From positions 186,001-250,000 of the forward strand of contig NZ_KQ434756.1 of NCBI RefSeq assembly GCF_001270745.1: a stretch of DNA of 64,000 bases, read 5' to 3'. Position 1 is the first letter of the stretch. Each line of letters begins with the position of its first letter. This DNA is from Jiangella muralis. Its GTDB lineage: Bacteria > Actinomycetota > Actinomycetes > Jiangellales > Jiangellaceae. Made by a program: the position numbers and the translations under genes. The notes under the pieces were generated by a model that searched no databases, was not told the origin of the DNA, and saw nothing but the letters and a program-made list of their open reading frames with translations. Shown here piece by piece: positions 1 through 64,000 of the stretch.

Positions 1-240
1 GCCGACGTCGAAGAGGTCGTTCTGCACCCGCTGCAGGACGGCGAGCACGTCCGGGCCGAGATCGCCGCCCCCGCTGCCGGACCGCTCCAGCGCCACCACC
101 ACGCCGATGGCCGCGTTGGCCTCGTTGGCGTCGGCGTAGGCGACGAGTCGCGGGTCGGTCTTGCGGGTGCGGCTGAAGTCGCCCAACCCGGTGCTGCCGT
201 CGTCGCCGGTGCGAGTGTAGATCTTCGTCAGCCTCACCAT
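1..240 (-). CDS. Cob(I)alamin adenosyltransferase, PduO type (partial, N-terminus)
   Basis: The first 80 codons are visible; the rest runs off the left edge of the window. The product begins MVRLTKIYTRTGDDGSTGL, which is the ATP-binding N-terminal signature of PduO/MMAB-type ATP:cob(I)alamin adenosyltransferases. The helical segment DPRLVAYADANEANAAIGV follows, as expected for that trimeric helical-bundle fold. The family transfers the adenosyl group of ATP to cob(I)alamin to make coenzyme B12 in the cytoplasm. The start is the ATG at 238-240. The gene diverges from the FetB-like gene with a gap of only 27 bases. Family assignment is firm; which B12 enzyme it serves cannot be seen. Confidence 0.9.
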   Translation of the reverse strand, partial: MVRLTKIYTRTGDDGSTGLGDFSRTRKTDPRLVAYADANEANAAIGVVVALERSGSGGGDLGPDVLAVLQRVQNDLFDVG

Positions 241-267
241 GTCCCCACACTACGGTCCCGAGGTGGG

Positions 268-1053
268 ATGCTCGGCAGGATGTCGTCGACGCTGCTGCCG
301 GTCGGGCCGGGCCTGGGCGTGGCGATGGGGGTCCTGGTACTGGCCGCCGTCGTCGTGAGCGCCGTCGCGCGGCTCGGGTACGACCGCGCGATCGTGACGG
401 CGGCGCTGCGGGCGGTGGTCCAGCTCGCGGCCGTCGCACTGGTGCTCGCCGCCATCGTCAGGGTGGCGCCGCTGACGGCCGCGTTCCTGCTGCTGATGCT
501 GGCGACGGCGACCGTGACCGCCGGGCGGCGGATGACCCGGCACCGGTCATGGACGTGGGCGGTCGTCCCCGTCGCCGCCGGCCCGCTGCTCGTCGTGACG
601 ACGCTGCTGGCGGTGGGCGTGCTGCCGGCGACGCCGCTGGCCGTCATCGCCGTCGCCGGGATCCTGATCGGCGGGGCCATGACGGCGGCCGGGCTGGCCG
701 GGCGGCGAGCCCTGGACGAGCTGACCACGCGACGCGGCGAGGTGGAAGCCGCGCTGTCGGTCGGGCTGCTGCCACGCGACGCCGCGTTGGAGATCGCCCG
801 GACGCAGGCGGCGACCGCGCTGATCCCGGCGCTCGACCAGACCCGCACCGTCGGCCTCGTGGTGCTGCCGGGCGCGTTCGTCGGCATGCTCATCGGCGGC
901 GCCTCCCCGATCCAGGCCGGCGCCGTGCAGCTGTTCGTGCTGATCGGGCTGCTGGCAGTCGAGACGGCGGCGGTCGCGCTCACCATCGAGCTGATCGCCC
1001 GCGGCGTGATCGTCCGGCCCCAGAACGACAACCGCTCAGAGGATGACCCCTGA
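268..1053 (+). CDS. FetB-like (UPF0014) ABC transporter permease
   Basis: A 261-residue membrane protein with about seven hydrophobic segments. The family hallmark lies near residues 192-218: TRTVGLVVLPGAFVGMLIGG followed by ASPIQAGAVQ, matching the conserved loop of FetB/YbbM permeases. In E. coli FetB works with the ATPase FetA as an iron exporter under oxidative stress. No FetA-type ATPase lies next to it here, so its ATPase must be elsewhere or its job may differ. Start is the ATG at 268, preceded by gaggtggg; an in-frame ATG at 280 is an alternative. The stop codon lies inside a hairpin sequence that recurs at 1712-1737. Confidence 0.85.
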   Translation: MLGRMSSTLLPVGPGLGVAMGVLVLAAVVVSAVARLGYDRAIVTAALRAVVQLAAVALVLAAIVRVAPLTAAFLLLMLATATVTAGRRMTRHRSWTWAVVPVAAGPLLVVTTLLAVGVLPATPLAVIAVAGILIGGAMTAAGLAGRRALDELTTRRGEVEAALSVGLLPRDAALEIARTQAATALIPALDQTRTVGLVVLPGAFVGMLIGGASPIQAGAVQLFVLIGLLAVETAAVALTIELIARGVIVRPQNDNRSEDDP

Positions 1054-1055
1054 GC
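1034..1055. repeat. Hairpin repeat, copy 1
   Basis: Arms gctcagagg (1034-1042) and cccctgagc (1047-1055) pair with one A-C mismatch around a four-base loop. The stop codon of the FetB-like gene lies in the right arm. The sequence is nearly identical to the terminator hairpin at 1712-1737, but no T-run follows it here. Confidence 0.6.
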
Positions 1056-1100
1056 TGTGGTCACGCATGGGCGGGGCGGTACCGCTGACACAATGCCGGC

Positions 1101-1631
1101 ATGTCGCGTGCGCGCGTTCTGGACACCATGGAGACCGATCGCCTCATCCTTCGGCCTAGCAGCGTGGGGGATGCCGCGATCTATCGTCAGCTGTGGACCG
1201 AGCGGGATGTGCGGGTGCCGCCGCATCGGCAGATAGATCCCGAGGGCCGACCGACCGTGGAAGACATCGCCACGCAGATACGTGCGGCGCGCGAGGAGTC
1301 GAGGCCGGGGATTCTGACGGTGGAACGGAAGGACACGGCCGACGTCATCGGGTATTGCGGGCTGATCCCGCATGGGAACGGATCGCCCGACGAGCCTGAG
1401 TTGGCCTACGAGTTGCTGCGTGCGGCGCACGGTTGCGGTTACGCCACTGAGGCGGGCCAGGCCGTCGTCGCATGGGCGAGCGAGGTGGGCTACCGGCGGC
1501 TCTGGGCAGGGGTCTGGAACTGGAATGTCGCGTCGCGACGGGTCCTGGAGAAGCTCGGGTTCCGGGAAACGGGCCGGGTGGAGCCCGTCTCTGTTCACGG
1601 CCACAGCCTGCTGACCGTGCGACAGTTTTGA
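1101..1631 (+). CDS. GNAT family N-acetyltransferase (RimJ/RimL-like)
   Basis: A 176-residue acetyltransferase. METDRLILRP at residues 10-19 is the usual first strand of RimJ/RimL-type GNAT proteins. HGCGYATEAG (about 110-119) is the pyrophosphate-binding loop for acetyl-CoA, and VWNWNVASRRVLEKLGF near the C-terminus is the late GNAT motif before the last strands. It should acetylate an amino group; the substrate cannot be inferred. Translation may start at 1101 or at the internal ATG at 1128, which is the normal start point of the family. Monocistronic, followed by a bidirectional terminator. Confidence 0.85.
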   Translation: MSRARVLDTMETDRLILRPSSVGDAAIYRQLWTERDVRVPPHRQIDPEGRPTVEDIATQIRAAREESRPGILTVERKDTADVIGYCGLIPHGNGSPDEPELAYELLRAAHGCGYATEAGQAVVAWASEVGYRRLWAGVWNWNVASRRVLEKLGFRETGRVEPVSVHGHSLLTVRQF

Positions 1632-1707
1632 CCGCGAGCTCGTGCCGGGAGCCTCCGCCACTGCCTTTTCGCTGCCTCGGCCCGTGACGTGACCGGCCCC
1701 GGACATG

Positions 1708-1745
1708 AAAACAGCTCAGAGGATGACCTCTGAGCTGCGGGTTTT
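1708..1745. terminator. Bidirectional Rho-independent terminator
   Basis: An 11-bp perfect stem (cagctcagagg at 1712-1722, cctctgagctg at 1727-1737) with loop atga. On the minus strand it is followed by TTTT (1711-1708), ending the tRNA-Glu/tRNA-Asp transcript. On the plus strand it is followed by cggg and TTTT (1742-1745), ending the acetyltransferase transcript. Confidence 0.8.
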
Positions 1746-1749
1746 CTGG

Positions 1750-1824
1750 CGGTCCTGACGGGACTTGAACCCGCGACCTCCGCCTTGACAGGGCGGCGAG
1801 CACTCCGAACTGCTCCACAGGACC
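1750..1824 (-). tRNA. tRNA-Asp (anticodon GTC)
   Basis: A 75-nt cloverleaf: acceptor GGTCCTG pairs with CAGGACC, discriminator G, anticodon loop CTGTCAA with GTC at plus-strand 1787-1789, and a canonical T-loop TTCAAGT. No CCA is encoded. It lies 46 bases downstream of tRNA-Glu on the same strand and is followed by the terminator hairpin. Confidence 0.97.
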
Positions 1825-1870
1825 TTGCGTTTGCACTGCCTTACCCGGCGCCCCGTCGGAACGGGTACCG

Positions 1871-1943
1871 CATCCCCAACGGGATTCGAACCCGCGTTGC
1901 CGCCTTGAAAGGGCGGAGTCCTAGGCCGCTAGACGATGGGGAC
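1871..1943 (-). tRNA. tRNA-Glu (anticodon TTC)
   Basis: A 73-nt cloverleaf: acceptor GTCCCCA pairs with TGGGGAT (first pair G-U), anticodon loop CTTTCAA with TTC at plus-strand 1907-1909, and canonical T-loop TTCGAAT. First gene of a tRNA-Glu/tRNA-Asp transcript. The discriminator is G and no CCA is encoded. Confidence 0.97.
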
Positions 1944-1992
1944 CAGATCTGACGACATGGCCCACTGGCTCGTCGCCGTTCGGGACGTTGAA

Positions 1993-2022
1993 AGCATAGG
2001 GTGGGCGCGCTCAGTTCTCCAA
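1993..2022 (-). promoter_or_regulatory. Candidate promoter of the tRNA-Glu/tRNA-Asp unit
   Basis: On the minus strand TTGGAG (-35) is followed after 18 bases by TATGCT (-10, plus-strand 1993-1998), about 50 bases upstream of tRNA-Glu. The -35 box overlaps the 3' end of the phosphoesterase gene. Found by eye, so only suggestive. Confidence 0.4.
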
Positions 2023-3558
2023 ATCGGGAGCTGGGGACGGGTCTTCCGGGCCCTGGGCTGCGCCGTCGTCCTCGTCGGCCTGGTGGCGGTCGATCTCGGC
2101 GCTGGTCCGGCCGAGGCCGCCGAGGGTGAGGTCGTCCCATGCGACCAGCTCTTTCGTCTCCGGATTGAAGTAGAGCACCGACAGGGCGACCGGAGTGGGA
2201 TCTTCGTCACGTAGGCCGCGCAGTCCGGCGCCGCCGGTGGAGCCCTGGACCATGACGCGAGTGCCGTCGTCAAGGACGTAGGTGTCGCGTTTGTGGGCGT
2301 GCCCGGACAGCACCAGCGGGGCGATGCCGTCGAACAGCTCGGCGTTGCTGGGGTCGTGGTAGACGATGACGTCCGGCGGCGGGTCGACGTCGGCGGCTTC
2401 GTCGGCGAACTCTTCGCTGCCCTCGCGCAGCACCTCGTCGGGGACGCCGCGGACGGACTTGTCCGGCGTGAACCGGGGGTCGGGCGCGCCGAGGAACCGC
2501 AGCCCGGCCACCTCGACCGGCTCGCCGTTCAGGACGACGGCGTTGGGGGCGGCGGCGACGGCGGCCGCGGTGGCGACGGAGTCGTGGTTGCCCTTGACGA
2601 ACACGTAGGGCCGGCCGAGGTCGGCGATGGGGCGCACGTAGGAGTTCTCCAGCGGCGTGCCCTGGTCGACGATGTCCCCGCTGTCGACGATGGCGTCGAC
2701 GGAGTACTGGTCGGCGACGGCTCCGATGATGTCCCACGCCGCCGGGTTGAGGTGCAGATCGGACACGTGCAGCACCCGGATGGTGTCGTCGTTGGGCTGG
2801 AACGTCTGCAGGTTGAGCGTGGTGTCGTAGACGGCGGCGACGTTGGCGACGAACCCGGCGAGTTGGTCGGCGTAGGCGTCGAAGTTGTTCGCGATGTCCT
2901 CGGCGTTGCCGATCAATTGCGGCGCGGCCGCCAGCGGGCCGGTGTACGCGGGCTCGCGGACGGCGTCGGAGTTGTACGTCAGCGCGACCATCCCGTAGCT
3001 GCCGAGCACCGCGCCGGCCGCCACGCCGGCCGCCAGCATCGTCCGCCGCACGGACCGCAGCACCAGCGCCGCCGCCAGCGTGCCGCCGATGACGGCCGTG
3101 ACGGCGGCCCGGATCGCGGCGTCGACGAGGACGTCCTCGATGCCGGCGGCGATCTCGTCGTCGAGGGTGGACAGCGTGTACGGGTCGTCGACGTAGCCGT
3201 TGAGGCCGTCGAGGTCGACCTGCCGCACGGAGATGTCCAGCGTGACCGGCCCCGAGTGGGTGTCGAGGACGACGGCGCCGACGGGGTCGAGATGGATGAC
3301 GGACTCGCCGGTCAGCGTCGGCCGGAACGCGACGTCGATGGCCAGCGGCCCGACGTAGGTCTGCGTGGTGCCGGCGATGACCAGCGCCACCCAGGCGCCG
3401 GCGAGCGCCAGCACGGCCGGGCTGAGCAGCGTGAACGTGCGGCGCAGCCACGACGGCCAGGTCGCCGGGCGCGTGTAGTCGCGCCACGCCCGGCGCGGCG
3501 CCGGTTCGCCCGGCGGGCTCGTCTCCGTCACCACGTCCACGCCTCGTTGGTAACACAT
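2011..3558 (-). CDS. Membrane-anchored metallophosphoesterase
   Basis: A 515-residue protein. Hydrophobic segments at about 45-63, 150-168 and 173-195 anchor it, with a likely extracytoplasmic loop between the first two. The C-terminal half is a calcineurin-like phosphoesterase with the metal motifs in order: SDLHLN (266-271), SGDIVD (293-298), KGNHD (322-326) and SGHAHKRDT near 418. It hydrolyses a phosphoester with a di-metal centre; the substrate is unknown. The acidic proline-rich tail is probably disordered. Start is uncertain: ATG at 3558 or a GTG at 3534 behind gaggcgtgg. The 3' end carries the candidate tRNA promoter. Confidence 0.85.
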   Translation of the reverse strand: MCYQRGVDVVTETSPPGEPAPRRAWRDYTRPATWPSWLRRTFTLLSPAVLALAGAWVALVIAGTTQTYVGPLAIDVAFRPTLTGESVIHLDPVGAVVLDTHSGPVTLDISVRQVDLDGLNGYVDDPYTLSTLDDEIAAGIEDVLVDAAIRAAVTAVIGGTLAAALVLRSVRRTMLAAGVAAGAVLGSYGMVALTYNSDAVREPAYTGPLAAAPQLIGNAEDIANNFDAYADQLAGFVANVAAVYDTTLNLQTFQPNDDTIRVLHVSDLHLNPAAWDIIGAVADQYSVDAIVDSGDIVDQGTPLENSYVRPIADLGRPYVFVKGNHDSVATAAAVAAAPNAVVLNGEPVEVAGLRFLGAPDPRFTPDKSVRGVPDEVLREGSEEFADEAADVDPPPDVIVYHDPSNAELFDGIAPLVLSGHAHKRDTYVLDDGTRVMVQGSTGGAGLRGLRDEDPTPVALSVLYFNPETKELVAWDDLTLGGLGRTSAEIDRHQADEDDGAAQGPEDPSPAPDLEN

Positions 3559-3608
3559 TTCCGCCCCCGCGAACGGCGCGCACCGCTCCGGCAGGCGAGA
3601 CTGGTCCC

Positions 3609-3959
3609 GTGCTGGAGCTGACCGAGGCGGAGTTCGAACGGCTGGTATCCGAGGCGATCGACGAGATTCCGCCGGAACTGGCCCAGATGATGGACAACGT
3701 GGTGATCCTCATCGAGGACGAGGCACCGGACGACATCCCCGACGTGCTGGGACTGTACGAGGGGACGCCGCTGACCGAGCGCGGCGAGTGGTACACCGGC
3801 GTGCTGCCCGACACCATCAGGCTGTTCCGGCTGCCGATCCTGCGCATCTGCGACACCCCCGACGACGCGGTCGAAGAGGTGCTGATCACGGTCGTGCACG
3901 AGGTGGCGCATCATTTCGGTATCGACGACGAGCGGCTGCACGAGCTCGGCTGGTCGTGA
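3609..3959 (+). CDS. Small zincin-like metallopeptidase (PF06262 family)
   Basis: A 116-residue protein with the metal motif HEVAHHFGIDDERLHELGW at about residues 97-115: H97, E98 and H101 form the HExxH core and the following DDERLxELGW is the family signature. It belongs to the short actinobacterial metallopeptidase family known from minigluzincin-like structures. These are cytoplasmic, of uncertain substrate, and often appear as single genes. Starts at GTG 3609. It diverges from the phosphoesterase with a 50-base gap. Confidence 0.85.
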   Translation: MLELTEAEFERLVSEAIDEIPPELAQMMDNVVILIEDEAPDDIPDVLGLYEGTPLTERGEWYTGVLPDTIRLFRLPILRICDTPDDAVEEVLITVVHEVAHHFGIDDERLHELGWS

Positions 3960-4561
3960 CGGAAGAGGGATGGTTCGGGCGCCGGGCCGGGAACGCCTCT
4001 CGGCGCAACGGCCGCTCGTAGCGGCTATAAATGGGACCCGGGGTTACCACGGCCCGCCGCCCAGCGAGAGCCCCGAAAGGCTGTCGCCAGTACCTGAAAC
4101 TACCCGATGTCCGTGGTTGTTCCCAGCGTTGTGGCGTGGGAAGGATCACCTTGACGGCGCGCGGGCGGGCGGTTCGTCACGCTTGCCGGGCACTTCCCGA
4201 GTCGTCCGGGTTGCGTCGAGCGTCGTCATCGCCCGCTCGAGCCTCATGACGCGCCGCACGTCGTTGACGGGCACGCGTCGGCGACCAGCCGGTCGTGTAC
4301 GAGTGACGGAGATCGTGGAACCGCCGCCCACCCGCGCCCGGCGAGCACCTCCCAGAGGGCGGCGACCTCAGTCTCGACGGATCTCACCGCTAGCACGGCG
4401 ACGTTGAGACCCACCACGCTCTGCGGCATTCCGCCCAGAGTGACCTGAGGCGCCGCCCGCGGTGGCGGGATCTGGTTTGTTCTATTGCAGTCGCGGCCGA
4501 CGCAGGCATAAGGTCGAGCCAACCGGCGTGGGCAATTTGGCACACAAGCCAGGAGACACAG
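3960..4561. other. Gene-poor junction at the left edge of the accessory block
   Basis: About 600 bases without an intact gene. A small hairpin (gccgct 4011-4016, agcggc 4020-4025) lies near the left end. A decayed integrase end lies at 4146-4331 on the minus strand. GC content falls at the right edge, just before the 807-residue gene. I see no tRNA or tmRNA in it. Confidence 0.5.
4146..4331 (-). pseudogene. Remnant of a tyrosine integrase C-terminus
   Basis: In this frame, plus-strand 4274-4203 encodes VPVNDVRRVMRLERAMTTLD. It resembles the end of actinobacterial phage integrases (VPxxDVQRxMGHERASTTLD), which contains the third catalytic region. The key GH is replaced by RL and the catalytic Tyr is missing (TLDATRT instead of TLDxYTH). 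Just upstream, a different frame reads SLVHDRLVADA, reminiscent of the SLHDLRHTAA box. This suggests a frameshifted, dead gene. Based on motif resemblance only. Confidence 0.4.
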
Positions 4562-6985
4562 ATGACGGTTCGATCGAAGCTCTCCCGCGCTGAGGTCGAG
4601 GCGATGCTATCAGACGAACAGCGCGAGAAGCTCGCGTCGCTCCATATCTTGAGCTACATCCTTGCTCAATCCGTCATCACGGCCGATTACAAGCCTTCAG
4701 ACGACCTGCGGAACGCGATCCGCCCGTCCCCCTACGGGCAGTGGCTTCTCCAGCAAAGCAAGAAATATGACTTTGAAGTTCGCGAGGCGCGACTCGCGTG
4801 CCTTTTGGAGCTTTTCCACTTGGACGTTCTCGTCGACATCGAAACGACGGACGTTCAGTTGTTAGCTACGGCGATTACAAAGGAGATTCGCACAGGTCGA
4901 TTGACGTTCGCGATGCCGTTCGGCCCTGCCTTGTACCGAAGGGCGGCCGACCTCTTCCCCGACGAACGTAGATCGCTAAACTCGGTCGACACCCAACGAC
5001 TCTTAGACGGGCAGCCGACTGGAGTGTTTCACTTCGGGAACTGGCTTGGCGGCCCATGGGGTCTGTATCTACATTCGGCATCTCGCCGGATCCGGCCAAC
5101 CCATTTTGTGCCGCTCCAACACTGCCATGATGTTTCGTGCTGGGCGGTTCACCGAGTCATGCTTAGCTCGGACTCATCGGCCGAGATCATCAAAGCCCGT
5201 GCGGACATCAGAAAGGCACTGGAGTCAGAGGGTGAGGAAGCCTCAGAGTTTGCTGTTGTCATCTCTGATGCCCTCCGAAACCCAGTCGAGGAGTTCGATC
5301 CCGACAGTCTCGGAGCGATCGGATACCTGATCGGCGATGCGCTCGGCGATGCCGAACTGCGCGTACTCCTTGAGTACCTGCTCGACGGCCACGACGCAGC
5401 GAATATACGCCGCCAGGTCGAAGCTCTCACCAGTCTAAGAGGGAAGGCAACCCTCATCACCGAAGCGCGAAACCGCCCTGAGTTGCTCCAAATGATCCTA
5501 CTGGCGTCAGATGAGCAGATCGCGACCGCTCTGGATCACCTTCTCTTCGACAAGAGCGACCAGAACCAACTTACGATCCCGACACATGAGGTCCGCAGGA
5601 GTGTGTTGACTCGCGCGACCTCGTCGGCGTTCGGCAGCCGACCGGAACTGTCGCGCTTCGGAGTCCGGACGATCTCGCGCGCGGCTCCCGCACCCCTGAA
5701 GCTCCGTCGTCTGATCGATTCCATCTACGGACCATCTCTCACCGGATCCGAGTCTTCCGCTGAGCTTGACTGGCAGCTTCGCTCGATCCCAAGCGCTTCG
5801 ACGGACGCAAGCTTGACCGAGTACCTGCGGAAGACACCACCGGAGATCGCACTCCAACGCTTGGTGCTAAACACACGGGAGAACGTCAAACGGGGAGCAG
5901 CCTCTCTGTCCTTGAACATCGAAGACGGCGTGAACGATCTCGAACTCGTGCAGCGGATGTTGTGGAAACTAGGTTTTGACGTCATTGACGCGGACGAATT
6001 GCACGAAGACTTCTGGCGACATAGCGATCGCCTGCGAAAGGCTGCAGAGTCCGCGAGTGTGAGCACATCCGTTGGCGAGGAAGAGATCAGCGAGATCTCA
6101 ACGAGCTACTTTCGCGCTCTGGAAAAGTTGCTGGCGGACACTCTTGTCTTCTGCGTTTGGGCGTTCACGACAGACCATGTCCGCGACCAGGATCCCTACC
6201 TTTATGTCGACAATAATGTGGCCCTTGACCGAACCACGAGAGAGCTCGGCGCTGGCCTTGCCGTACGGAGAGACATTTACGATGCGAAGCTCAGTATCGA
6301 GAAGTGGACGCTTCAGCCATTATTCAGGGGATTCGAGGTTCTGTCCGACGTTCTTGGAGGCCTTGAAGCTCGCGCGCTCGAGCTAGAACGACCCGCCAAT
6401 TCTGTGCCTGATTTCGCCAATGAAGCCACCGTTCAGCGATTCCCTTTCAGGCACACTTCACCTTTTCTGGATCTCACTGCTGCGAGTCGAGAATTGATCC
6501 ATTCGACCTTGCAACGCGCGACGGGAGGACTCCTAGAATCAAACGCCACGGAGGTGCGGAACGGCCTGTTGCACTATCGACGCTCCAACGTTGATCTAAA
6601 GAATCTCGTCGGCTCCCTCGAGGCAGTCGAGAGCGTGATTCGAAATCTTGAATCGCAGGGCCTCGTGCGGATCGTTTACAGGCGGCAACGCGTAGAGACC
6701 GACCGCTGGGGCCGCTCTCTCCATACACTCGCCGATGCCACTGGAAGCGAGCGAGCCATCAGTCGACCTTCGGCCTACGCGTGGGTCAACCTTCCAAGGC
6801 TAGACGAGCCTCAATACCTGATGACCATCGCGCAGTTCGATCAATTCGGTGAGTATCTGCGCTTCCTTCCCGGATCCGACTCGGATTACCGCGAGCTATG
6901 GACCGGCGTTCCCCAGCGGAGGCAGCGGTCAGTCACCGGGAGAACTCCGAGCGACTCCGACGGGGCCGTTCCACTTCAGGCGTGA
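4562..6985 (+). CDS. Large unknown protein with an HEPN-type RNxxxH motif
   Basis: An 807-residue, mostly helical soluble protein I do not recognise as a whole. Near the C-terminus R666-N667-G-L-L-H671 sits in a helix (ATEVRNGLLHYRR). That is the Rx4-6H pattern, with a polar residue after Arg, that marks HEPN ribonuclease domains; it is preceded by long helices, as in HEPN bundles. No Walker motif, transmembrane segment or signal peptide is visible. The start is well supported: aggag lies just upstream of ATG 4562. Base composition is clearly lower in GC than the surrounding chromosome, indicating transfer. It stands alone on the plus strand, facing the DUF4041/GIY-YIG pair. An antiviral or toxin role is inference from motif and neighbours. 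Confidence 0.75.
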   Translation: MTVRSKLSRAEVEAMLSDEQREKLASLHILSYILAQSVITADYKPSDDLRNAIRPSPYGQWLLQQSKKYDFEVREARLACLLELFHLDVLVDIETTDVQLLATAITKEIRTGRLTFAMPFGPALYRRAADLFPDERRSLNSVDTQRLLDGQPTGVFHFGNWLGGPWGLYLHSASRRIRPTHFVPLQHCHDVSCWAVHRVMLSSDSSAEIIKARADIRKALESEGEEASEFAVVISDALRNPVEEFDPDSLGAIGYLIGDALGDAELRVLLEYLLDGHDAANIRRQVEALTSLRGKATLITEARNRPELLQMILLASDEQIATALDHLLFDKSDQNQLTIPTHEVRRSVLTRATSSAFGSRPELSRFGVRTISRAAPAPLKLRRLIDSIYGPSLTGSESSAELDWQLRSIPSASTDASLTEYLRKTPPEIALQRLVLNTRENVKRGAASLSLNIEDGVNDLELVQRMLWKLGFDVIDADELHEDFWRHSDRLRKAAESASVSTSVGEEEISEISTSYFRALEKLLADTLVFCVWAFTTDHVRDQDPYLYVDNNVALDRTTRELGAGLAVRRDIYDAKLSIEKWTLQPLFRGFEVLSDVLGGLEARALELERPANSVPDFANEATVQRFPFRHTSPFLDLTAASRELIHSTLQRATGGLLESNATEVRNGLLHYRRSNVDLKNLVGSLEAVESVIRNLESQGLVRIVYRRQRVETDRWGRSLHTLADATGSERAISRPSAYAWVNLPRLDEPQYLMTIAQFDQFGEYLRFLPGSDSDYRELWTGVPQRRQRSVTGRTPSDSDGAVPLQA

Positions 6986-7273
6986 ACGAAGGGATCTCCG
7001 GAACCGAGGCCCTCTGGCGTGGGGGCGTTCCCCAGAATTGGCTCTAACTCGACCTATCCCTTCGGGCCGTCACACCAGGCCAGTGCGTCATTTCGCCGCG
7101 TGTGGCCAGGTACAGCGGAAGGCCTGGCACTCAAGTGCGTCGGCCTCAGTTTGACGCGTTCTCCTCAAGCGGACCGGGTAGCTCTGTCGAGCGGTCGCGG
7201 CCCGCTGGTCTGGCGCCTCCGGTCGGTCTCCGATGGTTGCAGTCGGCTCCGGCCGGTGTGACGGATGGAGGCG

Positions 7274-8722
7274 TTACCAGGCCCGGACGCTGGTCACATC
7301 GGGCCCCGGCGTTGCCGGCTGGTCCTCCGAAAGCTCGGGCCACCACCTGCTCCGGCTCTGGTAATACTCCGATGCCTCTGGCGTCTCGTTGAACTCCAGC
7401 AAGCCGCCGACCCTCTGTGTCAGGACATCGCGAACCTCGGCGGGGGTTGCGAAGAAGAACTCGCGACGTTCGTTGGCGAAGTTCACCCTCCGGTCAGCGA
7501 AGGCCCTGTGCAGCTCGTTCTCGAGGGTGACCGCGTCGTCGGAGAAGAACAGCGCGTGGGTGTCGTACAAGAACGGAACAGATGCGTCGCCGAGCTCGCG
7601 GACGCGGTCGCGAGGCTCAAGGCGCCGCGTCATCCCAATTTTGACGATGTTCGGACCCAGGGCACCGAGGTTGCTGATGACATATATGTATCCGGCACGG
7701 ATGTTCGCGGTCCGGTAGTCGTTGGCCTCGATGGCCTGCTCTATCTCGGCCAGCCGGACAGCAAGGTCATCGACCGCGTCGAGGTCACCATTCGCGCGAA
7801 GCTGCTCGAGTGCAGACTCATAGTGGGCCCTCTCCTTCTCCAACCGCTCGCGTTCGGCGGCGAGCTCCTGCGCGGCCTTGCGCTGCTCACGCAGCAGCTC
7901 GCGCTCTTCGCGCGCCCGTTCCTTCTCCTCCTGAACTTTCATTTGATAGTCCGCGGTGAGCTCAAGTTCCTCGACTCGGAGCTGGTGGTAGTCCGGATTG
8001 ACGCGCATCTCCATGATGACACCGAGCTTCTCGATAGCCTTCATCGCGTTCTCCAGCCGCTTCTTCGCGGTCGAGATGTTCCCCGACCGCAGCGACCGGA
8101 CGCAGTTGTCCGCCTCGGCGTTGTAGGCACGCAGCATCAACTTGGATAGATCACCGACCATCTTGCGGCCCTTCGCGAGCGACCCGTCGAAGGTAAACAG
8201 GTCAGCCGCGAGTACGGCCTCGCCCACTTTCACGATCTCGTCGATACGAGCGTTGATGTCTGCGAGACGGCCCTTATACGCAGCCGCGTCCTCAAGTGGA
8301 TGGTGGTACCGGTAGATGCCGACGTCCTGAAGGACGCGCTGGTCGTTCAGCTCGACCAGGTCGCCACCAGACTGAATGGCAGCAAGGGCGGCCTCGAGGT
8401 CTGCGATGCGGTGCAGCAGCGCTGACGTGTCCACCGGCGCAGATACGGGAGCGGAAGAAGCGGCGACCGGCGGCGTGGGAGGATTCGGAGGTTCGGACGG
8501 CAGCATGGGGACTGCATGCTGGACCGGTACCTCGCTCAAGGGCGGCGCCAAGTCCGGGGATTCAGCGGAGACCTCGGTCGATGCAGCAAGGTCATGGTCG
8601 GGGAGCCACAGCTCCCAGCCCTCCGGCATCGGCGGCCACGCCGGGTCAGGCTTCCAACCCGGCGGCGGCACCCACCCGGCCGGCGGATGGGGCCATCCCG
8701 GTGGCGGATTGAACCGCATCAT
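7274..8722 (-). CDS. DUF4041 and GIY-YIG (T5orf172/MUG113) domain protein
   Basis: A 482-residue protein in three parts. Residues 1-40 are proline/tryptophan-rich with PPGW repeats. Residues about 95-335 contain a DUF4041-like region and a long charged coiled coil (AREERELLREQRKAAQELAA and around). From about 343 the GIY-YIG fold follows: AGYIYVISN, then NIVKIGMTRR, a later Glu in ENELHRAF, and the FFxATPAEV end typical of T5orf172/MUG113 domains. Such nucleases cut DNA or act as endonuclease-like accessory domains. It is the second gene of a pair: its ATG overlaps the stop of the upstream gene by four bases (8719-8722), implying translational coupling. Its biological role is not known to me. 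Confidence 0.85.
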   Translation of the reverse strand: MMRFNPPPGWPHPPAGWVPPPGWKPDPAWPPMPEGWELWLPDHDLAASTEVSAESPDLAPPLSEVPVQHAVPMLPSEPPNPPTPPVAASSAPVSAPVDTSALLHRIADLEAALAAIQSGGDLVELNDQRVLQDVGIYRYHHPLEDAAAYKGRLADINARIDEIVKVGEAVLAADLFTFDGSLAKGRKMVGDLSKLMLRAYNAEADNCVRSLRSGNISTAKKRLENAMKAIEKLGVIMEMRVNPDYHQLRVEELELTADYQMKVQEEKERAREERELLREQRKAAQELAAERERLEKERAHYESALEQLRANGDLDAVDDLAVRLAEIEQAIEANDYRTANIRAGYIYVISNLGALGPNIVKIGMTRRLEPRDRVRELGDASVPFLYDTHALFFSDDAVTLENELHRAFADRRVNFANERREFFFATPAEVRDVLTQRVGGLLEFNETPEASEYYQSRSRWWPELSEDQPATPGPDVTSVRAW

Positions 8723-9993
8723 TTGCTCCGCTGCCGCACGCCGCGACTGGTGTCAGTTGGGGTCAGGTCGAATGGCGACTTCGAGACTGCCGCGCCCAGG
8801 TGCTCCAAGGTCGCGGCTGGCACGACGCTGCTCAGATCGAAGGAGTTGAAAGTCTCCCGGTCAGCAGCGACCACTACCAGCGGCACGAATTCGGGCTGAC
8901 CGGTCGCCGGGGCGACACGGTTCACGCCGACCGTGAGGGCGACGGAGTGAATCTTCCCTGCCCGGTCCGCCTCGAACACCTCATGCAGACTGCGGAGCGC
9001 AACCTGGTGCACCGCAGACGCATAACGATCCTTCTGAGCCTTCACTGGAAGCTGCGTCGCGACGATCTCGTCCTTGGCCCTCACGTACCGGCATTCCTTC
9101 ACGGTCGGAAGGGAGGTCGGCTCCGGAATACTCGCTGAGAGCATCAGCTCTCGGGTGGCGAGGTCGAAACTGTGGTCATGCTCGACCGGGAACACGTCCG
9201 GGTACACCGAGTTCGACAGCACGATGCCGACGTACTCCTCAATGGCGTAGTCCACATCGAACGCAAGGTCGTTGATGAACTTCGTCAGTTCCTCGTTCTT
9301 CTGCGCGGCTTCGGTCTCACGCTCAGCGCATTCGGCCTTGTACGCCTTCTCGGCCTCGGCGACCTTCGCTAGGCGACCGGCATTGCTCTTCTCGTGTGCC
9401 GCGACGAGGGCAACGTGGTCGGCATGCTTCTTTGTGTTGCTCTCGCGCCAGTGCCGCACCTGTCCGTCGTGGTCGGCCTTGGCCTTGGCGACGTCCTCCG
9501 CGTGGCGCTTCTTACCGCCGAACACGCCTGACAGACCCTTGGGCGCCGGAGGCTCCTCGTACATCGGCTGCGGCGGGTACACGAGCTCCGGAACCGGCGG
9601 CAAAGGGGTTCCAAGCGAACCGGGGTCGAACGGCGGATGCTCGACGGTGACCTTCAGCGACTCCAGATCGACAAAGTCATCGAAGTCGAGGGTCCAGGCG
9701 AGCAGCGTATCGATGTCATCGTAGGAGGACGCCAGATCCTTATTCAGCGCGTCGACCTCAGCAGTGCGCGCCTCAACGTGTAGACGGGCAGATTCCCTCT
9801 CTGCGGCCTTCCGCTGAGCCTCAGATGCGCGAGTGGCCGCTGCTCGCGCCCGCTCCGCCGCCCTCTGGGCTCGCTCGACTTCACGCACGGCAGCATTGTG
9901 AGCCCGCACCGCGGCGGCCTCCTGCTGCCGGCGCCGCTTCTCCGCCTGCTGCGCCTGGTAGTTCAACTCTGCGAAAAACCCACGCTTGGCCAT
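8719..9993 (-). CDS. Coiled-coil protein of unknown function, partner of the DUF4041/GIY-YIG gene
   Basis: A 424-residue cytoplasmic protein. Residues about 10-85 form an Ala/Arg/Glu-rich coiled coil. A proline-rich stretch (FDPGSLGTPLPPVPELVYPP) follows, then a second coil around 160-220. The C-terminal half is globular and includes INDLAFDVDYAIEEYVGIVL and SKSPFDLTPTDTSRGVR. I know no function. The start at 9993 is chosen because gaggggg precedes it on the minus strand and the product begins MAKRGFFAELNYQAQQAEKR; the longer open frame upstream is not protein-like. It is translationally coupled to the nuclease-domain gene by an ATGA overlap, so the two products probably act together. Confidence 0.8.
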   Translation of the reverse strand: MAKRGFFAELNYQAQQAEKRRRQQEAAAVRAHNAAVREVERAQRAAERARAAATRASEAQRKAAERESARLHVEARTAEVDALNKDLASSYDDIDTLLAWTLDFDDFVDLESLKVTVEHPPFDPGSLGTPLPPVPELVYPPQPMYEEPPAPKGLSGVFGGKKRHAEDVAKAKADHDGQVRHWRESNTKKHADHVALVAAHEKSNAGRLAKVAEAEKAYKAECAERETEAAQKNEELTKFINDLAFDVDYAIEEYVGIVLSNSVYPDVFPVEHDHSFDLATRELMLSASIPEPTSLPTVKECRYVRAKDEIVATQLPVKAQKDRYASAVHQVALRSLHEVFEADRAGKIHSVALTVGVNRVAPATGQPEFVPLVVVAADRETFNSFDLSSVVPAATLEHLGAAVSKSPFDLTPTDTSRGVRQRSK

Positions 9994-10218
9994 GACCGCG
10001 CCCCCCTCTGACGCCCGGATTCGGAACGCATAGAACCGTAGACCGAGTGGTCGACACATGGAAGGGAGAACCCCCCGATCGCGGCCTACGATCCTCGGAT
10101 ACGTCATTTCGCCGCGACTCGGGCATGGCTGCAGGTGCGGCTTAGCGTCGGGGCAGGTGCCTCGCCTCGTGTGCGGCGATCCGTGGCGAGGCTTGGTCTC
10201 ACTCGCCAGGTGCATGCC

Positions 10219-11130
10219 ATGACCGCTACGACGCTTCTCCCGTTCCAGCCCGACACGATGACACCGGCCCGGCGGGCCGCCGTCTCCTACCTGGCCCGCT
10301 ACACGGGGCACACCCACACCCTCTACGCCTACCAGCTGCGCCGCTGGTTCGCGTGGTGTGAGACCAACGGTCTGGACCCGCTGGTAGGCATCGAGCGCGC
10401 TCATGTCGAGCTCTACATCCGACATCTCGGTGATTCAGGGCTGGTGGCCTCCTCGGTCAACACCTCCATGCACGCAGTACGCGGGTTCTTCAGGTTCGCC
10501 CACATCGACGGCCTGATCGTGGCCGACCCTGCGGTCTACGCCCGGCTGCCGAAGATCCACCGCGACGAGTCCCGCACCCAAGGGCTGGACCGGCTCGAGC
10601 TGATCCGGTTCCTCCAGATCGCTCCCACCATCAGCGTTCACCATGGCGCGCTCGCCTACCTGCTGGGCATCAACGCCCTACGCGCCTCCGAGGCAGCGGC
10701 GGTGCGCATCGAGGACTACGCCGAGACCCTGCGCGGACACCGGGTGTTGCACTTGGTCGGTAAGGGCAACAAGCCCGCCACCATGCCGCTCACCGTGCCG
10801 GTGCTCCGGGTGTTGGAGGCCTGCCGCGGCGAACGCACCGGAGGGCGCTTGGTGCTGCGCCCGATGACCGGCAAGCCGATCGACAGACGCGACGCCTACC
10901 GGATGGTCGCGCGCATCGCGAAGACCGCCGCGATACCGCGCCATATCAGCCCGCACTCGCTGCGACACGCCGCGATCACCAACGCCCTCGACGCCGGCGT
11001 CCCGCTGCGCGACGCCCAGATCCTGGCCCGCCACGCCGATCCACGCACCACTGAGCATTACGACCGAGCCCGCGGCAACCTCGACCGTCACGGCGTCCAC
11101 TTCCTCACCGCCTACGTCGCCGGCGTCTAG
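10219..11130 (+). CDS. Tyrosine recombinase / site-specific integrase
   Basis: A 303-residue protein with an N-terminal SAM-like core-binding domain (about 15-105) and a catalytic domain. Active-site residues appear complete: R155 in NALRASE, K182 in GKGNK, H246 and R249 in PHSLRH, H272 in ARHADPRTTEHY and the nucleophile Y281. The size and HSLRH box match XerC/phage-type integrases. The start is ATG 10219; the frame upstream is not protein-like. It diverges from the coiled-coil/DUF4041 pair. No excisionase gene or obvious attachment repeat is seen nearby. It probably moved part of this accessory block, but this is inferred from position. Confidence 0.9.
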   Translation: MTATTLLPFQPDTMTPARRAAVSYLARYTGHTHTLYAYQLRRWFAWCETNGLDPLVGIERAHVELYIRHLGDSGLVASSVNTSMHAVRGFFRFAHIDGLIVADPAVYARLPKIHRDESRTQGLDRLELIRFLQIAPTISVHHGALAYLLGINALRASEAAAVRIEDYAETLRGHRVLHLVGKGNKPATMPLTVPVLRVLEACRGERTGGRLVLRPMTGKPIDRRDAYRMVARIAKTAAIPRHISPHSLRHAAITNALDAGVPLRDAQILARHADPRTTEHYDRARGNLDRHGVHFLTAYVAGV

Positions 11131-11389
11131 CCCAACACCGCGTCCCATGCGCCCAGGTTGACGCGCGCCAACCGTGGTATGGGCTGTGTTTAGTCAGATC
11201 GACGGTCGGCGGCGCGACCCTTCGCACCGCCCACGACAGCCTCCGAACGGCCGCGAGAGGGACCCTTGATCAAAAAGCCAGAACTAGGCAGGAGCCAGCG
11301 CAATCACTCGCGTCGCACTGCTCACCGGCGTGCTTGGCAAGCAATCGGGGCGATCCGCGGATGCGGAGCGACCTCGCCCGGCTCGCGCG

Positions 11390-13066
11390 CTACGTCGGTA
11401 GATCTCCAAGGATCTTGCGCACTTTCACCAACAGATTGTCGTCGTCGCTGAGAAGCACTCGGACTGCCTTTTCGTAGAGATCCAGATTCTTGAAGCCAAG
11501 AGCGTGAGCGACGGCCGTACGAAGGCCGCTATCGCGCACTGAGTACCCACGCACGATTGCCTCGTAGTCCTTTGAAGCGACTAGGCCGGCGAGCTTCTGA
11601 TGCTCAGTCGGGTACGGAGACGCGAGACTGATCGGAAGATCCACTCCGCCGCTGATCATGTCCTCACCGGTTGGCATGCTGGCCAGTACCTGACTGCGCA
11701 GAATCTTCACGGCATTCACCGAGGCTAGGTGCTGCACCGTGCTTGCCTTGAGCGTTTCGATCGCCTTGTCTGAAACGGTCGCCTTCAGTGCTGCCGCATC
11801 CTCCCCCAAGGTTGCCGCCTGACGCTCCGCCACGGCGTCCACGACGCATGACAGATAGTAGAGGTTTTCGACCTCATCGACAGGCAAGACCAAGATCTTC
11901 TTGGCTGCGAGCGCACTGATCTCTTCTGGCGAACGAGCATCTCCATCGAGAATGCCCCGACCGTCGACCCAGTGGTAGGCATCGACCTCGTTCAACCCAG
12001 TTGTTGCTCGCTTGACCTCTTCGGAGCCGCCGCATGGGACGACAGTCCAGTCAGGAAATATCAGTCGATACATGGGAAAATCAAGGCTGGATGCCTCGCC
12101 CTCCACGAACAGCAACTGGCTACGACCTCCCAAAATGGCCTGACGAACCGAGTCGGGAATCTCACTGGCCTCTGAGTCAATCTCTAGAGTCCAACCGGTG
12201 GCCCTGCCGTCGTGCCATGAAACGGCGCTCACAAAGCAGACGGTTGTGCCGGAGGGCTCCAGTTTGCCGATGAGGTCTAGATCGTGCGTCAGCAATACGA
12301 ACGCGCAATCGTCTCGCTCACGCATCAGGGAGGCGACGAAGTCGGACGAGATCGCACGATGTAGATGGCGCTCCGGCTCATCTACGATCTGGACACTATC
12401 AGGAGGAGACAACAACACCTCCGCCGCAAGGAGGAAGGCTCCTTTCTCGCCATCCGACATCTCCGAGATCGGATAGGCGACCCCTGTCTCACGAACAGCC
12501 TCGAACTCGCCCAGGTGGGTCACTCGAAAACCAATGTCCAGATTGGCTGAAGCGAAGACCCGCGCGACTGTAGTCAGCATCGACTCTTCGACCGACGATG
12601 TCTCTTGGCCAGCGTCGACGAGTTCAGCAATCCGAGCGTTCCGCCCGTTGACCCTTCCGAGAAGGTCGTAAAGGATCTTTGACGAGCGCTCAGAGTCGCC
12701 GTTGACCTGGACTCTGGACCTAGGATCGGAGTCCCACGACGCAAAGGCTGGCAACATCTGCGCACGCTGGCTAGCGGTCATCTCCGTGCCGGCTGATTGC
12801 ATCCAAACCCGGCGATGCGCAAGTACCCGCGTGACCGGAGCTTGTGAGCCACCACGGTTGATGCTTAGCCAATGGCTGAGCGCCGACTTGCCAGATCCGT
12901 TCGGTCCGACAACTACAACTGCCCGTCCGGGGTACGCCGGCAGTTCTACCGATCCGTCTCCGAGCAGGTTGGGCACACTCCACTGGAGTATGGACTCTGT
13001 AGCGTCCCGCGGCGTTTCGGTCACTGCACGTCCTGACTCGTTCGCGGCGATGTCTGTTCCCGGCAT
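11390..13066 (-). CDS. AAA ATPase fused to DUF4435 (TOPRIM-like); PARIS-like candidate
   Basis: A 558-residue two-domain protein. Residues about 30-310 are an ABC/SMC-type ATPase: Walker A GPNGSGKS (54-61), signature SEMSDGEKGA (201-210), Walker B VQIVDEPE (225-232) and H-loop LLTHD (258-262). Residues about 315-558 look like DUF4435: LLFVEGEASSLDF with E322/E324, a second acidic cluster VDGRGILDGD (D368, D374, D376) and PVDEVENLYYL. Acidic residues in that order suggest a TOPRIM-type nuclease. The same two activities form the PARIS anti-phage system (AriA ATPase, AriB DUF4435), for which single-chain versions are known. Other ATPase-DUF4435 or OLD-type proteins remain possible. It sits alone, in lower-GC DNA. 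Confidence 0.8.
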   Translation of the reverse strand: MPGTDIAANESGRAVTETPRDATESILQWSVPNLLGDGSVELPAYPGRAVVVVGPNGSGKSALSHWLSINRGGSQAPVTRVLAHRRVWMQSAGTEMTASQRAQMLPAFASWDSDPRSRVQVNGDSERSSKILYDLLGRVNGRNARIAELVDAGQETSSVEESMLTTVARVFASANLDIGFRVTHLGEFEAVRETGVAYPISEMSDGEKGAFLLAAEVLLSPPDSVQIVDEPERHLHRAISSDFVASLMRERDDCAFVLLTHDLDLIGKLEPSGTTVCFVSAVSWHDGRATGWTLEIDSEASEIPDSVRQAILGGRSQLLFVEGEASSLDFPMYRLIFPDWTVVPCGGSEEVKRATTGLNEVDAYHWVDGRGILDGDARSPEEISALAAKKILVLPVDEVENLYYLSCVVDAVAERQAATLGEDAAALKATVSDKAIETLKASTVQHLASVNAVKILRSQVLASMPTGEDMISGGVDLPISLASPYPTEHQKLAGLVASKDYEAIVRGYSVRDSGLRTAVAHALGFKNLDLYEKAVRVLLSDDDNLLVKVRKILGDLPT

Positions 13067-13321
13067 CGTGATTGCCCGTTGGACATTAGTGCCCCGAGCG
13101 GAACCGCGTCACTCCGCCGCATGTCGGCCGTCGGCGTTCGCACGGGACCGGCGCAGGTATCGCCTTGACCGCAGTCAGTCACCTTCGACAACTTCTTCAC
13201 AGCTCAACGATGACCACACGGACACCCGGTGTCTCGCCCGGCCGGGCGACTCGCTTGGAAGCTACGATGCGCTCCACGCTTTCGTCGGCCTGCGGGCGGG
13301 TTGACGAACCAGTTGGCTGTG

Positions 13322-13510
13322 TCAGCCTGCCAGATCGAGGGCGATGGTGATCTCGGTCTGGTAGTCCTTCGCCGAGACGTGCGCGTGCCAGTCGGGCCCG
13401 CCCTCGGTCAACATCTGGTTCAGCGCGTCTCGCAACTCCACCGCTTCATGGCGGGTCAACCACAAGTAGACGGCAGGTAGTCGCTGGCCTGGCTCTCCCT
13501 CGATACGCAT
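13322..13510 (-). CDS. Small conserved-looking hypothetical protein
   Basis: About 62 residues starting MRIEGEPGQRLPAVYLWLTR and ending in YQTEITIALDLAG. It has good coding character (alternating hydrophobic strands and the helix HEAVELRDALNQMLTE) but no family I can name. The start is the ATG at 13510; the frame extends 8 codons further to a TTG. It lies between the ATPase-DUF4435 gene and the zinc-ribbon gene, all on the minus strand but well separated. Confidence 0.5.
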   Translation of the reverse strand: MRIEGEPGQRLPAVYLWLTRHEAVELRDALNQMLTEGGPDWHAHVSAKDYQTEITIALDLAG

Positions 13511-13682
13511 GGGTCCCATGGTGCAACGGGTCAACTCGCAGACGAAGCTGTGCGGCTACACGAGACCCGCGGTCGTGTTGACAGCGGACCTCCAGTCGCC
13601 TTACCTAGCGGGCTTCATGAGGCGCTCATCTGCCGCGATGGACATGGTTGAGAGGCGAGCGCCGGCTGGCGGCACCTTTGCA

Positions 13683-14420
13683 TTACCGCTCAGCGGCTGT
13701 GACCTGTTCTTCGCATGCGTGCCGTACGTCGTGGCGGAGCGCTTCTTCGGTGCGTCCCCACCCGCCGGCCCACTCGTCGATCAGGCCGTATGTGCGGCCC
13801 AGTGGCAGTTCGTACAACGCGGTCGCGAAACCGCCAGCGGCCACGAGGTGGTCAACCAGGGCAGCAACCTTGCGCTCGTTCAACGCACCGGCGAGGCAGC
13901 GACGGGCAAGGTAGTTAAACGTCCGATTGACGGCGGCAACGGGATTCGCCGGTATCGGTACACCCATCTCGTCCAGCGCAAGCGGTAGCAGGTCCTTGAT
14001 CCTGTATGGATCGTCGCCGTGCTCACCCGCCAACTCGCGCAGCCCGTCACCGTCGTAACCTTGCACGAGCCACTCCGCTGCCCACCGCGGGATGCGCTTG
14101 AGCGGCACACGCTCCAACGCGTAGAACGCTGCAACGTCCTCGGGCGCTGGTGGTTCGTCATCGGCCGGCATCTGTCCCTGAACGACGAGGTGAGGCCACT
14201 GCGCCCCGCACGCCTCGTCCAGGGACGCCGCCCGGCGTTCCCAGTACAGATCAACCGTTGTGAACAAGTCGTCAAGCGACGGTGACCAGAAGCCGCTGTG
14301 GCAGTTCTCGCACTCTGCGAACACCCGCAGGGAGTCGATCCGAACCATCATGGCCAACTCGGCACTGGAGCAAATGGGACATACGCTCTCGCTGATCACG
14401 GCCACGACAACATGATGCAT
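13683..14420 (-). CDS. Unknown protein with N-terminal zinc ribbon
   Basis: A 245-residue protein. CPICSS (about 14-19) and CENCHSG (about 37-43) make a four-cysteine zinc ribbon. The rest is an acidic, Trp- and Ala-rich helical domain (RIPRWAAEWLVQGYDGDGLR, KVAALVDHLVAAGGFATALY). I do not recognise the family and propose no function. It lies at the right side of the accessory block. The first in-frame ATG is taken as start; a downstream GTG is also possible. Confidence 0.65.
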   Translation of the reverse strand: MHHVVVAVISESVCPICSSAELAMMVRIDSLRVFAECENCHSGFWSPSLDDLFTTVDLYWERRAASLDEACGAQWPHLVVQGQMPADDEPPAPEDVAAFYALERVPLKRIPRWAAEWLVQGYDGDGLRELAGEHGDDPYRIKDLLPLALDEMGVPIPANPVAAVNRTFNYLARRCLAGALNERKVAALVDHLVAAGGFATALYELPLGRTYGLIDEWAGGWGRTEEALRHDVRHACEEQVTAAER

Positions 14421-14599
14421 GCCAGGGCGTCGCGTCGCGTCGGCAGCTGCTCGTCTTGCAGCCCGACGTACTCATCTGCCACGCATCGCGCACTCATATC
14501 CGCGTCTTATCGCCGCGATAGACGAGGTGTTGAGGGCCAGGATCTCGGCCGCGAAGAGCGAGATCGCGGGCATCACGCTGCGATCCGAAGATTGACGCG

Positions 14600-14621
14600 C
14601 CCAACGGTGTCGAGCGTTGGG
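14600..14621. repeat. Inverted repeat downstream of the DUF3558 remnant
   Basis: Arms cccaacg (14600-14606) and cgttggg (14615-14621) are perfect complements. They are flanked on both sides by the direct repeat tgacgcg (14594-14599 region and 14622-14628). It lies about 30 bases past the stop of the DUF3558 remnant on the minus strand. No T-run follows, so termination is uncertain. Confidence 0.4.
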
Positions 14622-14650
14622 TGACGCGAGTATCAAGCGCCGTGCACGCG

Positions 14651-15025
14651 TCAGCCGATCTTCTCCATGACGTCGTCGAGCGCGGGGCGCCCGGCGTCGC
14701 ACGGCTCACCGGGAGTCGCCGCGGTGTCGGTGTCTTCCACCATGACGTCGACCTTCGTCTGGTCGTCGACGGTGAACGAGTACAGGCAGGTCATCTTGGA
14801 GTCGTAGCCGACCTGGACCGGGTGCTCGTTGATGTCCTCGGCGTCTTGGCTGTACTCGTCGATCGCGCCCAGGCTGTAGGCGAAGTCGACCGCGACACTG
14901 ATCGACCGGTCCAGGCTGTCCCACACGCAGGCCGACACGCCAGCCCGGTCCCTCGGCGCACCGTCGGCCGGGGTCAGGTCGGACGCCCAGCCAACCTCCG
15001 AGGGCGGGTCGAGCGAGCGAGAAAC
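14651..15025 (-). pseudogene. N-terminally truncated DUF3558-type lipoprotein gene
   Basis: The open frame from 15025 down to the stop at 14651 encodes a DUF3558-like C-terminal domain: SACVWDSLDRSISVAVDF, then KMTCLYSFTVDD, and the closing GEPCDAGRPALDDVMEKI. DUF3558 proteins normally begin with a lipoprotein signal and an earlier Cys-rich segment. Here an in-frame TAG at 15026-15028 cuts the frame, with no ATG above it. Only a GTG at 14938 could start a 95-residue protein with no signal sequence. I read it as a remnant; a sequencing error is the alternative. Confidence 0.5.
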
Positions 15026-15102
15026 CTACGGGAGGGTGATGTCGAGAATCTGGAGGCGGCTCCGTCCCTGGGTCACAACCACCGAACTGAAGGATGGCAG
15101 CG

Positions 15103-15543
15103 ATGACACACATACAACGTTTCGACCACGTCGGCATCACCGTCGCGGACATGACGTCGGTGACGAAGTTCTTCGTCGGGCTGGGGTTCGAGGTCGAGGG
15201 CACCGGATCCGTGCAGGGCGAGTTCGTGGAGACCGTCTGCGGCATCCCGGGCGCGCGCTGTGAGATCGCGATGCTGCGGCTGCCCGCCGGCGGAACCCGG
15301 CTGGAGCTGTCGAGCTTCGTCACGCCCGACCACGTGCCTGGATCGCCCGCGGCGATGGCCAACGAGCTGGGGCTGCGCAACGTGTCGTTCGAGGTCGGCG
15401 ACCTCCAGGCGGCCGTCGACGCTGTGGCGGCGGACGGGTATGGGCTGGTGGCTGGCATCGGTGAGTACGAGGGCACCGTCCGTATGGCCTACGTCCGCGG
15501 ACCCGAGGGCATCGTCGTGTCCCTGTTCGAGCAGCTCAGCTGA
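15103..15543 (+). CDS. VOC family (glyoxalase-like) protein
   Basis: A 146-residue protein from ATG 15103 (an in-frame ATG at 15094 is also possible). It has two beta-alpha-beta-beta-beta modules: FDHVGITVADMTSVTKFFVG at the start and LRNVSFEVGDLQAAVDAVAA in the second half, ending VRGPEGIVVSLFEQL. His in FDHVGI and Glu in RLELSSF and EGIVVSLFE are candidate metal ligands. The family includes lyases, epimerases and dioxygenases; the substrate is not predictable. Its last 8 bases overlap the end of mmsA on the other strand. Confidence 0.85.
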   Translation: MTHIQRFDHVGITVADMTSVTKFFVGLGFEVEGTGSVQGEFVETVCGIPGARCEIAMLRLPAGGTRLELSSFVTPDHVPGSPAAMANELGLRNVSFEVGDLQAAVDAVAADGYGLVAGIGEYEGTVRMAYVRGPEGIVVSLFEQLS

Positions 15544-17032
15544 CCGTCGGGAAGGCGAGCGGCGCCCGCTCCACTTCCCGACGGACCTGGGGCCAGCGCG
15601 TCGTCACCACCTTCGCGCGCGTGTAGAACGCCACCCCCTCGGGGCCGTGGATGTGATGGTCGCCGAAGAGGGACTGCTTCCAGCCGCCGAAGGAATGGAA
15701 GGCCATCGGGACCGGGACGGGCACGTTCACGCCGATCATGCCGACCTCCACGCGACGCTCGAACTCGCGCGCCACGTGGCCGGACGAGGTGAAGACGGCG
15801 GTGCCGTTGCCGTACGGGTTGGCGTTGATCAGCTCGATCGCCGCGTCGAGCGTCGGGACCCGGAGGACGGTGAGGACCGGGCCGAAGATCTCGTCCCGAT
15901 AGGCGTCCATCGAGGGCGAGACGTGGTCGAGGAGAGTCGGGCCGATGAAGAAGCCGTCCTCGTGGCCGGCGACGACGAGGTCGCGTCCATCGACGACGAC
16001 GGTGGCGCCGTCCTTGGCGCCCCGCTCGACGGCGCCGGCGATGCGGTCGCGGGCGGCGGCCGTGACGACCGGCCCCATCTCGACGCCGTCCGCACCACCG
16101 GGGCCGACGGCGATGCGCAGCGTCCGCTCCCGGATCCGCTCGACGAGGTCATCGGCGACAGAGCCGACCGCCACGACCGCCGAGATCGCCATGCACCGCT
16201 GGCCGGCGGACCCGTACCCGGCGGCGACGATGTGGTCGGCGGCGAACTCGAGGTCCGCGTCGGGCATGACGACGGCGTGGTTCTTCGCGCCGCCGAGTGC
16301 CTGCACCCGCTTCCCGGCCCGCGACGCGGCGGCATGGACGTAGCGGGCGATCGGGGTCGAGCCCACGAACGACACCGCGTCGACACCCGGATGCGACAGG
16401 AGAGCGTCCACCGCCACCTTGTCGCCGTGCACCACGTTGAAGACGCCGTCGGGCAGGCCGGCCCGCTGGTAGAGGCGCGCGACCAGGTCGGACGCGCCGG
16501 GCACGCGCTCGGACGGCTTGAGCACGAAGGCGTTGCCGCAGGCGATCGCGAGCGGATGCATCCACAGCGGCACCATCACCGGGAAGTTGAACGGGGTGAT
16601 GCCGGCGACGACGCCGAGCGGCTGGCGGAACGAATGGGAATCGACGCCGCGGGAGACCTGGTCGCTGAACGCGCCCTTGAGCAGCTGCGGGATCCCGCAG
16701 GCGAACTCCACCACCTCGCGGCCGCGCACGACCTCCCCGCGCGCGTCGTCGAGGGTCTTGCCGTGTTCGGAGGAGATGACGACGGCGAGCTCGTCCTCGT
16801 GCCGGACCAGCAGCTCCCGGAACGCGAACATGATCCGGGAGCGGGCCGTCACCGACGTCTGCGCCCACGAGCCCGCCGCCGCGCGGGCCACCCGGACCGC
16901 GGCGTCGACGTCAGCGGCCGTCCCCAGCCGCACCAGTCGCCGGACCGCCCCGAGAGCAGGATCGAACACGTCCCCCAGCCGGGTGCCGGACCCGGGCACG
17001 GACGTCCCGCCGATCCAGTGGTCGTACGTCAC
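15536..17032 (-). CDS. mmsA: Methylmalonate/malonate-semialdehyde dehydrogenase (CoA-acylating)
   Basis: A 498-residue aldehyde dehydrogenase. FVLKPSERVPG (169-179) and SFVGSTPIARY (221-231) are the MmsA cofactor and substrate loops. The catalytic Cys is C280 in GSAGQRCMA. The general base Glu of ordinary ALDHs is replaced in ALGGAKNH, as expected for the CoA-acylating subfamily. The enzyme turns methylmalonate or malonate semialdehyde, with CoA and NAD, into propionyl- or acetyl-CoA plus CO2. The GTG start at 17032 begins 5 bases past the stop of the aminotransferase gene. It is the last gene of an 11-gene operon; the preceding aminotransferase could supply malonate semialdehyde from beta-alanine. 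Confidence 0.92.
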   Translation of the reverse strand: MTYDHWIGGTSVPGSGTRLGDVFDPALGAVRRLVRLGTAADVDAAVRVARAAAGSWAQTSVTARSRIMFAFRELLVRHEDELAVVISSEHGKTLDDARGEVVRGREVVEFACGIPQLLKGAFSDQVSRGVDSHSFRQPLGVVAGITPFNFPVMVPLWMHPLAIACGNAFVLKPSERVPGASDLVARLYQRAGLPDGVFNVVHGDKVAVDALLSHPGVDAVSFVGSTPIARYVHAAASRAGKRVQALGGAKNHAVVMPDADLEFAADHIVAAGYGSAGQRCMAISAVVAVGSVADDLVERIRERTLRIAVGPGGADGVEMGPVVTAAARDRIAGAVERGAKDGATVVVDGRDLVVAGHEDGFFIGPTLLDHVSPSMDAYRDEIFGPVLTVLRVPTLDAAIELINANPYGNGTAVFTSSGHVAREFERRVEVGMIGVNVPVPVPMAFHSFGGWKQSLFGDHHIHGPEGVAFYTRAKVVTTRWPQVRREVERAPLAFPTVS

Positions 17033-17037
17033 CGCGA

Positions 17038-18408
17038 TCAGCCTCCGACCAGGGCGCGGACCGCGTCGGTCAGGACCCGCAGATGCAGGTCGACGTCGTC
17101 GTCGGTGGTCGCCGGGCACATCAGCGCCATGTTGTGGAACGGCGTCAGCATGATGCCGCGGTTGAGCAGGTAGAGGTGCAGATAGTCCTCCAGCTCCACG
17201 TCGGTCGACCCGTACGACTCGGTGCCGTTGCGCGGCCCCGGCGACATGAACCGGTACTCCGACCGGGCGCCCAGCTGGGTCACCACCCACGGCAGCGCGA
17301 ACTCGTCGATCAACCCCTGCACCCCCGCGGTGTAGCGCGCCGACAGCGCGATCATCCGCCCGTACGCCTCCTCGGTCAGCGCCGATTCCAGCGTCGCCCG
17401 GGCCGCCGCGAGCGACAGCGCGTTGCCGGCCAGCGTCCCGCCGACGCCGCCGGTGTCGACGAGGTCGAGGTCGTCGCGGGCCAGCAGGTTCTCCGCGAAC
17501 GCGGCGGACAGGCCGAACGCGCCGATCGGGACGCCGCCGGCGATGGCCTTGCCGATGGTGAGGATGTCCGGCTCCAGCTGCCACGCCCGGGTGCAGCCGC
17601 CCGGCCCGGCCGAGACGGTGTGCGTCTCGTCGTTGATCAGCAGCGTGCCGGACGCCCGGGTCAGCTCCCGGACGGCGGCGAGGTACCCCGGCTCCGGCAG
17701 CACGATGCCCATGTTGGTCATCGCCGGCTCCATCAGGACGGCCGCGACGTCGCCGGCGGCCAGCTCGCGCTCCAGCGCGGGCACGTCGTTGAACTCGACC
17801 ACGCGGCTGGTGAGCGTGACATCGAAGGGGGCGCCGACGTTGCCCGGCCGCGGCTGCGGCCCGTCCGCGCCGGTGACGATGAACGACTCGTCGACGCTGC
17901 CGTGGTAGCTGAAGCTCATCACGAGCACCCGAGGCCGCCCGGTGACGGCGCGGGCCAGCCGCAGCGCCCAGCGGTTCGCGTCGGTCGCGGTGAGCGCGAA
18001 GCTCCATTGCGTCAGGCCGAACCGGCGGGTCAGCTCGTCGGCGACGGCGGCGGCGTCCTCGGTCGGCATCATCGTGGTCGCGCCGCCCTGCTCGCCGAAC
18101 CGCGCGGCCACCGCCGCGACCGTCGCCGGCGGCGAGTGTCCCGCCATCGCGCCGGTGTCGCCCAGGCAGAAGTCCACCAACTCGTGGCCGTCGACGTCCC
18201 AGAGCCGGGCGCCGCGCGCGCGGTCGAGGTAGAGCGGGAACCCGGCCGCCGTCTTGGCCATCCAGGTCATCGGCACCCCGGTGAGCAGGTGCCGGCCGCG
18301 GCCGTGCGCCTGCCGCGACCGCGGGTTGCGCTCGGCGAAGCTCGCGCGCTCGGCGGCCAGCAACCGGTCCAGCCGGACGCGGTCGACGGTCCGAAGGGTG
18401 TCGGTCAT
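17038..18408 (-). CDS. Class III PLP aminotransferase (GSA-aminomutase-like subgroup)
   Basis: A 456-residue fold-type I enzyme. NDETHTVSAGPGGCT (259-273) contains the pyridine-binding Asp, and TIGKAIAGGVPIGAFG (284-299) contains the Schiff-base lysine K287. YHG (168-170) is the cofactor stacking region. The sequence resembles the glutamate-1-semialdehyde aminomutase/omega-aminotransferase branch, but context argues against haem synthesis. It sits between HyuB (4-base ATGA overlap) and MmsA. I infer that it transaminates beta-alanine or a similar omega-amino acid to the semialdehyde that MmsA consumes. Substrate unproven. Confidence 0.85.
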   Translation of the reverse strand: MTDTLRTVDRVRLDRLLAAERASFAERNPRSRQAHGRGRHLLTGVPMTWMAKTAAGFPLYLDRARGARLWDVDGHELVDFCLGDTGAMAGHSPPATVAAVAARFGEQGGATTMMPTEDAAAVADELTRRFGLTQWSFALTATDANRWALRLARAVTGRPRVLVMSFSYHGSVDESFIVTGADGPQPRPGNVGAPFDVTLTSRVVEFNDVPALERELAAGDVAAVLMEPAMTNMGIVLPEPGYLAAVRELTRASGTLLINDETHTVSAGPGGCTRAWQLEPDILTIGKAIAGGVPIGAFGLSAAFAENLLARDDLDLVDTGGVGGTLAGNALSLAAARATLESALTEEAYGRMIALSARYTAGVQGLIDEFALPWVVTQLGARSEYRFMSPGPRNGTESYGSTDVELEDYLHLYLLNRGIMLTPFHNMALMCPATTDDDVDLHLRVLTDAVRALVGG

Positions 18409-20186
18409 GACTGCGCTCCGATCGTGACGCCGGCCCGCAGCCGGGCGGTGCGTTCCGGGTCCACGTCGCCGGCGTCGTCGACCTCGACCCGGTAGACGGC
18501 CAGGGCGCGGTCCCGGCTGATCCAGCCCTCGCGGACGTCGCGGGCGACACGGTGCGGATCGCGGGATACCGGATCGCCGTAGCCGCCCCCGCCGCTGGTC
18601 CGGGCGACGAGCCGCTCCCCCTCCTGGATGGTCACCGGCCCGCAGATGTCCAGCGCCACGAGCTCGCCGTCGCGGTCCCGCTTGAACTGGGCCGACGGCG
18701 CGCCGGGCTGCCCGCCGCCGGCGCCCATCATCGGGTTGATCGAGCCGTCGTTGGCGTAGACGGCCTCCAGGTGGGTCCCGACCGGCCCGTACTCGACGTG
18801 CAGCGACGGCGCGCCGCGGAACCGCCCGGCGCCCTCGGTGTCGGGGTCGATGTGCCGGCGATGGATGACGATCGGCTGCTTCAGCTCGTCGATCTCGACG
18901 CTGTCCAGCAGCAACGTCCCGCCGCTGCCGAGGTCGCTCATGGTCAGCCAGCCGTCGGCGGCCGGGGCACCGGCGCCGCCGTTGGGGCCGGTGAAGATCT
19001 GGTTGACGAACGGCCCGTGCTGGTCGCGCCGGTCGATCCCGGACACGACCGCCTCCGACGGCGACATCCCGCTGCCCACTTCGGCCATGCCGAGCCCGTC
19101 GCCGATCTCGGCCATGGCCCGCTGGACGGCGTTGCCGACCCGGTTGGAGAGGTTCGTCGTCGCAACCGAGCAGCTGGCCGGGTGCCGCGGGATCCCGACG
19201 ACGCAGTTCTCCCGCAGCAGCACCCGGACCCGCCGGAAGCTGCCCTGGTTGTGCGGCACGGTGTGGTCGATGCTGTTGAAGATGCCGATCAGCGCGGCCG
19301 TCCGCGACGTCGCCTCGCTGAGGTTGAGCCCGGACGGCACGCAGTCGGGGTTGTCGCGCAGGTCGACCTCGATCGTGCCCTCGTCCGGCCGCACCGCCAC
19401 CGACACCGACACCGGGATGCCGTCAGGCACGCCGGGGAACGGGTCGTGCACGGTCGTGGTGGTCGCGGTCCCGGCCGGCAGCTGCCGGATCGCGGCCTCC
19501 ATGCGCAGCTCGCCGTAGTCCAGCCAGCCGGCGGCGAACTCGTCCAGCGTGTCCCAGCCGACCTCGTCGGCCAGCCGCAGTAGCGCCCGCTCGCCGATCC
19601 GGGCGCTGCCGAGGATGGCCAGGTAGTCGCCGCGCCACTGATCCGGGACGCGGATGCGCATCTCGCACATGCGCAGGATGTCCTCGCAGTCCGCGTAGTC
19701 GCGCTGGGCCCGGACCACCGGGAAGATCAGCGCGCCCTCCTCGTACACGTCGCGGGCGCTGGCGAGGTAGGTGGTCGGCACCGAGTTGCCGCAGTCGGCC
19801 TGGTGCGCCTTGGCCAGCACGGTGAACCGGTGCCGGCCGTCGTGGTCGACGACGGGGATCAGCACGGAGTGGTCGGCGGCGTGGGTGTTCCCGTGGTACG
19901 GCGAGTTGTGCAGGAACGCGTCGCCGGCCCGCACCTGCGGGTAGAACTCGAGCATCGACCTGGCCTGCAGGTCCGGGCCGCCCATCACGTGGATCGGCGG
20001 GCTCTGCCCGGTCATCAGCACGCTGCCGTCGGCGGCGAGGATGCAGCAGGAGAAGTCGCGGGCGGTGTTGAGCACGCCGGAGCGGCCGGAGCGGGCCAGG
20101 GTGTTGGACATCCGGCGCACGATGGCCTCGAAGCGGTGACTCAGCACCGCCAGCCGGGCTCCGTCGCGGATCGCGGTCATGGTCAT
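18405..20186 (-). CDS. hyuB: Hydantoinase B / oxoprolinase beta-type subunit
   Basis: A 593-residue HyuB protein. SHRFEAIVRRMSNTLARSGR near the start, HVMGGPDLQARSMLEFYPQV and NSPYHGNTHAADHSVLIPVV are typical family blocks. SGGGGYGDPVSRDP at the C-terminus is the family-defining glycine motif. With HyuA it forms an ATP-dependent cyclic-amide hydrolase (hydantoinase, oxoprolinase, or the carboxylase relatives). Start and stop are spaced for coupled translation: HyuA ends 1 base before it, and it overlaps the aminotransferase by 4 bases. The precise cyclic substrate is unknown. Confidence 0.92.
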   Translation of the reverse strand: MTMTAIRDGARLAVLSHRFEAIVRRMSNTLARSGRSGVLNTARDFSCCILAADGSVLMTGQSPPIHVMGGPDLQARSMLEFYPQVRAGDAFLHNSPYHGNTHAADHSVLIPVVDHDGRHRFTVLAKAHQADCGNSVPTTYLASARDVYEEGALIFPVVRAQRDYADCEDILRMCEMRIRVPDQWRGDYLAILGSARIGERALLRLADEVGWDTLDEFAAGWLDYGELRMEAAIRQLPAGTATTTTVHDPFPGVPDGIPVSVSVAVRPDEGTIEVDLRDNPDCVPSGLNLSEATSRTAALIGIFNSIDHTVPHNQGSFRRVRVLLRENCVVGIPRHPASCSVATTNLSNRVGNAVQRAMAEIGDGLGMAEVGSGMSPSEAVVSGIDRRDQHGPFVNQIFTGPNGGAGAPAADGWLTMSDLGSGGTLLLDSVEIDELKQPIVIHRRHIDPDTEGAGRFRGAPSLHVEYGPVGTHLEAVYANDGSINPMMGAGGGQPGAPSAQFKRDRDGELVALDICGPVTIQEGERLVARTSGGGGYGDPVSRDPHRVARDVREGWISRDRALAVYRVEVDDAGDVDPERTARLRAGVTIGAQS

Positions 20187-20187
20187 G

Positions 20188-22305
20188 TCAGGCCACCTCG
20201 ATCAGGGTCGGCTGCAGCCGGCCGGGCTCGCGCACCGGCCGGATGACGAGCGAGCCCGACGGTGCGAGCTCGCAGACGCTGGGGTCCGGGACGACGACGG
20301 TCGTGAACGGCGACTCGATCAGCACCGGCCCCTGGATCGGCTCGCCGGCGGTCACCGACGAGAGGGCGCGGACGGGGAGCTCGACGAGGCCGCGGCCGGG
20401 GACGTAGGCCCGGCGGGTCGCCGGCACCGCCGAGTCACCGAGCCGGGCCCGGAGCGCGGTGTCGCGCCGCAGCGGCACGGTGACCCGCGCTCCCCAGCTG
20501 ACCGCCTCGACCGGCGAACCGGGATCGGTCACGCCGAGGATCTCCTCGTGCGTGGCGTGGAAGTCGGCGGCGAAGTCGTGCACGTCCTGATCGGACAAGA
20601 ACGACCGGACCCGCAGCGGCACCTCCAGCTCCCAGATCTGCTGCGGGTAGCGGGCCTCGGCGAACAGCGTGACGGACGGCTCCGACGCGCCCGGCCCGAC
20701 GTGCGCGACGAACTCCCGGCACTGCCGCTGCAGCCCGGCCAGGGCGGCGTTGACGCGGTCCGGGTCGAACGAGGTGGTCAGCGTCGGCAGGGTGACGTTG
20801 TACACGGCGGTGAGGTCGGACATCAGCGCGCCGGCCGCCGCCAGCGCCGCCCCGACGGCGGGCACCACCAGCTGCGCGCAGCCCAGGCGCTTGGCCACGG
20901 CGACGGCGTTGAGCCCGGCCGCGCCGCCACCGCCGACGAGCACCGCACCGGCCGGGTCGATGCCCTGCTGCAGCGTGATCTCCTCGATCGCCCGCACCAT
21001 CTGCTCGGTGGTGAGGTCGAGGACAGCGTGCGCGGCGGCTACCGGGTCCAGCCCGAGCGGCACCGCGACGTCGGCGGTCACCGCGGCCAGCGCAGCATCG
21101 GTGTCCAGCCGCAGCGCGCCGCCGGAGAACACGTCCGGGTCGAGGTAGCCCAGCACCAGCGCGGCGTCGGTGACGGTCGCGCGCCGGCCGCCGCGGCCGT
21201 AGCTGGCCGGGCCGGGCACCGACCCGGCGCTCTGCGGCCCGATGTGCAGCAGCCCGCCCGGGTCGACCCAGGCAATACTGCCGCCGCCGGCGCCGACGCT
21301 CTTCACGTCGATCGACGGCAGCCCGGTGAGGTGCCCGGTGCCCTCGTCGCCGACCCAGGCCGACCGGGTGGACGGGATCTCGCCGCGGCGCACCAGCGTG
21401 ACGTCGTACGTGGTGCCGCCGGCGTCGGCGACGATCACGTCGTCGGCGCCGAGGTCGGACCGCGCGTAGGCGCGGCCCGCGACCGGCGCCATCGACGGGC
21501 CGGAGTTGAGGGTGAGGATCGGCGCGGCCGCGGCATCGGCCACGTCGACCACCCCGCCCATCGACGTCACCATGAGGATCCGCCCGGTCAGCCCGGCCTC
21601 GCGCAGCTTCGTGGTCAGCGCGCCGATGTAGGTGGCCATCAGCGGCTTGAGCGACGCGTCGATGGCCGTCGACGAGGCCCGCCGGTACTCCCGCAGCGAC
21701 GGGTTCAGCGTGTGCGACAGCGAGTACGGCACGCCGGGCAGCGCCTCGTCGAGGACGGCGCCGACGGCCAGCTCGTGTGCGGCGTTCACCGTCGACCAGA
21801 GCAGGCACACGGCCACCGCCTCGACCTCCAGAGCGGCCAGCCGCGCGCACAGCGCCCGCACCGCGTCGAGGTCGACCGGCTCCAGGACCTCGCCGGTGGA
21901 CAGGATGCGCCCGGGCACCTCGAAGGTCAGTGACCGCGGCACGTACGGCTCGGGGAAGGGGACAGTGAAGTCGAACGGGTCCCGGCGGCCGCCCTCGCGC
22001 AGCAGCAGCACGTCCGGGTGGCCACGGGTGGTGAGGAAGGCGGTGCGGGCGGCGTTGCCGGTCAGCACCGCGTTCAGTCCGCGCGTCGTGGCGTGGACGA
22101 ACGTGCCCACCCGGGCGACGAACTCGGTCAGCGACTGCCCGTCGGCGGCGGCCGCAACGGACAGCACGTCGAGGATGCCCCGCACCGGGTCGTCCGGGAC
22201 CGTCGGCGACTTGTACAGCCGCAGCCGGTCGGCCTCCTCGACGACGAGATCGGTGAACGTCCCGCCGATGTCGACCGACACCCGCAGCTCCCGCTCAGAA
22301 GCCAT
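20188..22305 (-). CDS. hyuA: Hydantoinase A / oxoprolinase alpha-type subunit
   Basis: A 705-residue HyuA protein. SVDIGGTFTDLVVEE (about 10-24) is the phosphate-binding loop of the actin-like ATPase fold. ATTRGLNAVL (about 73-82), ADAGGTTYDVTLVRRGEIP and VGAGGGSIAWVDPGGLLHIG further on are the usual family motifs. Pairs with HyuB to open a cyclic amide at the cost of ATP. The gene begins inside the last codons of the PLP decarboxylase gene (11-base overlap). The family also contains acetone and acetophenone carboxylase subunits, so cyclic-amide hydrolysis is likely but not certain. Confidence 0.92.
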   Translation of the reverse strand: MASERELRVSVDIGGTFTDLVVEEADRLRLYKSPTVPDDPVRGILDVLSVAAAADGQSLTEFVARVGTFVHATTRGLNAVLTGNAARTAFLTTRGHPDVLLLREGGRRDPFDFTVPFPEPYVPRSLTFEVPGRILSTGEVLEPVDLDAVRALCARLAALEVEAVAVCLLWSTVNAAHELAVGAVLDEALPGVPYSLSHTLNPSLREYRRASSTAIDASLKPLMATYIGALTTKLREAGLTGRILMVTSMGGVVDVADAAAAPILTLNSGPSMAPVAGRAYARSDLGADDVIVADAGGTTYDVTLVRRGEIPSTRSAWVGDEGTGHLTGLPSIDVKSVGAGGGSIAWVDPGGLLHIGPQSAGSVPGPASYGRGGRRATVTDAALVLGYLDPDVFSGGALRLDTDAALAAVTADVAVPLGLDPVAAAHAVLDLTTEQMVRAIEEITLQQGIDPAGAVLVGGGGAAGLNAVAVAKRLGCAQLVVPAVGAALAAAGALMSDLTAVYNVTLPTLTTSFDPDRVNAALAGLQRQCREFVAHVGPGASEPSVTLFAEARYPQQIWELEVPLRVRSFLSDQDVHDFAADFHATHEEILGVTDPGSPVEAVSWGARVTVPLRRDTALRARLGDSAVPATRRAYVPGRGLVELPVRALSSVTAGEPIQGPVLIESPFTTVVVPDPSVCELAPSGSLVIRPVREPGRLQPTLIEVA

Positions 22306-23548
22306 AGCTGGACACCTTCTCCTGCTCCGCCGCCGAGACCTCCGGGGTCAGCGGCACCGCCAGCTCCATCGCCGCGCGCAGGTCGGCGAGGAACAGCGGG
22401 GTCTGGCCCTCGTTGTGCGGCATCGGCACCACGACGATGCCGACGGGCGCCGGGACCTGGCGGGCGGCGAACATCCAGCCACGGCCGCGGATCTCCTCGA
22501 CCACCGGCCGCAGGTCCAGCGTCGGCGAGTGGATCAGGCAGATGTTGATCCGCGAGCCCGGGTAGACGGCGAGGCCGGGGATCTCCAGCACGCCCGCGAT
22601 CAGCTCGTCGCGCAGCGCCATCGACTTCAGCGACACCGCCGTGTAGCCGGCCTCGCCGAGCAGCGTGGCCATCGTCCAGGCGCCGGCGATCGGGCCGGTG
22701 CCGCGGGTCCCGGACATCGTCCCGTTCGGCGGGCAGATCTCCTTCGCCGCGGCCAGCAGCTCCGCGTCGCGGAAGAACAGCGACCCGGCCGGCGGCGGCG
22801 CCATGCCGTTCTTGTGCAGGTCGGCGCTGATCGAGCAGACGCCGGGGACGCGGAAGTCCCACGGCTCGATGGCGGGGTCGTACCCGGACCGCTCCAGGAA
22901 CGGCAGGATGTAGCCGCCGAAGGCCGCGTCGACGTGGAAGTAGAGGCCGCGCCGCTGGGCGATCTCGCCGATCGCCTCGATCGGGTCGATGCTGCCGTAC
23001 GCCCAGGTGCCGGCGGTCGCGATCAGGGCGATGGTGTCCGGGCGGATGGCCGCCTCGATCGCCTCGGGGTCGACGTGGTGCAGCCCGCCGGCCGGCGCCG
23101 GGACGGCGATCGCGTCCAGGTCGAACATCCGGCACAGCTTGTACAGCGAGTAGTGCCCGTTGTCCGGGAAGACGACGCTGCCGCCGCGGCGCCCGGACAG
23201 CTGCTTCGCGGTCAGGATCGCGCACATGTTGGACTCGGAGCCGCCGGAGCTGATGAAGCCGGCGGCGTCGGGCGCGCCGAGCAGCCCGCCCATCCAGCCG
23301 ACGATGTCGGCCTCCATCTCGCGGGCGCCGCCGCCGGTGATCCAGGTCTCGCCATGCAGGAACCGGGCGTAGGCGCCCACCGAGAGCTCTCTGATCTCGT
23401 CGCCCCACGGCAGTTCGGGGGCGGAGACGAGATGCGGGCCCTCGTCGAACAGGTTGCGGGGCATCTCCGGGAACCGGGACACCCGCTCCAGCCGGGCCAG
23501 CCGGGCGTCGAGGTCGGCGGCGGTGAGGCCGCCCGGGAACGCGGTCAC
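22295..23548 (-). CDS. Group II PLP-dependent amino acid decarboxylase (MfnA/aspartate-tyrosine type)
   Basis: A 417-residue decarboxylase. SSGGSESNMCAI (100-111) is the phosphate-binding region, YFHVDAAFGGYI (203-214) holds the pyridine Asp, and SADLHKNGM (241-249) contains the Schiff-base lysine K246. These are diagnostic for the glutamate/tyrosine/aspartate decarboxylase group. Length and form are close to archaeal MfnA, which makes tyramine or beta-alanine. In this operon, ahead of an aminotransferase and MmsA, aspartate to beta-alanine is the attractive reading, but the substrate is inferred. It overlaps the SDR gene by 4 bases and hyuA by 11. Confidence 0.85.
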   Translation of the reverse strand: MTAFPGGLTAADLDARLARLERVSRFPEMPRNLFDEGPHLVSAPELPWGDEIRELSVGAYARFLHGETWITGGGAREMEADIVGWMGGLLGAPDAAGFISSGGSESNMCAILTAKQLSGRRGGSVVFPDNGHYSLYKLCRMFDLDAIAVPAPAGGLHHVDPEAIEAAIRPDTIALIATAGTWAYGSIDPIEAIGEIAQRRGLYFHVDAAFGGYILPFLERSGYDPAIEPWDFRVPGVCSISADLHKNGMAPPPAGSLFFRDAELLAAAKEICPPNGTMSGTRGTGPIAGAWTMATLLGEAGYTAVSLKSMALRDELIAGVLEIPGLAVYPGSRINICLIHSPTLDLRPVVEEIRGRGWMFAARQVPAPVGIVVVPMPHNEGQTPLFLADLRAAMELAVPLTPEVSAAEQEKVSSYGF

Positions 23549-24303
23549 TGCGCCACCACCCCGCCGTCGACGAGCAGGCTGACGCCGGTCACGTAGCCGG
23601 ACGCCGCCGACGCCAGGTACACCACGGCCGGGCTGATGTCGCCGACCTCGCCGATGCGCCCGGCCGGCGTCATCGCGAGGATCTCCTTCTCCACCGCCGG
23701 CGTGATGAGCTCGCTGTTCATCGGCGTGTGGACGTTGCCCGGCGCCACCGCGTTGACCCGCACCCCGGCCGGCGCCAGCTCCGTCGCCAGCGCCTTGACC
23801 AGCAGCTCGATGGCGCCCTTGGACAGGCAGTAGGCCGAGTCGTTCGGCGAGCCGACGTGCCCGGACATCGACGAGACGAAGACGATCGACCCGCCCGGCC
23901 CGAGGTGCGGGCTCACGGACCGGGTGAGCCGGTACGGCGCGCGCACGTTCGTGGACCAGTGGTCGTCGAGGATGTCGTCGCCGGTCTCGGCCAGCGACGC
24001 CTGGGCGTAGATCCCGGCGGAGTGGACGAGGACGTCGATCCGGCCGAAGGCGGCCAGCGCCTGCGCCACGACCGCGTCCGGCGCGTCGTCCTGGCAGAGG
24101 TCGACGGCGACGGTGGCGGTCTGCGCGCCGGTGGCGGCCACCGCCTCGGCCGCCGCGGCCAGCCGGTCCGGAGACCGGCCGACCAGCACGACGGCGCTGC
24201 CGGCCGCTCCGAGGGCGCGGGCGATCTCGGCGCCGATGCCCGAGCTGGCGCCGGTCACGACGGAGACTCTCCCGGTCAACCCGAAGGGGTTTTCGGACGT
24301 CAT
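23545..24303 (-). CDS. SDR family oxidoreductase
   Basis: A 252-residue classical short-chain dehydrogenase. TGASSGIG (18-25) binds NAD(P), NVRAPY (about 119-124) is the NAG-type region with Asn, and SSMSGHVGSPNDSAYCLSKGA contains the catalytic Ser, Tyr and Lys (YxxxK). The end SGYVTGVSLLVDGGVVAQ is the usual family terminus. An Arg after the second strand (GRSPDR) suggests NADP preference. Position in the catabolic operon implies oxidation or reduction of a hydroxyl or keto group of the imported substrate; the step is unknown. Confidence 0.9.
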   Translation of the reverse strand: MTSENPFGLTGRVSVVTGASSGIGAEIARALGAAGSAVVLVGRSPDRLAAAAEAVAATGAQTATVAVDLCQDDAPDAVVAQALAAFGRIDVLVHSAGIYAQASLAETGDDILDDHWSTNVRAPYRLTRSVSPHLGPGGSIVFVSSMSGHVGSPNDSAYCLSKGAIELLVKALATELAPAGVRVNAVAPGNVHTPMNSELITPAVEKEILAMTPAGRIGEVGDISPAVVYLASAASGYVTGVSLLVDGGVVAQ

Positions 24304-24313
24304 GAGCTCCCTT

Positions 24314-27153
<2,840 letters not shown>

Positions 27154-27157
<4 letters not shown>

Positions 27158-29379
27158 GACCCCCGCGTCTCGCCGAGGAACACGGCTCTGACGAGGTCGT
27201 CGCGGCCGGCCAGCTCGGCGGCGGAGCCCTCGAACATGATCCGGCCCTTCTCCATGAAGACCGCCCGATCGGCGAAGGCGAGCGCGAGGTTGAGCGACTG
27301 CTCGACGATGATCATCGTCGTGCCCTCGCGCTTGAGCTCCTCGACGACGGCGAGCAGCTCCTGCACCACGACCGGCGCCAGTCCGAGCGAGAGCTCGTCG
27401 ATGATCAGCAGCTCCGGCTCGTGCACCAGCGTCATCGCCAGCGCGACCATCTGCTGCTGGCCGCCGGACAGGTCACAGGCGCGGCGCTGCCGGGTGTCGG
27501 CCAGCGCCGGGAACCGGCCGAGGGCGCGGTCGATCCGGTCCTTGGCCTCCGCCGGCGACAGGTCGGTGGTGAGCAGGGCGGTCCGCAGGTTCTCCGTCAC
27601 CGTCAGCTCGGGGAAGACGCCCGCGCCGCCGCGCAGCTGCACGACCCCGGCGCGGAAGCGCAACTCCGCCTCGGCGTAGGTGAGCGAACGCCCGTTGAGC
27701 CGGACGACGCCGCGGTCGGGGATGCCCAGGCCGCTGATGACCCGCAGCAGGCTCGACTTGCCGGCGCCGTTGGTGCCCAGCAGCGCCAGCACCTCGCCGC
27801 GCGCCACCTCCAGGTCGATGCCGAACAGCACCTGCACCGTGCCGTAGCTGAAGTCCAGGTTGCGCACCTGCAGCACCGGGGTGTGCCGCGGGTCGGCGGC
27901 GATCCGGCGCCGCTCCTCCTGTTCCTCCAGCAGTTCCTCGACCGCCCGCGAGATGTCCTGACGCAGGTAGCGGGCGCCGCGGTGGAACAGGTAGCCGCCG
28001 GCGATCGTGGACACCGGCACCGCGATGGTCAGCGCGAGCCGCTGGCCGTGCGCGTCGGAGATGGCGCCCACCACCAGCGCGCCGAGGAAGCCGCCCATCA
28101 GGAACGTGAAGATCGGCACGATCGCGAACGCCTGGGCCCGCAGCCGGTACGGCGCGACGGAGGCCACCAGCGGGTTGATCGCCACCAGCGCCATGCCGGT
28201 GAACGCGGTCGCCAGCGCGTAGCAGACCAGCAGCAACGCCGGCTGCTGCAGCCGCAGCGCGACCAGCGTCAGCACGCCGTAGGCCACGATGGCGTAGCCC
28301 GCCACCCGCATCGTGCGGGCCGGGTCGACCCGGTACGTCCGGTCGAACCGCCGGCCGGCGATCAGCATGGCGACGATCGACGGGAGCTGGCAGAGCGACA
28401 GGATCCAGCCGCGGGTGAAGGCGTCGTACCCGTACTCGTCCCGCAGCAGCAACGTCAGCTGCAGCGGGACGGTGATGAGGGCCAGCCCGAGCGCGCCGAT
28501 GCCGAGGCACATGAAGTAGAAGGTCTTGATCTTCTTCATCCGCGCGAACGCCGTCCCGATGGTGATCGGCAGCTCGCCGCCGCGATCACCCTGGTCCAGC
28601 ACCTCGCCGGTGATCGTCTCCTGCTCGTACCGCCCGCGCACCGGCTCGCGGAGGAACACCAGCGCCGCGACCGCCAGGACCGCGACCGGAACGGCCAGGG
28701 CGAGGTACGCCCACCGCCAGCCCTCCGCGCCGCCGGCCACGGTGGCGATGCTCCCGGCGGTGAACGGCCCGAGCGCCAGGCCCAGCGGCGTCGCCATCGC
28801 GTGCAGCGAGAAGATCCGCCCGCGGCCCTCCAGCGGATACCCGTCGGAGATGAGCGAGCCGAACACCGGCGTGGAGTAGGCCGCCGCGAGCCCGATGCCC
28901 GAGTAGGCGAGGAACAGCTGGAACGTGTTGCCCGCCAGCGCCGCCGCGACCAGGCAGATCGCCGCGCCCGCGGCGGAGCCGGCCACGACGTACTTGCGCG
29001 GCACCCGGTCGGCCAGCCACGCCATCGGCACCGCGCCGAGCACCAGCGCGATGCCGCCGAAGCTGGCCAGCGCCATCAGCCCGGTGTCGGACAGCCCGAA
29101 GTAGGCGCGGATGTCCGGCGCGAGCACGTTCGTGGTCTCGCGGCTCAGCTGCTCGATCACCACGAGCAGCACGGCCAGCGTCACGATCGCCCAGCCGCCG
29201 CGGCGCAGCGTCTCCCGCAGCGACAGCTCCGCGGCGCCGACCGCCGGCAGCAGCTCGTCGGGCAGCACCAGCGGCTCGGACCGCTGGTCCTGCGCCTCCT
29301 GCCGCCGGGACTCCTCCGCCAGGACCGTCGCGGTCAGCGTCGCGGTCAGCGGCCCCTCCGGCTCCGTCGGCTCAGTCAT
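27154..29379 (-). CDS. MFS transporter fused to a LivF-type ABC ATPase
   Basis: A 741-residue fusion. After a cytoplasmic N-terminal tail, residues about 60-460 carry 12 hydrophobic segments of a major facilitator with the loop motif AWLADRVPRKYVV (the MFS GxxxDRxxRK signature). A linker (about 465-500) follows. The rest is a LivF ATPase: Walker A GTNGAGKS (535-542), ACDLSGGQQQMVALAM signature, Walker B LLIIDELSLGLAP and H-loop IIVEQS. The ATPase half should be the second nucleotide-binding subunit of the LivHMG importer encoded next (4-base overlap). What the MFS half moves is unknown; it may export a product or exchange the substrate. Confidence 0.92.
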
Positions 29380-30865
29380 CGGCCGGCAGCGGGAGGAAGT
29401 CGGTCTCGGGGACGATGCACTGCGGGGCGTCGCTGCCGAACTCCGCCGGGCAGGGATGGTGGAACCGCTCGATCACGATCGCGTCGGGACCGGTCGGCTT
29501 GCCCGGCCCGAAGCTCGCCGGCAGCGACTCGCCGTGGTCGAAGTCGCCGAAGCCGGCCAGCACGGCCGCGACGTCCTGCCGGGTCGGGTTCTCCCCCGCG
29601 GCCTCGATCGCCCGGGCGAACAGCCGGACCCCCGAACAGCTGGAGGCCACGTTGCTGGCCCGCAGGTTGTCCGCGTCGTCGAGCAGGTCGTACGGCGCGT
29701 CGATCACGTCGCTGTACTCGGCATAGACGCGGTTGCACATCTCGACGAACGGGTCCGGGACGAAGTCGTCGAGGCGGTGCTCGCCGGCCCGGCTGCCCGA
29801 GACGATCGTGGCACCGTTGTAGAGCGCGGCCGCGGCCTCGCCGGCGAACTGGACGATCTTGCCGGTGACCAGCTCGCTGTCCTGGGCCTGGAAGCTGGTG
29901 TTCACGAACTCGACGTCGCCGGGCTGGAAGCCCTGCGTGACCATCTCGCCCAGGTACGTGGGCATGGTGATGGTGTCGAGCAGCGGGAACACCACCTCGA
30001 CGCCGTCCGCGCGCATCCCCTGCACCGACTCGATCAGGCCGTCGGTGCAGTTGCCGGCGTCGCAGCCGATCGCGTCGACGCGGGCGACGTCCAGTCCGAG
30101 CCGCTCCAGCTCGGCGACCAGCCCTTCCTGCACGACCTGCGGGTTGGGCTCGGTGTCGGTGTAGACGACGCCGATCGGACGGCCCTCGAGCTCGTCGGCC
30201 AGCTCCCGGGCGGCGTAGCCGAGGATGTCGGCCGGCGAGTGGTTGACCGAGTAGAGCATGCCGTCGGCGGCGTCGAAGTCCTGGGCGCTGAGGTCGTACG
30301 TCGTCACGTAGATGACGTCGTTGGGTCCGGTGAGGCACCCGGCCAGCGGGTTCCCGACCCCGGTGAAGGAGAAGGCGCCGAGGGCGTGCTGGTCCTTCGC
30401 GATCAGCGTGCACGCCTGCTGGGCCTCGACCTGCGGATCGGTGGCGCCGAACCCGGGCACCGCGAGCTCGACGGTGTTCAGCTCGATCAGGCGCCCGTTG
30501 ATGCCGCCGCACTCCTCGTTGACGATGCGCACGAACGTCTCGACCTGGTCGGCGGTGTCGCCGACGTCCTCGGCGAAGCCGACCTCCACGAGGTCCTCCA
30601 GCCGCAGCCGGACGTTCGTCAGGACCACCGAGTCGGCTGTGACGCCCGGCTCGACCTCCTCCGGCTGGTGGCTGGCGGTGTCCGCGGTGCAGAACGTCTC
30701 AGTGCCGGTGAACCGGCTGTCGAACGACTCGGCGACGCCCGGCGCCGACGAGGACGGTGCGGCGGCGGGGTCGTCGTCGGTGCTGCGGACGACGCCCGAA
30801 CAGCCGCCGGCCACGATCAGACAACCAAGGGCGAGCGCGCAGGCTCGTAATCCGTCAGGACGCAT
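29372..30865 (-). CDS. Branched-chain-type ABC substrate-binding lipoprotein
   Basis: A 497-residue type I periplasmic-binding protein. The signal peptide MRPDGLRACALALGCLIVAG ends at the lipobox AGGC (Cys22). The mature part opens with ITADSVVLTNVR-like LivK features (GVTADSVVLTNVRLRLEDLV) and contains NEECGGINGRLIELNTVEL, the usual LivK early block. It presents the ligand to the LivHMG and MFS-LivF fusion proteins. The start at 30865 has ggagag upstream and gives a proper signal peptide; the frame further up is not protein-like. It overlaps the MFS-LivF gene by 8 bases. Confidence 0.9.
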   Translation of the reverse strand: MRPDGLRACALALGCLIVAGGCSGVVRSTDDDPAAAPSSSAPGVAESFDSRFTGTETFCTADTASHQPEEVEPGVTADSVVLTNVRLRLEDLVEVGFAEDVGDTADQVETFVRIVNEECGGINGRLIELNTVELAVPGFGATDPQVEAQQACTLIAKDQHALGAFSFTGVGNPLAGCLTGPNDVIYVTTYDLSAQDFDAADGMLYSVNHSPADILGYAARELADELEGRPIGVVYTDTEPNPQVVQEGLVAELERLGLDVARVDAIGCDAGNCTDGLIESVQGMRADGVEVVFPLLDTITMPTYLGEMVTQGFQPGDVEFVNTSFQAQDSELVTGKIVQFAGEAAAALYNGATIVSGSRAGEHRLDDFVPDPFVEMCNRVYAEYSDVIDAPYDLLDDADNLRASNVASSCSGVRLFARAIEAAGENPTRQDVAAVLAGFGDFDHGESLPASFGPGKPTGPDAIVIERFHHPCPAEFGSDAPQCIVPETDFLPLPADD

Positions 30866-30894
30866 GAGGGACTCTCCGTAGATGAGGGCGCCCG

Positions 30895-32130
30895 CTACAG
30901 GCGGTCGGCCAGCCAGTCGAAGAGGTGCTCGGCAGCAGTGGCGGTGGCGCCGTTCTGGCAGTGCAGTTGGGCGGTCGACTCGGTGCCGAAGAGCATCAGC
31001 TCCTTGGGGCACTCGAGCGCCTCATAGAGCTGCTCGGCCTGGCCGGTGGAGAAGCGCTCGTCGACGCCGTCCATCACGAGCGTCTCGCACTCGATCAGCT
31101 TGGCGACGTCGGTGAGGTCGCAGGCCTCGAACTCCTTCATCAACTCGTACGGCGTGTCGACGCCGTGCTTCCAGCACGAGTCGCGCAGGAACCAGCCGGC
31201 CGTCGACGACTGGGCGGCGATGGTCGCGGCGGCGGCGTTGAAGACCTCCGGGCCGTCGGCGTAGGCCTCGATCAGCGACGGCGGCAGGCCCGCGCTGATG
31301 CTGGCCCACCAGCTGAGTACGCCGGGGTCGGCGATGCACAGCTTCAGCCGCTTCTCGAACGCGGCCGCTCGCGGCGCCAGGTAGCCGCCGAAGCTCAGGC
31401 CCATCAGCGCCAGCCGGTCCGCGTCGACGCCGTCCAGACCGACCGCGACGTCGACGATCGGCGTCACGACGTTCTCCCAGTCCGGCCGGAACGGCAGTCC
31501 GTTCAGCCGCAGCGCCAGCCCTTGGCCGGGACACTGGACGGCCAGGCAGTGGATGCCGCGGCGGATCGCGCCGTCGTAGACCCACCGGGTGTCCTCGGGC
31601 CAGGCGTCGCGGCCCTGGAAGAAGATCAGCAGCGGCGCCGACGGGCCGGCGACCGGGCTGCGGTAGAGGTAGGACGGCAGGAACGAGCCCTCGTACGGGA
31701 TGGCGAGGTACTCGCCCGGGTAGCCGCTGAGCTCCAGATAGCGGTCGTAGTGCCGGTAGCTGCGCTGCGCGTATTCGGCCATCCGCGGGTCGTCGGGCGG
31801 GCCGAAGTGCATGAGCGCGGCGCGCCAGTAGGTCGCCGCGCGCAGGTGGCAGTCGGCCGCCGTGACGGTGCGGCCGGCGGCCTCGGCGGACTCGGCGCGG
31901 TCCTGCAGGGCCCGCGCCATCGGCGTCCAGGCCTGGATCCAGCTCTCCTCGTCATCGACGACGATGGAGCGGGCCACCTCCAGGCATTCGCCGAGGTCGG
32001 ACATGCCGAAGAACATCATGCCGAGCTGGTGCTTGAACTGGTCGTCCATCACCTCGTCGGCGATGAACTGGTGCGAGGTCCAGTGCTGCCCGGGGAAGAG
32101 CGGGTTGACGGAGGGTACGGCGGCGGTCAT
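30895..32130 (-). CDS. Alpha/beta hydrolase (FrsA / dihydroxypseudooxynicotine-hydrolase-like)
   Basis: A 411-residue hydrolase. An N-terminal helical extension (about 1-140) precedes the alpha/beta core. The nucleophile elbow is GLSFGGY, the acid is probably Asp in MDGVDERFS and the His lies in AQLHCQNG near the C-terminus. The large helical N-domain is typical of enzymes that cleave C-C or C-N bonds in hydroxylated aromatic side chains, and of esterase/amidase relatives. It is separated by 29 bases from the lipoprotein gene and by 49 from the amidase. A hydrolytic step on the imported compound is likely; bond type unknown. Confidence 0.85.
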   Translation of the reverse strand: MTAAVPSVNPLFPGQHWTSHQFIADEVMDDQFKHQLGMMFFGMSDLGECLEVARSIVVDDEESWIQAWTPMARALQDRAESAEAAGRTVTAADCHLRAATYWRAALMHFGPPDDPRMAEYAQRSYRHYDRYLELSGYPGEYLAIPYEGSFLPSYLYRSPVAGPSAPLLIFFQGRDAWPEDTRWVYDGAIRRGIHCLAVQCPGQGLALRLNGLPFRPDWENVVTPIVDVAVGLDGVDADRLALMGLSFGGYLAPRAAAFEKRLKLCIADPGVLSWWASISAGLPPSLIEAYADGPEVFNAAAATIAAQSSTAGWFLRDSCWKHGVDTPYELMKEFEACDLTDVAKLIECETLVMDGVDERFSTGQAEQLYEALECPKELMLFGTESTAQLHCQNGATATAAEHLFDWLADRL

Positions 32131-32179
32131 CGGGCGCTCCTAGCTCGTCGGGGTGTCGACGGTGTCGGTCGCCGGTGCT

Positions 32180-33625
32180 TCAGGCGGCGACGCCGAGTGG
32201 CGGGATACGGCCGGCCCACGGGCGGGCCTGCTCGAGTTGCGCGGCGAGGCGGAACAACATCCCCTCGTCGCCGTAGGGCCCCACGAAGTGCGCGCCGATC
32301 GGCACACCGTCGTCGGTCCAGTACAGCGGCACGGTCATGGCCGGCTGGCCGCTGACGTTGATGAGCGAGGTGAAGGCCACGAACCCGGCCGACGCGCGCA
32401 TGCCGCGGGCGGGGTCGTCGGCGGTCGACGCGAAGGTGCCCAGCGGCGGCGGCGTGCTGCCCGTGGTCGGGGTGAGCCACAGGTCGTACGGCGCCTGGAA
32501 CGCCGCCAGCTCGTCGCACAGCGTCTGCAGCTCGGCCAGCGCGTCCATGAAGTCGCTGACGGAGGTGGTCGTGGACCGGCCGCGCTGGATCAGCTCCCAG
32601 GTGGCCGGCTCGAACAGCTCCTCGACGGCCGGCTTGCCCGTCGAGCGTTCCAGCCGGGCGATGTCCCAGGCCAGCCCGCCGGCCGACACGGCGGCGAACG
32701 GGCCGGACAGGCCGCCGACGTCGAGGGTCGGCACACCCTCCTCGACGATGTGCCCCAGGCTCTCGCACAGCGCGGCGGCGTCATCGACGGCGGCCAGCGT
32801 GTCGTCGTCCAGCGGCGTGCCCAGCGGCGAGCGGCGGCTGACGACGATGCGCAGCCGGCCCGGGTCGCGGGACACCTCCTCGAGGTACGGCCGCTCCGGC
32901 CGCGGCGCGATGAACGGATCGCCGGGCGCCGGCCCGGCCGTGGCGTCCAGCAGCGCCGCGGAGTCGCGCACCGACAGCGTGATCGAGTTCTCGCTGAGGA
33001 ACGCCATGCGCATGGAGACGCCGAGGTGCCGGCGCGCGGACGCGATGCGCAGCCGCGTCGGCTTCATGCCGAAGACGCCGCAGCACGACGCGGGGATCCG
33101 GATGGACCCGCCGCTGTCGCTGGCGTTGGCCATCGGCACCATGCGGGTCGCGACCGCGGCCGCCGCGCCGCCGCTGGACCCGCCGGCCGTCAACGCGGGG
33201 TTCCACGGGTTGCGGGTCGGGCCGAACGCCTCCGGCTCGGTGGTCGGCTGCAGGCCGAACTCCGGCAGGTTGGTCTTGCCGGAGCAGACCAGCCCGGCCG
33301 CCCGGTACCTGCGGGTGAGCGGCCCGTCCTCGGCGGAGATGTTGTCGAGCAGGTAGCGGCTGCCCGACGTCAGCCGGGTGCCGGCGTACCCGACGGCGCC
33401 GCCGTCCTTGAGCAGGAACGGCACCCCCGTGAACGGGCCGTCCGGCAGTCCTGCCTCGATCTGTGCCGCAGCCTCGTCGTACATCGTGGTGATGACGGCG
33501 TTGACCTGCGGGTTGACCTGCTCGATCCGCTTGATCGCCGCGTCGAGCAGTTCGTGTGGGGTCACCTCGCCGGAACGGACCAGTTCGGCCTGTCCGACGG
33601 CGTCCAGCGTGGGGATGTCAGTCAT
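32180..33625 (-). CDS. Amidase-signature hydrolase
   Basis: A 481-residue amidase. The Ser-cisSer-Lys triad is visible: Lys in FLLKDGG (about 71-77), the Gly/Ser-rich core GGSSGGAAAAVATRMVP with the first Ser, and SDSGGSIRIPASCCGVFGMK with the nucleophile. It hydrolyses a linear amide or related bond in the cytoplasm. It is not a GatA tRNA amidotransferase as no GatB/C is present. It is the first gene of the 11-gene operon, divergent from the Lrp/AsnC regulator, so amide hydrolysis may be the first step after uptake. Confidence 0.92.
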   Translation of the reverse strand: MTDIPTLDAVGQAELVRSGEVTPHELLDAAIKRIEQVNPQVNAVITTMYDEAAAQIEAGLPDGPFTGVPFLLKDGGAVGYAGTRLTSGSRYLLDNISAEDGPLTRRYRAAGLVCSGKTNLPEFGLQPTTEPEAFGPTRNPWNPALTAGGSSGGAAAAVATRMVPMANASDSGGSIRIPASCCGVFGMKPTRLRIASARRHLGVSMRMAFLSENSITLSVRDSAALLDATAGPAPGDPFIAPRPERPYLEEVSRDPGRLRIVVSRRSPLGTPLDDDTLAAVDDAAALCESLGHIVEEGVPTLDVGGLSGPFAAVSAGGLAWDIARLERSTGKPAVEELFEPATWELIQRGRSTTTSVSDFMDALAELQTLCDELAAFQAPYDLWLTPTTGSTPPPLGTFASTADDPARGMRASAGFVAFTSLINVSGQPAMTVPLYWTDDGVPIGAHFVGPYGDEGMLFRLAAQLEQARPWAGRIPPLGVAA

Positions 33626-33922
33626 GGTTCGGCTTCAACGGCTCGGACACGTCAGTCTCCTGTCGGTACCGGCATCTCGAACGAGCCATCAGTATGGCGC
33701 TCAGATCAGAGCGTGACAAGCTTTTTGGCGGCTAGATCTTGGCTGACGATTCATTAGATTGATTCCGCAACGTTTCATGAGCGTTTTGATCGGTCCATCG
33801 CGGCAGCGCGTGTGTTCATATCGGTAGCTGAGCTACCTTTCTGCGAGCGCATTGTTCGGTTGCGCGGGCCGATTTCGTGCGATTGGATTGCCCCTGCAGA
33901 ACGTCCACTCAAGGAGGCCGTC
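33626..33922. promoter_or_regulatory. Divergent control region of the amidase operon and Lrp gene
   Basis: About 300 bases, notably AT-rich around 33710-33860 for this genome (cattagattgattccg, gcgttttgatcgg). No gene is seen. It must hold the promoters of both the catabolic operon (minus strand) and the regulator (plus strand). I could not identify a convincing Lrp box by eye. A strong ribosome site aaggagg lies at 33911-33917. Confidence 0.5.
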
Positions 33923-34396
33923 GTGGTCAACGGATCGCGTCCGCAGCAGGTCGAGCTCGACGAGATCGACAAGGCGATCATCCGCGTCCTCCAGGTCGAC
34001 GGACGCGTCGCGTACTCCAAGCTGGGCCCCCAGGTGGGCCTGTCCCGCGCGGCCGCCCGGCAACGCGTCCAGCGCCTGATCGACAGCGGCGCCATCGAGG
34101 TCGTCGCCGTCTCCGAGCCGCTCAAGATGGGCTTCGACGTCCAGGCCATGATCGGCATCAACGTCGACGGCGACCTCCAGGAGGTCGCGTCGGCACTGGC
34201 GGCGGTCGAGGAGGTCGTCTACGTGGTGCTGTCGGCCGGGCGCTACGACATCCTCATCGAGGTCCTCGGCCGCGACCCGGGCGAGCTGCTGCGCATCCTC
34301 AACGACGTCATCCGGCGCACCCCCGGCGTGCGCAGCACCGAGCTGTTCACCTACCTGAAGATCGAGAAGGTCACGTACTCGTGGGGGGCGGTGTGA
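33923..34396 (+). CDS. Lrp/AsnC family transcriptional regulator
   Basis: A 157-residue regulator. LDEIDKAIIRVLQVDGRVAY begins the helix-turn-helix, with GLSRAAARQRVQRLIDSG as its recognition part. The C-terminal RAM domain follows (VVYVVLSAGRYDILIEVLGR), where amino-acid-like effectors bind. The start is the GTG at 33923, five bases after aaggagg; the longer frame upstream is unlikely. It diverges from the 11-gene catabolic operon and converges with the amine oxidase gene, overlapping its end by 26 bases. It probably controls the catabolic operon in response to the substrate or an amino acid product. Confidence 0.92.
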   Translation: MVNGSRPQQVELDEIDKAIIRVLQVDGRVAYSKLGPQVGLSRAAARQRVQRLIDSGAIEVVAVSEPLKMGFDVQAMIGINVDGDLQEVASALAAVEEVVYVVLSAGRYDILIEVLGRDPGELLRILNDVIRRTPGVRSTELFTYLKIEKVTYSWGAV

Positions 34397-36302
34397 CCGG
34401 TGCGTGACAGTGCGGCGCCGGGTGCGGCTCGACGTCCAGCGCGGGGTTGCGGTCGAAGAACCCCGACGGCTTGAGCCAGAACGAGATGGTGTCCACCGGC
34501 ATCACCGGCCAGTCCTCGGGGCGCGGAATGTGGTGGATGCCGAACACATACCACAGCACGACGTCGGTGCGGTCGGTCGAACGTCGCGCCGACACCCACT
34601 CCGGCATGCCCATGCCGGGACCGCCCTGGTTGACGAACTCGCCGGCCGGCCAGCGCTGGTCCGGGTCGTTCGGGGTGACCCAGACGGTGTGGCCGACCAC
34701 CTCGGCCCGCTGGAACACCGGCGACGCGGGGTCGAAGAACGACGGGATCGCCGCGCCCGGCACCAGCTTGTAGCCGACCGGCGTGCCGTGCGCGTTGAGC
34801 GCGGCCGGGTTGACCACCGACCACGCGCGCTGGGTCTCCCACGCGTAGTCGTCCGGCCCTTCGACGACGAATGGCGCCTTCACCTGCCGGACGCCCAGGC
34901 CGTACGGGTTCGCCGGGCCGATCGGGTCGGTCACCGTCTCCGAGCGGACCACCGTGTTGTCCGTCCCGTCGACGTCGAGGTCCAGCCGGGCGACGACGAA
35001 GTGCTGATGGATCGGCGCGTAGGTGCGGGTGTCGACGAGCGTCCCGTGCGGATGGGCGGCGCCCTCGGGGACGTGCGACACCACCATGATCCCGGTGGCG
35101 CGCACCTCGCACTCGATGCTGCCGTCCTCGTAGAACCGCCAGTACGTCAGGTACTCGTAGTTGGCGACGGTGACGTGGAAGGACACCACGAACCGCCGCT
35201 GCCGCCGTACCTCCGCGGCGCCGTCATGGTCGACGTGCTTCCAGCCGACGGCGGAGTCCTCCTCGTGCAGGCAGATCGCGTTCGGGATCGCGTACGGCCG
35301 GCCCGCGGAGTCGTGCATCACCGCGTCGAGGTAGCGGATCTCGCCCAGGCAGTCGCAGCCCAGTTTCAGTGACTGGGTCAGGAAGCCCAGGCCCCATTCG
35401 CCGATGTCGAAGGCGGTGCGGCGGTAGTGGTCGACGCCGGGGTCGCGGTACGGGACCATCATCTCGGCGAACGAGAGCTTGTGCGCGATGGGCCGCTCCC
35501 GGCCGGCGTCGCGGTAGCCGACCTGGTGCAGCGTCAGGCCCTCGCGGTGGTTGAACCCGACCCGTAGCCGCCAGTTCTGCCAGCTGACCTCGTGCCCGTC
35601 GACGCTGAATCCGGGGCCGCCGGGCTGGCTCACCTCCAGCGGCGCGCGCGGCGGGCGATGCCCGCGCAACGCCTCCGGCAGCAGGTGCGGGCGGTACTCG
35701 CCCATGATCTCGGGCCGCGGCACGGCGTAGGTGTCCTCGATCTCCAGCAGCTCCATCGCGCCGACGTCCACGACGAAGTGCAGCCCGTTGACGGGGCCCG
35801 CGTACGGGTTGCCGCCGGCCACCCGCCGCACCCACACGTCCGACCAGCCCAGCCGGCGCCCGGCGTACGCGTCGGGCACCAGCGCGCCGCCGTACGTCCA
35901 CGTGTCGATGAAGACCATCGACAGGTCGGTGATGCCGCGACCGGCCAGCGCCGCCACCACGTCGGGGTGCTGGCGCAGCATGGCGTCGCACTCTTCCCAC
36001 TCGTCGATGGTGAAGTTCGGCTGCACGCCGGGCACCGGCTCGAACGACTCCACGGCCGCGGCGGCGAGGTCCACGCGAGCGCGGTACGTCGAGCCGTCGA
36101 GGCGCTGGAAGCAGACCACCTCGGCCCGCCGGGGCGGCACCGGCCCGCCGTCCGCGTACGCCGCGAGGTCCGGCTTGGCCGGTTCGACGGCCTCGATCGA
36201 GGCGTACCGCCAGCCCGCGCCGACACCGTGCGCCGACGTCAGCAGCTCCCGGACGAGGTCGATCTCTTCCGCCGTCAGTGGGTCCAGCGGGTGCACGGTC
36301 AC
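34371..36302 (-). CDS. Copper amine oxidase (primary-amine oxidase, TPQ cofactor)
   Basis: A 643-residue copper/topaquinone enzyme. The cofactor tyrosine is Y382 in ANYEY, the catalytic base D299 in FDIGEW, and copper ligands H432 and H434 in IHQHF plus a late His in IHHIPRPEDWPVM. It oxidises a primary amine to aldehyde, ammonia and hydrogen peroxide. No signal peptide is visible, so it is probably cytoplasmic like the Arthrobacter enzymes. It is the last gene of a four-gene operon, 6 bases after the aminobutyraldehyde dehydrogenase gene. The neighbours make putrescine the likely substrate. Confidence 0.93.
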   Translation of the reverse strand: MTVHPLDPLTAEEIDLVRELLTSAHGVGAGWRYASIEAVEPAKPDLAAYADGGPVPPRRAEVVCFQRLDGSTYRARVDLAAAAVESFEPVPGVQPNFTIDEWEECDAMLRQHPDVVAALAGRGITDLSMVFIDTWTYGGALVPDAYAGRRLGWSDVWVRRVAGGNPYAGPVNGLHFVVDVGAMELLEIEDTYAVPRPEIMGEYRPHLLPEALRGHRPPRAPLEVSQPGGPGFSVDGHEVSWQNWRLRVGFNHREGLTLHQVGYRDAGRERPIAHKLSFAEMMVPYRDPGVDHYRRTAFDIGEWGLGFLTQSLKLGCDCLGEIRYLDAVMHDSAGRPYAIPNAICLHEEDSAVGWKHVDHDGAAEVRRQRRFVVSFHVTVANYEYLTYWRFYEDGSIECEVRATGIMVVSHVPEGAAHPHGTLVDTRTYAPIHQHFVVARLDLDVDGTDNTVVRSETVTDPIGPANPYGLGVRQVKAPFVVEGPDDYAWETQRAWSVVNPAALNAHGTPVGYKLVPGAAIPSFFDPASPVFQRAEVVGHTVWVTPNDPDQRWPAGEFVNQGGPGMGMPEWVSARRSTDRTDVVLWYVFGIHHIPRPEDWPVMPVDTISFWLKPSGFFDRNPALDVEPHPAPHCHAPVTPPPTST

Positions 36303-36308
36303 AGTGTG

Positions 36309-37742
36309 TCAGCCCAGCGACGCCATGACGTGCTTGATGCGGGTGTAGTCCTCCAGGCCGTAGACCGACAGGTCCTTGCCGTGGCCGGAGGACTTGAACC
36401 CGCCGTGCGGCATCTCCGCGACCAGCGGGATGTGAGTGTTGATCCAGACGCAGCCGAAGTCCAGCTCGGCCGAGACCCGCAACGCGACCTGCACGTTCGC
36501 CGTCCACACCGAGGAGGCCAGGCCGTACTCGACGCCGTTGGCCAGCGCGACGGCCTCGTCCTCGGTGCCGAACGTCTGCACCGTGATGACCGGGCCGAAG
36601 ATCTCGTGCTGGGTGAGCCAGTCGTCCTGGCGCAGGCCGGCGATGACGGTCGGCTCGACGTAGAAGCCGGTGCTGCCCTGGCGGGCCCCGCCGGTGGTCA
36701 CGGTGGCGTGGTCGGGCGTGCGGCCGATCGCGTCGAGGACGCGGTCGAGCTGGTGGGCGTTGTTCACCGGCGGGATCCAGGCGTCCTCGTCGCCGGCCGG
36801 CGCGCCGTACGTGGTCCGCGCCTGCGCCGCCTGTTCGGTCAGCGCCGCGGTGAAGTCGGCGGCGACGGACTCGTGCACGAGCACGCGGGTGGCGGCGGTG
36901 CAGTCCTGGCCGGCGTTGAAGTAGCCGGCCTCGGCGATGGTCGCGGCGGCGGCCGCCAGGTCGGCGTCGGGGAAGACGATGACCGGCGCCTTGCCGCCCA
37001 GCTCCAGGTGCGTGCGCTGCAGCCGCTCACCGGCGCCGGCCGCCACCGCGCGCCCGGCCGCGACCGAGCCGGTGATCGAGACCATCTGCGCCGCCGGGTG
37101 GGCGACGACGGCCGCGCCGGTGCTCCGGTCACCTGCGACGACGTTCAGCACGCCCGGCGGCAGGTGCCGCGCGGCCAGCTCGGCCAGCAGCACCGTCGTC
37201 ACCGGCGTGGTGTCGCTCGGCTTGAGCACCACCGTGTTGCCGGCCGCGATGGCGGGCGCGAACTTCCAGACCGCCATCATCATCGGGTAGTTCCACGGCG
37301 TCACCTGGCCGATCACGCCGATCGGCTCGCGGCGGACCCACGAGGTGTGGCCCGCCAGGTACTCCCCCGCGGACCGGCCCTCCAGCACCCGGGCCGCACC
37401 GGCGAAGAAGCGGAGCTGGTCGACCATCGGCGGGATCTCCTCCGCCGCGGTGAGGTGCGCCGGCTTGCCGGTGTCGCGGCCCTCGGCCGCCACCAGCACG
37501 TCGGCGTGCCGCTCCACCTCGTCGGCGAGACCGAGCAACGCCTTCTGCCGATCGGCCGGCGTGCTGCGCCGCCACCCGGTGAACGCCTTCGCCGCCGCGC
37601 CGTAGGCGGCGGCGACGTCGGCCTCGCCGGACAGCGGCGCGTCGCCGTAGGTCTCCCCGGTGGACGGATCGACCAGGGGCATCGTCGCGCCCGACGCGGC
37701 CGGCGCCGACTCGCCGCCGACGAAGTTCTGGACCGTGGTCAT
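36309..37742 (-). CDS. Aldehyde dehydrogenase, probably 4-aminobutyraldehyde dehydrogenase
   Basis: A 477-residue ALDH. General base E247 in LELGGK, catalytic C281 in NAGQDCTAAT and FKSSGHGKDLSVYGLEDYT near the end are present. NAGQDC together with the latter motif is characteristic of the gamma-aminobutyraldehyde/betaine aldehyde group. It oxidises the aldehyde made by the amine oxidase to 4-aminobutyrate with NAD. The ATG at 37742 overlaps the stop of the SSADH gene (ATGA), which selects it over an upstream ATG. Assignment to aminobutyraldehyde is from subgroup motifs and operon context. Confidence 0.88.
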   Translation of the reverse strand: MTTVQNFVGGESAPAASGATMPLVDPSTGETYGDAPLSGEADVAAAYGAAAKAFTGWRRSTPADRQKALLGLADEVERHADVLVAAEGRDTGKPAHLTAAEEIPPMVDQLRFFAGAARVLEGRSAGEYLAGHTSWVRREPIGVIGQVTPWNYPMMMAVWKFAPAIAAGNTVVLKPSDTTPVTTVLLAELAARHLPPGVLNVVAGDRSTGAAVVAHPAAQMVSITGSVAAGRAVAAGAGERLQRTHLELGGKAPVIVFPDADLAAAAATIAEAGYFNAGQDCTAATRVLVHESVAADFTAALTEQAAQARTTYGAPAGDEDAWIPPVNNAHQLDRVLDAIGRTPDHATVTTGGARQGSTGFYVEPTVIAGLRQDDWLTQHEIFGPVITVQTFGTEDEAVALANGVEYGLASSVWTANVQVALRVSAELDFGCVWINTHIPLVAEMPHGGFKSSGHGKDLSVYGLEDYTRIKHVMASLG

Positions 37743-39184
37743 GCGCCGCTCCATCCGATGCTGAAGTACTGGGTCTCGGTGAACTCCTCCAGGCCCTGCC
37801 GGGCGCCCTCCCGGCCGAGCCCGCTCTGCTTCACGCCCCCGAACGGCGCCGCCGGGTCGGAGACCAGCCCGCGGCCGACGCCGACCATGCCCGCGTCGAC
37901 AGCCTCGGCGAGGCGCAGCGCCCGCCGCAGGTCACCGGCGTAGACGTATGCGGCCAGACCGTACTCGCTGCCGTTCACCATGCCCAGCAGCTCGTCCTCG
38001 TGTCGCCAGGTCACGATCGGGGCGACCGGCCCGAAGATCTCCTCGGTGACGACCGGCGAGTCCGGCGGCACGTCGCACAGCACGACCGGGGCGACGAAGT
38101 GCCCGGTCAGCCCCGCGGGCACGGCGGCGCGATGGGTCACTGTCGCCCCGCCGGCGACGGCCGCGTCGACCAGCGCCCGGACGTCCTCGACGGCGGTCGC
38201 CGAGATGAGCGGGCCGACCTGCGCGCCGGACGCGGCCGGTCCGACGGTCAGTTGTTCGACGGCCGCGCCGAGCTTCGCGACGAACGCGTCGGCCACGTCC
38301 GCGTGGACGTAGAACCGGTTGGCGGCCGTGCAGGCCTGCCCGCCGTTGCGGAACTTCGCCACCATCGCGCCGGCGACCGCCTCCTCGAGGTCGGCGTCCT
38401 CGGTGACGATGAACGGGGCGTTCCCGCCCAGCTCCATCGACGAGTTCACCACCCGGTCCGCGGCCTGCTTGAGCAGCGCCCGCCCGACCTCGGTCGAGCC
38501 GGTGAAGGAGATCTTGCGGACCCGCTGGTCGGCCAGCCACGCGGCGACGACGCCGCGGGAGTCCGTGGTCGGGACCACGTTCACCACGCCGTCGGGGACG
38601 CCGGCCGCGGCCAGGATGCGGGCGACGGCGAGCGCCGTCAGCGGGGTCTGCGACGCGGGCTTGAGCACGACCGTGCAGCCGGCCGCGAGCGCGGGGGCGA
38701 TCTTGCGGGTGGCCATCGCCGCGGGGAAGTTCCACGGCGTCACCAGGGCGGCGACGCCCACCGGGCGGTGCGTCACGACGATGCGGGTGTCGCCGGCCGG
38801 CGACTCGCCGTAGCTGCCCGACGTCCGGGCCGTCTCCTCGGAGAACCAGCGGAAGAACTCCGCGGCGTAGGCGACCTCGCCGGCCGCGTCCGCCAGCGAC
38901 TTGCCGTTCTCGGCCGCGATCAGCGCGGCCAGCCGGTCCGCGTCGGCGATCATCAGCTCGTAGGCGCGGCGCAGCGTCTCCGCCCGCTGCCGGGGCGCCG
39001 TGCGCCGCCACCCCGCGGCCGCTTCGCTCGCGGCGGTGACCGCGTCGTGGGCGTCCTGCCGCGACCCGTCGCTGACGTGGGCCAGCACGGCGCCGGTCGC
39101 GGGATCGTCGACGGTGAACGTGGCCGCGGCCGCGCGCCAGCGGCCGCCGATGAGCATCGCCTCGGGCGCGTCGATGGTCGTCAC
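37739..39184 (-). CDS. gabD: Succinate-semialdehyde dehydrogenase-type ALDH
   Basis: A 481-residue ALDH with E251 in MELGGNAPFIV and C285 in GGQACTAANR. The ELGGNAPFIV and GGQACTAANRFYVH blocks are typical of GabD enzymes, as is PFGGVKQSGLGREGARQGLEE at the C-terminus. It oxidises succinate semialdehyde to succinate. The GTG start at 39184 overlaps the gabT stop by four bases. The open frame upstream of this GTG is an out-of-frame shadow of gabT. Confidence 0.9.
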   Translation of the reverse strand: MTTIDAPEAMLIGGRWRAAAATFTVDDPATGAVLAHVSDGSRQDAHDAVTAASEAAAGWRRTAPRQRAETLRRAYELMIADADRLAALIAAENGKSLADAAGEVAYAAEFFRWFSEETARTSGSYGESPAGDTRIVVTHRPVGVAALVTPWNFPAAMATRKIAPALAAGCTVVLKPASQTPLTALAVARILAAAGVPDGVVNVVPTTDSRGVVAAWLADQRVRKISFTGSTEVGRALLKQAADRVVNSSMELGGNAPFIVTEDADLEEAVAGAMVAKFRNGGQACTAANRFYVHADVADAFVAKLGAAVEQLTVGPAASGAQVGPLISATAVEDVRALVDAAVAGGATVTHRAAVPAGLTGHFVAPVVLCDVPPDSPVVTEEIFGPVAPIVTWRHEDELLGMVNGSEYGLAAYVYAGDLRRALRLAEAVDAGMVGVGRGLVSDPAAPFGGVKQSGLGREGARQGLEEFTETQYFSIGWSGA

Positions 39185-40500
39185 GGCTGGCCTCCCAGCG
39201 CCTCGGCGAGCACGTCCAGTCCGTCGTGCAGCAGGTCGTCGCCGATCACCAGCGGCGGCAGCAATCGCAGCACGTTGCCGTAGGTCCCGCAGGTCAGCAC
39301 GATGACGCCGCGGGCATGGCAGTCGGCGGCCACGGCCCGGGCCAGCGCCGCGTCCGGCGCGCCGTCGGGGCCGACCAGCTCGACCGCCATCATCGCGCCG
39401 CGCCCCCGGACGTCGCCGATGCGCGGGTCGGTGGCGGCCAGGTCCTCCAGCCGGTCGCGGAGCACGTCCCCCACCTTCTGCGCGCGCTCGATCAGCCCGT
39501 CGGCCTCGATCGTGGCGATGGTGGCGAGCGCGGCGGCGCAGGCCAGCGGGTTGCCGCCGTAGGTGCCGCCCAGGCCGCCGGCCTTCGGCGCGGCCATGAT
39601 CTCCGCGCGCCCGGTCACCGCGGACAGCGGCAGCCCGTCGGCGACGCCCTTCGCCGTCACGACGAGGTCCGGGACGACGTCCTCGTGCTCGCACGCGTAC
39701 ATGGCGCCGGTGCGGGCGAGGCCGGACTGCACCTCGTCGGCGACGAAGACCACGCCGTTCGCGGTACACCAGGCGGCCAGCGCGGCGAGGAAGCCCGGCG
39801 CCGGGACGATGAACCCGCCCTCGCCCTGGATCGGCTCGATGACGACGGCGGCCAGGTTCTCGGCCCGGACCTGGGTCTCGATGACGTCGATCGCCCGCCG
39901 CGCGGCCACGGCGCCGTCGCTGATGCCGTCGCGGAACGGGTAGGACAGCGGCGCGCGGTAGACCTCGGGCGCGAACGGGCCGAAGCCGTTCTTGTACGGC
40001 GCCGACTTGGCCGTCATCGCCATGGTGAGGTTGGTGCGGCCGTGGTAGGCGTGGTCGAACACGACGACGGCCTGTTTGCCGGTGTAGGTACGGGCGATCT
40101 TGACGGCGTTCTCGACCGCCTCCGCGCCGGAGTTGAACAGCACGGTGCGCTTCTCGTGCTCGCCCGGCGTCAGGCGGTTCAGGGCCTCGGCGACCTGCAC
40201 GTACGCCTCGTACGGCGTCACCATGAAGCACGTGTGGGTGAACGCGGCGGCCTGGGCGGCGACGGCCTCGACCACCCGCGGCGCGCTGACGCCGACCGTC
40301 GTCACCGCGATGCCCGAGCCGAGGTCGATGAGCTGGTTGTCGTCGGCGTCGCGCACGATGCCTCCGGAGGCTTCGACGGCGAAGACCGGCATGGTCGTGG
40401 CCACGCCGGGCGCGACCGCCCGGGCCTTGCGGGTCATCAGCTCGACGGATCGCGGGCCGGGGATGGCCGTCACGACCTTCCGGATCTGGGTCAGCGGCAT
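39181..40500 (-). CDS. gabT: 4-aminobutyrate aminotransferase
   Basis: A 439-residue class III aminotransferase. FNSGAEAVENAVKIAR (122-137) binds the phosphate, VADEVQSGLARTG (253-265) holds the pyridine Asp D255, and VTAKGVADGLPL (281-292) contains the Schiff-base lysine K284. IEPIQGEGGF is the GabT-type core motif. It turns 4-aminobutyrate and 2-oxoglutarate into succinate semialdehyde and glutamate. It is the first gene of the GABA/putrescine operon, divergent from the LysR gene with an 87-base gap that must carry both promoters. Confidence 0.93.
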   Translation of the reverse strand: MPLTQIRKVVTAIPGPRSVELMTRKARAVAPGVATTMPVFAVEASGGIVRDADDNQLIDLGSGIAVTTVGVSAPRVVEAVAAQAAAFTHTCFMVTPYEAYVQVAEALNRLTPGEHEKRTVLFNSGAEAVENAVKIARTYTGKQAVVVFDHAYHGRTNLTMAMTAKSAPYKNGFGPFAPEVYRAPLSYPFRDGISDGAVAARRAIDVIETQVRAENLAAVVIEPIQGEGGFIVPAPGFLAALAAWCTANGVVFVADEVQSGLARTGAMYACEHEDVVPDLVVTAKGVADGLPLSAVTGRAEIMAAPKAGGLGGTYGGNPLACAAALATIATIEADGLIERAQKVGDVLRDRLEDLAATDPRIGDVRGRGAMMAVELVGPDGAPDAALARAVAADCHARGVIVLTCGTYGNVLRLLPPLVIGDDLLHDGLDVLAEALGGQP

Positions 40501-40587
40501 GAGCCCATCGTGAGGTCCACCACTTCATGCCGTCCAATACCCGATAGCATGACGACCTATGCCTGTTGAGCATGTCTGTGGGGTGCG

Positions 40588-41481
40588 ATGGAACTCCGGG
40601 TGCTGCGCTACTTCGTCGCCACCGCCGACGTCGGCACCGCCAGCGGCGCGGCGGCGGAGCTGCACCTGACCCAGCCGGCGCTCTCGCGGCAGCTGCGCCA
40701 GCTCGAACACGAGCTGGGCGCCGACCTGTTCGCCCGGGTCCGGGGCCGGCTGGTGCTCAGCGCGGCGGGCCGCGAGTTCCTGCCGATCGCGCGCGACCTC
40801 CTCGTGCGGGCCGAGCACGCCAAGCAGGCGGCCGCCGAACTCGCCGCCGGCCGGCTCGGCCACATCGCGCTGGCCGCGCCGACCACCACGCTGACCGACG
40901 TGCTGGCGCCGTTCCTCGCCACCCTCCGCGACGACGACCCCGTCCCGACCGTCCTCGAATCCAGCCCGGTCGACGCCTATGCGGCCCTCGACCGCGGCGT
41001 CGACCTCGTCATCGTCACCGAACGGCCGCACCGCGAGCTGGCCCGCACGGCGATCGCCGTCCTGCCGGTGTTCGCCTACGTCCGCGCCGACCACACCTGG
41101 TCGGGCCGGCCGGACGTCGCCCTCGACGACCTCGTGACGATGCCGGTCGTCGTGCTGCCGCCGCACCTCAAGACGCGGCAGATCCTCGACGGCGCACTGC
41201 ACCAGGCCGGGCTCGCCCTGGAGACGGCCGTCGAGACGTCCAACGCCCAGGTCGCCCAGGCACTCGCCGCCGCCGGCCGCGGCGCCGCCGTCGTCACCGA
41301 CGACCCCCGGTTCGGCCTGCACCCGCTGGAGATCCTCCATAACGGCGCCGCGTTGCGCATCCACCTCTGGGCCGCCTGGCGGCCCAGCCACCACGCCTCC
41401 GCCACCCTCGCGTCGTTCGCCGCCCGGCTGCGCCGGTTCTGCGCCGAACGCTACGGCCCGCAGGTGCTGCCACCCACCTGA
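40588..41481 (+). CDS. LysR family transcriptional regulator
   Basis: A 297-residue LysR protein. The N-terminal winged helix reads MELRVLRYFVATADVGTASG and AAELHLTQPALSRQLRQLEH, followed by the linker helix and the effector domain from about residue 90 (LAAPTTTLTDVLAPFLATL). It diverges from gabT, the usual arrangement of LysR activators with their target. A weak dyad (atag 40544-40547, ctat 40557-40560) lies in the shared gap. A GABA or putrescine-derived inducer is inferred. Confidence 0.92.
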   Translation: MELRVLRYFVATADVGTASGAAAELHLTQPALSRQLRQLEHELGADLFARVRGRLVLSAAGREFLPIARDLLVRAEHAKQAAAELAAGRLGHIALAAPTTTLTDVLAPFLATLRDDDPVPTVLESSPVDAYAALDRGVDLVIVTERPHRELARTAIAVLPVFAYVRADHTWSGRPDVALDDLVTMPVVVLPPHLKTRQILDGALHQAGLALETAVETSNAQVAQALAAAGRGAAVVTDDPRFGLHPLEILHNGAALRIHLWAAWRPSHHASATLASFAARLRRFCAERYGPQVLPPT

Positions 41482-41513
41482 CCGGAACGTGCGCGCCGGG
41501 CGGCGCCGTAGCC

Positions 41514-41555
41514 ATGGCGCTCTTTGTGCGGCCATGGCAGCAGAAAGAGCGCCAT
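41514..41555. repeat. Intergenic inverted repeat (type 1)
   Basis: Perfect 12-bp arms atggcgctcttt (41514-41525) and aaagagcgccat (41544-41555) with an 18-base spacer, in the gap after the LysR gene. No T-run follows. Similar in layout to the dyads at 42551-42674, 56119-56172 and 62946-62998. Confidence 0.75.
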
Positions 41556-41713
41556 CACCGCTGAGATCGGTAGCGGCGCTGCCGGCAGGCGGGCGAGCAG
41601 TACCGCCGGGCCGTTTCGTCACGCACTTCGTCACGGGCGGCCGGCTCGCCACAGCCGCCGACGCGCCGGACCTGTGGGCCTCCGTCGTCGGCGACGGGTG
41701 ACATCGTGGGTCC

Positions 41714-42562
41714 ATGACAATCGAGGCGCTGGGATTCGCGCCGTCGGCCCGCGTCCTGATCGTCAACTGCGACGACCTCGGCCTGCACCCGGCCGTCAAC
41801 GCGGCAGTCGTCGACGCCGTCGAAAACGGGATCGCCGGCTCGGCCAGCCTCATGGTGCCGCCGCCGGGCGCCGCCGACGCGATGCGGCTGCTCCGGGACC
41901 GGCCGTGGCTGGCGTTCGGTGTGCACCTCACCCTGATCCGCGACGCCGACGACTTCGACTGGGGGCCGGTCGCGGCGCGGGAGCAGGTGCCGTCGCTGCT
42001 CGATCCGGCCACCGGCGAGCTGTACGCCGACACCCCGGCCGGCCGCGACCGGCTGCTCGCCCGGGCCCGCATCGAGGACGTCGAGCGGGAGCTGCGCGCC
42101 CAGCTGGACACCGTGCTACGGGCCGGGCTCGCGCCGACCCACCTGGACTGGCACTGCCTCGCCGACGGCGGCCGCGCGGACGTCTTCGAGCTCGGCCTGG
42201 CGCTCGCCGCGGAACACGGCCTCGCCGCCCGCGTCTGGCTCGACGATGGACGGGCTGCGGCGCGCGCCCGCGGCCTGCCCGTCATCGACCACCCGTTCGT
42301 CGACAGCTTCGCCCTCGACCTCGACGACAAGCCGGCGACGTACGAGCGGCTGCTGCGCGACCTGCCCGCCGGCCTCAGCGAATGGGCCGTCCACCCGGGG
42401 CTCGCGACCCCGGAATGGCGGACGATCGAGCCCAGCGGCTGGCGGGTGCGCGCCACCGACCACGCGTTCCTCACGTCGGCCCGCGCCGGCGCCGTCCTCG
42501 CCGACGAGGGCATCACCGTCATCGACTACCGGCCGCTCCAGCTGACGAGAACGATCAGGTGA
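41714..42562 (+). CDS. YdjC/ChbG-type carbohydrate deacetylase
   Basis: A 282-residue protein of the ChbG/HpnK deacetylase family. NCDDLGLHPAVNAAV (18-32) carries the metal-binding Asp pair. GVHLTLIRD holds a His ligand, and THLDWHC contains the further His pair. Members remove N-acetyl groups from chitooligosaccharide-type or lipid-linked sugars. No neighbouring gene supports a pathway. The final residues and the stop codon are encoded by the left arm of an intergenic inverted repeat, so the C-terminus may have been changed by the repeat. Confidence 0.88.
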   Translation: MTIEALGFAPSARVLIVNCDDLGLHPAVNAAVVDAVENGIAGSASLMVPPPGAADAMRLLRDRPWLAFGVHLTLIRDADDFDWGPVAAREQVPSLLDPATGELYADTPAGRDRLLARARIEDVERELRAQLDTVLRAGLAPTHLDWHCLADGGRADVFELGLALAAEHGLAARVWLDDGRAAARARGLPVIDHPFVDSFALDLDDKPATYERLLRDLPAGLSEWAVHPGLATPEWRTIEPSGWRVRATDHAFLTSARAGAVLADEGITVIDYRPLQLTRTIR

Positions 42563-42602
42563 CGGAACCGCCCGGCATTCGCGCGTTGCGTCACCTGATC
42601 AT
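42551..42602. repeat. Intergenic inverted repeat (type 2, copy A)
   Basis: Arms gatcaggtgac (42553-42563) and gtcacctgatc (42590-42600), 11 bp perfect, spacer 26 bases. The stop codon of the deacetylase gene is inside the left arm. A second copy with the same arms follows 20 bases later. Confidence 0.8.
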
Positions 42603-42622
42603 CTCCACGATGCGGACACAAA

Positions 42623-42674
42623 ACGATCAGGTGACAAAGCCGCGACGAACCTGGGCGATACGTCACCTGATCGT
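42623..42674. repeat. Intergenic inverted repeat (type 2, copy B)
   Basis: Arms acgatcaggtgac (42623-42635) and gtcacctgatcgt (42662-42674), 13 bp perfect, spacer 26 bases. Same arm sequence as copy A but a different spacer. Lies between convergent genes; no T-run is seen. Confidence 0.8.
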
Positions 42675-42727
42675 CGGCAGCTACGGACCCGGCGCACGTC
42701 GGCCAGCCAACGAGCGGACTCACTCAG

Positions 42728-44686
42728 CTAGGACGTGAACGTGTAGGCGATCCGGCCGGCGCGGCCGTGCGGAACCCGGAGGACGTGCAGCCGGCGGGAG
42801 GCGTCCAGGAAGTAGGTCCGCGCCGACGGCGTGAGGGTGGCGTCGGACGCGGCGCCCCAGTCGACCGTCAGGGTGACGTCGCCGCGGGTGATCGCCAGCG
42901 AGGTGGCCGACGCGGCGGCCGGAGCGCCGAAGGCCACCTCGGCGCCGGTCGACCACCGCACGTCGTCGTCGGGCCGGAGGACGAGCGGGATCTGCTCGGA
43001 CGCGTCCTGGCTGGTCGTGATCTCCCGGACCAGCCCGGCGTCGGTGAACAGCGCCGCGACGGTCACGTTGCCGCCCGTCGTCGACCAGCGCAGGCCGAGG
43101 TCGCCGCGGACCGCCGAGACCCCGCCCGGCGCGACGACCGGGCCGGCGCCGACCGGCCCGTCGTGATACGTCGGCGTCAGGTTCGACGCGCCGTCGGTGC
43201 CACCGTTCGCGAGCACCGTCGCCCAGCATTCGGCGTTGGAGTTCTGCCCGCCGTGGACGAAGGTGCCGGCCTCCGGGTGCCAGAGCAGCCCGAGCCCCGC
43301 CCGCACGACGCCGTTGGGCCGGGTGCCGAGGAACGCCTGCAGGTAGTACGAGGGGCGCCGGAGGAACAGGTAGTGCTGGTCGTGCGGGTCGGCGCGCAGT
43401 TCGGTGAACCGGCTGAACCGCACGGCGGGCAGCCCGGCGATCGCGACGTCGCGCTGCCGCCGGGTCGCGTACGCCTCGCCGTACGGGATGTTCGCGGGGA
43501 TCCGCGGGTTCGTGTCGCCCGGCGCCAGAGCGGCTACCGGCGACGGGTCCGCCGCCCACGCCGCCCGCTGCGCGTCCCGCTCCTCCCGGGCGGGGTAGAA
43601 GACCCGCAGGTCGGGCACGGAGCGGGAGAACACCGAGCCGAGGTCGCGCTGCTGCCGGTCCGGCGTCACCGGGTCGAGGAAGTACATGGGGGTGCGCGCG
43701 GCGCCGGAGGCGAACGAGACCAGCCCGGCGCCGTCCGGCTCGGGGACGACGGTGTAGCTGAGCCACTCCGCGAGCCGGCGCACCATGGGCAGGAACACCG
43801 GCCGGCCGATCTCGGTGTGGAGCTCGTGCAGCTCGGTGAGCGTGACATTGAGGTTGTAGGCGATGTCCATGCCGCGCGGCTCGTAGAGGAACCCGGCCGG
43901 GCTCTGCGCGTGCGCGGCGAAGAAGGCGATGCGATCGTCGAGCAGCCGGCGCAGTCCGGCGTCCGGGTCGAGGCTCAGCGCCTTGGCCGCGCCGGCCAGC
44001 CCGGCGGCGGGCTGGTTCGCGAACTCGACCATGCCGTCCTGCCAGACGCCGGTGTTGGCGGGGTCGAGGAACCACGTCATGGCCCGGCGCAGCGCGGCGC
44101 TGATCTCGGCGCCGCGCTCCGGCAGGACGCGCACGGCGCGCAGCTCGTGCAGCGTCTTGCTCAGGTACCCGAGCGCGAACGCCGTGGCCGCCCGCGACCG
44201 CTCGTCCGGCGAGTACTCCGGCCAGGAGCCGTCGTCGTGCTGCAGCCGCAGGTAGTAGCCGATGGCCGCGTCCAGGCGGGCGAGCAGGACGGGGTCGTGA
44301 CGGTACGGGTTCCACGGCCGGTCGGCGCCGTGGAACCAGGCGAGCGTGGCGACGTGCTCCATGATCCGCGCGTTGAACGGCTCGACCGGGGTGCGCCACC
44401 AGCCGCCGGCCATGAACCCGCGCAGGTCGCCGTCGGAGTCGTCGATGTCGTTGACCATGTCGGCCAGCGTGACCAGGTACGGCGCGTACCGCTGTTCGGC
44501 CGCCGCGAACGCCGTCCGCGCGGGCGCGTCGGCGGGAAGCGGCGCGAGCCGGGCCAGCGGGCCGCCACCGGTCATCGCGACGGGGTCCGCGTACGCCGGC
44601 CGTGTGAGGGCCAGCCCGCCCACCAGCCCGGCTACCCCGCCGATGAGCACCGTCCGCCGGTTCGGACGTGCGCCTGCGTCTGCCAT
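42728..44686 (-). CDS. Tat-exported protein with predicted alpha/alpha-toroid, probably glycan-active
   Basis: A 652-residue secreted protein. The Tat signal is PNRRTVLIGGVAGLVGG (RR at 10-11), ending near AYA. The mature N-half (about 45-400) has repeated helical pairs with aromatic motifs (GGWWRTPVEPFNARIMEH, YYLRLQHDDGSWPEYSPDE), like (alpha/alpha)6 barrels of glycoside hydrolases and polysaccharide lyases. The C-half is beta-rich. I cannot name a CAZy family. Start at 44686 is fixed by ggagg five bases upstream. It is the last gene of the sugar-uptake operon, so it probably acts on an extracellular glycan whose product is imported. Confidence 0.7.
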   Translation of the reverse strand: MADAGARPNRRTVLIGGVAGLVGGLALTRPAYADPVAMTGGGPLARLAPLPADAPARTAFAAAEQRYAPYLVTLADMVNDIDDSDGDLRGFMAGGWWRTPVEPFNARIMEHVATLAWFHGADRPWNPYRHDPVLLARLDAAIGYYLRLQHDDGSWPEYSPDERSRAATAFALGYLSKTLHELRAVRVLPERGAEISAALRRAMTWFLDPANTGVWQDGMVEFANQPAAGLAGAAKALSLDPDAGLRRLLDDRIAFFAAHAQSPAGFLYEPRGMDIAYNLNVTLTELHELHTEIGRPVFLPMVRRLAEWLSYTVVPEPDGAGLVSFASGAARTPMYFLDPVTPDRQQRDLGSVFSRSVPDLRVFYPAREERDAQRAAWAADPSPVAALAPGDTNPRIPANIPYGEAYATRRQRDVAIAGLPAVRFSRFTELRADPHDQHYLFLRRPSYYLQAFLGTRPNGVVRAGLGLLWHPEAGTFVHGGQNSNAECWATVLANGGTDGASNLTPTYHDGPVGAGPVVAPGGVSAVRGDLGLRWSTTGGNVTVAALFTDAGLVREITTSQDASEQIPLVLRPDDDVRWSTGAEVAFGAPAAASATSLAITRGDVTLTVDWGAASDATLTPSARTYFLDASRRLHVLRVPHGRAGRIAYTFTS

Positions 44687-44730
44687 GGTGCCTCCGTATC
44701 CGCCGCGACCGCGGCCGGGTCGGGGGTCCG

Positions 44731-45585
44731 TCAGCCTTTGATGCCGCTGGCGAAGCCCTTGATGATGTACTTCTGGAGCAGGAAGTAGATGACGAGGATC
44801 GGCACGATCGCGATCCCCATTCCGGCGAAGATCACCTGCCACTGGCTGGCGAACTCCCCGCGGAAGGCGAAGATCGCCACCGGCAGCGTCTGCTGCGGGC
44901 TGCCGCCGACGTAGAGCAGCGGGGTCAGGAAGTCGTTCCAGATGTTGATGGCCGACAGGATCACGACGGTGCCCGTCACCGGGCGCAGCAGCGGGAAGAC
45001 GATGCGCCGGAACACCGCCAGCGACCCCGCGCCGTCGACGCGCGCCGCCTCCTCGTAGTCGCGGGGCAGGGCGCGCAGGAACCCGGCGTAGAGGAACACG
45101 GCCAGCGGCAGCTGGTGCCCGATCTCGAAGATGATCAGCGACGTGTAGGTCTGCAGCAGGTTCAGGTCGCGCATCAGCTGGTACAGCGGCACCATGCCGA
45201 GTTGCAGCGGGATCATCAGGCCCAGCAGGAACAGCAGGTACGTCCCGTAGCTCAACCGGGTCGCGCGCCGGGCCAGCACGTACGCCGCCAGCGATCCGCA
45301 CGTCACCAGCAGCACCACCGACAGGCTGGTCACCACGACGGAGTTGACCATCGCCGTGCCGAGGTCGCCGCGCTGCCAGGCCTCGGTGAAGTTGGCCAGC
45401 GCCGGGTTGGACGGCAGCGCCAGCGGCGAGCGGGCCAGCTCGGCCGGCGTCTTGAGCGCCACGGTGAGGAAGACGTAGAACGGGAACAGGAAGATCGCGG
45501 CGACGGCGAGCATGCCCAGCTCGGCGCCCACCCGCGGGAGGGTCCACCGCCGCCGGGTCGACGGGCGCACCGCCACCGCGCTCAC
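44731..45585 (-). CDS. Carbohydrate ABC transporter permease, MalG type
   Basis: A 284-residue inner-membrane permease with six hydrophobic segments. YEEAARVDGAGSLAVFRRIVFPLLRP is the EAA loop that docks on the ATPase, and the end YIIKGFASGIKG is typical of MalG-type proteins. It pairs with the permease encoded just upstream. The GTG start at 45585 overlaps that gene's stop by four bases. No ATPase gene is present in the operon; a shared MsiK-type ATPase encoded elsewhere is the usual solution in actinomycetes. Confidence 0.93.
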   Translation of the reverse strand: MSAVAVRPSTRRRWTLPRVGAELGMLAVAAIFLFPFYVFLTVALKTPAELARSPLALPSNPALANFTEAWQRGDLGTAMVNSVVVTSLSVVLLVTCGSLAAYVLARRATRLSYGTYLLFLLGLMIPLQLGMVPLYQLMRDLNLLQTYTSLIIFEIGHQLPLAVFLYAGFLRALPRDYEEAARVDGAGSLAVFRRIVFPLLRPVTGTVVILSAINIWNDFLTPLLYVGGSPQQTLPVAIFAFRGEFASQWQVIFAGMGIAIVPILVIYFLLQKYIIKGFASGIKG

Positions 45586-46511
45586 CGCTGCACCTCGAAC
45601 CGGCGCAGGGCCCGCAGCTGGAGCAGTGCGAACGCGAAGACGATCATCGTCAGGACCAGCGCGATGGCCGTGGAGTAGCCGTACCGCCCCGACACGAACG
45701 CCTCCTTGTACATGACGACGGACAGCGTCTCGGTGGCGTAGCCGGGGCCGCCGCCGGTCATGACGTAGACCTGGTCGAACAGCTTGAGGCTGCCGATGAG
45801 CGTCAGTGACAGCGCGATCGTGGTGGCCGGCACCAGCAGCGGGAGCGTCACGTGCCGCAGCCGCTGCCAGCGCCCGGCGCCGTCCATCGTGGCGGCCTCG
45901 TGCAGCTCGGGCGGCACGCCCTCGAGCCCGGCGAGGTAGATGACCATCGTGAGGCCGGCGTTCTGCCAGATGATGACGGCGATGACGCTGGCCAGCGCGA
46001 CGGAGGGATCGCCGAGCCAGTTCTGCGTCAGCCCGCCCAGCCCGACGGCGCCGAGGGCGTCGTTGAGCGGGCCGGCCGGGGTCAGGATGTACTGCCAGAG
46101 GAACCCGATGATCACCGGCGGCAGCAGCGCCGGGGCGAAGAACATGGTCCGCAGCAGGTTCCGGCTGGCCAGCGCCGAGTGCAGCGCCAGCGCGAGCGCC
46201 AGGCCCACCAGCGTCTGCACGATCGTGGTCGAGACCGCGATGACGACGGTGTTCCGCAGTGCGGAGCGGGCGGCCGGTGCGGAGAACAGCTCGGTGAAGT
46301 TGTCCAGTCCGACGAAGCCCGGCGCCTCCCGCCGTCCGGCCCAGTCGGTGAACGCGTACCCGGCGCCCTGCAAGGTCGGCCACAGCACCACGAACGCGTA
46401 GAAGAGCAGCGCCGGCACCAGCAGCAGGTACGGCACACTCGCCCGTCGGGACCGGCGGCGACCGACCTGCTGCCCGCCGTCGACCGACGGCGGGCTGGCG
46501 GTCAGGGTCAC
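45582..46511 (-). CDS. Carbohydrate ABC transporter permease, MalF/UgpA type
   Basis: A 309-residue permease with six hydrophobic segments, beginning near RASVPYLLLVPALLFYAFVV. The EAA loop is LHEAATMDGAGRWQRLRHVTLP. Its partner is the MalG-type permease next downstream. The GTG start at 46511 overlaps the stop of the binding-protein gene by four bases. Confidence 0.93.
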   Translation of the reverse strand: MTLTASPPSVDGGQQVGRRRSRRASVPYLLLVPALLFYAFVVLWPTLQGAGYAFTDWAGRREAPGFVGLDNFTELFSAPAARSALRNTVVIAVSTTIVQTLVGLALALALHSALASRNLLRTMFFAPALLPPVIIGFLWQYILTPAGPLNDALGAVGLGGLTQNWLGDPSVALASVIAVIIWQNAGLTMVIYLAGLEGVPPELHEAATMDGAGRWQRLRHVTLPLLVPATTIALSLTLIGSLKLFDQVYVMTGGGPGYATETLSVVMYKEAFVSGRYGYSTAIALVLTMIVFAFALLQLRALRRFEVQR

Positions 46512-47818
46512 GACTGGCCCTTGGCGTACTCGGCGTCCAGCTGGCCGAGCAGCGCGGTGGTGTCGAGGGCGCCGTCGAGCCACTCCTGGCCCGACTGCAG
46601 CATGGTCTGCTGGACGTCGCCGTTGGGCCACAGGTAGTTGGCGTAGCCGACGGAGCGCCCGTCCGCGAGCAGCGGCGCGATCGGCGCCAGCACGTCGCTG
46701 TCCAGCTCGACGTCGGTGGCCAGGCCGGGCAGCACGCCCATCTCGTTCGCGTAGGCCGCGACGTTCTCCGGCTCGGCGAGGAAGTCGAGGAAGCCCAGCG
46801 CCGCCTCGGGGTCGGCGGCCGCGTTGACGGCCAGGAAGTCCGGCGCCACGGGCACCATCGTCGCCTCCGGGTCGTCGTTGCCCGGCAGCGCGAAGACGCC
46901 GAACGCGTCGGCGCCGCCCTCGGAGTAGCCGTGCAGCTGCGGCAGGCCGGCGGAGACCATCAGCACCATCGCCGCGTCACCGGTCGCGACCGACTGCATC
47001 CCCTGGTCAGCGGGGATGCCCAGCATGCCGTCGGAGAAGTAGCCGGCGTCGCGCAGCTCGGCGATGCGGGCGAACACCTCGCCCCACTCCGGGTTCTCGG
47101 CGAACGTCGTCTCCCCCGCGGCCAGCTGCGCGTCGATGTCCGGGTTCTCGGCGTAGACCAGCGTCCCGGCCAGCGCGTAGACCCAGAACTGGAAGAAGAT
47201 GCCGCCCTGGAACGGCGCCGCGATCGGCGTGACGCCGGCCGCGTCCAGCGCCGCGCAGGCGTCGACGAACTCCTGCCAGGTGGTCGGCACCTCGATACCG
47301 GCGTCCTCGAACACCTGCCGGTTGTAGGCCATCACGATGGCGTTGCGGCTCACCGGGAAGGCCAGCACCTGGCCGTCGACCTCGGCGAGGGCGCGGGTGT
47401 CGTCGCCCAGCTCGTCCGTCCACGCCGCGTCGGACAGGTCCGTCAACTCACCCTCACGGCCCAGCACCCCGGCCGCGACCGGGCTGGAGTTCCCCGGCGA
47501 CACCCTGATCAGGTCCGCCGCCGTCCCGGACGTCAGCTGGACCCGTAGCTGCTGGTTCAGCTCGTCGGTGGTGGCCGAGGAGATGTCGACGGTGCCGCCG
47601 GTCTCCTCCTCGTAGGCCTCGATCAGCGGCGCGAGGCCGGTGTTCTGCTCGGTGTTGACGTACGCCGTGAGGCTGCCACCCGACCCGCCGTCCTCGGTCG
47701 AGTCGTCGCCGGAGTTGACGAACCCGCAGGCGCCGAGCGCGACGACGAGGGCGGTGCCGAGCGTGGCGCGCTGGATCAGGGCCCGAGCGGGACGGGACCG
47801 AGCGGCGTCGATGGTCAT
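46508..47818 (-). CDS. Extracellular sugar-binding lipoprotein
   Basis: A 436-residue family 1 solute-binding protein. The lipobox is LGAC with Cys31 after a typical signal. The mature part has SGTAADLIRVSPGNSSPVAA, LAFPVSRNAIVMAYNRQVFE and PTTWQEFVDACAAL, all usual for sugar-binding proteins. It supplies the two permeases encoded next. Its ATG at 47818 overlaps the stop of the FAD oxidoreductase gene (ATGA). The transported sugar is unknown. Confidence 0.92.
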   Translation of the reverse strand: MTIDAARSRPARALIQRATLGTALVVALGACGFVNSGDDSTEDGGSGGSLTAYVNTEQNTGLAPLIEAYEEETGGTVDISSATTDELNQQLRVQLTSGTAADLIRVSPGNSSPVAAGVLGREGELTDLSDAAWTDELGDDTRALAEVDGQVLAFPVSRNAIVMAYNRQVFEDAGIEVPTTWQEFVDACAALDAAGVTPIAAPFQGGIFFQFWVYALAGTLVYAENPDIDAQLAAGETTFAENPEWGEVFARIAELRDAGYFSDGMLGIPADQGMQSVATGDAAMVLMVSAGLPQLHGYSEGGADAFGVFALPGNDDPEATMVPVAPDFLAVNAAADPEAALGFLDFLAEPENVAAYANEMGVLPGLATDVELDSDVLAPIAPLLADGRSVGYANYLWPNGDVQQTMLQSGQEWLDGALDTTALLGQLDAEYAKGQS

Positions 47819-49110
47819 GAGGTCTCCTTGATGGGCAGGGGTGGCACGACGACGTCGCCGGGCAGGATCGCACCGTGGGCGCGCAGGTCGCCGCGGATCA
47901 GGTCGAGCGGCAGGTCCAGGACGTCGCCGCCGCGGTCCACGGCGCGCGCCGCCATGACCCCGGCGGACTGGCCCATGGCCATGGACGACGCCTGCACCCG
48001 GTACGCGGACGACGCCTCCTGGTCGCCGCTGATGGCGCGACCGGCGACGACCAGCCGGGACGATCCGCGGGGGATCATCGCCGCGCGTGGGATGGTGGGC
48101 AGGGTGCCGTAGGCGAGCGGCCTGATGTCGATGCCGTCGCCGTCCGGCCGGTGCACGTCGATCGGATAGAAGCTGTAGCTGAGCGCGTCGGGCCACGCGC
48201 GGCCGCCGGCGTAGTCGTCCAGCGTGATGGTGGCGTGGCCGTCGATGGTCCAGCTCTCGCGGATGCCGGTCTCGATCGCCCACGACTCGATGACGACCCG
48301 CTCCAGGCCCGGCTGCCGCAGCAGGAACCGCAGGATCCGCAGCAGGGTACGGCGCCCGGCGACCTCGGCCGCCGTCTTGTCGCGGCTGGTGCCGCCCTGC
48401 ACGCCGGTGACGTGGATGGCGTTCTCGCCGCGGACCCGCAGGAACTTCGCGACGGGGTTGTGCGCGAGGTCGGCGGGCAGCAGGTCACCACTGCGCACCG
48501 CGTCGTCGTGCGCGGCCTGCACGGCGTCGACGTCGATGGCGGCGAGGTCGTAGCCACCGAGCCGGACCATGATGGTGCCCGGCTGGCGGCGCGGACGGGT
48601 CGAGCGGGGCAGCCCGGCGAGCGCGACGACGTCGGCGTCACCGGTGCAGTCGACGACCGCGCCGGCCCGGATCCGGTGCAGCCCGTCCTTGGTCGCGAGG
48701 GTCAGCCGCCACTCGGCGCCGTCCCACGCGGCCTCGGCCACGATGGCGTGCAGCAGCAGCTCCGCCCCCGAGCCGACCACCGTGTCGTCGAGCACGGCCG
48801 CCAGCACCGCCGGCGAGACCCGGACCTGCAGCCGATGGTGCGGCTGCTCCCACTGGGTGAAGTCGGGCAGCCGCAGGCCGGCCTCGCGGACCGAGCGCGT
48901 GACCGCCTCCCAGCCGATGCCGGCGATCACCTGCCGGCCCCACGCGTGGAACAGGCCCGGCAGCGACACCCCCGCCACCGTCGTCGTGCCGCCGAGCGCG
49001 CCGTTCTTCTCGACCAGCAGCGTGCGGGCGCCGAGCCGGGCCGCCTGCGTCGCCGCCGGCCCGCCCGCCGTCCCGCCGCCCGCGACGACGACGTCGTAGT
49101 AGGGCGTCAC
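47815..49110 (-). CDS. FAD-dependent oxidoreductase (FAD_oxidored type)
   Basis: A 431-residue flavoprotein. VVVAGGGTAGGPAATQAARL (about 8-27) is the GxGxxG FAD-binding fold, followed by LLVEKNGALGGTTTVAGV. VVDCTGDADVVALAG and VVAGRAISGDQEASSAYRVQ are the second FAD contact regions. The family is common in glycan utilisation loci, oxidising sugars or acting with polysaccharide lyases. The GTG at 49110 overlaps the IclR stop by four bases. Its substrate is unknown. Confidence 0.88.
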   Translation of the reverse strand: MTPYYDVVVAGGGTAGGPAATQAARLGARTLLVEKNGALGGTTTVAGVSLPGLFHAWGRQVIAGIGWEAVTRSVREAGLRLPDFTQWEQPHHRLQVRVSPAVLAAVLDDTVVGSGAELLLHAIVAEAAWDGAEWRLTLATKDGLHRIRAGAVVDCTGDADVVALAGLPRSTRPRRQPGTIMVRLGGYDLAAIDVDAVQAAHDDAVRSGDLLPADLAHNPVAKFLRVRGENAIHVTGVQGGTSRDKTAAEVAGRRTLLRILRFLLRQPGLERVVIESWAIETGIRESWTIDGHATITLDDYAGGRAWPDALSYSFYPIDVHRPDGDGIDIRPLAYGTLPTIPRAAMIPRGSSRLVVAGRAISGDQEASSAYRVQASSMAMGQSAGVMAARAVDRGGDVLDLPLDLIRGDLRAHGAILPGDVVVPPLPIKETS

Positions 49111-49940
49111 GCGCTCACCCGGCCCGGGTCGGCGCCGAGCATCAGCGACAGCTCGGCGGCGGCATCCACGACGTCGTCGCGCAGCGAGGCCGCGTGGGCG
49201 TCGGTGTGCCGGACGGACGGGTACCCGACGCAGACCGCCGCGATGGTGCGTCCGGTGTGATCGCGCACCGGCGCCGCGACGCCGTAGACGCCCGGCGCCT
49301 CCTCCTCGAGGTTGGTCGCGAACCCGTGCGTGGCGACGTCGTCCATGGCGTCCATCAGCCCGGCTTCGTCCGGCGGGTTGTCGTCGCGCCAAGGCGCCGA
49401 GCGCAGCATGGTCAGACGGTCCGGCCGCGGCTGCCCGGCGAACAGCACCTTGCCGGCCGCGGTGCGGTAGGGCGGGGTCGCCGAGGCGTCGACGAACCGG
49501 GCCGTCGTCGGGTCGATGGTGAGCAGCTGCGGGCCGACCAGCACGGCGATGTCGACCCGGCGGTAGCCGTGGAACACCGCCAGGTGCACCGTCTCCTGGG
49601 TGCGCTCCCAGAGCGTCCGCAGCACCGGCGCGGCCGCGGCGGACAGGTCGGTCTGCAGGACGAACCGGCGGTTGAGCTCGAAGAACCGCGAGCCCAGCAG
49701 GTAGTGCCGGCTGGTCGCGTGCTGGGCGACCAGCCCATGCGCCACCAGCGACGCCAGCAGCGTCCGCGCGGTCGACGCCGGCAACCCCACCTGCTGGGCG
49801 AGGTCGCCCAGGCCGATGCCGTGCGAGCCGACGCCGGCGACGACGTCGAGCAGGCCCACCGTGCGGTCGATCGCCTGGATGGCGGTCCGCGGCTCCGGGC
49901 GTGGGGCGGCCTTCGGTCGCGCGACGTCGTCGTCAGTCAT
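49107..49940 (-). CDS. IclR family transcriptional regulator
   Basis: A 277-residue regulator. AIDRTVGLLDVVAGVGSHGI and DLAQQVGLPASTARTLLASL form the N-terminal winged helix-turn-helix. The effector domain follows (PPYRTAAGKVLFAGQP, GVAAPVRDHTGRTIAAVCVG). It is the first gene of the sugar operon, so it likely controls its own operon, and the perfect palindrome at 49987-50011 is the obvious operator. ATG 49940 is the start; the longer frame upstream is not protein-like. Confidence 0.92.
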   Translation of the reverse strand: MTDDDVARPKAAPRPEPRTAIQAIDRTVGLLDVVAGVGSHGIGLGDLAQQVGLPASTARTLLASLVAHGLVAQHATSRHYLLGSRFFELNRRFVLQTDLSAAAAPVLRTLWERTQETVHLAVFHGYRRVDIAVLVGPQLLTIDPTTARFVDASATPPYRTAAGKVLFAGQPRPDRLTMLRSAPWRDDNPPDEAGLMDAMDDVATHGFATNLEEEAPGVYGVAAPVRDHTGRTIAAVCVGYPSVRHTDAHAASLRDDVVDAAAELSLMLGADPGRVSA

Positions 49941-49986
49941 GTCGTTCCGTTTCCGGCCGCGCCATCCGGCCGCTCGATTCGTTCGG

Positions 49987-50011
49987 CAATGTCGAAGCAC
50001 GTTCGACATTG
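49987..50011. promoter_or_regulatory. Palindromic operator candidate for the IclR regulator
   Basis: Perfect 10-bp arms caatgtcgaa (49987-49996) and ttcgacattg (50002-50011) around gcacg, 46 bases upstream of the iclR start. Length, symmetry and position fit an autoregulatory IclR site. Confidence 0.65.
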
Positions 50012-50126
50012 CGGCGAGCGTAGGACGCGCGTTGAATCGTGTCAATGACCCAGTTCCGGGACAGCGCTTGCGCACGGCGGGCGGATCGGCGGAGGGTGTG
50101 GGGATCCGATCCGGCGAGGGAACGAG

Positions 50127-50963
50127 GTGCCGATGCTCCGATTCCGCCCGGCCGCGACGTCCGACCGCGGCCTGGTGCGCGACAACAACGAGGACTCCGG
50201 CTACGCCAGCGCCGGGCTGCTGCTGGTCGCCGACGGCGTGGGCGGCAACGCGGCGGGCGAGGTCGCGTCGGCCAGCGTCGCGCACGTCATCGCATCGTTC
50301 GTACTCGGGTCGCGGGAGCGGCAGGACCCGGTCGCGTTGCTCAGCGACGCCGTCGGGTTCGCGTTCGCGCATCTCAGCGACGGCGTGCGGCGTGACCCCG
50401 CCCGCGCCGGCATGGCGACGACGCTGACGGCGCTGCTCGCGGACGGCGACGGGTTCACCCTCGCGCACGTCGGCGACTCCCGCGGCTACCTGCTGCGCGG
50501 GCCGGTTCTGCAGCAGCTCACCCGCGACGACACCCTCGTGCAGGAACTGGTCGACGAGGGCCGCATCACGCGCCAGGACATCCCGACGCACCCGTACCGC
50601 TCGGTCGTCGTCCGGTCGGTCACCGCCGGGACGACGCCGGACGTGACCATCGCCCGGGTCGCCCTCGTGCCCGGTGACCGCGTCCTGCTGTGCAGCGACG
50701 GCCTCACCGACTTCGTCCCCGAGCACGTCATCGGCGACCTGCTCGACGTCGGCACGCCGACCGTCGCGGCGCAGCGGCTGGTCGACGCCGCGCTGGCGGC
50801 CGGCGGCCGCGACAACGTCACCTGCATCGTCGGCGACGTCGACGAGGGCAACCCGCACGTCCGCAACGGCCACCTCGTCGGCGCGCACCGGAACCCGGTG
50901 AACCTCATCGACCCGGCGGCCGCGCTGGCGCAGAGCCTCGCCCGCGCCGCCACCGTCGGCTGA
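50127..50963 (+). CDS. PP2C-type protein serine/threonine phosphatase
   Basis: A 278-residue cytoplasmic phosphatase. The PP2C metal motifs appear in order: VRDNNEDSG (17-25), VADGVGGNAAGE (34-45), AHVGDSRGYL (113-122), LCSDGLTDFV (around 193-202) and RDNVTCIVGDV (around 232-242). No membrane segment or sensor domain is visible. Translation starts at GTG 50127 or ATG 50133, both following a gaggg/acgag purine stretch. A single gene with no kinase nearby. Confidence 0.93.
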   Translation: MPMLRFRPAATSDRGLVRDNNEDSGYASAGLLLVADGVGGNAAGEVASASVAHVIASFVLGSRERQDPVALLSDAVGFAFAHLSDGVRRDPARAGMATTLTALLADGDGFTLAHVGDSRGYLLRGPVLQQLTRDDTLVQELVDEGRITRQDIPTHPYRSVVVRSVTAGTTPDVTIARVALVPGDRVLLCSDGLTDFVPEHVIGDLLDVGTPTVAAQRLVDAALAAGGRDNVTCIVGDVDEGNPHVRNGHLVGAHRNPVNLIDPAAALAQSLARAATVG

Positions 50964-51068
50964 CCCGACCCGGGCCGGTCGGCCGCGGGGCGACCGGCCC
51001 CCGGGTTGACCGGCCCCGCACCCCGTCGCGGGCACGGCCGGCCGCTGGCTGCGGCCGGCCAGAGACCG

Positions 51069-52478
51069 TCAGGCCGGGTCGGGCACCCGCTCGTGATCGC
51101 CGTCGGGCCCGGGCAGGACGACGCGGAGGTCGCCGTCGGGGCCACTGCCGGGACCGCCGTCGCGGTCGCCGCCGGGGTCGCCGCCCGGCTCGTCGCGCAG
51201 CGGGTGGGCCAGCTCGTCGGCCGGGAGCTTCGCCCAGATGATCGCCACGACGGCCACCAGCGCCGGCACCACGCCCGCGATGACGAACGTCGCCCGCAAC
51301 CCGATGACCTGGGAGATCGGGCCCGCCAGTGCCATGGACACCGGCATGAGCGAGATGGACACGAAGAAGTCGAGGCTGGCGACCCGGCCGAGCAGCGCCG
51401 GCGGCACCCGTCGCTGCAGCAGCGTCCCCCAGATGACCATGGGCGCGGAGAACATGGCCCCGAGCAGGAACGCCGACCCGATGACCACCCAGACCGACCC
51501 GGCGAACCCGATGATGATCATCGGCAGGCAGCCGACGCCCCAGAGCAGGTTCATCCAGGTGAGGTAGCGGCGCGGCATGCGCATGGACGCCATGATCAGC
51601 GAGCCGACCGCGCCGCCGATGCCGAACGCGCCCAGCACCCATGCGTGGTCGCCGGGGCCACCGCCGAGGCGGTCTTTGATGATGAACGGCGTCAGCACCT
51701 CGAGCGGGCCCATGAGCACCAGGATCATCATGCTGGCGAACAGCAGCGTCGCCAGCAGCCACGGCGTGCGCCACATGTACGCGAGCCCCTCGCGCATGTC
51801 GGCGAGCGCGGTGCGGACGGGGTGCGCGACGGCCTCGGCCGGCAGCTCGCGGCGGACCGCCGTCTTCGGGACCGTCGTCAGCGCCAGCAGGCCCAGCGCC
51901 GCCGCGCCGGCCGCGACCAGCACGGCCGACCCGGGGTTGGCCATGCCCACGACGGCGCCGGCGACGGCCGGTCCGAGCGCCTGGCCGATGGTGGGCCGGA
52001 CCATGCCCTCGAACCCGTTGACCGCCATGAGGTCGGACTCGGGCACCAGCGCCGGCAGCCACGCGGAGTAGGCCGGGTAGTAGAACGCCATGCCGACGCC
52101 GGTGACGAACGCGACCACGGCCAGGTGCCACAGCCGCGTGACGTCGGTGAGCGAGAGCAGCGCCACCAGCGACATGCCGCCCAGTTCGATGCCGGCGACG
52201 CACATCAGGATGGTCTTCTGCGGCACGCGGTCGGCGACGACGCCGGCCAGCAGCGCCGGCAGCAGCACGCCGAGGGCCGACGCCGTGGAGACGACCGAGA
52301 GCTGGGCCGGCCCGCCGCCGAGGCGGATGACCTCCCACACCTGCGCGACGATCCAGACACCCGAGGCGAACGTCGACAGCACCAGGGCCACCGCCAGGCG
52401 GCGGTAGGCCGGGGTGCGGAACGGCGTCAGCGCGCGCGGCAGTTGCCGGCCGGTGGCGACGGGTGGTGTGTCAGTCAT
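51069..52478 (-). CDS. MFS exporter (EntS/MFS_3-like)
   Basis: A 469-residue transporter with about 12 hydrophobic segments. PAYRRLAVALVLSTFASGVW starts the first helix, and the loop VVADRVPQKTILM carries the MFS motif. LLQRRVPPALLGRVASLDFF is typical of the EntS/macrolide-exporter branch. A hydrophilic tail rich in Asp, Gly and Pro ends the protein. ATG 52478 is chosen because ggagg precedes it. Lies in the same direction as the VOC gene and may share its TetR control; such pairs often serve drug resistance, but the substrate is not known. Confidence 0.9.
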   Translation of the reverse strand: MTDTPPVATGRQLPRALTPFRTPAYRRLAVALVLSTFASGVWIVAQVWEVIRLGGGPAQLSVVSTASALGVLLPALLAGVVADRVPQKTILMCVAGIELGGMSLVALLSLTDVTRLWHLAVVAFVTGVGMAFYYPAYSAWLPALVPESDLMAVNGFEGMVRPTIGQALGPAVAGAVVGMANPGSAVLVAAGAAALGLLALTTVPKTAVRRELPAEAVAHPVRTALADMREGLAYMWRTPWLLATLLFASMMILVLMGPLEVLTPFIIKDRLGGGPGDHAWVLGAFGIGGAVGSLIMASMRMPRRYLTWMNLLWGVGCLPMIIIGFAGSVWVVIGSAFLLGAMFSAPMVIWGTLLQRRVPPALLGRVASLDFFVSISLMPVSMALAGPISQVIGLRATFVIAGVVPALVAVVAIIWAKLPADELAHPLRDEPGGDPGGDRDGGPGSGPDGDLRVVLPGPDGDHERVPDPA

Positions 52479-52551
52479 CGTGGGTCCTCCGCGAATGATT
52501 GTGCCGATACCGACTGACAAAGTCGCTCGAATTCATCGCCGCGGGCCGGGC

Positions 52552-52944
52552 TCAGGCGGCGTCGGGGTCCATCCAGACCAGCTCCCAGTGGTGACCGTCC
52601 GGGTCGAGGAAGCTGCGGCCGTACATGAAGCCCTCGTCGAACGGGTCCTTGGCCTTCTCGCCGCCGGCCGCCAGCGCCTTCTCGGCCAGCTCGTCGACCT
52701 CCTCGCGAGAGTCGACGTTGACCGCGAGGATCGCCTGGGTGCCGGACGTCGAGACGCCGTTCACCACCGACTCGGCGAAGAAGCTCTCGGTCAGGGCCAT
52801 GACGTAGATCGTGTCGGTGACGGCGACGCAGGCGGCCTGCTCGTTGGAGAACTCCTCCACGAGGGTGAAGCCGATCGCCGTGTAGAAGTCAGCGGCGCGG
52901 GAGACGTCCTGGGTGCGCACGTTGACGAAGAGCTTGCGGGACAT
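52552..52944 (-). CDS. VOC family protein (PhnB/DUF1428-like lactoylglutathione-lyase relative)
   Basis: A 130-residue single-domain VOC protein: KLFVNVRTQDVSRAADFYTA opens the first module, and MYGRSFLDPDGHHWELVWMD closes the second with the metal-site residues H and E. An enzyme or resistance-type binding protein; function unknown. Start ATG 52944 follows aggtggg. It is divergent from the TetR gene. Confidence 0.88.
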   Translation of the reverse strand: MSRKLFVNVRTQDVSRAADFYTAIGFTLVEEFSNEQAACVAVTDTIYVMALTESFFAESVVNGVSTSGTQAILAVNVDSREEVDELAEKALAAGGEKAKDPFDEGFMYGRSFLDPDGHHWELVWMDPDAA

Positions 52945-52997
52945 GCTGCCCACCTTCCTGATCTGTGTCCGCCGGTCAACTGTTTCCGGCTGAGGAC

Positions 52998-53020
52998 AAC
53001 AGTGTCCTACCGATACTGTT
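52998..53020. promoter_or_regulatory. Operator-like dyad between the VOC and TetR genes
   Basis: Half-sites aacagtgt (52998-53005) and atactgtt (53013-53020) are inverted repeats with 7 of 8 matches. A further acagt half-site lies at 53042-53046. The position between divergent genes suits binding by the TetR protein. Confidence 0.4.
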
Positions 53021-53070
53021 TCCGCAAGACTCTATTTTGATACAGTTCTCGCCAACGGAAGCGAGGGCAC

Positions 53071-53781
53071 ATGGTGATGGACGAGGACACGGCCGCCGAT
53101 GGCACGATCCAGCTGCTCTGGGGGCTGCGAGAGGGACCGACGCGAGGGCCGAAGCCGGTGCTCAGCCTCGAGCGCATCGCTCAGGCGGCGGTCGATCTCG
53201 CCGACGCCGAAGGGCTCGGGGCGGTCTCCATGCAACGCGTCGCCGCCGACCTCGACTTCACCAAGATGTCGCTCTACCGCTACGTCACCGGCAAGGACGA
53301 GCTGGTCGCGGCCATGATCGACCTCGCCGTCGGCACGCCGCCCACGCTCGCCGACCTGCCCGGGCCGAGCTGGCGGCCGCGCATCGAGGCGTGGGTGCGG
53401 CTGCTCGCGCAGACGTGGGAGGCGCACCCCTGGCTGCCCTGGGTCACCATGGGCGACCGCGTCATGGGCCCCCACGAGACCGGCTGGACGGAGCTGTCGG
53501 CGGCCGCGCTCGCCGAGACCGGGCTGACCGTCCCGGAGCGCATGAGCCTCGCCCGCATGCTCGGCGGCCACGTCCGCACCACCATGTCCGTGTTGACCGC
53601 CGGCACCCAGCCGTGGGTCAACCGGCGCCAGGCGGCGCTGCTGCGCGAGCACGCCGATCGCTACCCGACGCTGTGCGCCATGCTCGACAGCGAGGGGGCG
53701 CCACCGGACAACGGCCGCGACTTCGGCCTGCGCCTCATCCTCGACGGCGTCGAGCGCCTCGTCGCCGATCGGGCCGGCTGA
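53071..53781 (+). CDS. TetR/AcrR family regulator (TetR_C_1 class)
   Basis: A 236-residue repressor. SLERIAQAAVDLADAEGLGAVSMQRVAADL and TKMSLYRYVTGKDELV form the DNA-binding domain (about 30-88). The C-terminal ligand domain is that of the tetracycline-repressor-like group (RPRIEAWVRLLAQTWEAHPW). Divergent from the VOC gene and the MFS exporter, which are probably its targets. GTG or ATG alternatives near the start do not change the domain. Confidence 0.92.
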   Translation: MVMDEDTAADGTIQLLWGLREGPTRGPKPVLSLERIAQAAVDLADAEGLGAVSMQRVAADLDFTKMSLYRYVTGKDELVAAMIDLAVGTPPTLADLPGPSWRPRIEAWVRLLAQTWEAHPWLPWVTMGDRVMGPHETGWTELSAAALAETGLTVPERMSLARMLGGHVRTTMSVLTAGTQPWVNRRQAALLREHADRYPTLCAMLDSEGAPPDNGRDFGLRLILDGVERLVADRAG

Positions 53782-53833
53782 CCCCCGGCCGGCCAGGGTG
53801 GCGATTCCCGTGCTCAGCCGTGACACTAGAGGC

Positions 53834-54283
53834 GTGAATGTCGACGACGACGTCGCCGCCGTCGAGCGTGCACTCGACCGCCTGCGCGCCCGCGGCCACC
53901 GCATCACCGGCGCCCGGCACGCGGTCATCGAGGCGCTGGCGACCGTCGACGGCCATCCGAGCGCCGAGCAGCTGTCCGGGCAGGTCCGCGAGCTGCACCC
54001 GACGGTGCACCGCGCCACCGTCTACCGCACGCTCGAGACGCTGGCCACGCTCGGCGTCGTCACACAGGTGCACGTCGGCGGCGGCGCCACCACCTACCAT
54101 CTGGGCGCCGACGCCACCGGGCACGACGACCACCTGCACGCGAGCTGCCGGGTCTGCGGCCGCATCATCGACCTCCCGAGCGACCTGCTCGACCCGATCG
54201 AACGGCGGCTGGCCGACGAGAACGACTTCCAGCTCGACCCGCCGCACATCGCGTTGTCCGGCACCTGCCGGCGCTGCCAGTAG
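53834..54283 (+). CDS. Fur family metalloregulator
   Basis: About 149 residues from GTG 53834 (an ATG at 53798 would add 12). The winged helix GHRITGARHAVIEALATVDG and HRATVYRTLETLATLGVV is standard Fur. HDDHLHASCRVCGRIIDLP and the closing SGTCRRCQ supply the two CxxC structural-zinc pairs and the His-rich regulatory site. It could be Fur, Zur or a peroxide sensor; the residues visible do not decide this. No target gene is adjacent; its stop abuts the stop of the EEP gene. Confidence 0.92.
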   Translation: MNVDDDVAAVERALDRLRARGHRITGARHAVIEALATVDGHPSAEQLSGQVRELHPTVHRATVYRTLETLATLGVVTQVHVGGGATTYHLGADATGHDDHLHASCRVCGRIIDLPSDLLDPIERRLADENDFQLDPPHIALSGTCRRCQ

Positions 54284-55039
54284 TCAGGCGTCCAGCCGCA
54301 GCGTCGCACGGACCGGCCAGTGGTCCGACGGCAGCCGGCCGCCCGGCCGCTCCTGCACGACCTCGGCGTCCTCGAACGTCCAGTGCGGGCTGGCCAGGAT
54401 GTGGTCGATGCGCCGTCCGTCCGTCGCGCCGGTGAAGTGGTGCATCGTCCCGCCGGTCAGGGGCGCGGGCCGGAGCCCGGCGTCCAGCAGCGGCTGCAGA
54501 GCTTGGTCGCGGGGCCCGGCGTTGAAGTCGCCCATGACGACGACGGGGACGTCAGGGTCCAGCCAGCCGGCCAGCTGCCGGGTCGACGCGACCCGGTTGG
54601 CGGTGTGCCGTTCGTCGAGGTGGGTGTTGACGACGGTGAACTCGCGGGCGGTGCGCTGGTCGCGGCAGCGCAGCAGGGTCGCGATGCGCGGGAACGACGC
54701 GTCCGGCAGCGCCGTCGCGGGCACGTCGGGGGTGTCGCCGTACCAGCGGGTGCGGTGGTCGAGGACGCGGATGAACCCGCCGCTGACGGCGACCGGGCTG
54801 TGCTCGCCGGACCGGCCGCCGCCACGGCCCTGTGTGAACCACTGCAGGCCGGGCAGCCGCCGGGCGAGGTACGCGCGCTGGAACTCGTAGACCTCCTGCA
54901 GGCCCAGCACGTCCGCGCCCAGCCCGCCGATGGCCGCGGCCGTGGCGCCGCGCCGGAACCACCACGAGTTCCACCCGTCGAGGGCACGGCCGTTGCGGAT
55001 GTTGAACGTCGCGACACGCAGCTGCAGACCCGGCTCCAC
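54284..55039 (-). CDS. Endonuclease/exonuclease/phosphatase (EEP) family hydrolase
   Basis: A 251-residue EEP-fold protein. Metal and catalytic motifs are ATFNIR (9-14), GLQEVYEF, VNTHLDE, VMGDFNAGP, IDHILAS and PSDHWPV. Members act on nucleic acids, sphingomyelin or inositol phosphates. The absence of a signal peptide suggests a cytoplasmic role. Substrate unknown. Confidence 0.9.
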   Translation of the reverse strand: MEPGLQLRVATFNIRNGRALDGWNSWWFRRGATAAAIGGLGADVLGLQEVYEFQRAYLARRLPGLQWFTQGRGGGRSGEHSPVAVSGGFIRVLDHRTRWYGDTPDVPATALPDASFPRIATLLRCRDQRTAREFTVVNTHLDERHTANRVASTRQLAGWLDPDVPVVVMGDFNAGPRDQALQPLLDAGLRPAPLTGGTMHHFTGATDGRRIDHILASPHWTFEDAEVVQERPGGRLPSDHWPVRATLRLDA

Positions 55040-55055
55040 GGCGGCAGCGTAGCGG

Positions 55056-55799
55056 TCACGTGCGGACGGCGCCGGTCCGCCGCAGCAGCCCGGCGAACCG
55101 GACGGCGTCGCGCACGGCCGCGCCGCCGGGGTCGTTGTTGAAGTAGACGAAGACGTCCTCGCCGCCGGGCCACGTCCTGGCCAGCCGGTCCGCCCAGCCG
55201 CGCAGCGCCTGCCCGCCGTACGCCGGCCATGGCCGCGCCGCGCCCTCGTGCATCCGCAGGTAGCCCCAGCAGGCCGTCCGCCACAGCGGCGTGACCGGCC
55301 GGCCCCGCCGGTCGGCCCAGCACAACGCCGCGCCGTGCCGCTCCAGCAGTGCCCGGACCTCGTCGGACCACCACGACTCGTGTCGCGGCTCGACCGCCAC
55401 CCGCACGCCGCGCGGGAACCCCGTCAGGCAGCGGTCCAACCGGTCCGGCTCGGCGGGCACGTTCGGCGGCAGCTGCAGCAGGACCGGCCCGAGCCGGTCG
55501 CCCAGTCCCGAGGCGACGTCGAGGAGCCGGCGCACCGGCTCCTCCGGGTCGCGCAGCCGCCGGATGTGCGTCAGGTACCGGCTCGCCTTCACCGCCATGA
55601 CGAAGCCGGCGGGCAACCGCTCGCGCCACGACTCGAACGTCTCGCGCCGCGGCAGCCGGTAGAACGCGCCGTTGTTCTCGACCGTCGCGAACTCCTCGGC
55701 GTACCGCTCCAGCCAGCGCCGTTGGGCCAGCCCGGGCGGATACAGCACGCCGCGCCAGGAGTCGTACTGCCAGCCCGACGTCCCCACGCGCACCACCAT
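55056..55799 (-). CDS. DUF72 family protein
   Basis: A 247-residue TIM-barrel-like protein. VRVGTSGWQYDSWRGVLYPP is the diagnostic DUF72 start, FATVENNGAFYRLP and FVMAVKASRYLTHIRRL follow, and YFNNDPGGAAVRDAVRFAGLL closes the domain. The family has no established biochemical function. ATG 55799 is chosen because the family begins at this point; an ATG at 55817 adds six residues. 16 bases separate it from the EEP gene, so they probably form an operon. Confidence 0.9.
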   Translation of the reverse strand: MVVRVGTSGWQYDSWRGVLYPPGLAQRRWLERYAEEFATVENNGAFYRLPRRETFESWRERLPAGFVMAVKASRYLTHIRRLRDPEEPVRRLLDVASGLGDRLGPVLLQLPPNVPAEPDRLDRCLTGFPRGVRVAVEPRHESWWSDEVRALLERHGAALCWADRRGRPVTPLWRTACWGYLRMHEGAARPWPAYGGQALRGWADRLARTWPGGEDVFVYFNNDPGGAAVRDAVRFAGLLRRTGAVRT

Positions 55800-56467
55800 G
55801 GCCGGTTCCGTGCCCATTCGCGGCCGGTTCGAACGCGCGGCGTCGTCTGCGCCTTCAATAGGCTCGAGTGTTCCTATCAAGAGTTGAGCGTGCCCCATCT
55901 GCGAACGAGGTCGGTGCTGACATGGACTGGAGCGAGCCCGCCGCGGCGGTGATGTCTCACGGCACCGCTGCCGTGATCCGCGCACGAGGTCAACAGTTGG
56001 CCGCTACCAGCGGAGCACGTCTCACTATTCGGCTCAGCGGCGCGGTGACGGGAGACTGGGTACACCTGGCCGCGTACCGTCGCCGGGTTAGTCGTGCGCC
56101 GATGCGCACCTCGGTCGTCATGATCATCCACGTTTTGGGCTGCTATCACGTCACGAAACGTGGATGATCATGGTCCCCGCCGCCCGAGCTCCCGACTGAA
56201 CCTTCCGGCGCGACCCGCTCACCGGCTACCGCAACAGGACTCAGCCAACTGGCCGACACCAGCGCCGCCATCCGCCATTGGACGGGAACTGGGTCGGCTG
56301 GTTCAAGGTCGAGCAGCCGCAACGGATGGCGGCCGCAGGCGAGCCGATCGTCGGCGAGTGGGGCTCTCGCGTCAGCGCGGGCGGCTCGGCGGCACCACGC
56401 ACGCACGGGCGGGGCGACCGCCCGGTCACCCGCGCCGTCGCCCCGCCCCGCCCCTCCCGCGGTCACG
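55800..56467. other. Long intergenic region with one inverted repeat
   Basis: About 670 bases between the DUF72 gene and the ABC permease. Apart from the long inverted repeat at 56119-56172, I find no reliable gene, RNA or terminator. The right part is repetitive in GC-rich runs just before the permease stop. Confidence 0.5.
56119..56172. repeat. Intergenic inverted repeat (type 3)
   Basis: Perfect 17-bp arms catgatcatccacgttt (56119-56135) and aaacgtggatgatcatg (56156-56172) with a 20-base spacer. The arms share catgatcat with the dyad at 62946-62998. Confidence 0.85.
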
Positions 56468-57838
56468 TCACACGGCGACTGCCTGCACCGCGGGCATCCT
56501 GATCGCCTTCCGGGCCGCGCCGAGGCAGGACGCCAGCGTGAGCACGGCGGCGGTCGAGACGATGCCGACGTAGATGCCGATGGTGGCGTCCGGCAGCAGG
56601 TCGCCGGTGCGCGCCAGGCTGTACGGGAACACCGTCACGATGGAGCCGATCGAGCCGAACAGCACGCCGGCCGCCGCGAGCACCATGCCCTCCATACCGA
56701 CCATGCCGAGCACCTGGGGCGGGGTGGAGCCGACCAGCCGCTGCTGGCCGAACTCGCGGCGCCGGTACGTGGTGGCCGCGACCAGCGTGTTGATCACCAG
56801 GATCGCCGCGAACACCGACAGCATGCCGACCACGACGAGGTTCAGCGTCTCGATCGCCTGCGCCTCGTCCGGCGGGATCGACGTGCCGACCGCCGGCGGC
56901 GCCGAGTTCTCGATGCTCTGCATGTACAGCGTGCCGGTGGCGATGCCGGTGAACAGGATGATCGGCATCAGCGCGCCGGCCATGTGCTGCGTCCGGCGGC
57001 GGACGTTCTCGACGGCGAGGTAGCCGCTGGTGCCGCCGAGCAGCCGCATGGGGCCGGCCAGCACCGCCGTCACGGCCCGCACCAGCACCGGCGCGAACAG
57101 CGCCAGCCCGATGGAGAACCAGATGGACGCCTGACCGGCGGTCTGCATCGCGTCGATGCCCTTGTCCTCGAAGAGCGCGACGGTGAGGACCGCGCAGTTC
57201 AGACCGATGGCGAGGAACGCGATGGCGGCGATCGTGCGCTTGCGGGTCATCCGCGTCTGCTCGATCGTCACCGCCGTCATGGCCTCCTTCGCCCGCATGC
57301 GGGTCGACCGGCGAGCGGTGATGACCGCGCCGCCGACCGCGGCCAGGAAGGTCACGCCGACGCCGATGGACAGCGCCGCTGAGCCGAAGCCGTACGAGAT
57401 CCCCTCAGCCACCTGACCGGTGTTCTGCAGCGTGTCCAGCAGCAGCCGGCCGGCGGCCAGCGCCGGCAGGATCGCCAGCGCCGCCGCCACGACGGCCACG
57501 ACCGCGGCCTCGCCGACGATCATCCGGCCGACCTGGAAGGGCGTCGCGCCGATGCTCTTCAGCAGCGCCATCTCCGACGCCCGCTGGCGCACCGACAGCG
57601 TCATGGTCGAGATCACCGCGAACAGCACGATGATCAGGCCCCAGCCGCCGACGACCAGCGCCATCGTGAACAGCGTCTCCTCGCTGACGGCGTCGACGCC
57701 GGGGCCGGCGGCGGTGTCGAGCAGGGCGGCGAACGACATGACGACGACCGCGCCGAGGAACATCGACAGGAAGCTCGCGACGAACCCGCCGGTGCGGTGC
57801 CGCAGCGAGCGGACGGCCAGCCCGAACACGTCACTCAC
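56468..57838 (-). CDS. FtsX-type ABC transporter permease
   Basis: A 456-residue membrane protein with eight main hydrophobic segments and two FtsX domains: VRQRASEMALLKSIGATPFQ and RRREFGQQRLVGSTPPQVLG are the paired cytoplasmic loops typical of MacB/FtsX permeases. It works with the ATPase encoded just upstream (8-base overlap) as an exporter or lipoprotein/peptide extruder. The substrate is unknown. Confidence 0.92.
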   Translation of the reverse strand: MSDVFGLAVRSLRHRTGGFVASFLSMFLGAVVVMSFAALLDTAAGPGVDAVSEETLFTMALVVGGWGLIIVLFAVISTMTLSVRQRASEMALLKSIGATPFQVGRMIVGEAAVVAVVAAALAILPALAAGRLLLDTLQNTGQVAEGISYGFGSAALSIGVGVTFLAAVGGAVITARRSTRMRAKEAMTAVTIEQTRMTRKRTIAAIAFLAIGLNCAVLTVALFEDKGIDAMQTAGQASIWFSIGLALFAPVLVRAVTAVLAGPMRLLGGTSGYLAVENVRRRTQHMAGALMPIILFTGIATGTLYMQSIENSAPPAVGTSIPPDEAQAIETLNLVVVGMLSVFAAILVINTLVAATTYRRREFGQQRLVGSTPPQVLGMVGMEGMVLAAAGVLFGSIGSIVTVFPYSLARTGDLLPDATIGIYVGIVSTAAVLTLASCLGAARKAIRMPAVQAVAV

Positions 57839-58610
57839 CCACAGCCGCGCGCAGGTCGGCCGCGTCGCCGAGGTGGGTCATCCGCTCGGCGACCGCCTCG
57901 GCCGTCGGACGGTCCAGCGAGCCGGCGATGCGGCCGTCGGCCAGGAAGATCACCGAGTCCGCGTACGCCGCGGCGACCGGGTCGTGCGTCACCATGACGA
58001 CCGTCTGGCCGAACTCGCGCACCGCCTCGGCCAGCAGCGTCAGCACCGTGCGGGCGCTGCGGCTGTCGAGGGCGCCGGTGGGCTCGTCGGCGAAGATCGC
58101 GCTGGGGTTCGTGACCAGCGCGCGGGCGATGGCGACCCGCTGCTGCTGGCCGCCGGACAGCTCGGCCGGACGGTGGTTGATCCGCTCGCCCAGTCCGACC
58201 CGCTCCAGGATCGCCACCGCCCGCTTGCGGTCGGCCCGCTTGCCGGCCAGCCGCAGCGGCAGCGTCACGTTCTGCAGGACGGTGAGCGTCGGGAGCAGGT
58301 TGAACTGCTGGAAGATGAAGCCGATGCGCTGCCGGCGGAACTTCGTCAGCGCGGTCTCGCTGCCGCCGGTCAACTCGGAGCCGTCGATGAACACCCGGCC
58401 GTCGGTGGGCTGGTCGAGCCCGGCGGCGCACTGCAGGAACGTGCTCTTGCCCGACCCGGACGGGCCCATGATCGCGGTGAACGTGCCGGCGGCCAGGCTG
58501 ACGGACACGTCGTCCAGCGCCCGGACCGGGTTGTCGCCGGTGCCGTAGGTCTTGCTGACCTGCACCAGCCGCAGTGCCTCCGCGGCCCTCGTGATGTCAT
58601 GCCCAGCCAT
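57831..58610 (-). CDS. ABC transporter ATPase, MacB/LolD type
   Basis: A 259-residue ATPase. Walker A MGPSGSGKST, Q-loop FIFQQFNLLPTLTVLQNV, signature ELSGGQQQRVAIARALV and Walker B IFADEPTGALDS are all present, followed by VVMVTHDPVAAAYAD. The sequence is standard for the MacB/LolD class that partners FtsX-type permeases. ATG 58610 is preceded by ggagagag, so the longer frame upstream is rejected. The 140-base gap to the next gene contains two small GC hairpins (accccc-type repeats near 58690-58720) of unknown role. Confidence 0.95.
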   Translation of the reverse strand: MAGHDITRAAEALRLVQVSKTYGTGDNPVRALDDVSVSLAAGTFTAIMGPSGSGKSTFLQCAAGLDQPTDGRVFIDGSELTGGSETALTKFRRQRIGFIFQQFNLLPTLTVLQNVTLPLRLAGKRADRKRAVAILERVGLGERINHRPAELSGGQQQRVAIARALVTNPSAIFADEPTGALDSRSARTVLTLLAEAVREFGQTVVMVTHDPVAAAYADSVIFLADGRIAGSLDRPTAEAVAERMTHLGDAADLRAAVGE

Positions 58611-58749
58611 GTCTCTCTCCGTTCTCGGGAGGCGCTCGACTGCGCCTACTGACAATCTTGGAATCCGCCCTGGCCGGGCACGATGGAGTTGACTCCCCAG
58701 TCGGGGTGGGGCTAACCCCCCGTCTTGACCTGCTCGGTACAGTGACGAC

Positions 58750-59301
58750 GTGCCAGGTTTCGGACGCGGTCGAGCGCGCTTCGCGCGCGGCCTGGTCATG
58801 TCCGCGGCCTGCCTGCTGCTGCCGACGCTGGCCCACGCGGCCGCCGGCGGCGACGTCACGACCCAGCCCGGCTTCGTCGCGGTCGCGCTGCTGCTGTGCG
58901 TCGCGTGCGTGGCGCTGGCCGACCGGCGCCGCTCGGTGGTCGAGATCGCGGCGCTGCTGGTGCTCACCCAGCCGGTGCTGCACGTCCTGCTGACGCTCGA
59001 CGGCCACCACGACGGCGCGTCGTCCGTCGTCCCGTCGGGCGGCATGGCGCTGGCGCACGTGCTGTCCGCCGTCGTGCTGACGTTCTTGCTGGCCGGCGCC
59101 GAGAACGTAGCGTGGTCGCTGGCCTCGTTGTCCGCGACGGTGCTGCTCACGCGGGTGCGCGAGCTGCTCGCGTCGCCCGTCCTCGCGGTCGCGCGAGTGT
59201 GGCCGACCGGCGGCGAGGTCGTCGCGGCCGCGCCGCGCAGCGTCCGGCTGGTCCGGTCGACGCCGTGGAGAGGCCCGCCGGCGCTGCCGGTTCTGGGCTG
59301 A
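58750..59301 (+). CDS. Unknown membrane protein in the YcnI/CopC cluster
   Basis: A 183-residue protein with about four hydrophobic segments. VMSAACLLLPTLAHAAAGG resembles a signal or first helix, VVEIAALLVLTQPVLHVLLTL is the second, and a His-rich loop (LDGHHDGASS) lies between helices two and three. No family recognised. The GTG start at 58750 is the only candidate in frame with the coding pattern. Its location just before the YcnI gene suggests a role with copper handling. Confidence 0.6.
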   Translation: MPGFGRGRARFARGLVMSAACLLLPTLAHAAAGGDVTTQPGFVAVALLLCVACVALADRRRSVVEIAALLVLTQPVLHVLLTLDGHHDGASSVVPSGGMALAHVLSAVVLTFLLAGAENVAWSLASLSATVLLTRVRELLASPVLAVARVWPTGGEVVAAAPRSVRLVRSTPWRGPPALPVLG

Positions 59302-59381
59302 TCGACCACGGGGGACGCGGTGCCGCATGGGCGCCGCGGGGCTTCCGTGCATCTCCACGACTGAGACAAAGGACGCATTTC

Positions 59382-60119
59382 ATGATCACACGTACCCTCG
59401 CCCGGGCGGCGCTCGCCGCCGGTGGGGCCGTCACGCTGGGGGTGGTGCTCGCGGCAGGTGCGGCGGCGCACGTCACCATCCGGCCGGACGTCGACACCGC
59501 CGGCTCCTACGCCAAGGTCACCGTCCGGGTGCCGAACGAGTCGGACACCGCCGGCACCATTCAGGTGCGGCTGGACCTCCCGGCCGACACCCCGATCCCG
59601 TCGGTGCGTGTGCAGCCACACGCCGGCTGGACCGCCGAACTGACCACCACGCAGTTCCCGGAGCCGGTGCAGGTCGGCGACCGGACGCTCGAGGAGGCGG
59701 TCACGGCCGTCACCTGGACCGCCGATCCCGGCGTGCGCATCGGCCCGGGCGAGTTCGACGAGTTCGCCATCTCCGTCGGCCCGCTCCCCGAGGCCGGCAC
59801 CTACTTCCTCCCCGCCACCCAGACCTACGACGACGGCGAGGTCGTCGCGTGGGCCGAGGAGACGGTCGAGGGCCAGGAGGAGCCGGAGCGCCCGGCGCCG
59901 TCGCTGGAGATCGTCGAGGCGACCGGCGACGACGGCCACGGCGGCGCGCCGGCGGCCGAGAACGTGTCCGACGAGGGCGGCGCCGAGGACTCGTCCGCCA
60001 CCGCCGCGTCCGGCGACGGCACCGACGACCTCGCCCGAGGGGTCGGCATCGGCGGCATCGTCGTCGGGGCGACCGGCCTGGGCATCGGCGCTGCGGCCCT
60101 GCGGCGGCGTCGTGCGTAG
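59382..60119 (+). CDS. YcnI family protein (DUF1775), copper-binding, exported
   Basis: A 245-residue exported protein. The signal peptide runs to AAAGAAAHV, so the mature protein starts AHVTIRPD, the invariant YcnI beginning whose N-terminal His binds copper. The domain continues with SYAKVTVRVPNESDT and IRIGPGEFDEFAISVGPLPE. An acidic linker and C-terminal membrane helix (GIGGIVVGATGLGIGAAAL) anchor it outside. Functions with CopC/CopD in copper acquisition. ATG 59382 follows aaagga. Confidence 0.93.
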   Translation: MITRTLARAALAAGGAVTLGVVLAAGAAAHVTIRPDVDTAGSYAKVTVRVPNESDTAGTIQVRLDLPADTPIPSVRVQPHAGWTAELTTTQFPEPVQVGDRTLEEAVTAVTWTADPGVRIGPGEFDEFAISVGPLPEAGTYFLPATQTYDDGEVVAWAEETVEGQEEPERPAPSLEIVEATGDDGHGGAPAAENVSDEGGAEDSSATAASGDGTDDLARGVGIGGIVVGATGLGIGAAALRRRRA

Positions 60120-60747
60120 CATCCGCCGCCTGATCGGGGTCGCGGCGCTGGCCGCGGCCCCGGTCGCCGGGCTCTCCCTCTACGCCGCGCCCGCCGCCGT
60201 CGCGCACGACCAGCTGGTCGCCAGCACGCCGGAGGACGGCGACACCGTCAGCACGCCGCTCACTGCGATCGAGCTGGTCTACAGCAACTCCATCTCGGCC
60301 GAGTTCACGCAGGTCGCGGTCACCGGCGCCGACGGCACCGAGTACCAGGACGGCGACCCCGACGTCGTCGGCGACACCGTGACGCAGGCCGTCCGCCAGC
60401 TGCCGGACGGCGCGTACACGATCGCGTGGCGCGTGGTCTCGTCCGACGGCCACCCGATCGACGGCGTCATCGAGTTCACCGTCACCGGGGCCGGGCCGGC
60501 CGATCCGGCGTCGACTCCCGCGGAGACGCCGTCGGAGCCTCCCTCGGCGTCCGCGTCGACGCCGGCCGAGCAGCCGTCCGACGACGCCACGCCGGCCGCC
60601 GGCTCGTCGTCCTCCGACGACGACGGCGGACTGGGCTCGACGGCGACCGTTCTCCTGATCGCCGGCGGCGCGCTGGTCGTCGCCGTCCTCGCGTTCGTGG
60701 CGGCCGGTGGCCGGCGGCGCGGCGCCCCGGAGGACACTGACAGCTGA
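60112..60747 (+). CDS. copC: CopC-domain copper-binding protein, membrane-anchored
   Basis: A 211-residue exported protein. After the signal (ending VAHDQ), the mature start HDQLVASTPEDGD carries the copper-binding N-terminal His. DGHPIDGVIEFTV contains the second His. A Ser/Pro/Ala-rich linker precedes a C-terminal helix (ATVLLIAGGALVVAVLAFVA) with basic RRR ending. Delivers copper to CopD. GTG 60112 overlaps the YcnI stop by 8 bases. Confidence 0.93.
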   Translation: MRSIRRLIGVAALAAAPVAGLSLYAAPAAVAHDQLVASTPEDGDTVSTPLTAIELVYSNSISAEFTQVAVTGADGTEYQDGDPDVVGDTVTQAVRQLPDGAYTIAWRVVSSDGHPIDGVIEFTVTGAGPADPASTPAETPSEPPSASASTPAEQPSDDATPAAGSSSSDDDGGLGSTATVLLIAGGALVVAVLAFVAAGGRRRGAPEDTDS

Positions 60748-62756
60748 TGAACACCACGACTCCGGCCGCCGACGTCGTCCCGCCCACCCGCCAATGGGGG
60801 GTGGCGGCGGCCGGCGTCGCCCTGGTCACGCTGGTCGTCGCGCTCGTGCTCGGCGGCGGCGACGCCACGTCCGGCATCCCCGGCCTGGGCGACCCCGGCG
60901 AGGTCACCAAGTGGGGGCTGCCGATCGCCCGGGCCATGCTCGACGGCGCCGGCGCGGTCACCATCGGGCTGCTCGGCCTGGCGGTCGTGCTGTCGACCCG
61001 CAAGGGCCAGCTCGGCGGCGAGGCGCTGCACGCACTGCGGGCGGCGTCGCTGTCGGCGCTCGTGCTGGCCGTCGCCGCCGCCGTCGTCCACCTGCTGACG
61101 CTGTCCGACCTGGTCGGGCGGCCGCTCCCGGACGCACTGGCCGGCGACTCGTTCGTCTCCTACACGTCGACGGTCGAGCAGGGCCGGGCATACGCGGCGA
61201 TGGTCGTGCTGGCGCTGGCGATCATCCCGGCTGCCCGGCTGACGCTGGGGCACGGCGGCGCGATCGCGCTGCTCTGCCTCGGCATCGCGACGCTCGTCCC
61301 GATCAGCCTGATCGGGCACTCGTCGTCCGGCGACTACCACCACTCGGCGCGGGTGTCGCTGCTCGTGCACCTCGTCGGGATGGCGCTGTGGGTCGGCGGG
61401 CTGGTCGCGCTGTCGTGGTACGCGGGACGGCGGGGGAAGGAGCTGCCACGCGCGGCCCGCGCCTTCTCCGCCGTCGCGCTGGGCTGCTTCGTCATGGTGG
61501 CGGCGAGCGGCGTGCTGAACGCCTGGGTGCGGCTGGAATCGCTGGCCGAGGTGTTCACGTCCGCGTACGGGCTGATCCTGTTCGGGAAGGTGCTCGCGCT
61601 GATCGCGCTGGGCTGGCTCGGCTGGCGGCACCGCGGCCACACCCTGCCGCAGCTCGAGTCCGGCCGTCCGGGCGCGTTCCGCCGGCTCGCCGTCGGCGAG
61701 GTCATCATCATGGCCGTGGCGCTGGGTCTGGCCGTCGCGCTCAGCCGCACGGAGCCGCCCGGCCCCGAGATCCCCGAGGTGCGCACCGTCGTCCGCACGC
61801 TCATCGGTTTCCAGGTCCCGCCCGAGATCAGTCCGCGCCGGCTGCTGACCGAGTACTACCCCGACGCGATGTTCGCGCTCGGCATCCTCGCCGCCCTCCT
61901 GCTCTACCTCGGCGGCGTGTGGCGCCTGCACCGTCGCGGCGACAAGTGGCCCGTCGGGCGAACCCTCGCCTGGCTGACCGGCCTCGCCACCGTCGCCGTC
62001 GTCGGGCTGAGCGGGCTGCAGACCTACGGCATGGTCATGCTGTCGGTGCACATGGTGCAGCACATGATCCTCATGATGGTGAGCCCCATCCTGCTGGTCC
62101 TCGGCGGCCCCGTCACGCTGGCCCTGCGCGCGCTCAAGCCGGCCCGGCGGGGCCAGTTCGGCCCCCGCGAGGCCATCACCGCCGCCGTCAACAGCCCGGT
62201 CGCCCAGGTGCTGACGCACCCGCTGGTCGCGCTCGCGCTGTTCGTGTCCGGCTCGTTCACCGTCTACTTCACCGGCCTGTTCGAGACGGCGATGCGCTCG
62301 CACACCGGCCACATGCTGATGAGCGCCCACTTCCTCGTGGTCGGGTACCTGTTCTACGAGATGCTCATCGGCATCGACCCGCTGCCCAAGCGCCCGCCCT
62401 TCCCCGCCCGCGTCGTCCTGCAGCTGCTGGCCATGTCCTTCCACGCCGTGTTCGGCCTCGCCCTCATGGAATCGTCCCGCCTCATCGCCGGCGACTACTA
62501 CCGTGAGATCGCTACCGAGATGCCCTGGCTGCCGGCGCCATTGGACGACCAGATCCTCGCCGGGCAGATCACGTGGGGCTTCGGCGAGCTGCCCGGCCTG
62601 ATCGTCATCGGCGCCCTGTTCGTCCAGTGGTACCGCTCCGACGAACGCGAAGCGCGCCGCTTCGACCGCCGCGAAGGCGAGGACGAGGCCGAGCGCGCGG
62701 CCTACAACGCCTACCTCGCCCAACTCGACGAGCGGTCAAAGCGCGAGCAGGCCTGA
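60747..62756 (+). CDS. CopD-CtaG fusion, copper importer and cytochrome oxidase assembly
   Basis: A 669-residue membrane protein. The N-terminal half (about 1-335) is a CopD domain with eight helices including LVPISLIGHSSSGDYHHSARVSLLVHLVGMALWVGGL with several copper-type His. The C-terminal half (about 365-640) is a caa3_CtaG domain: MVMLSVHMVQHMILMMVSPIL and MLMSAHFLVVGYLFYEMLIG. It should import copper delivered by CopC for oxidase assembly. Its ATG shares one base with the CopC stop (TGATG), a coupled arrangement. Confidence 0.93.
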   Translation: MNTTTPAADVVPPTRQWGVAAAGVALVTLVVALVLGGGDATSGIPGLGDPGEVTKWGLPIARAMLDGAGAVTIGLLGLAVVLSTRKGQLGGEALHALRAASLSALVLAVAAAVVHLLTLSDLVGRPLPDALAGDSFVSYTSTVEQGRAYAAMVVLALAIIPAARLTLGHGGAIALLCLGIATLVPISLIGHSSSGDYHHSARVSLLVHLVGMALWVGGLVALSWYAGRRGKELPRAARAFSAVALGCFVMVAASGVLNAWVRLESLAEVFTSAYGLILFGKVLALIALGWLGWRHRGHTLPQLESGRPGAFRRLAVGEVIIMAVALGLAVALSRTEPPGPEIPEVRTVVRTLIGFQVPPEISPRRLLTEYYPDAMFALGILAALLLYLGGVWRLHRRGDKWPVGRTLAWLTGLATVAVVGLSGLQTYGMVMLSVHMVQHMILMMVSPILLVLGGPVTLALRALKPARRGQFGPREAITAAVNSPVAQVLTHPLVALALFVSGSFTVYFTGLFETAMRSHTGHMLMSAHFLVVGYLFYEMLIGIDPLPKRPPFPARVVLQLLAMSFHAVFGLALMESSRLIAGDYYREIATEMPWLPAPLDDQILAGQITWGFGELPGLIVIGALFVQWYRSDEREARRFDRREGEDEAERAAYNAYLAQLDERSKREQA

Positions 62757-62772
62757 CCCCGGCGGGCACGAT

Positions 62773-62801
62773 TTCGCCCGCGCGTCAGCGTCGGCTAAAC
62801 T
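62773..62801 (+). promoter_or_regulatory. Candidate promoter of tRNA-Phe
   Basis: TTCGCC (62773-62778) and TAAACT (62796-62801) are spaced by 17 bases, and the -10 box lies 16 bases before tRNA-Phe. The -35 match is weak. Confidence 0.4.
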
Positions 62802-62817
62802 CGTCCCGCCAACGCAA

Positions 62818-62890
62818 GGACAGGTAGCTCAGTTGGAAGAGCGTCCGCCTGAAAAGCGGAAGGTCGGCGGATCGAACCCGCCCCTGTCCA
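62818..62890 (+). tRNA. tRNA-Phe (anticodon GAA) with a non-canonical T-loop
   Basis: A 73-nt cloverleaf: acceptor GGACAGG pairs with CCTGTCC, discriminator A, D-arm GCTCAGTTGGAAGAGC, anticodon loop CTGAAAA with GAA at 62851-62853, and T-stem GGCGG/CCGCC. The T-loop reads ATCGAAC: position 54 is A instead of the near-invariant T that is methylated to ribothymidine. The tRNA-Asp and tRNA-Glu genes in this window have normal TTC loops. No CCA is encoded. Confidence 0.93.
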
Positions 62891-62945
62891 CCCCTTCACC
62901 AGCACGTTCCTTGGTCGCTGGTACATCGCCCGGCGTCGCGAGTTT

Positions 62946-62998
62946 CATGATCATGTTCACTGGCGGTCGCTGACCCGCCGCGAGCGGACATGATCATG
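62946..62998. repeat. Intergenic inverted repeat (type 4)
   Basis: Arms catgatcatgttc (62946-62958) and ggacatgatcatg (62986-62998) pair over 13 positions with a single T-G wobble, spacer 27 bases. Shares the catgatcat core with the repeat at 56119-56172. Confidence 0.75.
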
Positions 62999-63251
62999 GC
63001 GGGCGGACGAGGGATGACCCCGCGCCCACCGGCCGGGAGGGACCGACGGGCGCGAGGCCAGCTCAGGGCCGCTGCTCAGCCGGTCACCGAGCGGTGCAGC
63101 TCCTCGCCACCGTTCTCGTCGGCGCAGAAGCGACAAAGCGCACATCGCGCGAGACCATACCGCACCCGAGCGGCACCGAAACCGGCTCGGCGGAAGAACG
63201 GCCGCCCGGTGCGCAAGGACGGACGCGTCGATCCGCTCGTCCGTCGGCGGG

Positions 63252-63282
63252 TTGACTTCGAGTGCGCTCGAAACCGTAGCGT
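63252..63282 (+). promoter_or_regulatory. MerR-type promoter of the aldo/keto reductase
   Basis: -35 TTGACT (63252-63257) and -10 TAGCGT (63277-63282) are 19 bases apart, the over-long spacing characteristic of MerR-activated promoters. The spacer carries the perfect dyad ttcgag (63257-63262) and ctcgaa (63267-63272). The predicted start of transcription is at or within a base or two of the ATG at 63289, implying a leaderless mRNA. Confidence 0.65.
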
Positions 63283-63288
63283 CGAGAG

Positions 63289-64000
63289 ATGCGCTATCGA
63301 CCCCTCGGCGGCACCGGCATCCACGTCAGCCCCTACTGCCTCGGCACCATGATGTTCGGCGCGGCCGGCAACCCCGACCACGACGACAGTGCCCGCATCA
63401 TCCACGCCGCGCTGGACCGTGGGATCAACTTCGTCGACACGGCGGACATGTACTCGGCCGGTGAGTCCGAGGAGATCGTGGGGAAGGCGCTGCAGGGCCG
63501 CCGCGACGACGTCGTGCTGGCGACGAAGGTGCACTTTCCTTTGGGTGACAGGCCGTTGACCGAAGGACCGAACCGGGGCGGCAACTCGCGCCGCTGGATC
63601 ATCACCGCCGTCGAGGATAGCCTGCGCCGGCTGCAGACCGACTGGATCGACGTCTACCAGGTGCACCGGCCCGACCCCACCACGGACATCGAGGAGACGT
63701 TGTCGGCGCTGACCGACCTCGTCCACCAGGGCAAGATCCGCGCGTTCGGCCACTCCACGTTCCCGGCCGAGGAGATCGTCGAGGCGCAGTACGTGTCCGA
63801 GCGGCGCGGGCTGCTGCGCTTCCGCACCGAGCAGCCGCCGTACTCGCTACTCGCCCGCGGCATCGAGACGTCGGTGCTGCCGACCTGCCGGCGTTACGGC
63901 CTGGGCGTCCTGACGTGGAGCCCGCTCGCCTCCGGTTTCCTCTCCGGCCAGCAGCGCAAGGGCAGCCCGGTCGACCTGACGAAGGGACGGGCACGGCTGA
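63289..64000 (+). CDS. Aldo/keto reductase (partial, N-terminal 237 codons)
   Basis: The first 237 codons of an AKR TIM barrel; the gene continues past the window edge. MRYRPLGGTGIHVSPYCLGT is the standard beginning. FVDTADMYSAGESE (48-61) holds the catalytic Asp and Tyr55, ATK (78-80) the Lys, and DVYQVHRPDP the His. SPLASGFLSGQQRKGS is the late NADPH-binding region of the yajO/AKR11-12 type. It reduces carbonyl compounds with NADPH. A MerR-type promoter suggests induction by redox stress or an organic effector. Confidence 0.93.
   Translation, partial: MRYRPLGGTGIHVSPYCLGTMMFGAAGNPDHDDSARIIHAALDRGINFVDTADMYSAGESEEIVGKALQGRRDDVVLATKVHFPLGDRPLTEGPNRGGNSRRWIITAVEDSLRRLQTDWIDVYQVHRPDPTTDIEETLSALTDLVHQGKIRAFGHSTFPAEEIVEAQYVSERRGLLRFRTEQPPYSLLARGIETSVLPTCRRYGLGVLTWSPLASGFLSGQQRKGSPVDLTKGRARL

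Follow-up and report, generated by a model that had tools for sequence, protein, structure and literature searches.

A probable compact single-chain PARIS (AriAB) protein encoded on a mobile island of Jiangella muralis

Our analysis of a 64,000-nucleotide stretch of the Jiangella muralis genome (contig NZ_KQ434756.1, positions 186,001 to 250,000; hereafter the window) indicated that one of its genes probably encodes a member of the compact single-chain PARIS (AriAB) anti-phage family and was acquired on a mobile island. Proteins of this kind are already catalogued, and the product of this gene, here called the window protein, is an added member. Searches of the open-licence PMC literature found no experimental study of any compact AriAB. 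If it works as proposed below, the compact form would be a PARIS-type defence packed into a single gene of about 1.6 kb and carried by prophages, small plasmids and islands in chromosomes. The positions of all features in the window are listed in Table 1.

Domains and motifs of the window protein

An earlier note, made from the sequence of the window alone, had described this gene as an ATPase-DUF4435 fusion with intact ABC/SMC-type ATPase motifs followed by acidic motifs that fit DUF4435, and our searches bore this description out. The ORF is intact and encodes 558 aa. Pfam AAA_21 matched it with 44.7 bits (cut-off 27), and DUF4435 (PF14491) matched residues 319-416 with 33.7 bits (cut-off 27), the latter match spanning just model positions 5-102 of 238 (98 positions). 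In the TOPRIM domain, which follows after about residue 315, the acidic motifs are FVEGE (residues 320-324), VDGRGILDGD (367-376) and VDEVENLYY (396-404). In an alignment of 26 members, made up of the window protein and 25 relatives that are each 20-33% identical to it, the Walker A, signature, Walker B and H-loop motifs are conserved; residues G54, K60, S204, E207, E232, H261, E322, D376 and E400 do not vary, and D374 is almost invariant.

The best PADLOC model for the window protein was that of the single-gene AriAB, PDLC02982 (203.4 bits, E 1.5e-60), which aligned residues 50-452 with model positions 48-458 of 570. This supports the proposal, also made in the earlier note, of a PARIS-like single-gene system. 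Both PDLC02982 and DUF4435 were matched by the window protein and by each of its 25 aligned relatives. With the PADLOC model for stand-alone AriB the window protein scored 21.3 bits (E 6e-5), and PHROG 25246, which is labelled ABC transporter in the category moron, aligned with residues 48-549 (E 2e-60). In a phmmer search against the PDB, AriA and AriB were not among the matches listed; these were ABC-type ATPases, some further P-loop proteins and, through its ATPase part, a single OLD nuclease (E 0.1). A scan for promoters and terminators stayed at chance level, and the RNA fold just 3' of the ORF was no better than those of shuffled sequences (z 0.10).

Single-gene AriAB fusions were reported together with PARIS in 2022 (PMC9122126). 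The window protein has the same ATPase and DUF4435 chain as these fusions (PDLC02982, 570 positions), and no difference of kind was found. Of the features by which PMC9122126 and PADLOC define the single-gene form, it has an AAA_15 or AAA_21 domain (here AAA_21) with DUF4435 in the same chain, a match to the fusion model and an acidic site aligned with that of AriB, and its modelled nuclease half fits the AriB fold moderately well.

Table 1. Features identified in the window and the evidence on which each is based.
Feature	Positions	Strand	Basis
Acquired island (ends approximate, set at the loss of similarity to sister genome G399)	4445..15038		Sister-genome comparison
PD-Lambda-1-like gene (DUF4041 + T5orf172/MUG113)	7274..8722	-	PDLC03976 348 bits; DUF4041 75.8 bits
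PADLOC mREase_IV-like gene of the island	8719..9993	-	PDLC03663 104 bits, residues 167-557 of long ORF
Tyrosine recombinase/integrase of the island	10135..11130	+	Phage_integrase E 1.4e-19
Window protein, compact single-chain AriAB (ABC-type ATPase + DUF4435 TOPRIM)	11390..13066	-	558 aa, ATG start, unbroken frame
ATPase domain, residues about 25-298	12173..12994	-	Model pLDDT 86; AriA 8v46_B structure match
Walker A GPNGSGKS, residues 54-61	12884..12907	-	Motif reading and alignment
ABC signature SDGE, residues 204-207	12446..12457	-	Motif reading and alignment
Walker B VDEPE, residues 228-232	12371..12385	-	Motif reading and alignment
H-loop histidine H261	12284..12286	-	Invariant in 26 members
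DUF4435 TOPRIM nuclease domain (predicted) and helical C-terminus, residues 300-558	11390..12169	-	C-terminal model, AriB match
E322 (TOPRIM glutamate), counterpart of AriB E26	12101..12103	-	Alignment, hhalign, profile vs AriB chains
D374-G-D376, TOPRIM DxD	11939..11947	-	Alignment, hhalign
E400 of VEN motif, aligned with AriB EN motif	11867..11869	-	Alignment, hhalign, profile

Predicted structure and the acidic site

The whole-chain model of the window protein had a pLDDT of 86 and a pTM of 0.56, and because of the latter value the mutual placing of the ATPase and TOPRIM halves is unsure. Among solved structures, the ATPase half matched Septu/retron PtuA chains with Z up to 15.5, CFTR and other unrelated ABC ATPases with Z up to 13.9, and AriA 8v46_B with Z 13.4 (rmsd 4.2, 234 aligned). 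Since PtuA, AriA and unrelated ABC ATPases score alike, the ATPase half alone names no family, and the idea that this half alone shows kinship with AriA was rejected.

The C-terminal half, modelled alone, had a pLDDT of 90.7 and a pTM of 0.85. Its best match was AriB 8ux9_A (Z 10.7, rmsd 5.9, 211 aligned) and its second AriB 8v46_D (Z 10.3, rmsd 7.3, 216 aligned), which come from two PARIS complexes and were followed by OLD C-terminal regions with Z 7.3 (6nk8), 7.1 and 7.0; helical parts can inflate these Z values, as the tool itself warns. Foldseek also placed 8ux9_A first, with E 0.016 and nothing below 0.001. We regard the AriB fold match of the modelled nuclease half as moderate. In the structural comparison with AriA-AriB, which the earlier note had named as a check, the C-terminal half thus agreed with a PARIS-like protein, being nearest to AriB and not to OLD; for the ATPase half, AriA was not the top structure.

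By hhalign, the 26 compact C-termini aligned with 8 stand-alone AriB-type sequences (probability 96.6, E 5e-10, 106 columns), with acids at the same positions in E322 (of EG), the DxD and the EN motif, at an identity of about 10-15% between the compact nuclease half and AriB. The stand-alone AriB-type profile matched the solved AriB chains marginally (E 0.17-0.19), and there the EG glutamate corresponds to AriB E26. The remaining AriB acids, counted on that profile alignment, are D88, E90 and E122, where the window protein has D374, D376 and E400. The E26A mutant of AriB does not cut tRNA, as reported in PMC12409363. As read from these alignments, the putative TOPRIM acidic site, whose absence the earlier note would have held against a PARIS-like system, is complete in the window protein.

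Comparison with two-gene PARIS and the long fusion

Two-gene PARIS of the E. coli B185 type shares with the window protein the TOPRIM acids, DUF4435 and the ABC ATPase. However, AriA and AriB are separate proteins there, whereas the window protein is encoded in one unbroken frame. The two forms also differ between Walker A and the signature. This distance is 150 residues in the window protein and 120-169 residues in compact members (median 153, measured in 44/47), but 243-362 residues in two-gene AriA (measured in 7/15); the remaining 3 compact and 8 AriA rows gave no distance as the search pattern missed one or both motifs. The compact form thus has 75-240 residues fewer than two-gene AriA in this stretch.

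The long AriAB fusion (PDLC02981, 694 positions) also has an ATPase and DUF4435 in one chain. Its representative in our set, L124 (692 aa in a 709-codon frame), scored 364 bits with PDLC02981, whereas the window protein scored 58 bits. These scores indicate that single-gene fusions are of at least two kinds, both of which are modelled by PADLOC. On a plasmid of Paraburkholderia sabiae (L013:2342-6626), a compact fused AriAB gene comes straight after an ariA-ariB pair, and therefore the two-gene and compact PARIS forms can coexist.

In a quick TOPRIM tree the compact forms fell on one side with a support of 34. In a careful, OLD-rooted tree they fell into two clades, with supports of 92/80 (the clade with the window protein) and 90/94, while stand-alone AriB and the long fusion made up one group (89/84) that joined the second compact clade with weak support (81/59). 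A single compact clade, when tested, was not rejected (p 0.28). Three OLD rows stood apart from 56 DUF4435 rows (100/99), the OLD branches being long. The phylogeny, which the earlier note had named as a check, is thus compatible with one clade of compact forms or with two. L124 lay beside the stand-alone AriB rows in both trees, on a long branch and with an unsure placing. Many rows of the trees are on long branches, of which the program warned. Eleven OLD-type loci were tried, and usable rows came from 3 of them. The trees were built without L109, L118, L121 and L127 (only the locus plus strand was read), L129 (its frame lacks Walker A) and L082 (the same gene as L018); the careful tree also leaves out L090_B, L113_B, L119_cf, L046_cf, L111_cf, L030_cf and L022_cf, which are long or near-duplicates.

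Because the OLD-rooted tree joins AriB and the long fusion, with weak support (81/59), to one of the two compact clades and leaves the other outside, the compact form may even be the older one, although a single compact clade was not rejected (p 0.28). On this reading of the sequences, two-gene PARIS may have arisen from an older OLD-like single chain by splitting and by growth of the AriA stretch.

Proposed function

In two-gene PARIS, as many as three AriB are bound by a hexamer of AriA. When AriA is changed by Ocr or another phage protein, it lets go of AriB, which then forms dimers and cleaves tRNA (PMC11455837; PMC12409363). By analogy, the ATPase part of the window protein would oligomerise and keep the nuclease part inactive, and a phage-made trigger would alter the ATPase assembly. 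The TOPRIM parts would then pair and cleave RNA, in all likelihood tRNA, which would bring translation and with it phage growth to a halt. The toxic TOPRIM nuclease is in this analogy probably a tRNase, tRNA being proposed as the target from the distant AriB (identity about 10-15%). Activation by release of a free nuclease is impossible in compact AriAB, because sensor and nuclease are one chain, and activation would instead be a rearrangement within the assembly that proceeds without release of a subunit. Since much of the AriA segment that separates Walker A from the signature is absent from the compact ATPase, the trigger of the compact form is probably recognised otherwise than by AriA.

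It is conceivable, though we lean against it, that compact AriAB is an architectural class of its own, namely a minimal single-chain form with no long AriA stretch, another trigger and release-free activation. A chain that is unable to release its nuclease would offer a clean way to ask if PARIS needs such release in order to become active.

Comparison with OLD nucleases

We consider it unlikely that the window protein is instead an OLD-type (class 1) nuclease with ATPase and TOPRIM in a single chain, with DNA as its target and no relation to PARIS. Class 1 OLD nucleases do have the identical domain order, ATPase then TOPRIM in one chain, and OLD C-terminal regions came next after AriB in the structure comparison. 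In addition, the OLD review (PMC10568477) leaves it open whether single-gene AriAB counts as an OLD class of its own. However, OLD-like_TOPRIM (PF20469) was not among the Pfam matches of the window protein up to E 1, whereas DUF4435 was over its cut-off, and the C-terminal half fits OLD (Z 7.3) less well than AriB (Z 10.7). An identity with class 1 OLD was rejected. The separation of the OLD rows in the careful tree, with three rows on long branches, also argues against it. The HMM searches thus turned out as expected of a PARIS-like protein, with AAA_21, DUF4435 and AriAB models matched, and the present evidence sets the compact nuclease half with AriB. If the compact form works as proposed, it would make directly testable a question raised in the same review (PMC10568477), namely whether the mode of action of single-gene AriAB is that of OLD or that of PARIS.

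Relatives and size class

Matches to the window protein were found in 51 plasmid records at E 1e-8 and in 2 phage records, both of one Oenococcus phage. A profile scan of genomes gave at least 10 loci, 7 of them with relatives and the other 3 (L025-L027) with proteins that look ABC-F-like by sequence, and a profile scan of viral contigs gave at least 19 loci; with the window protein alone as the query, no relative was found in the viral contigs. Members come from records of Pseudomonadota, Bacteroidota, Bacillota, Actinomycetota and Campylobacterota. The nearest relative found, on a Kocuria rosea plasmid, is 41-42% identical to the window protein, which is thus a distant member of the PDLC02982-type fusions.

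No second copy was found in its own genome, where three other matches were partial and of ATPase type (E 2e-6 to 0.009) and where DUF4435 was found once. The gene was present in 0/11 other genomes of the genus at E 1e-15, and the relatives sample yielded a match in 1/59 other genomes. Across the phylum, 2/396 sampled genomes had DUF4435, its own genome included. The occurrence of the gene is sporadic.

The earlier note had called 558 residues compact and had considered a divergent branch on that account; this length proved to be ordinary. The 47 compact members, including the window protein, have 459-646 aa, and the shortest of them (L015) has a start that is probably annotated too late. The compact set is without the ABC-F-like L025-L027, and L044, which is the same protein as L043, was left out of set A3. 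Among 398 Pseudomonadota genomes, a sample that includes the centre genome, picked for having the gene (2/14 control genomes also match), DUF4435 was found at 24 places in 23 genomes, 17 of them over the Pfam cut-off. When sorted by frame length, these places fall into separate size classes: 13 frames have 537-597 codons, 9 have 283-335, one has 709 and one 446. Ten of the 13 (L108, L111, L112, L114-L117, L119, L120 and L128) read as compact fusions; besides these, L082 is the L018 gene, and L118 and L127 were sorted by frame length. The idea of an unusually compact protein was rejected in view of these 537-597-codon frames and the 459-646 aa range, and a divergent branch is not needed to account for the length, as the single-gene form is already catalogued (PDLC02982; PMC9122126).

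On a Rothia terrae plasmid (L007:5974-7619), a compact AriAB is annotated as two ORFs (1080 and 567 nt) with a one-base overlap, which is either a natural split or a frameshift.

Neighbourhoods of the relatives

In two prophages (L031:5572-10125 and L040:5055-10621), compact AriAB is flanked by a replication gene of gpA type on one side and a portal gene on the other, and is the sole called frame of at least 120 codons in the interval. The gpA-portal interval of P2-like phages is described as a hotspot for defence genes, occupied in P2 by old and tin (PMC9122126). Compact genes are also carried by E. coli and Salmonella plasmids of 5.3-6.5 kb; one of these (L009, 5,330 bp, E. coli) has the compact gene and three other listed genes.

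We counted 119 flanking ORFs at 23 loci, leaving out L030 and L038 as near-copies of L029 and L037. Among PHROGs, portal, terminase and integrase led with 3 ORFs each; among Pfam families, Phage_portal came first, also with 3 ORFs. The presence of phage genes beside the compact gene is partly due to selection, because 16 of the 23 loci came from the viral collection. PADLOC matched 112 models on these ORFs at E 1e-10, none of them on more than one ORF, which argues against an obligate partner gene.

These data also bear on whether a protein of this same family might serve in plasmid maintenance or another cellular role instead of phage defence, which we judge to be quite unlikely. Several relatives are on very small plasmids, where an addiction role is conceivable, and archaeal OLD relatives with a cell-cycle role have been reported (PMC12796447). 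Against this are the gpA-portal placing in the two prophages and the sporadic occurrence (1/59 in the relatives sample, 0/11 in the same genus).

It is highly improbable that the window protein belongs to the IbfA/HEC-04 family. IbfA is a 518-aa ATPase-TOPRIM protein of an IncI1 plasmid, and abortive infection has been reported for pUA1135 IbfA (PMC12111858). With about 520 aa, members of this family are similar in size to compact AriAB and have the same domain order. On plasmid R64, the 518-aa gene beside a ProQ-type gene was taken as ibfA from its size and neighbour, and the ATPase half of its product aligned with the compact profile (hhalign probability 97.5). However, the best PADLOC match of the R64 protein was HEC-04 (141 bits), it did not match DUF4435 at E 0.01 or better, and its TOPRIM half did not align with the compact profile (hhalign probability 0.2). 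As no match to DUF4435 was found and the TOPRIM halves did not align, we rejected this identity and regard IbfA/HEC-04 as an analogue from another family. That the window gene is a catalytically or functionally decayed copy was likewise rejected as very improbable, since the frame is unbroken and the key ATPase and TOPRIM residues are conserved.

The island around the gene

The earlier note had also placed the gene in lower-GC DNA near an integrase, which our analysis confirmed. The ORF has 59.0% GC and a GC3 of 0.66, whereas 1-kb windows outside 4-15 kb have 66-77% GC and the neighbouring gene 2011-3558, common to all 12 genomes of the genus sample, has a GC3 of 0.94. The integrase gene is about 260 bp from the AriAB gene.

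Both lie on an island of about 10.6 kb that is absent at the same site in two sister genomes of the genus, G399 and G405. Both of these share the two flanks at 86-96% nucleotide identity, but the flanks there enclose different DNA, about 3.4 and 5.8 kb in length. Compared with G405, similarity stops at 4156 and resumes at 14649. The ORFs at this site in the sister genomes include a probable luciferase-like oxidoreductase. Because each of the three genomes has different DNA there (L073 in G405, L074 in G399), the site resembles a local hotspot of integration. When direct repeats were searched for possible attachment sites, the 20 families listed out of 51 were all imperfect and included no clear att pair.

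The island also carries a PD-Lambda-1-like and an mREase_IV-like gene. For the latter, a start at base 9993 (Met at residue 145) is likelier, because the ORF 8719-10425 runs into the integrase gene. The start codon of the PD-Lambda-1-like gene overlaps the stop codon of the upstream mREase_IV-like gene. The two genes (7274-9993, reverse strand) are probably co-translated, and they perhaps make up one two-gene defence unit. The adjoining restriction-type gene would suit a system that guards against anti-restriction proteins, although this is circumstantial.

At the left end of the island there is an 807-aa ORF with 58% GC (4562-6985, forward strand). Searched to E 1, neither Pfam nor NCBIfam gave a match for it; its PADLOC match was marginal (E 0.066), tblastn against plasmids gave none, and it is a possible candidate for a defence gene of a new type. 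A 245-aa ORF inside the island (13683-14420, reverse strand), whose family matches were sub-threshold, has a possible N-terminal zinc ribbon (CxxC...CxxC).
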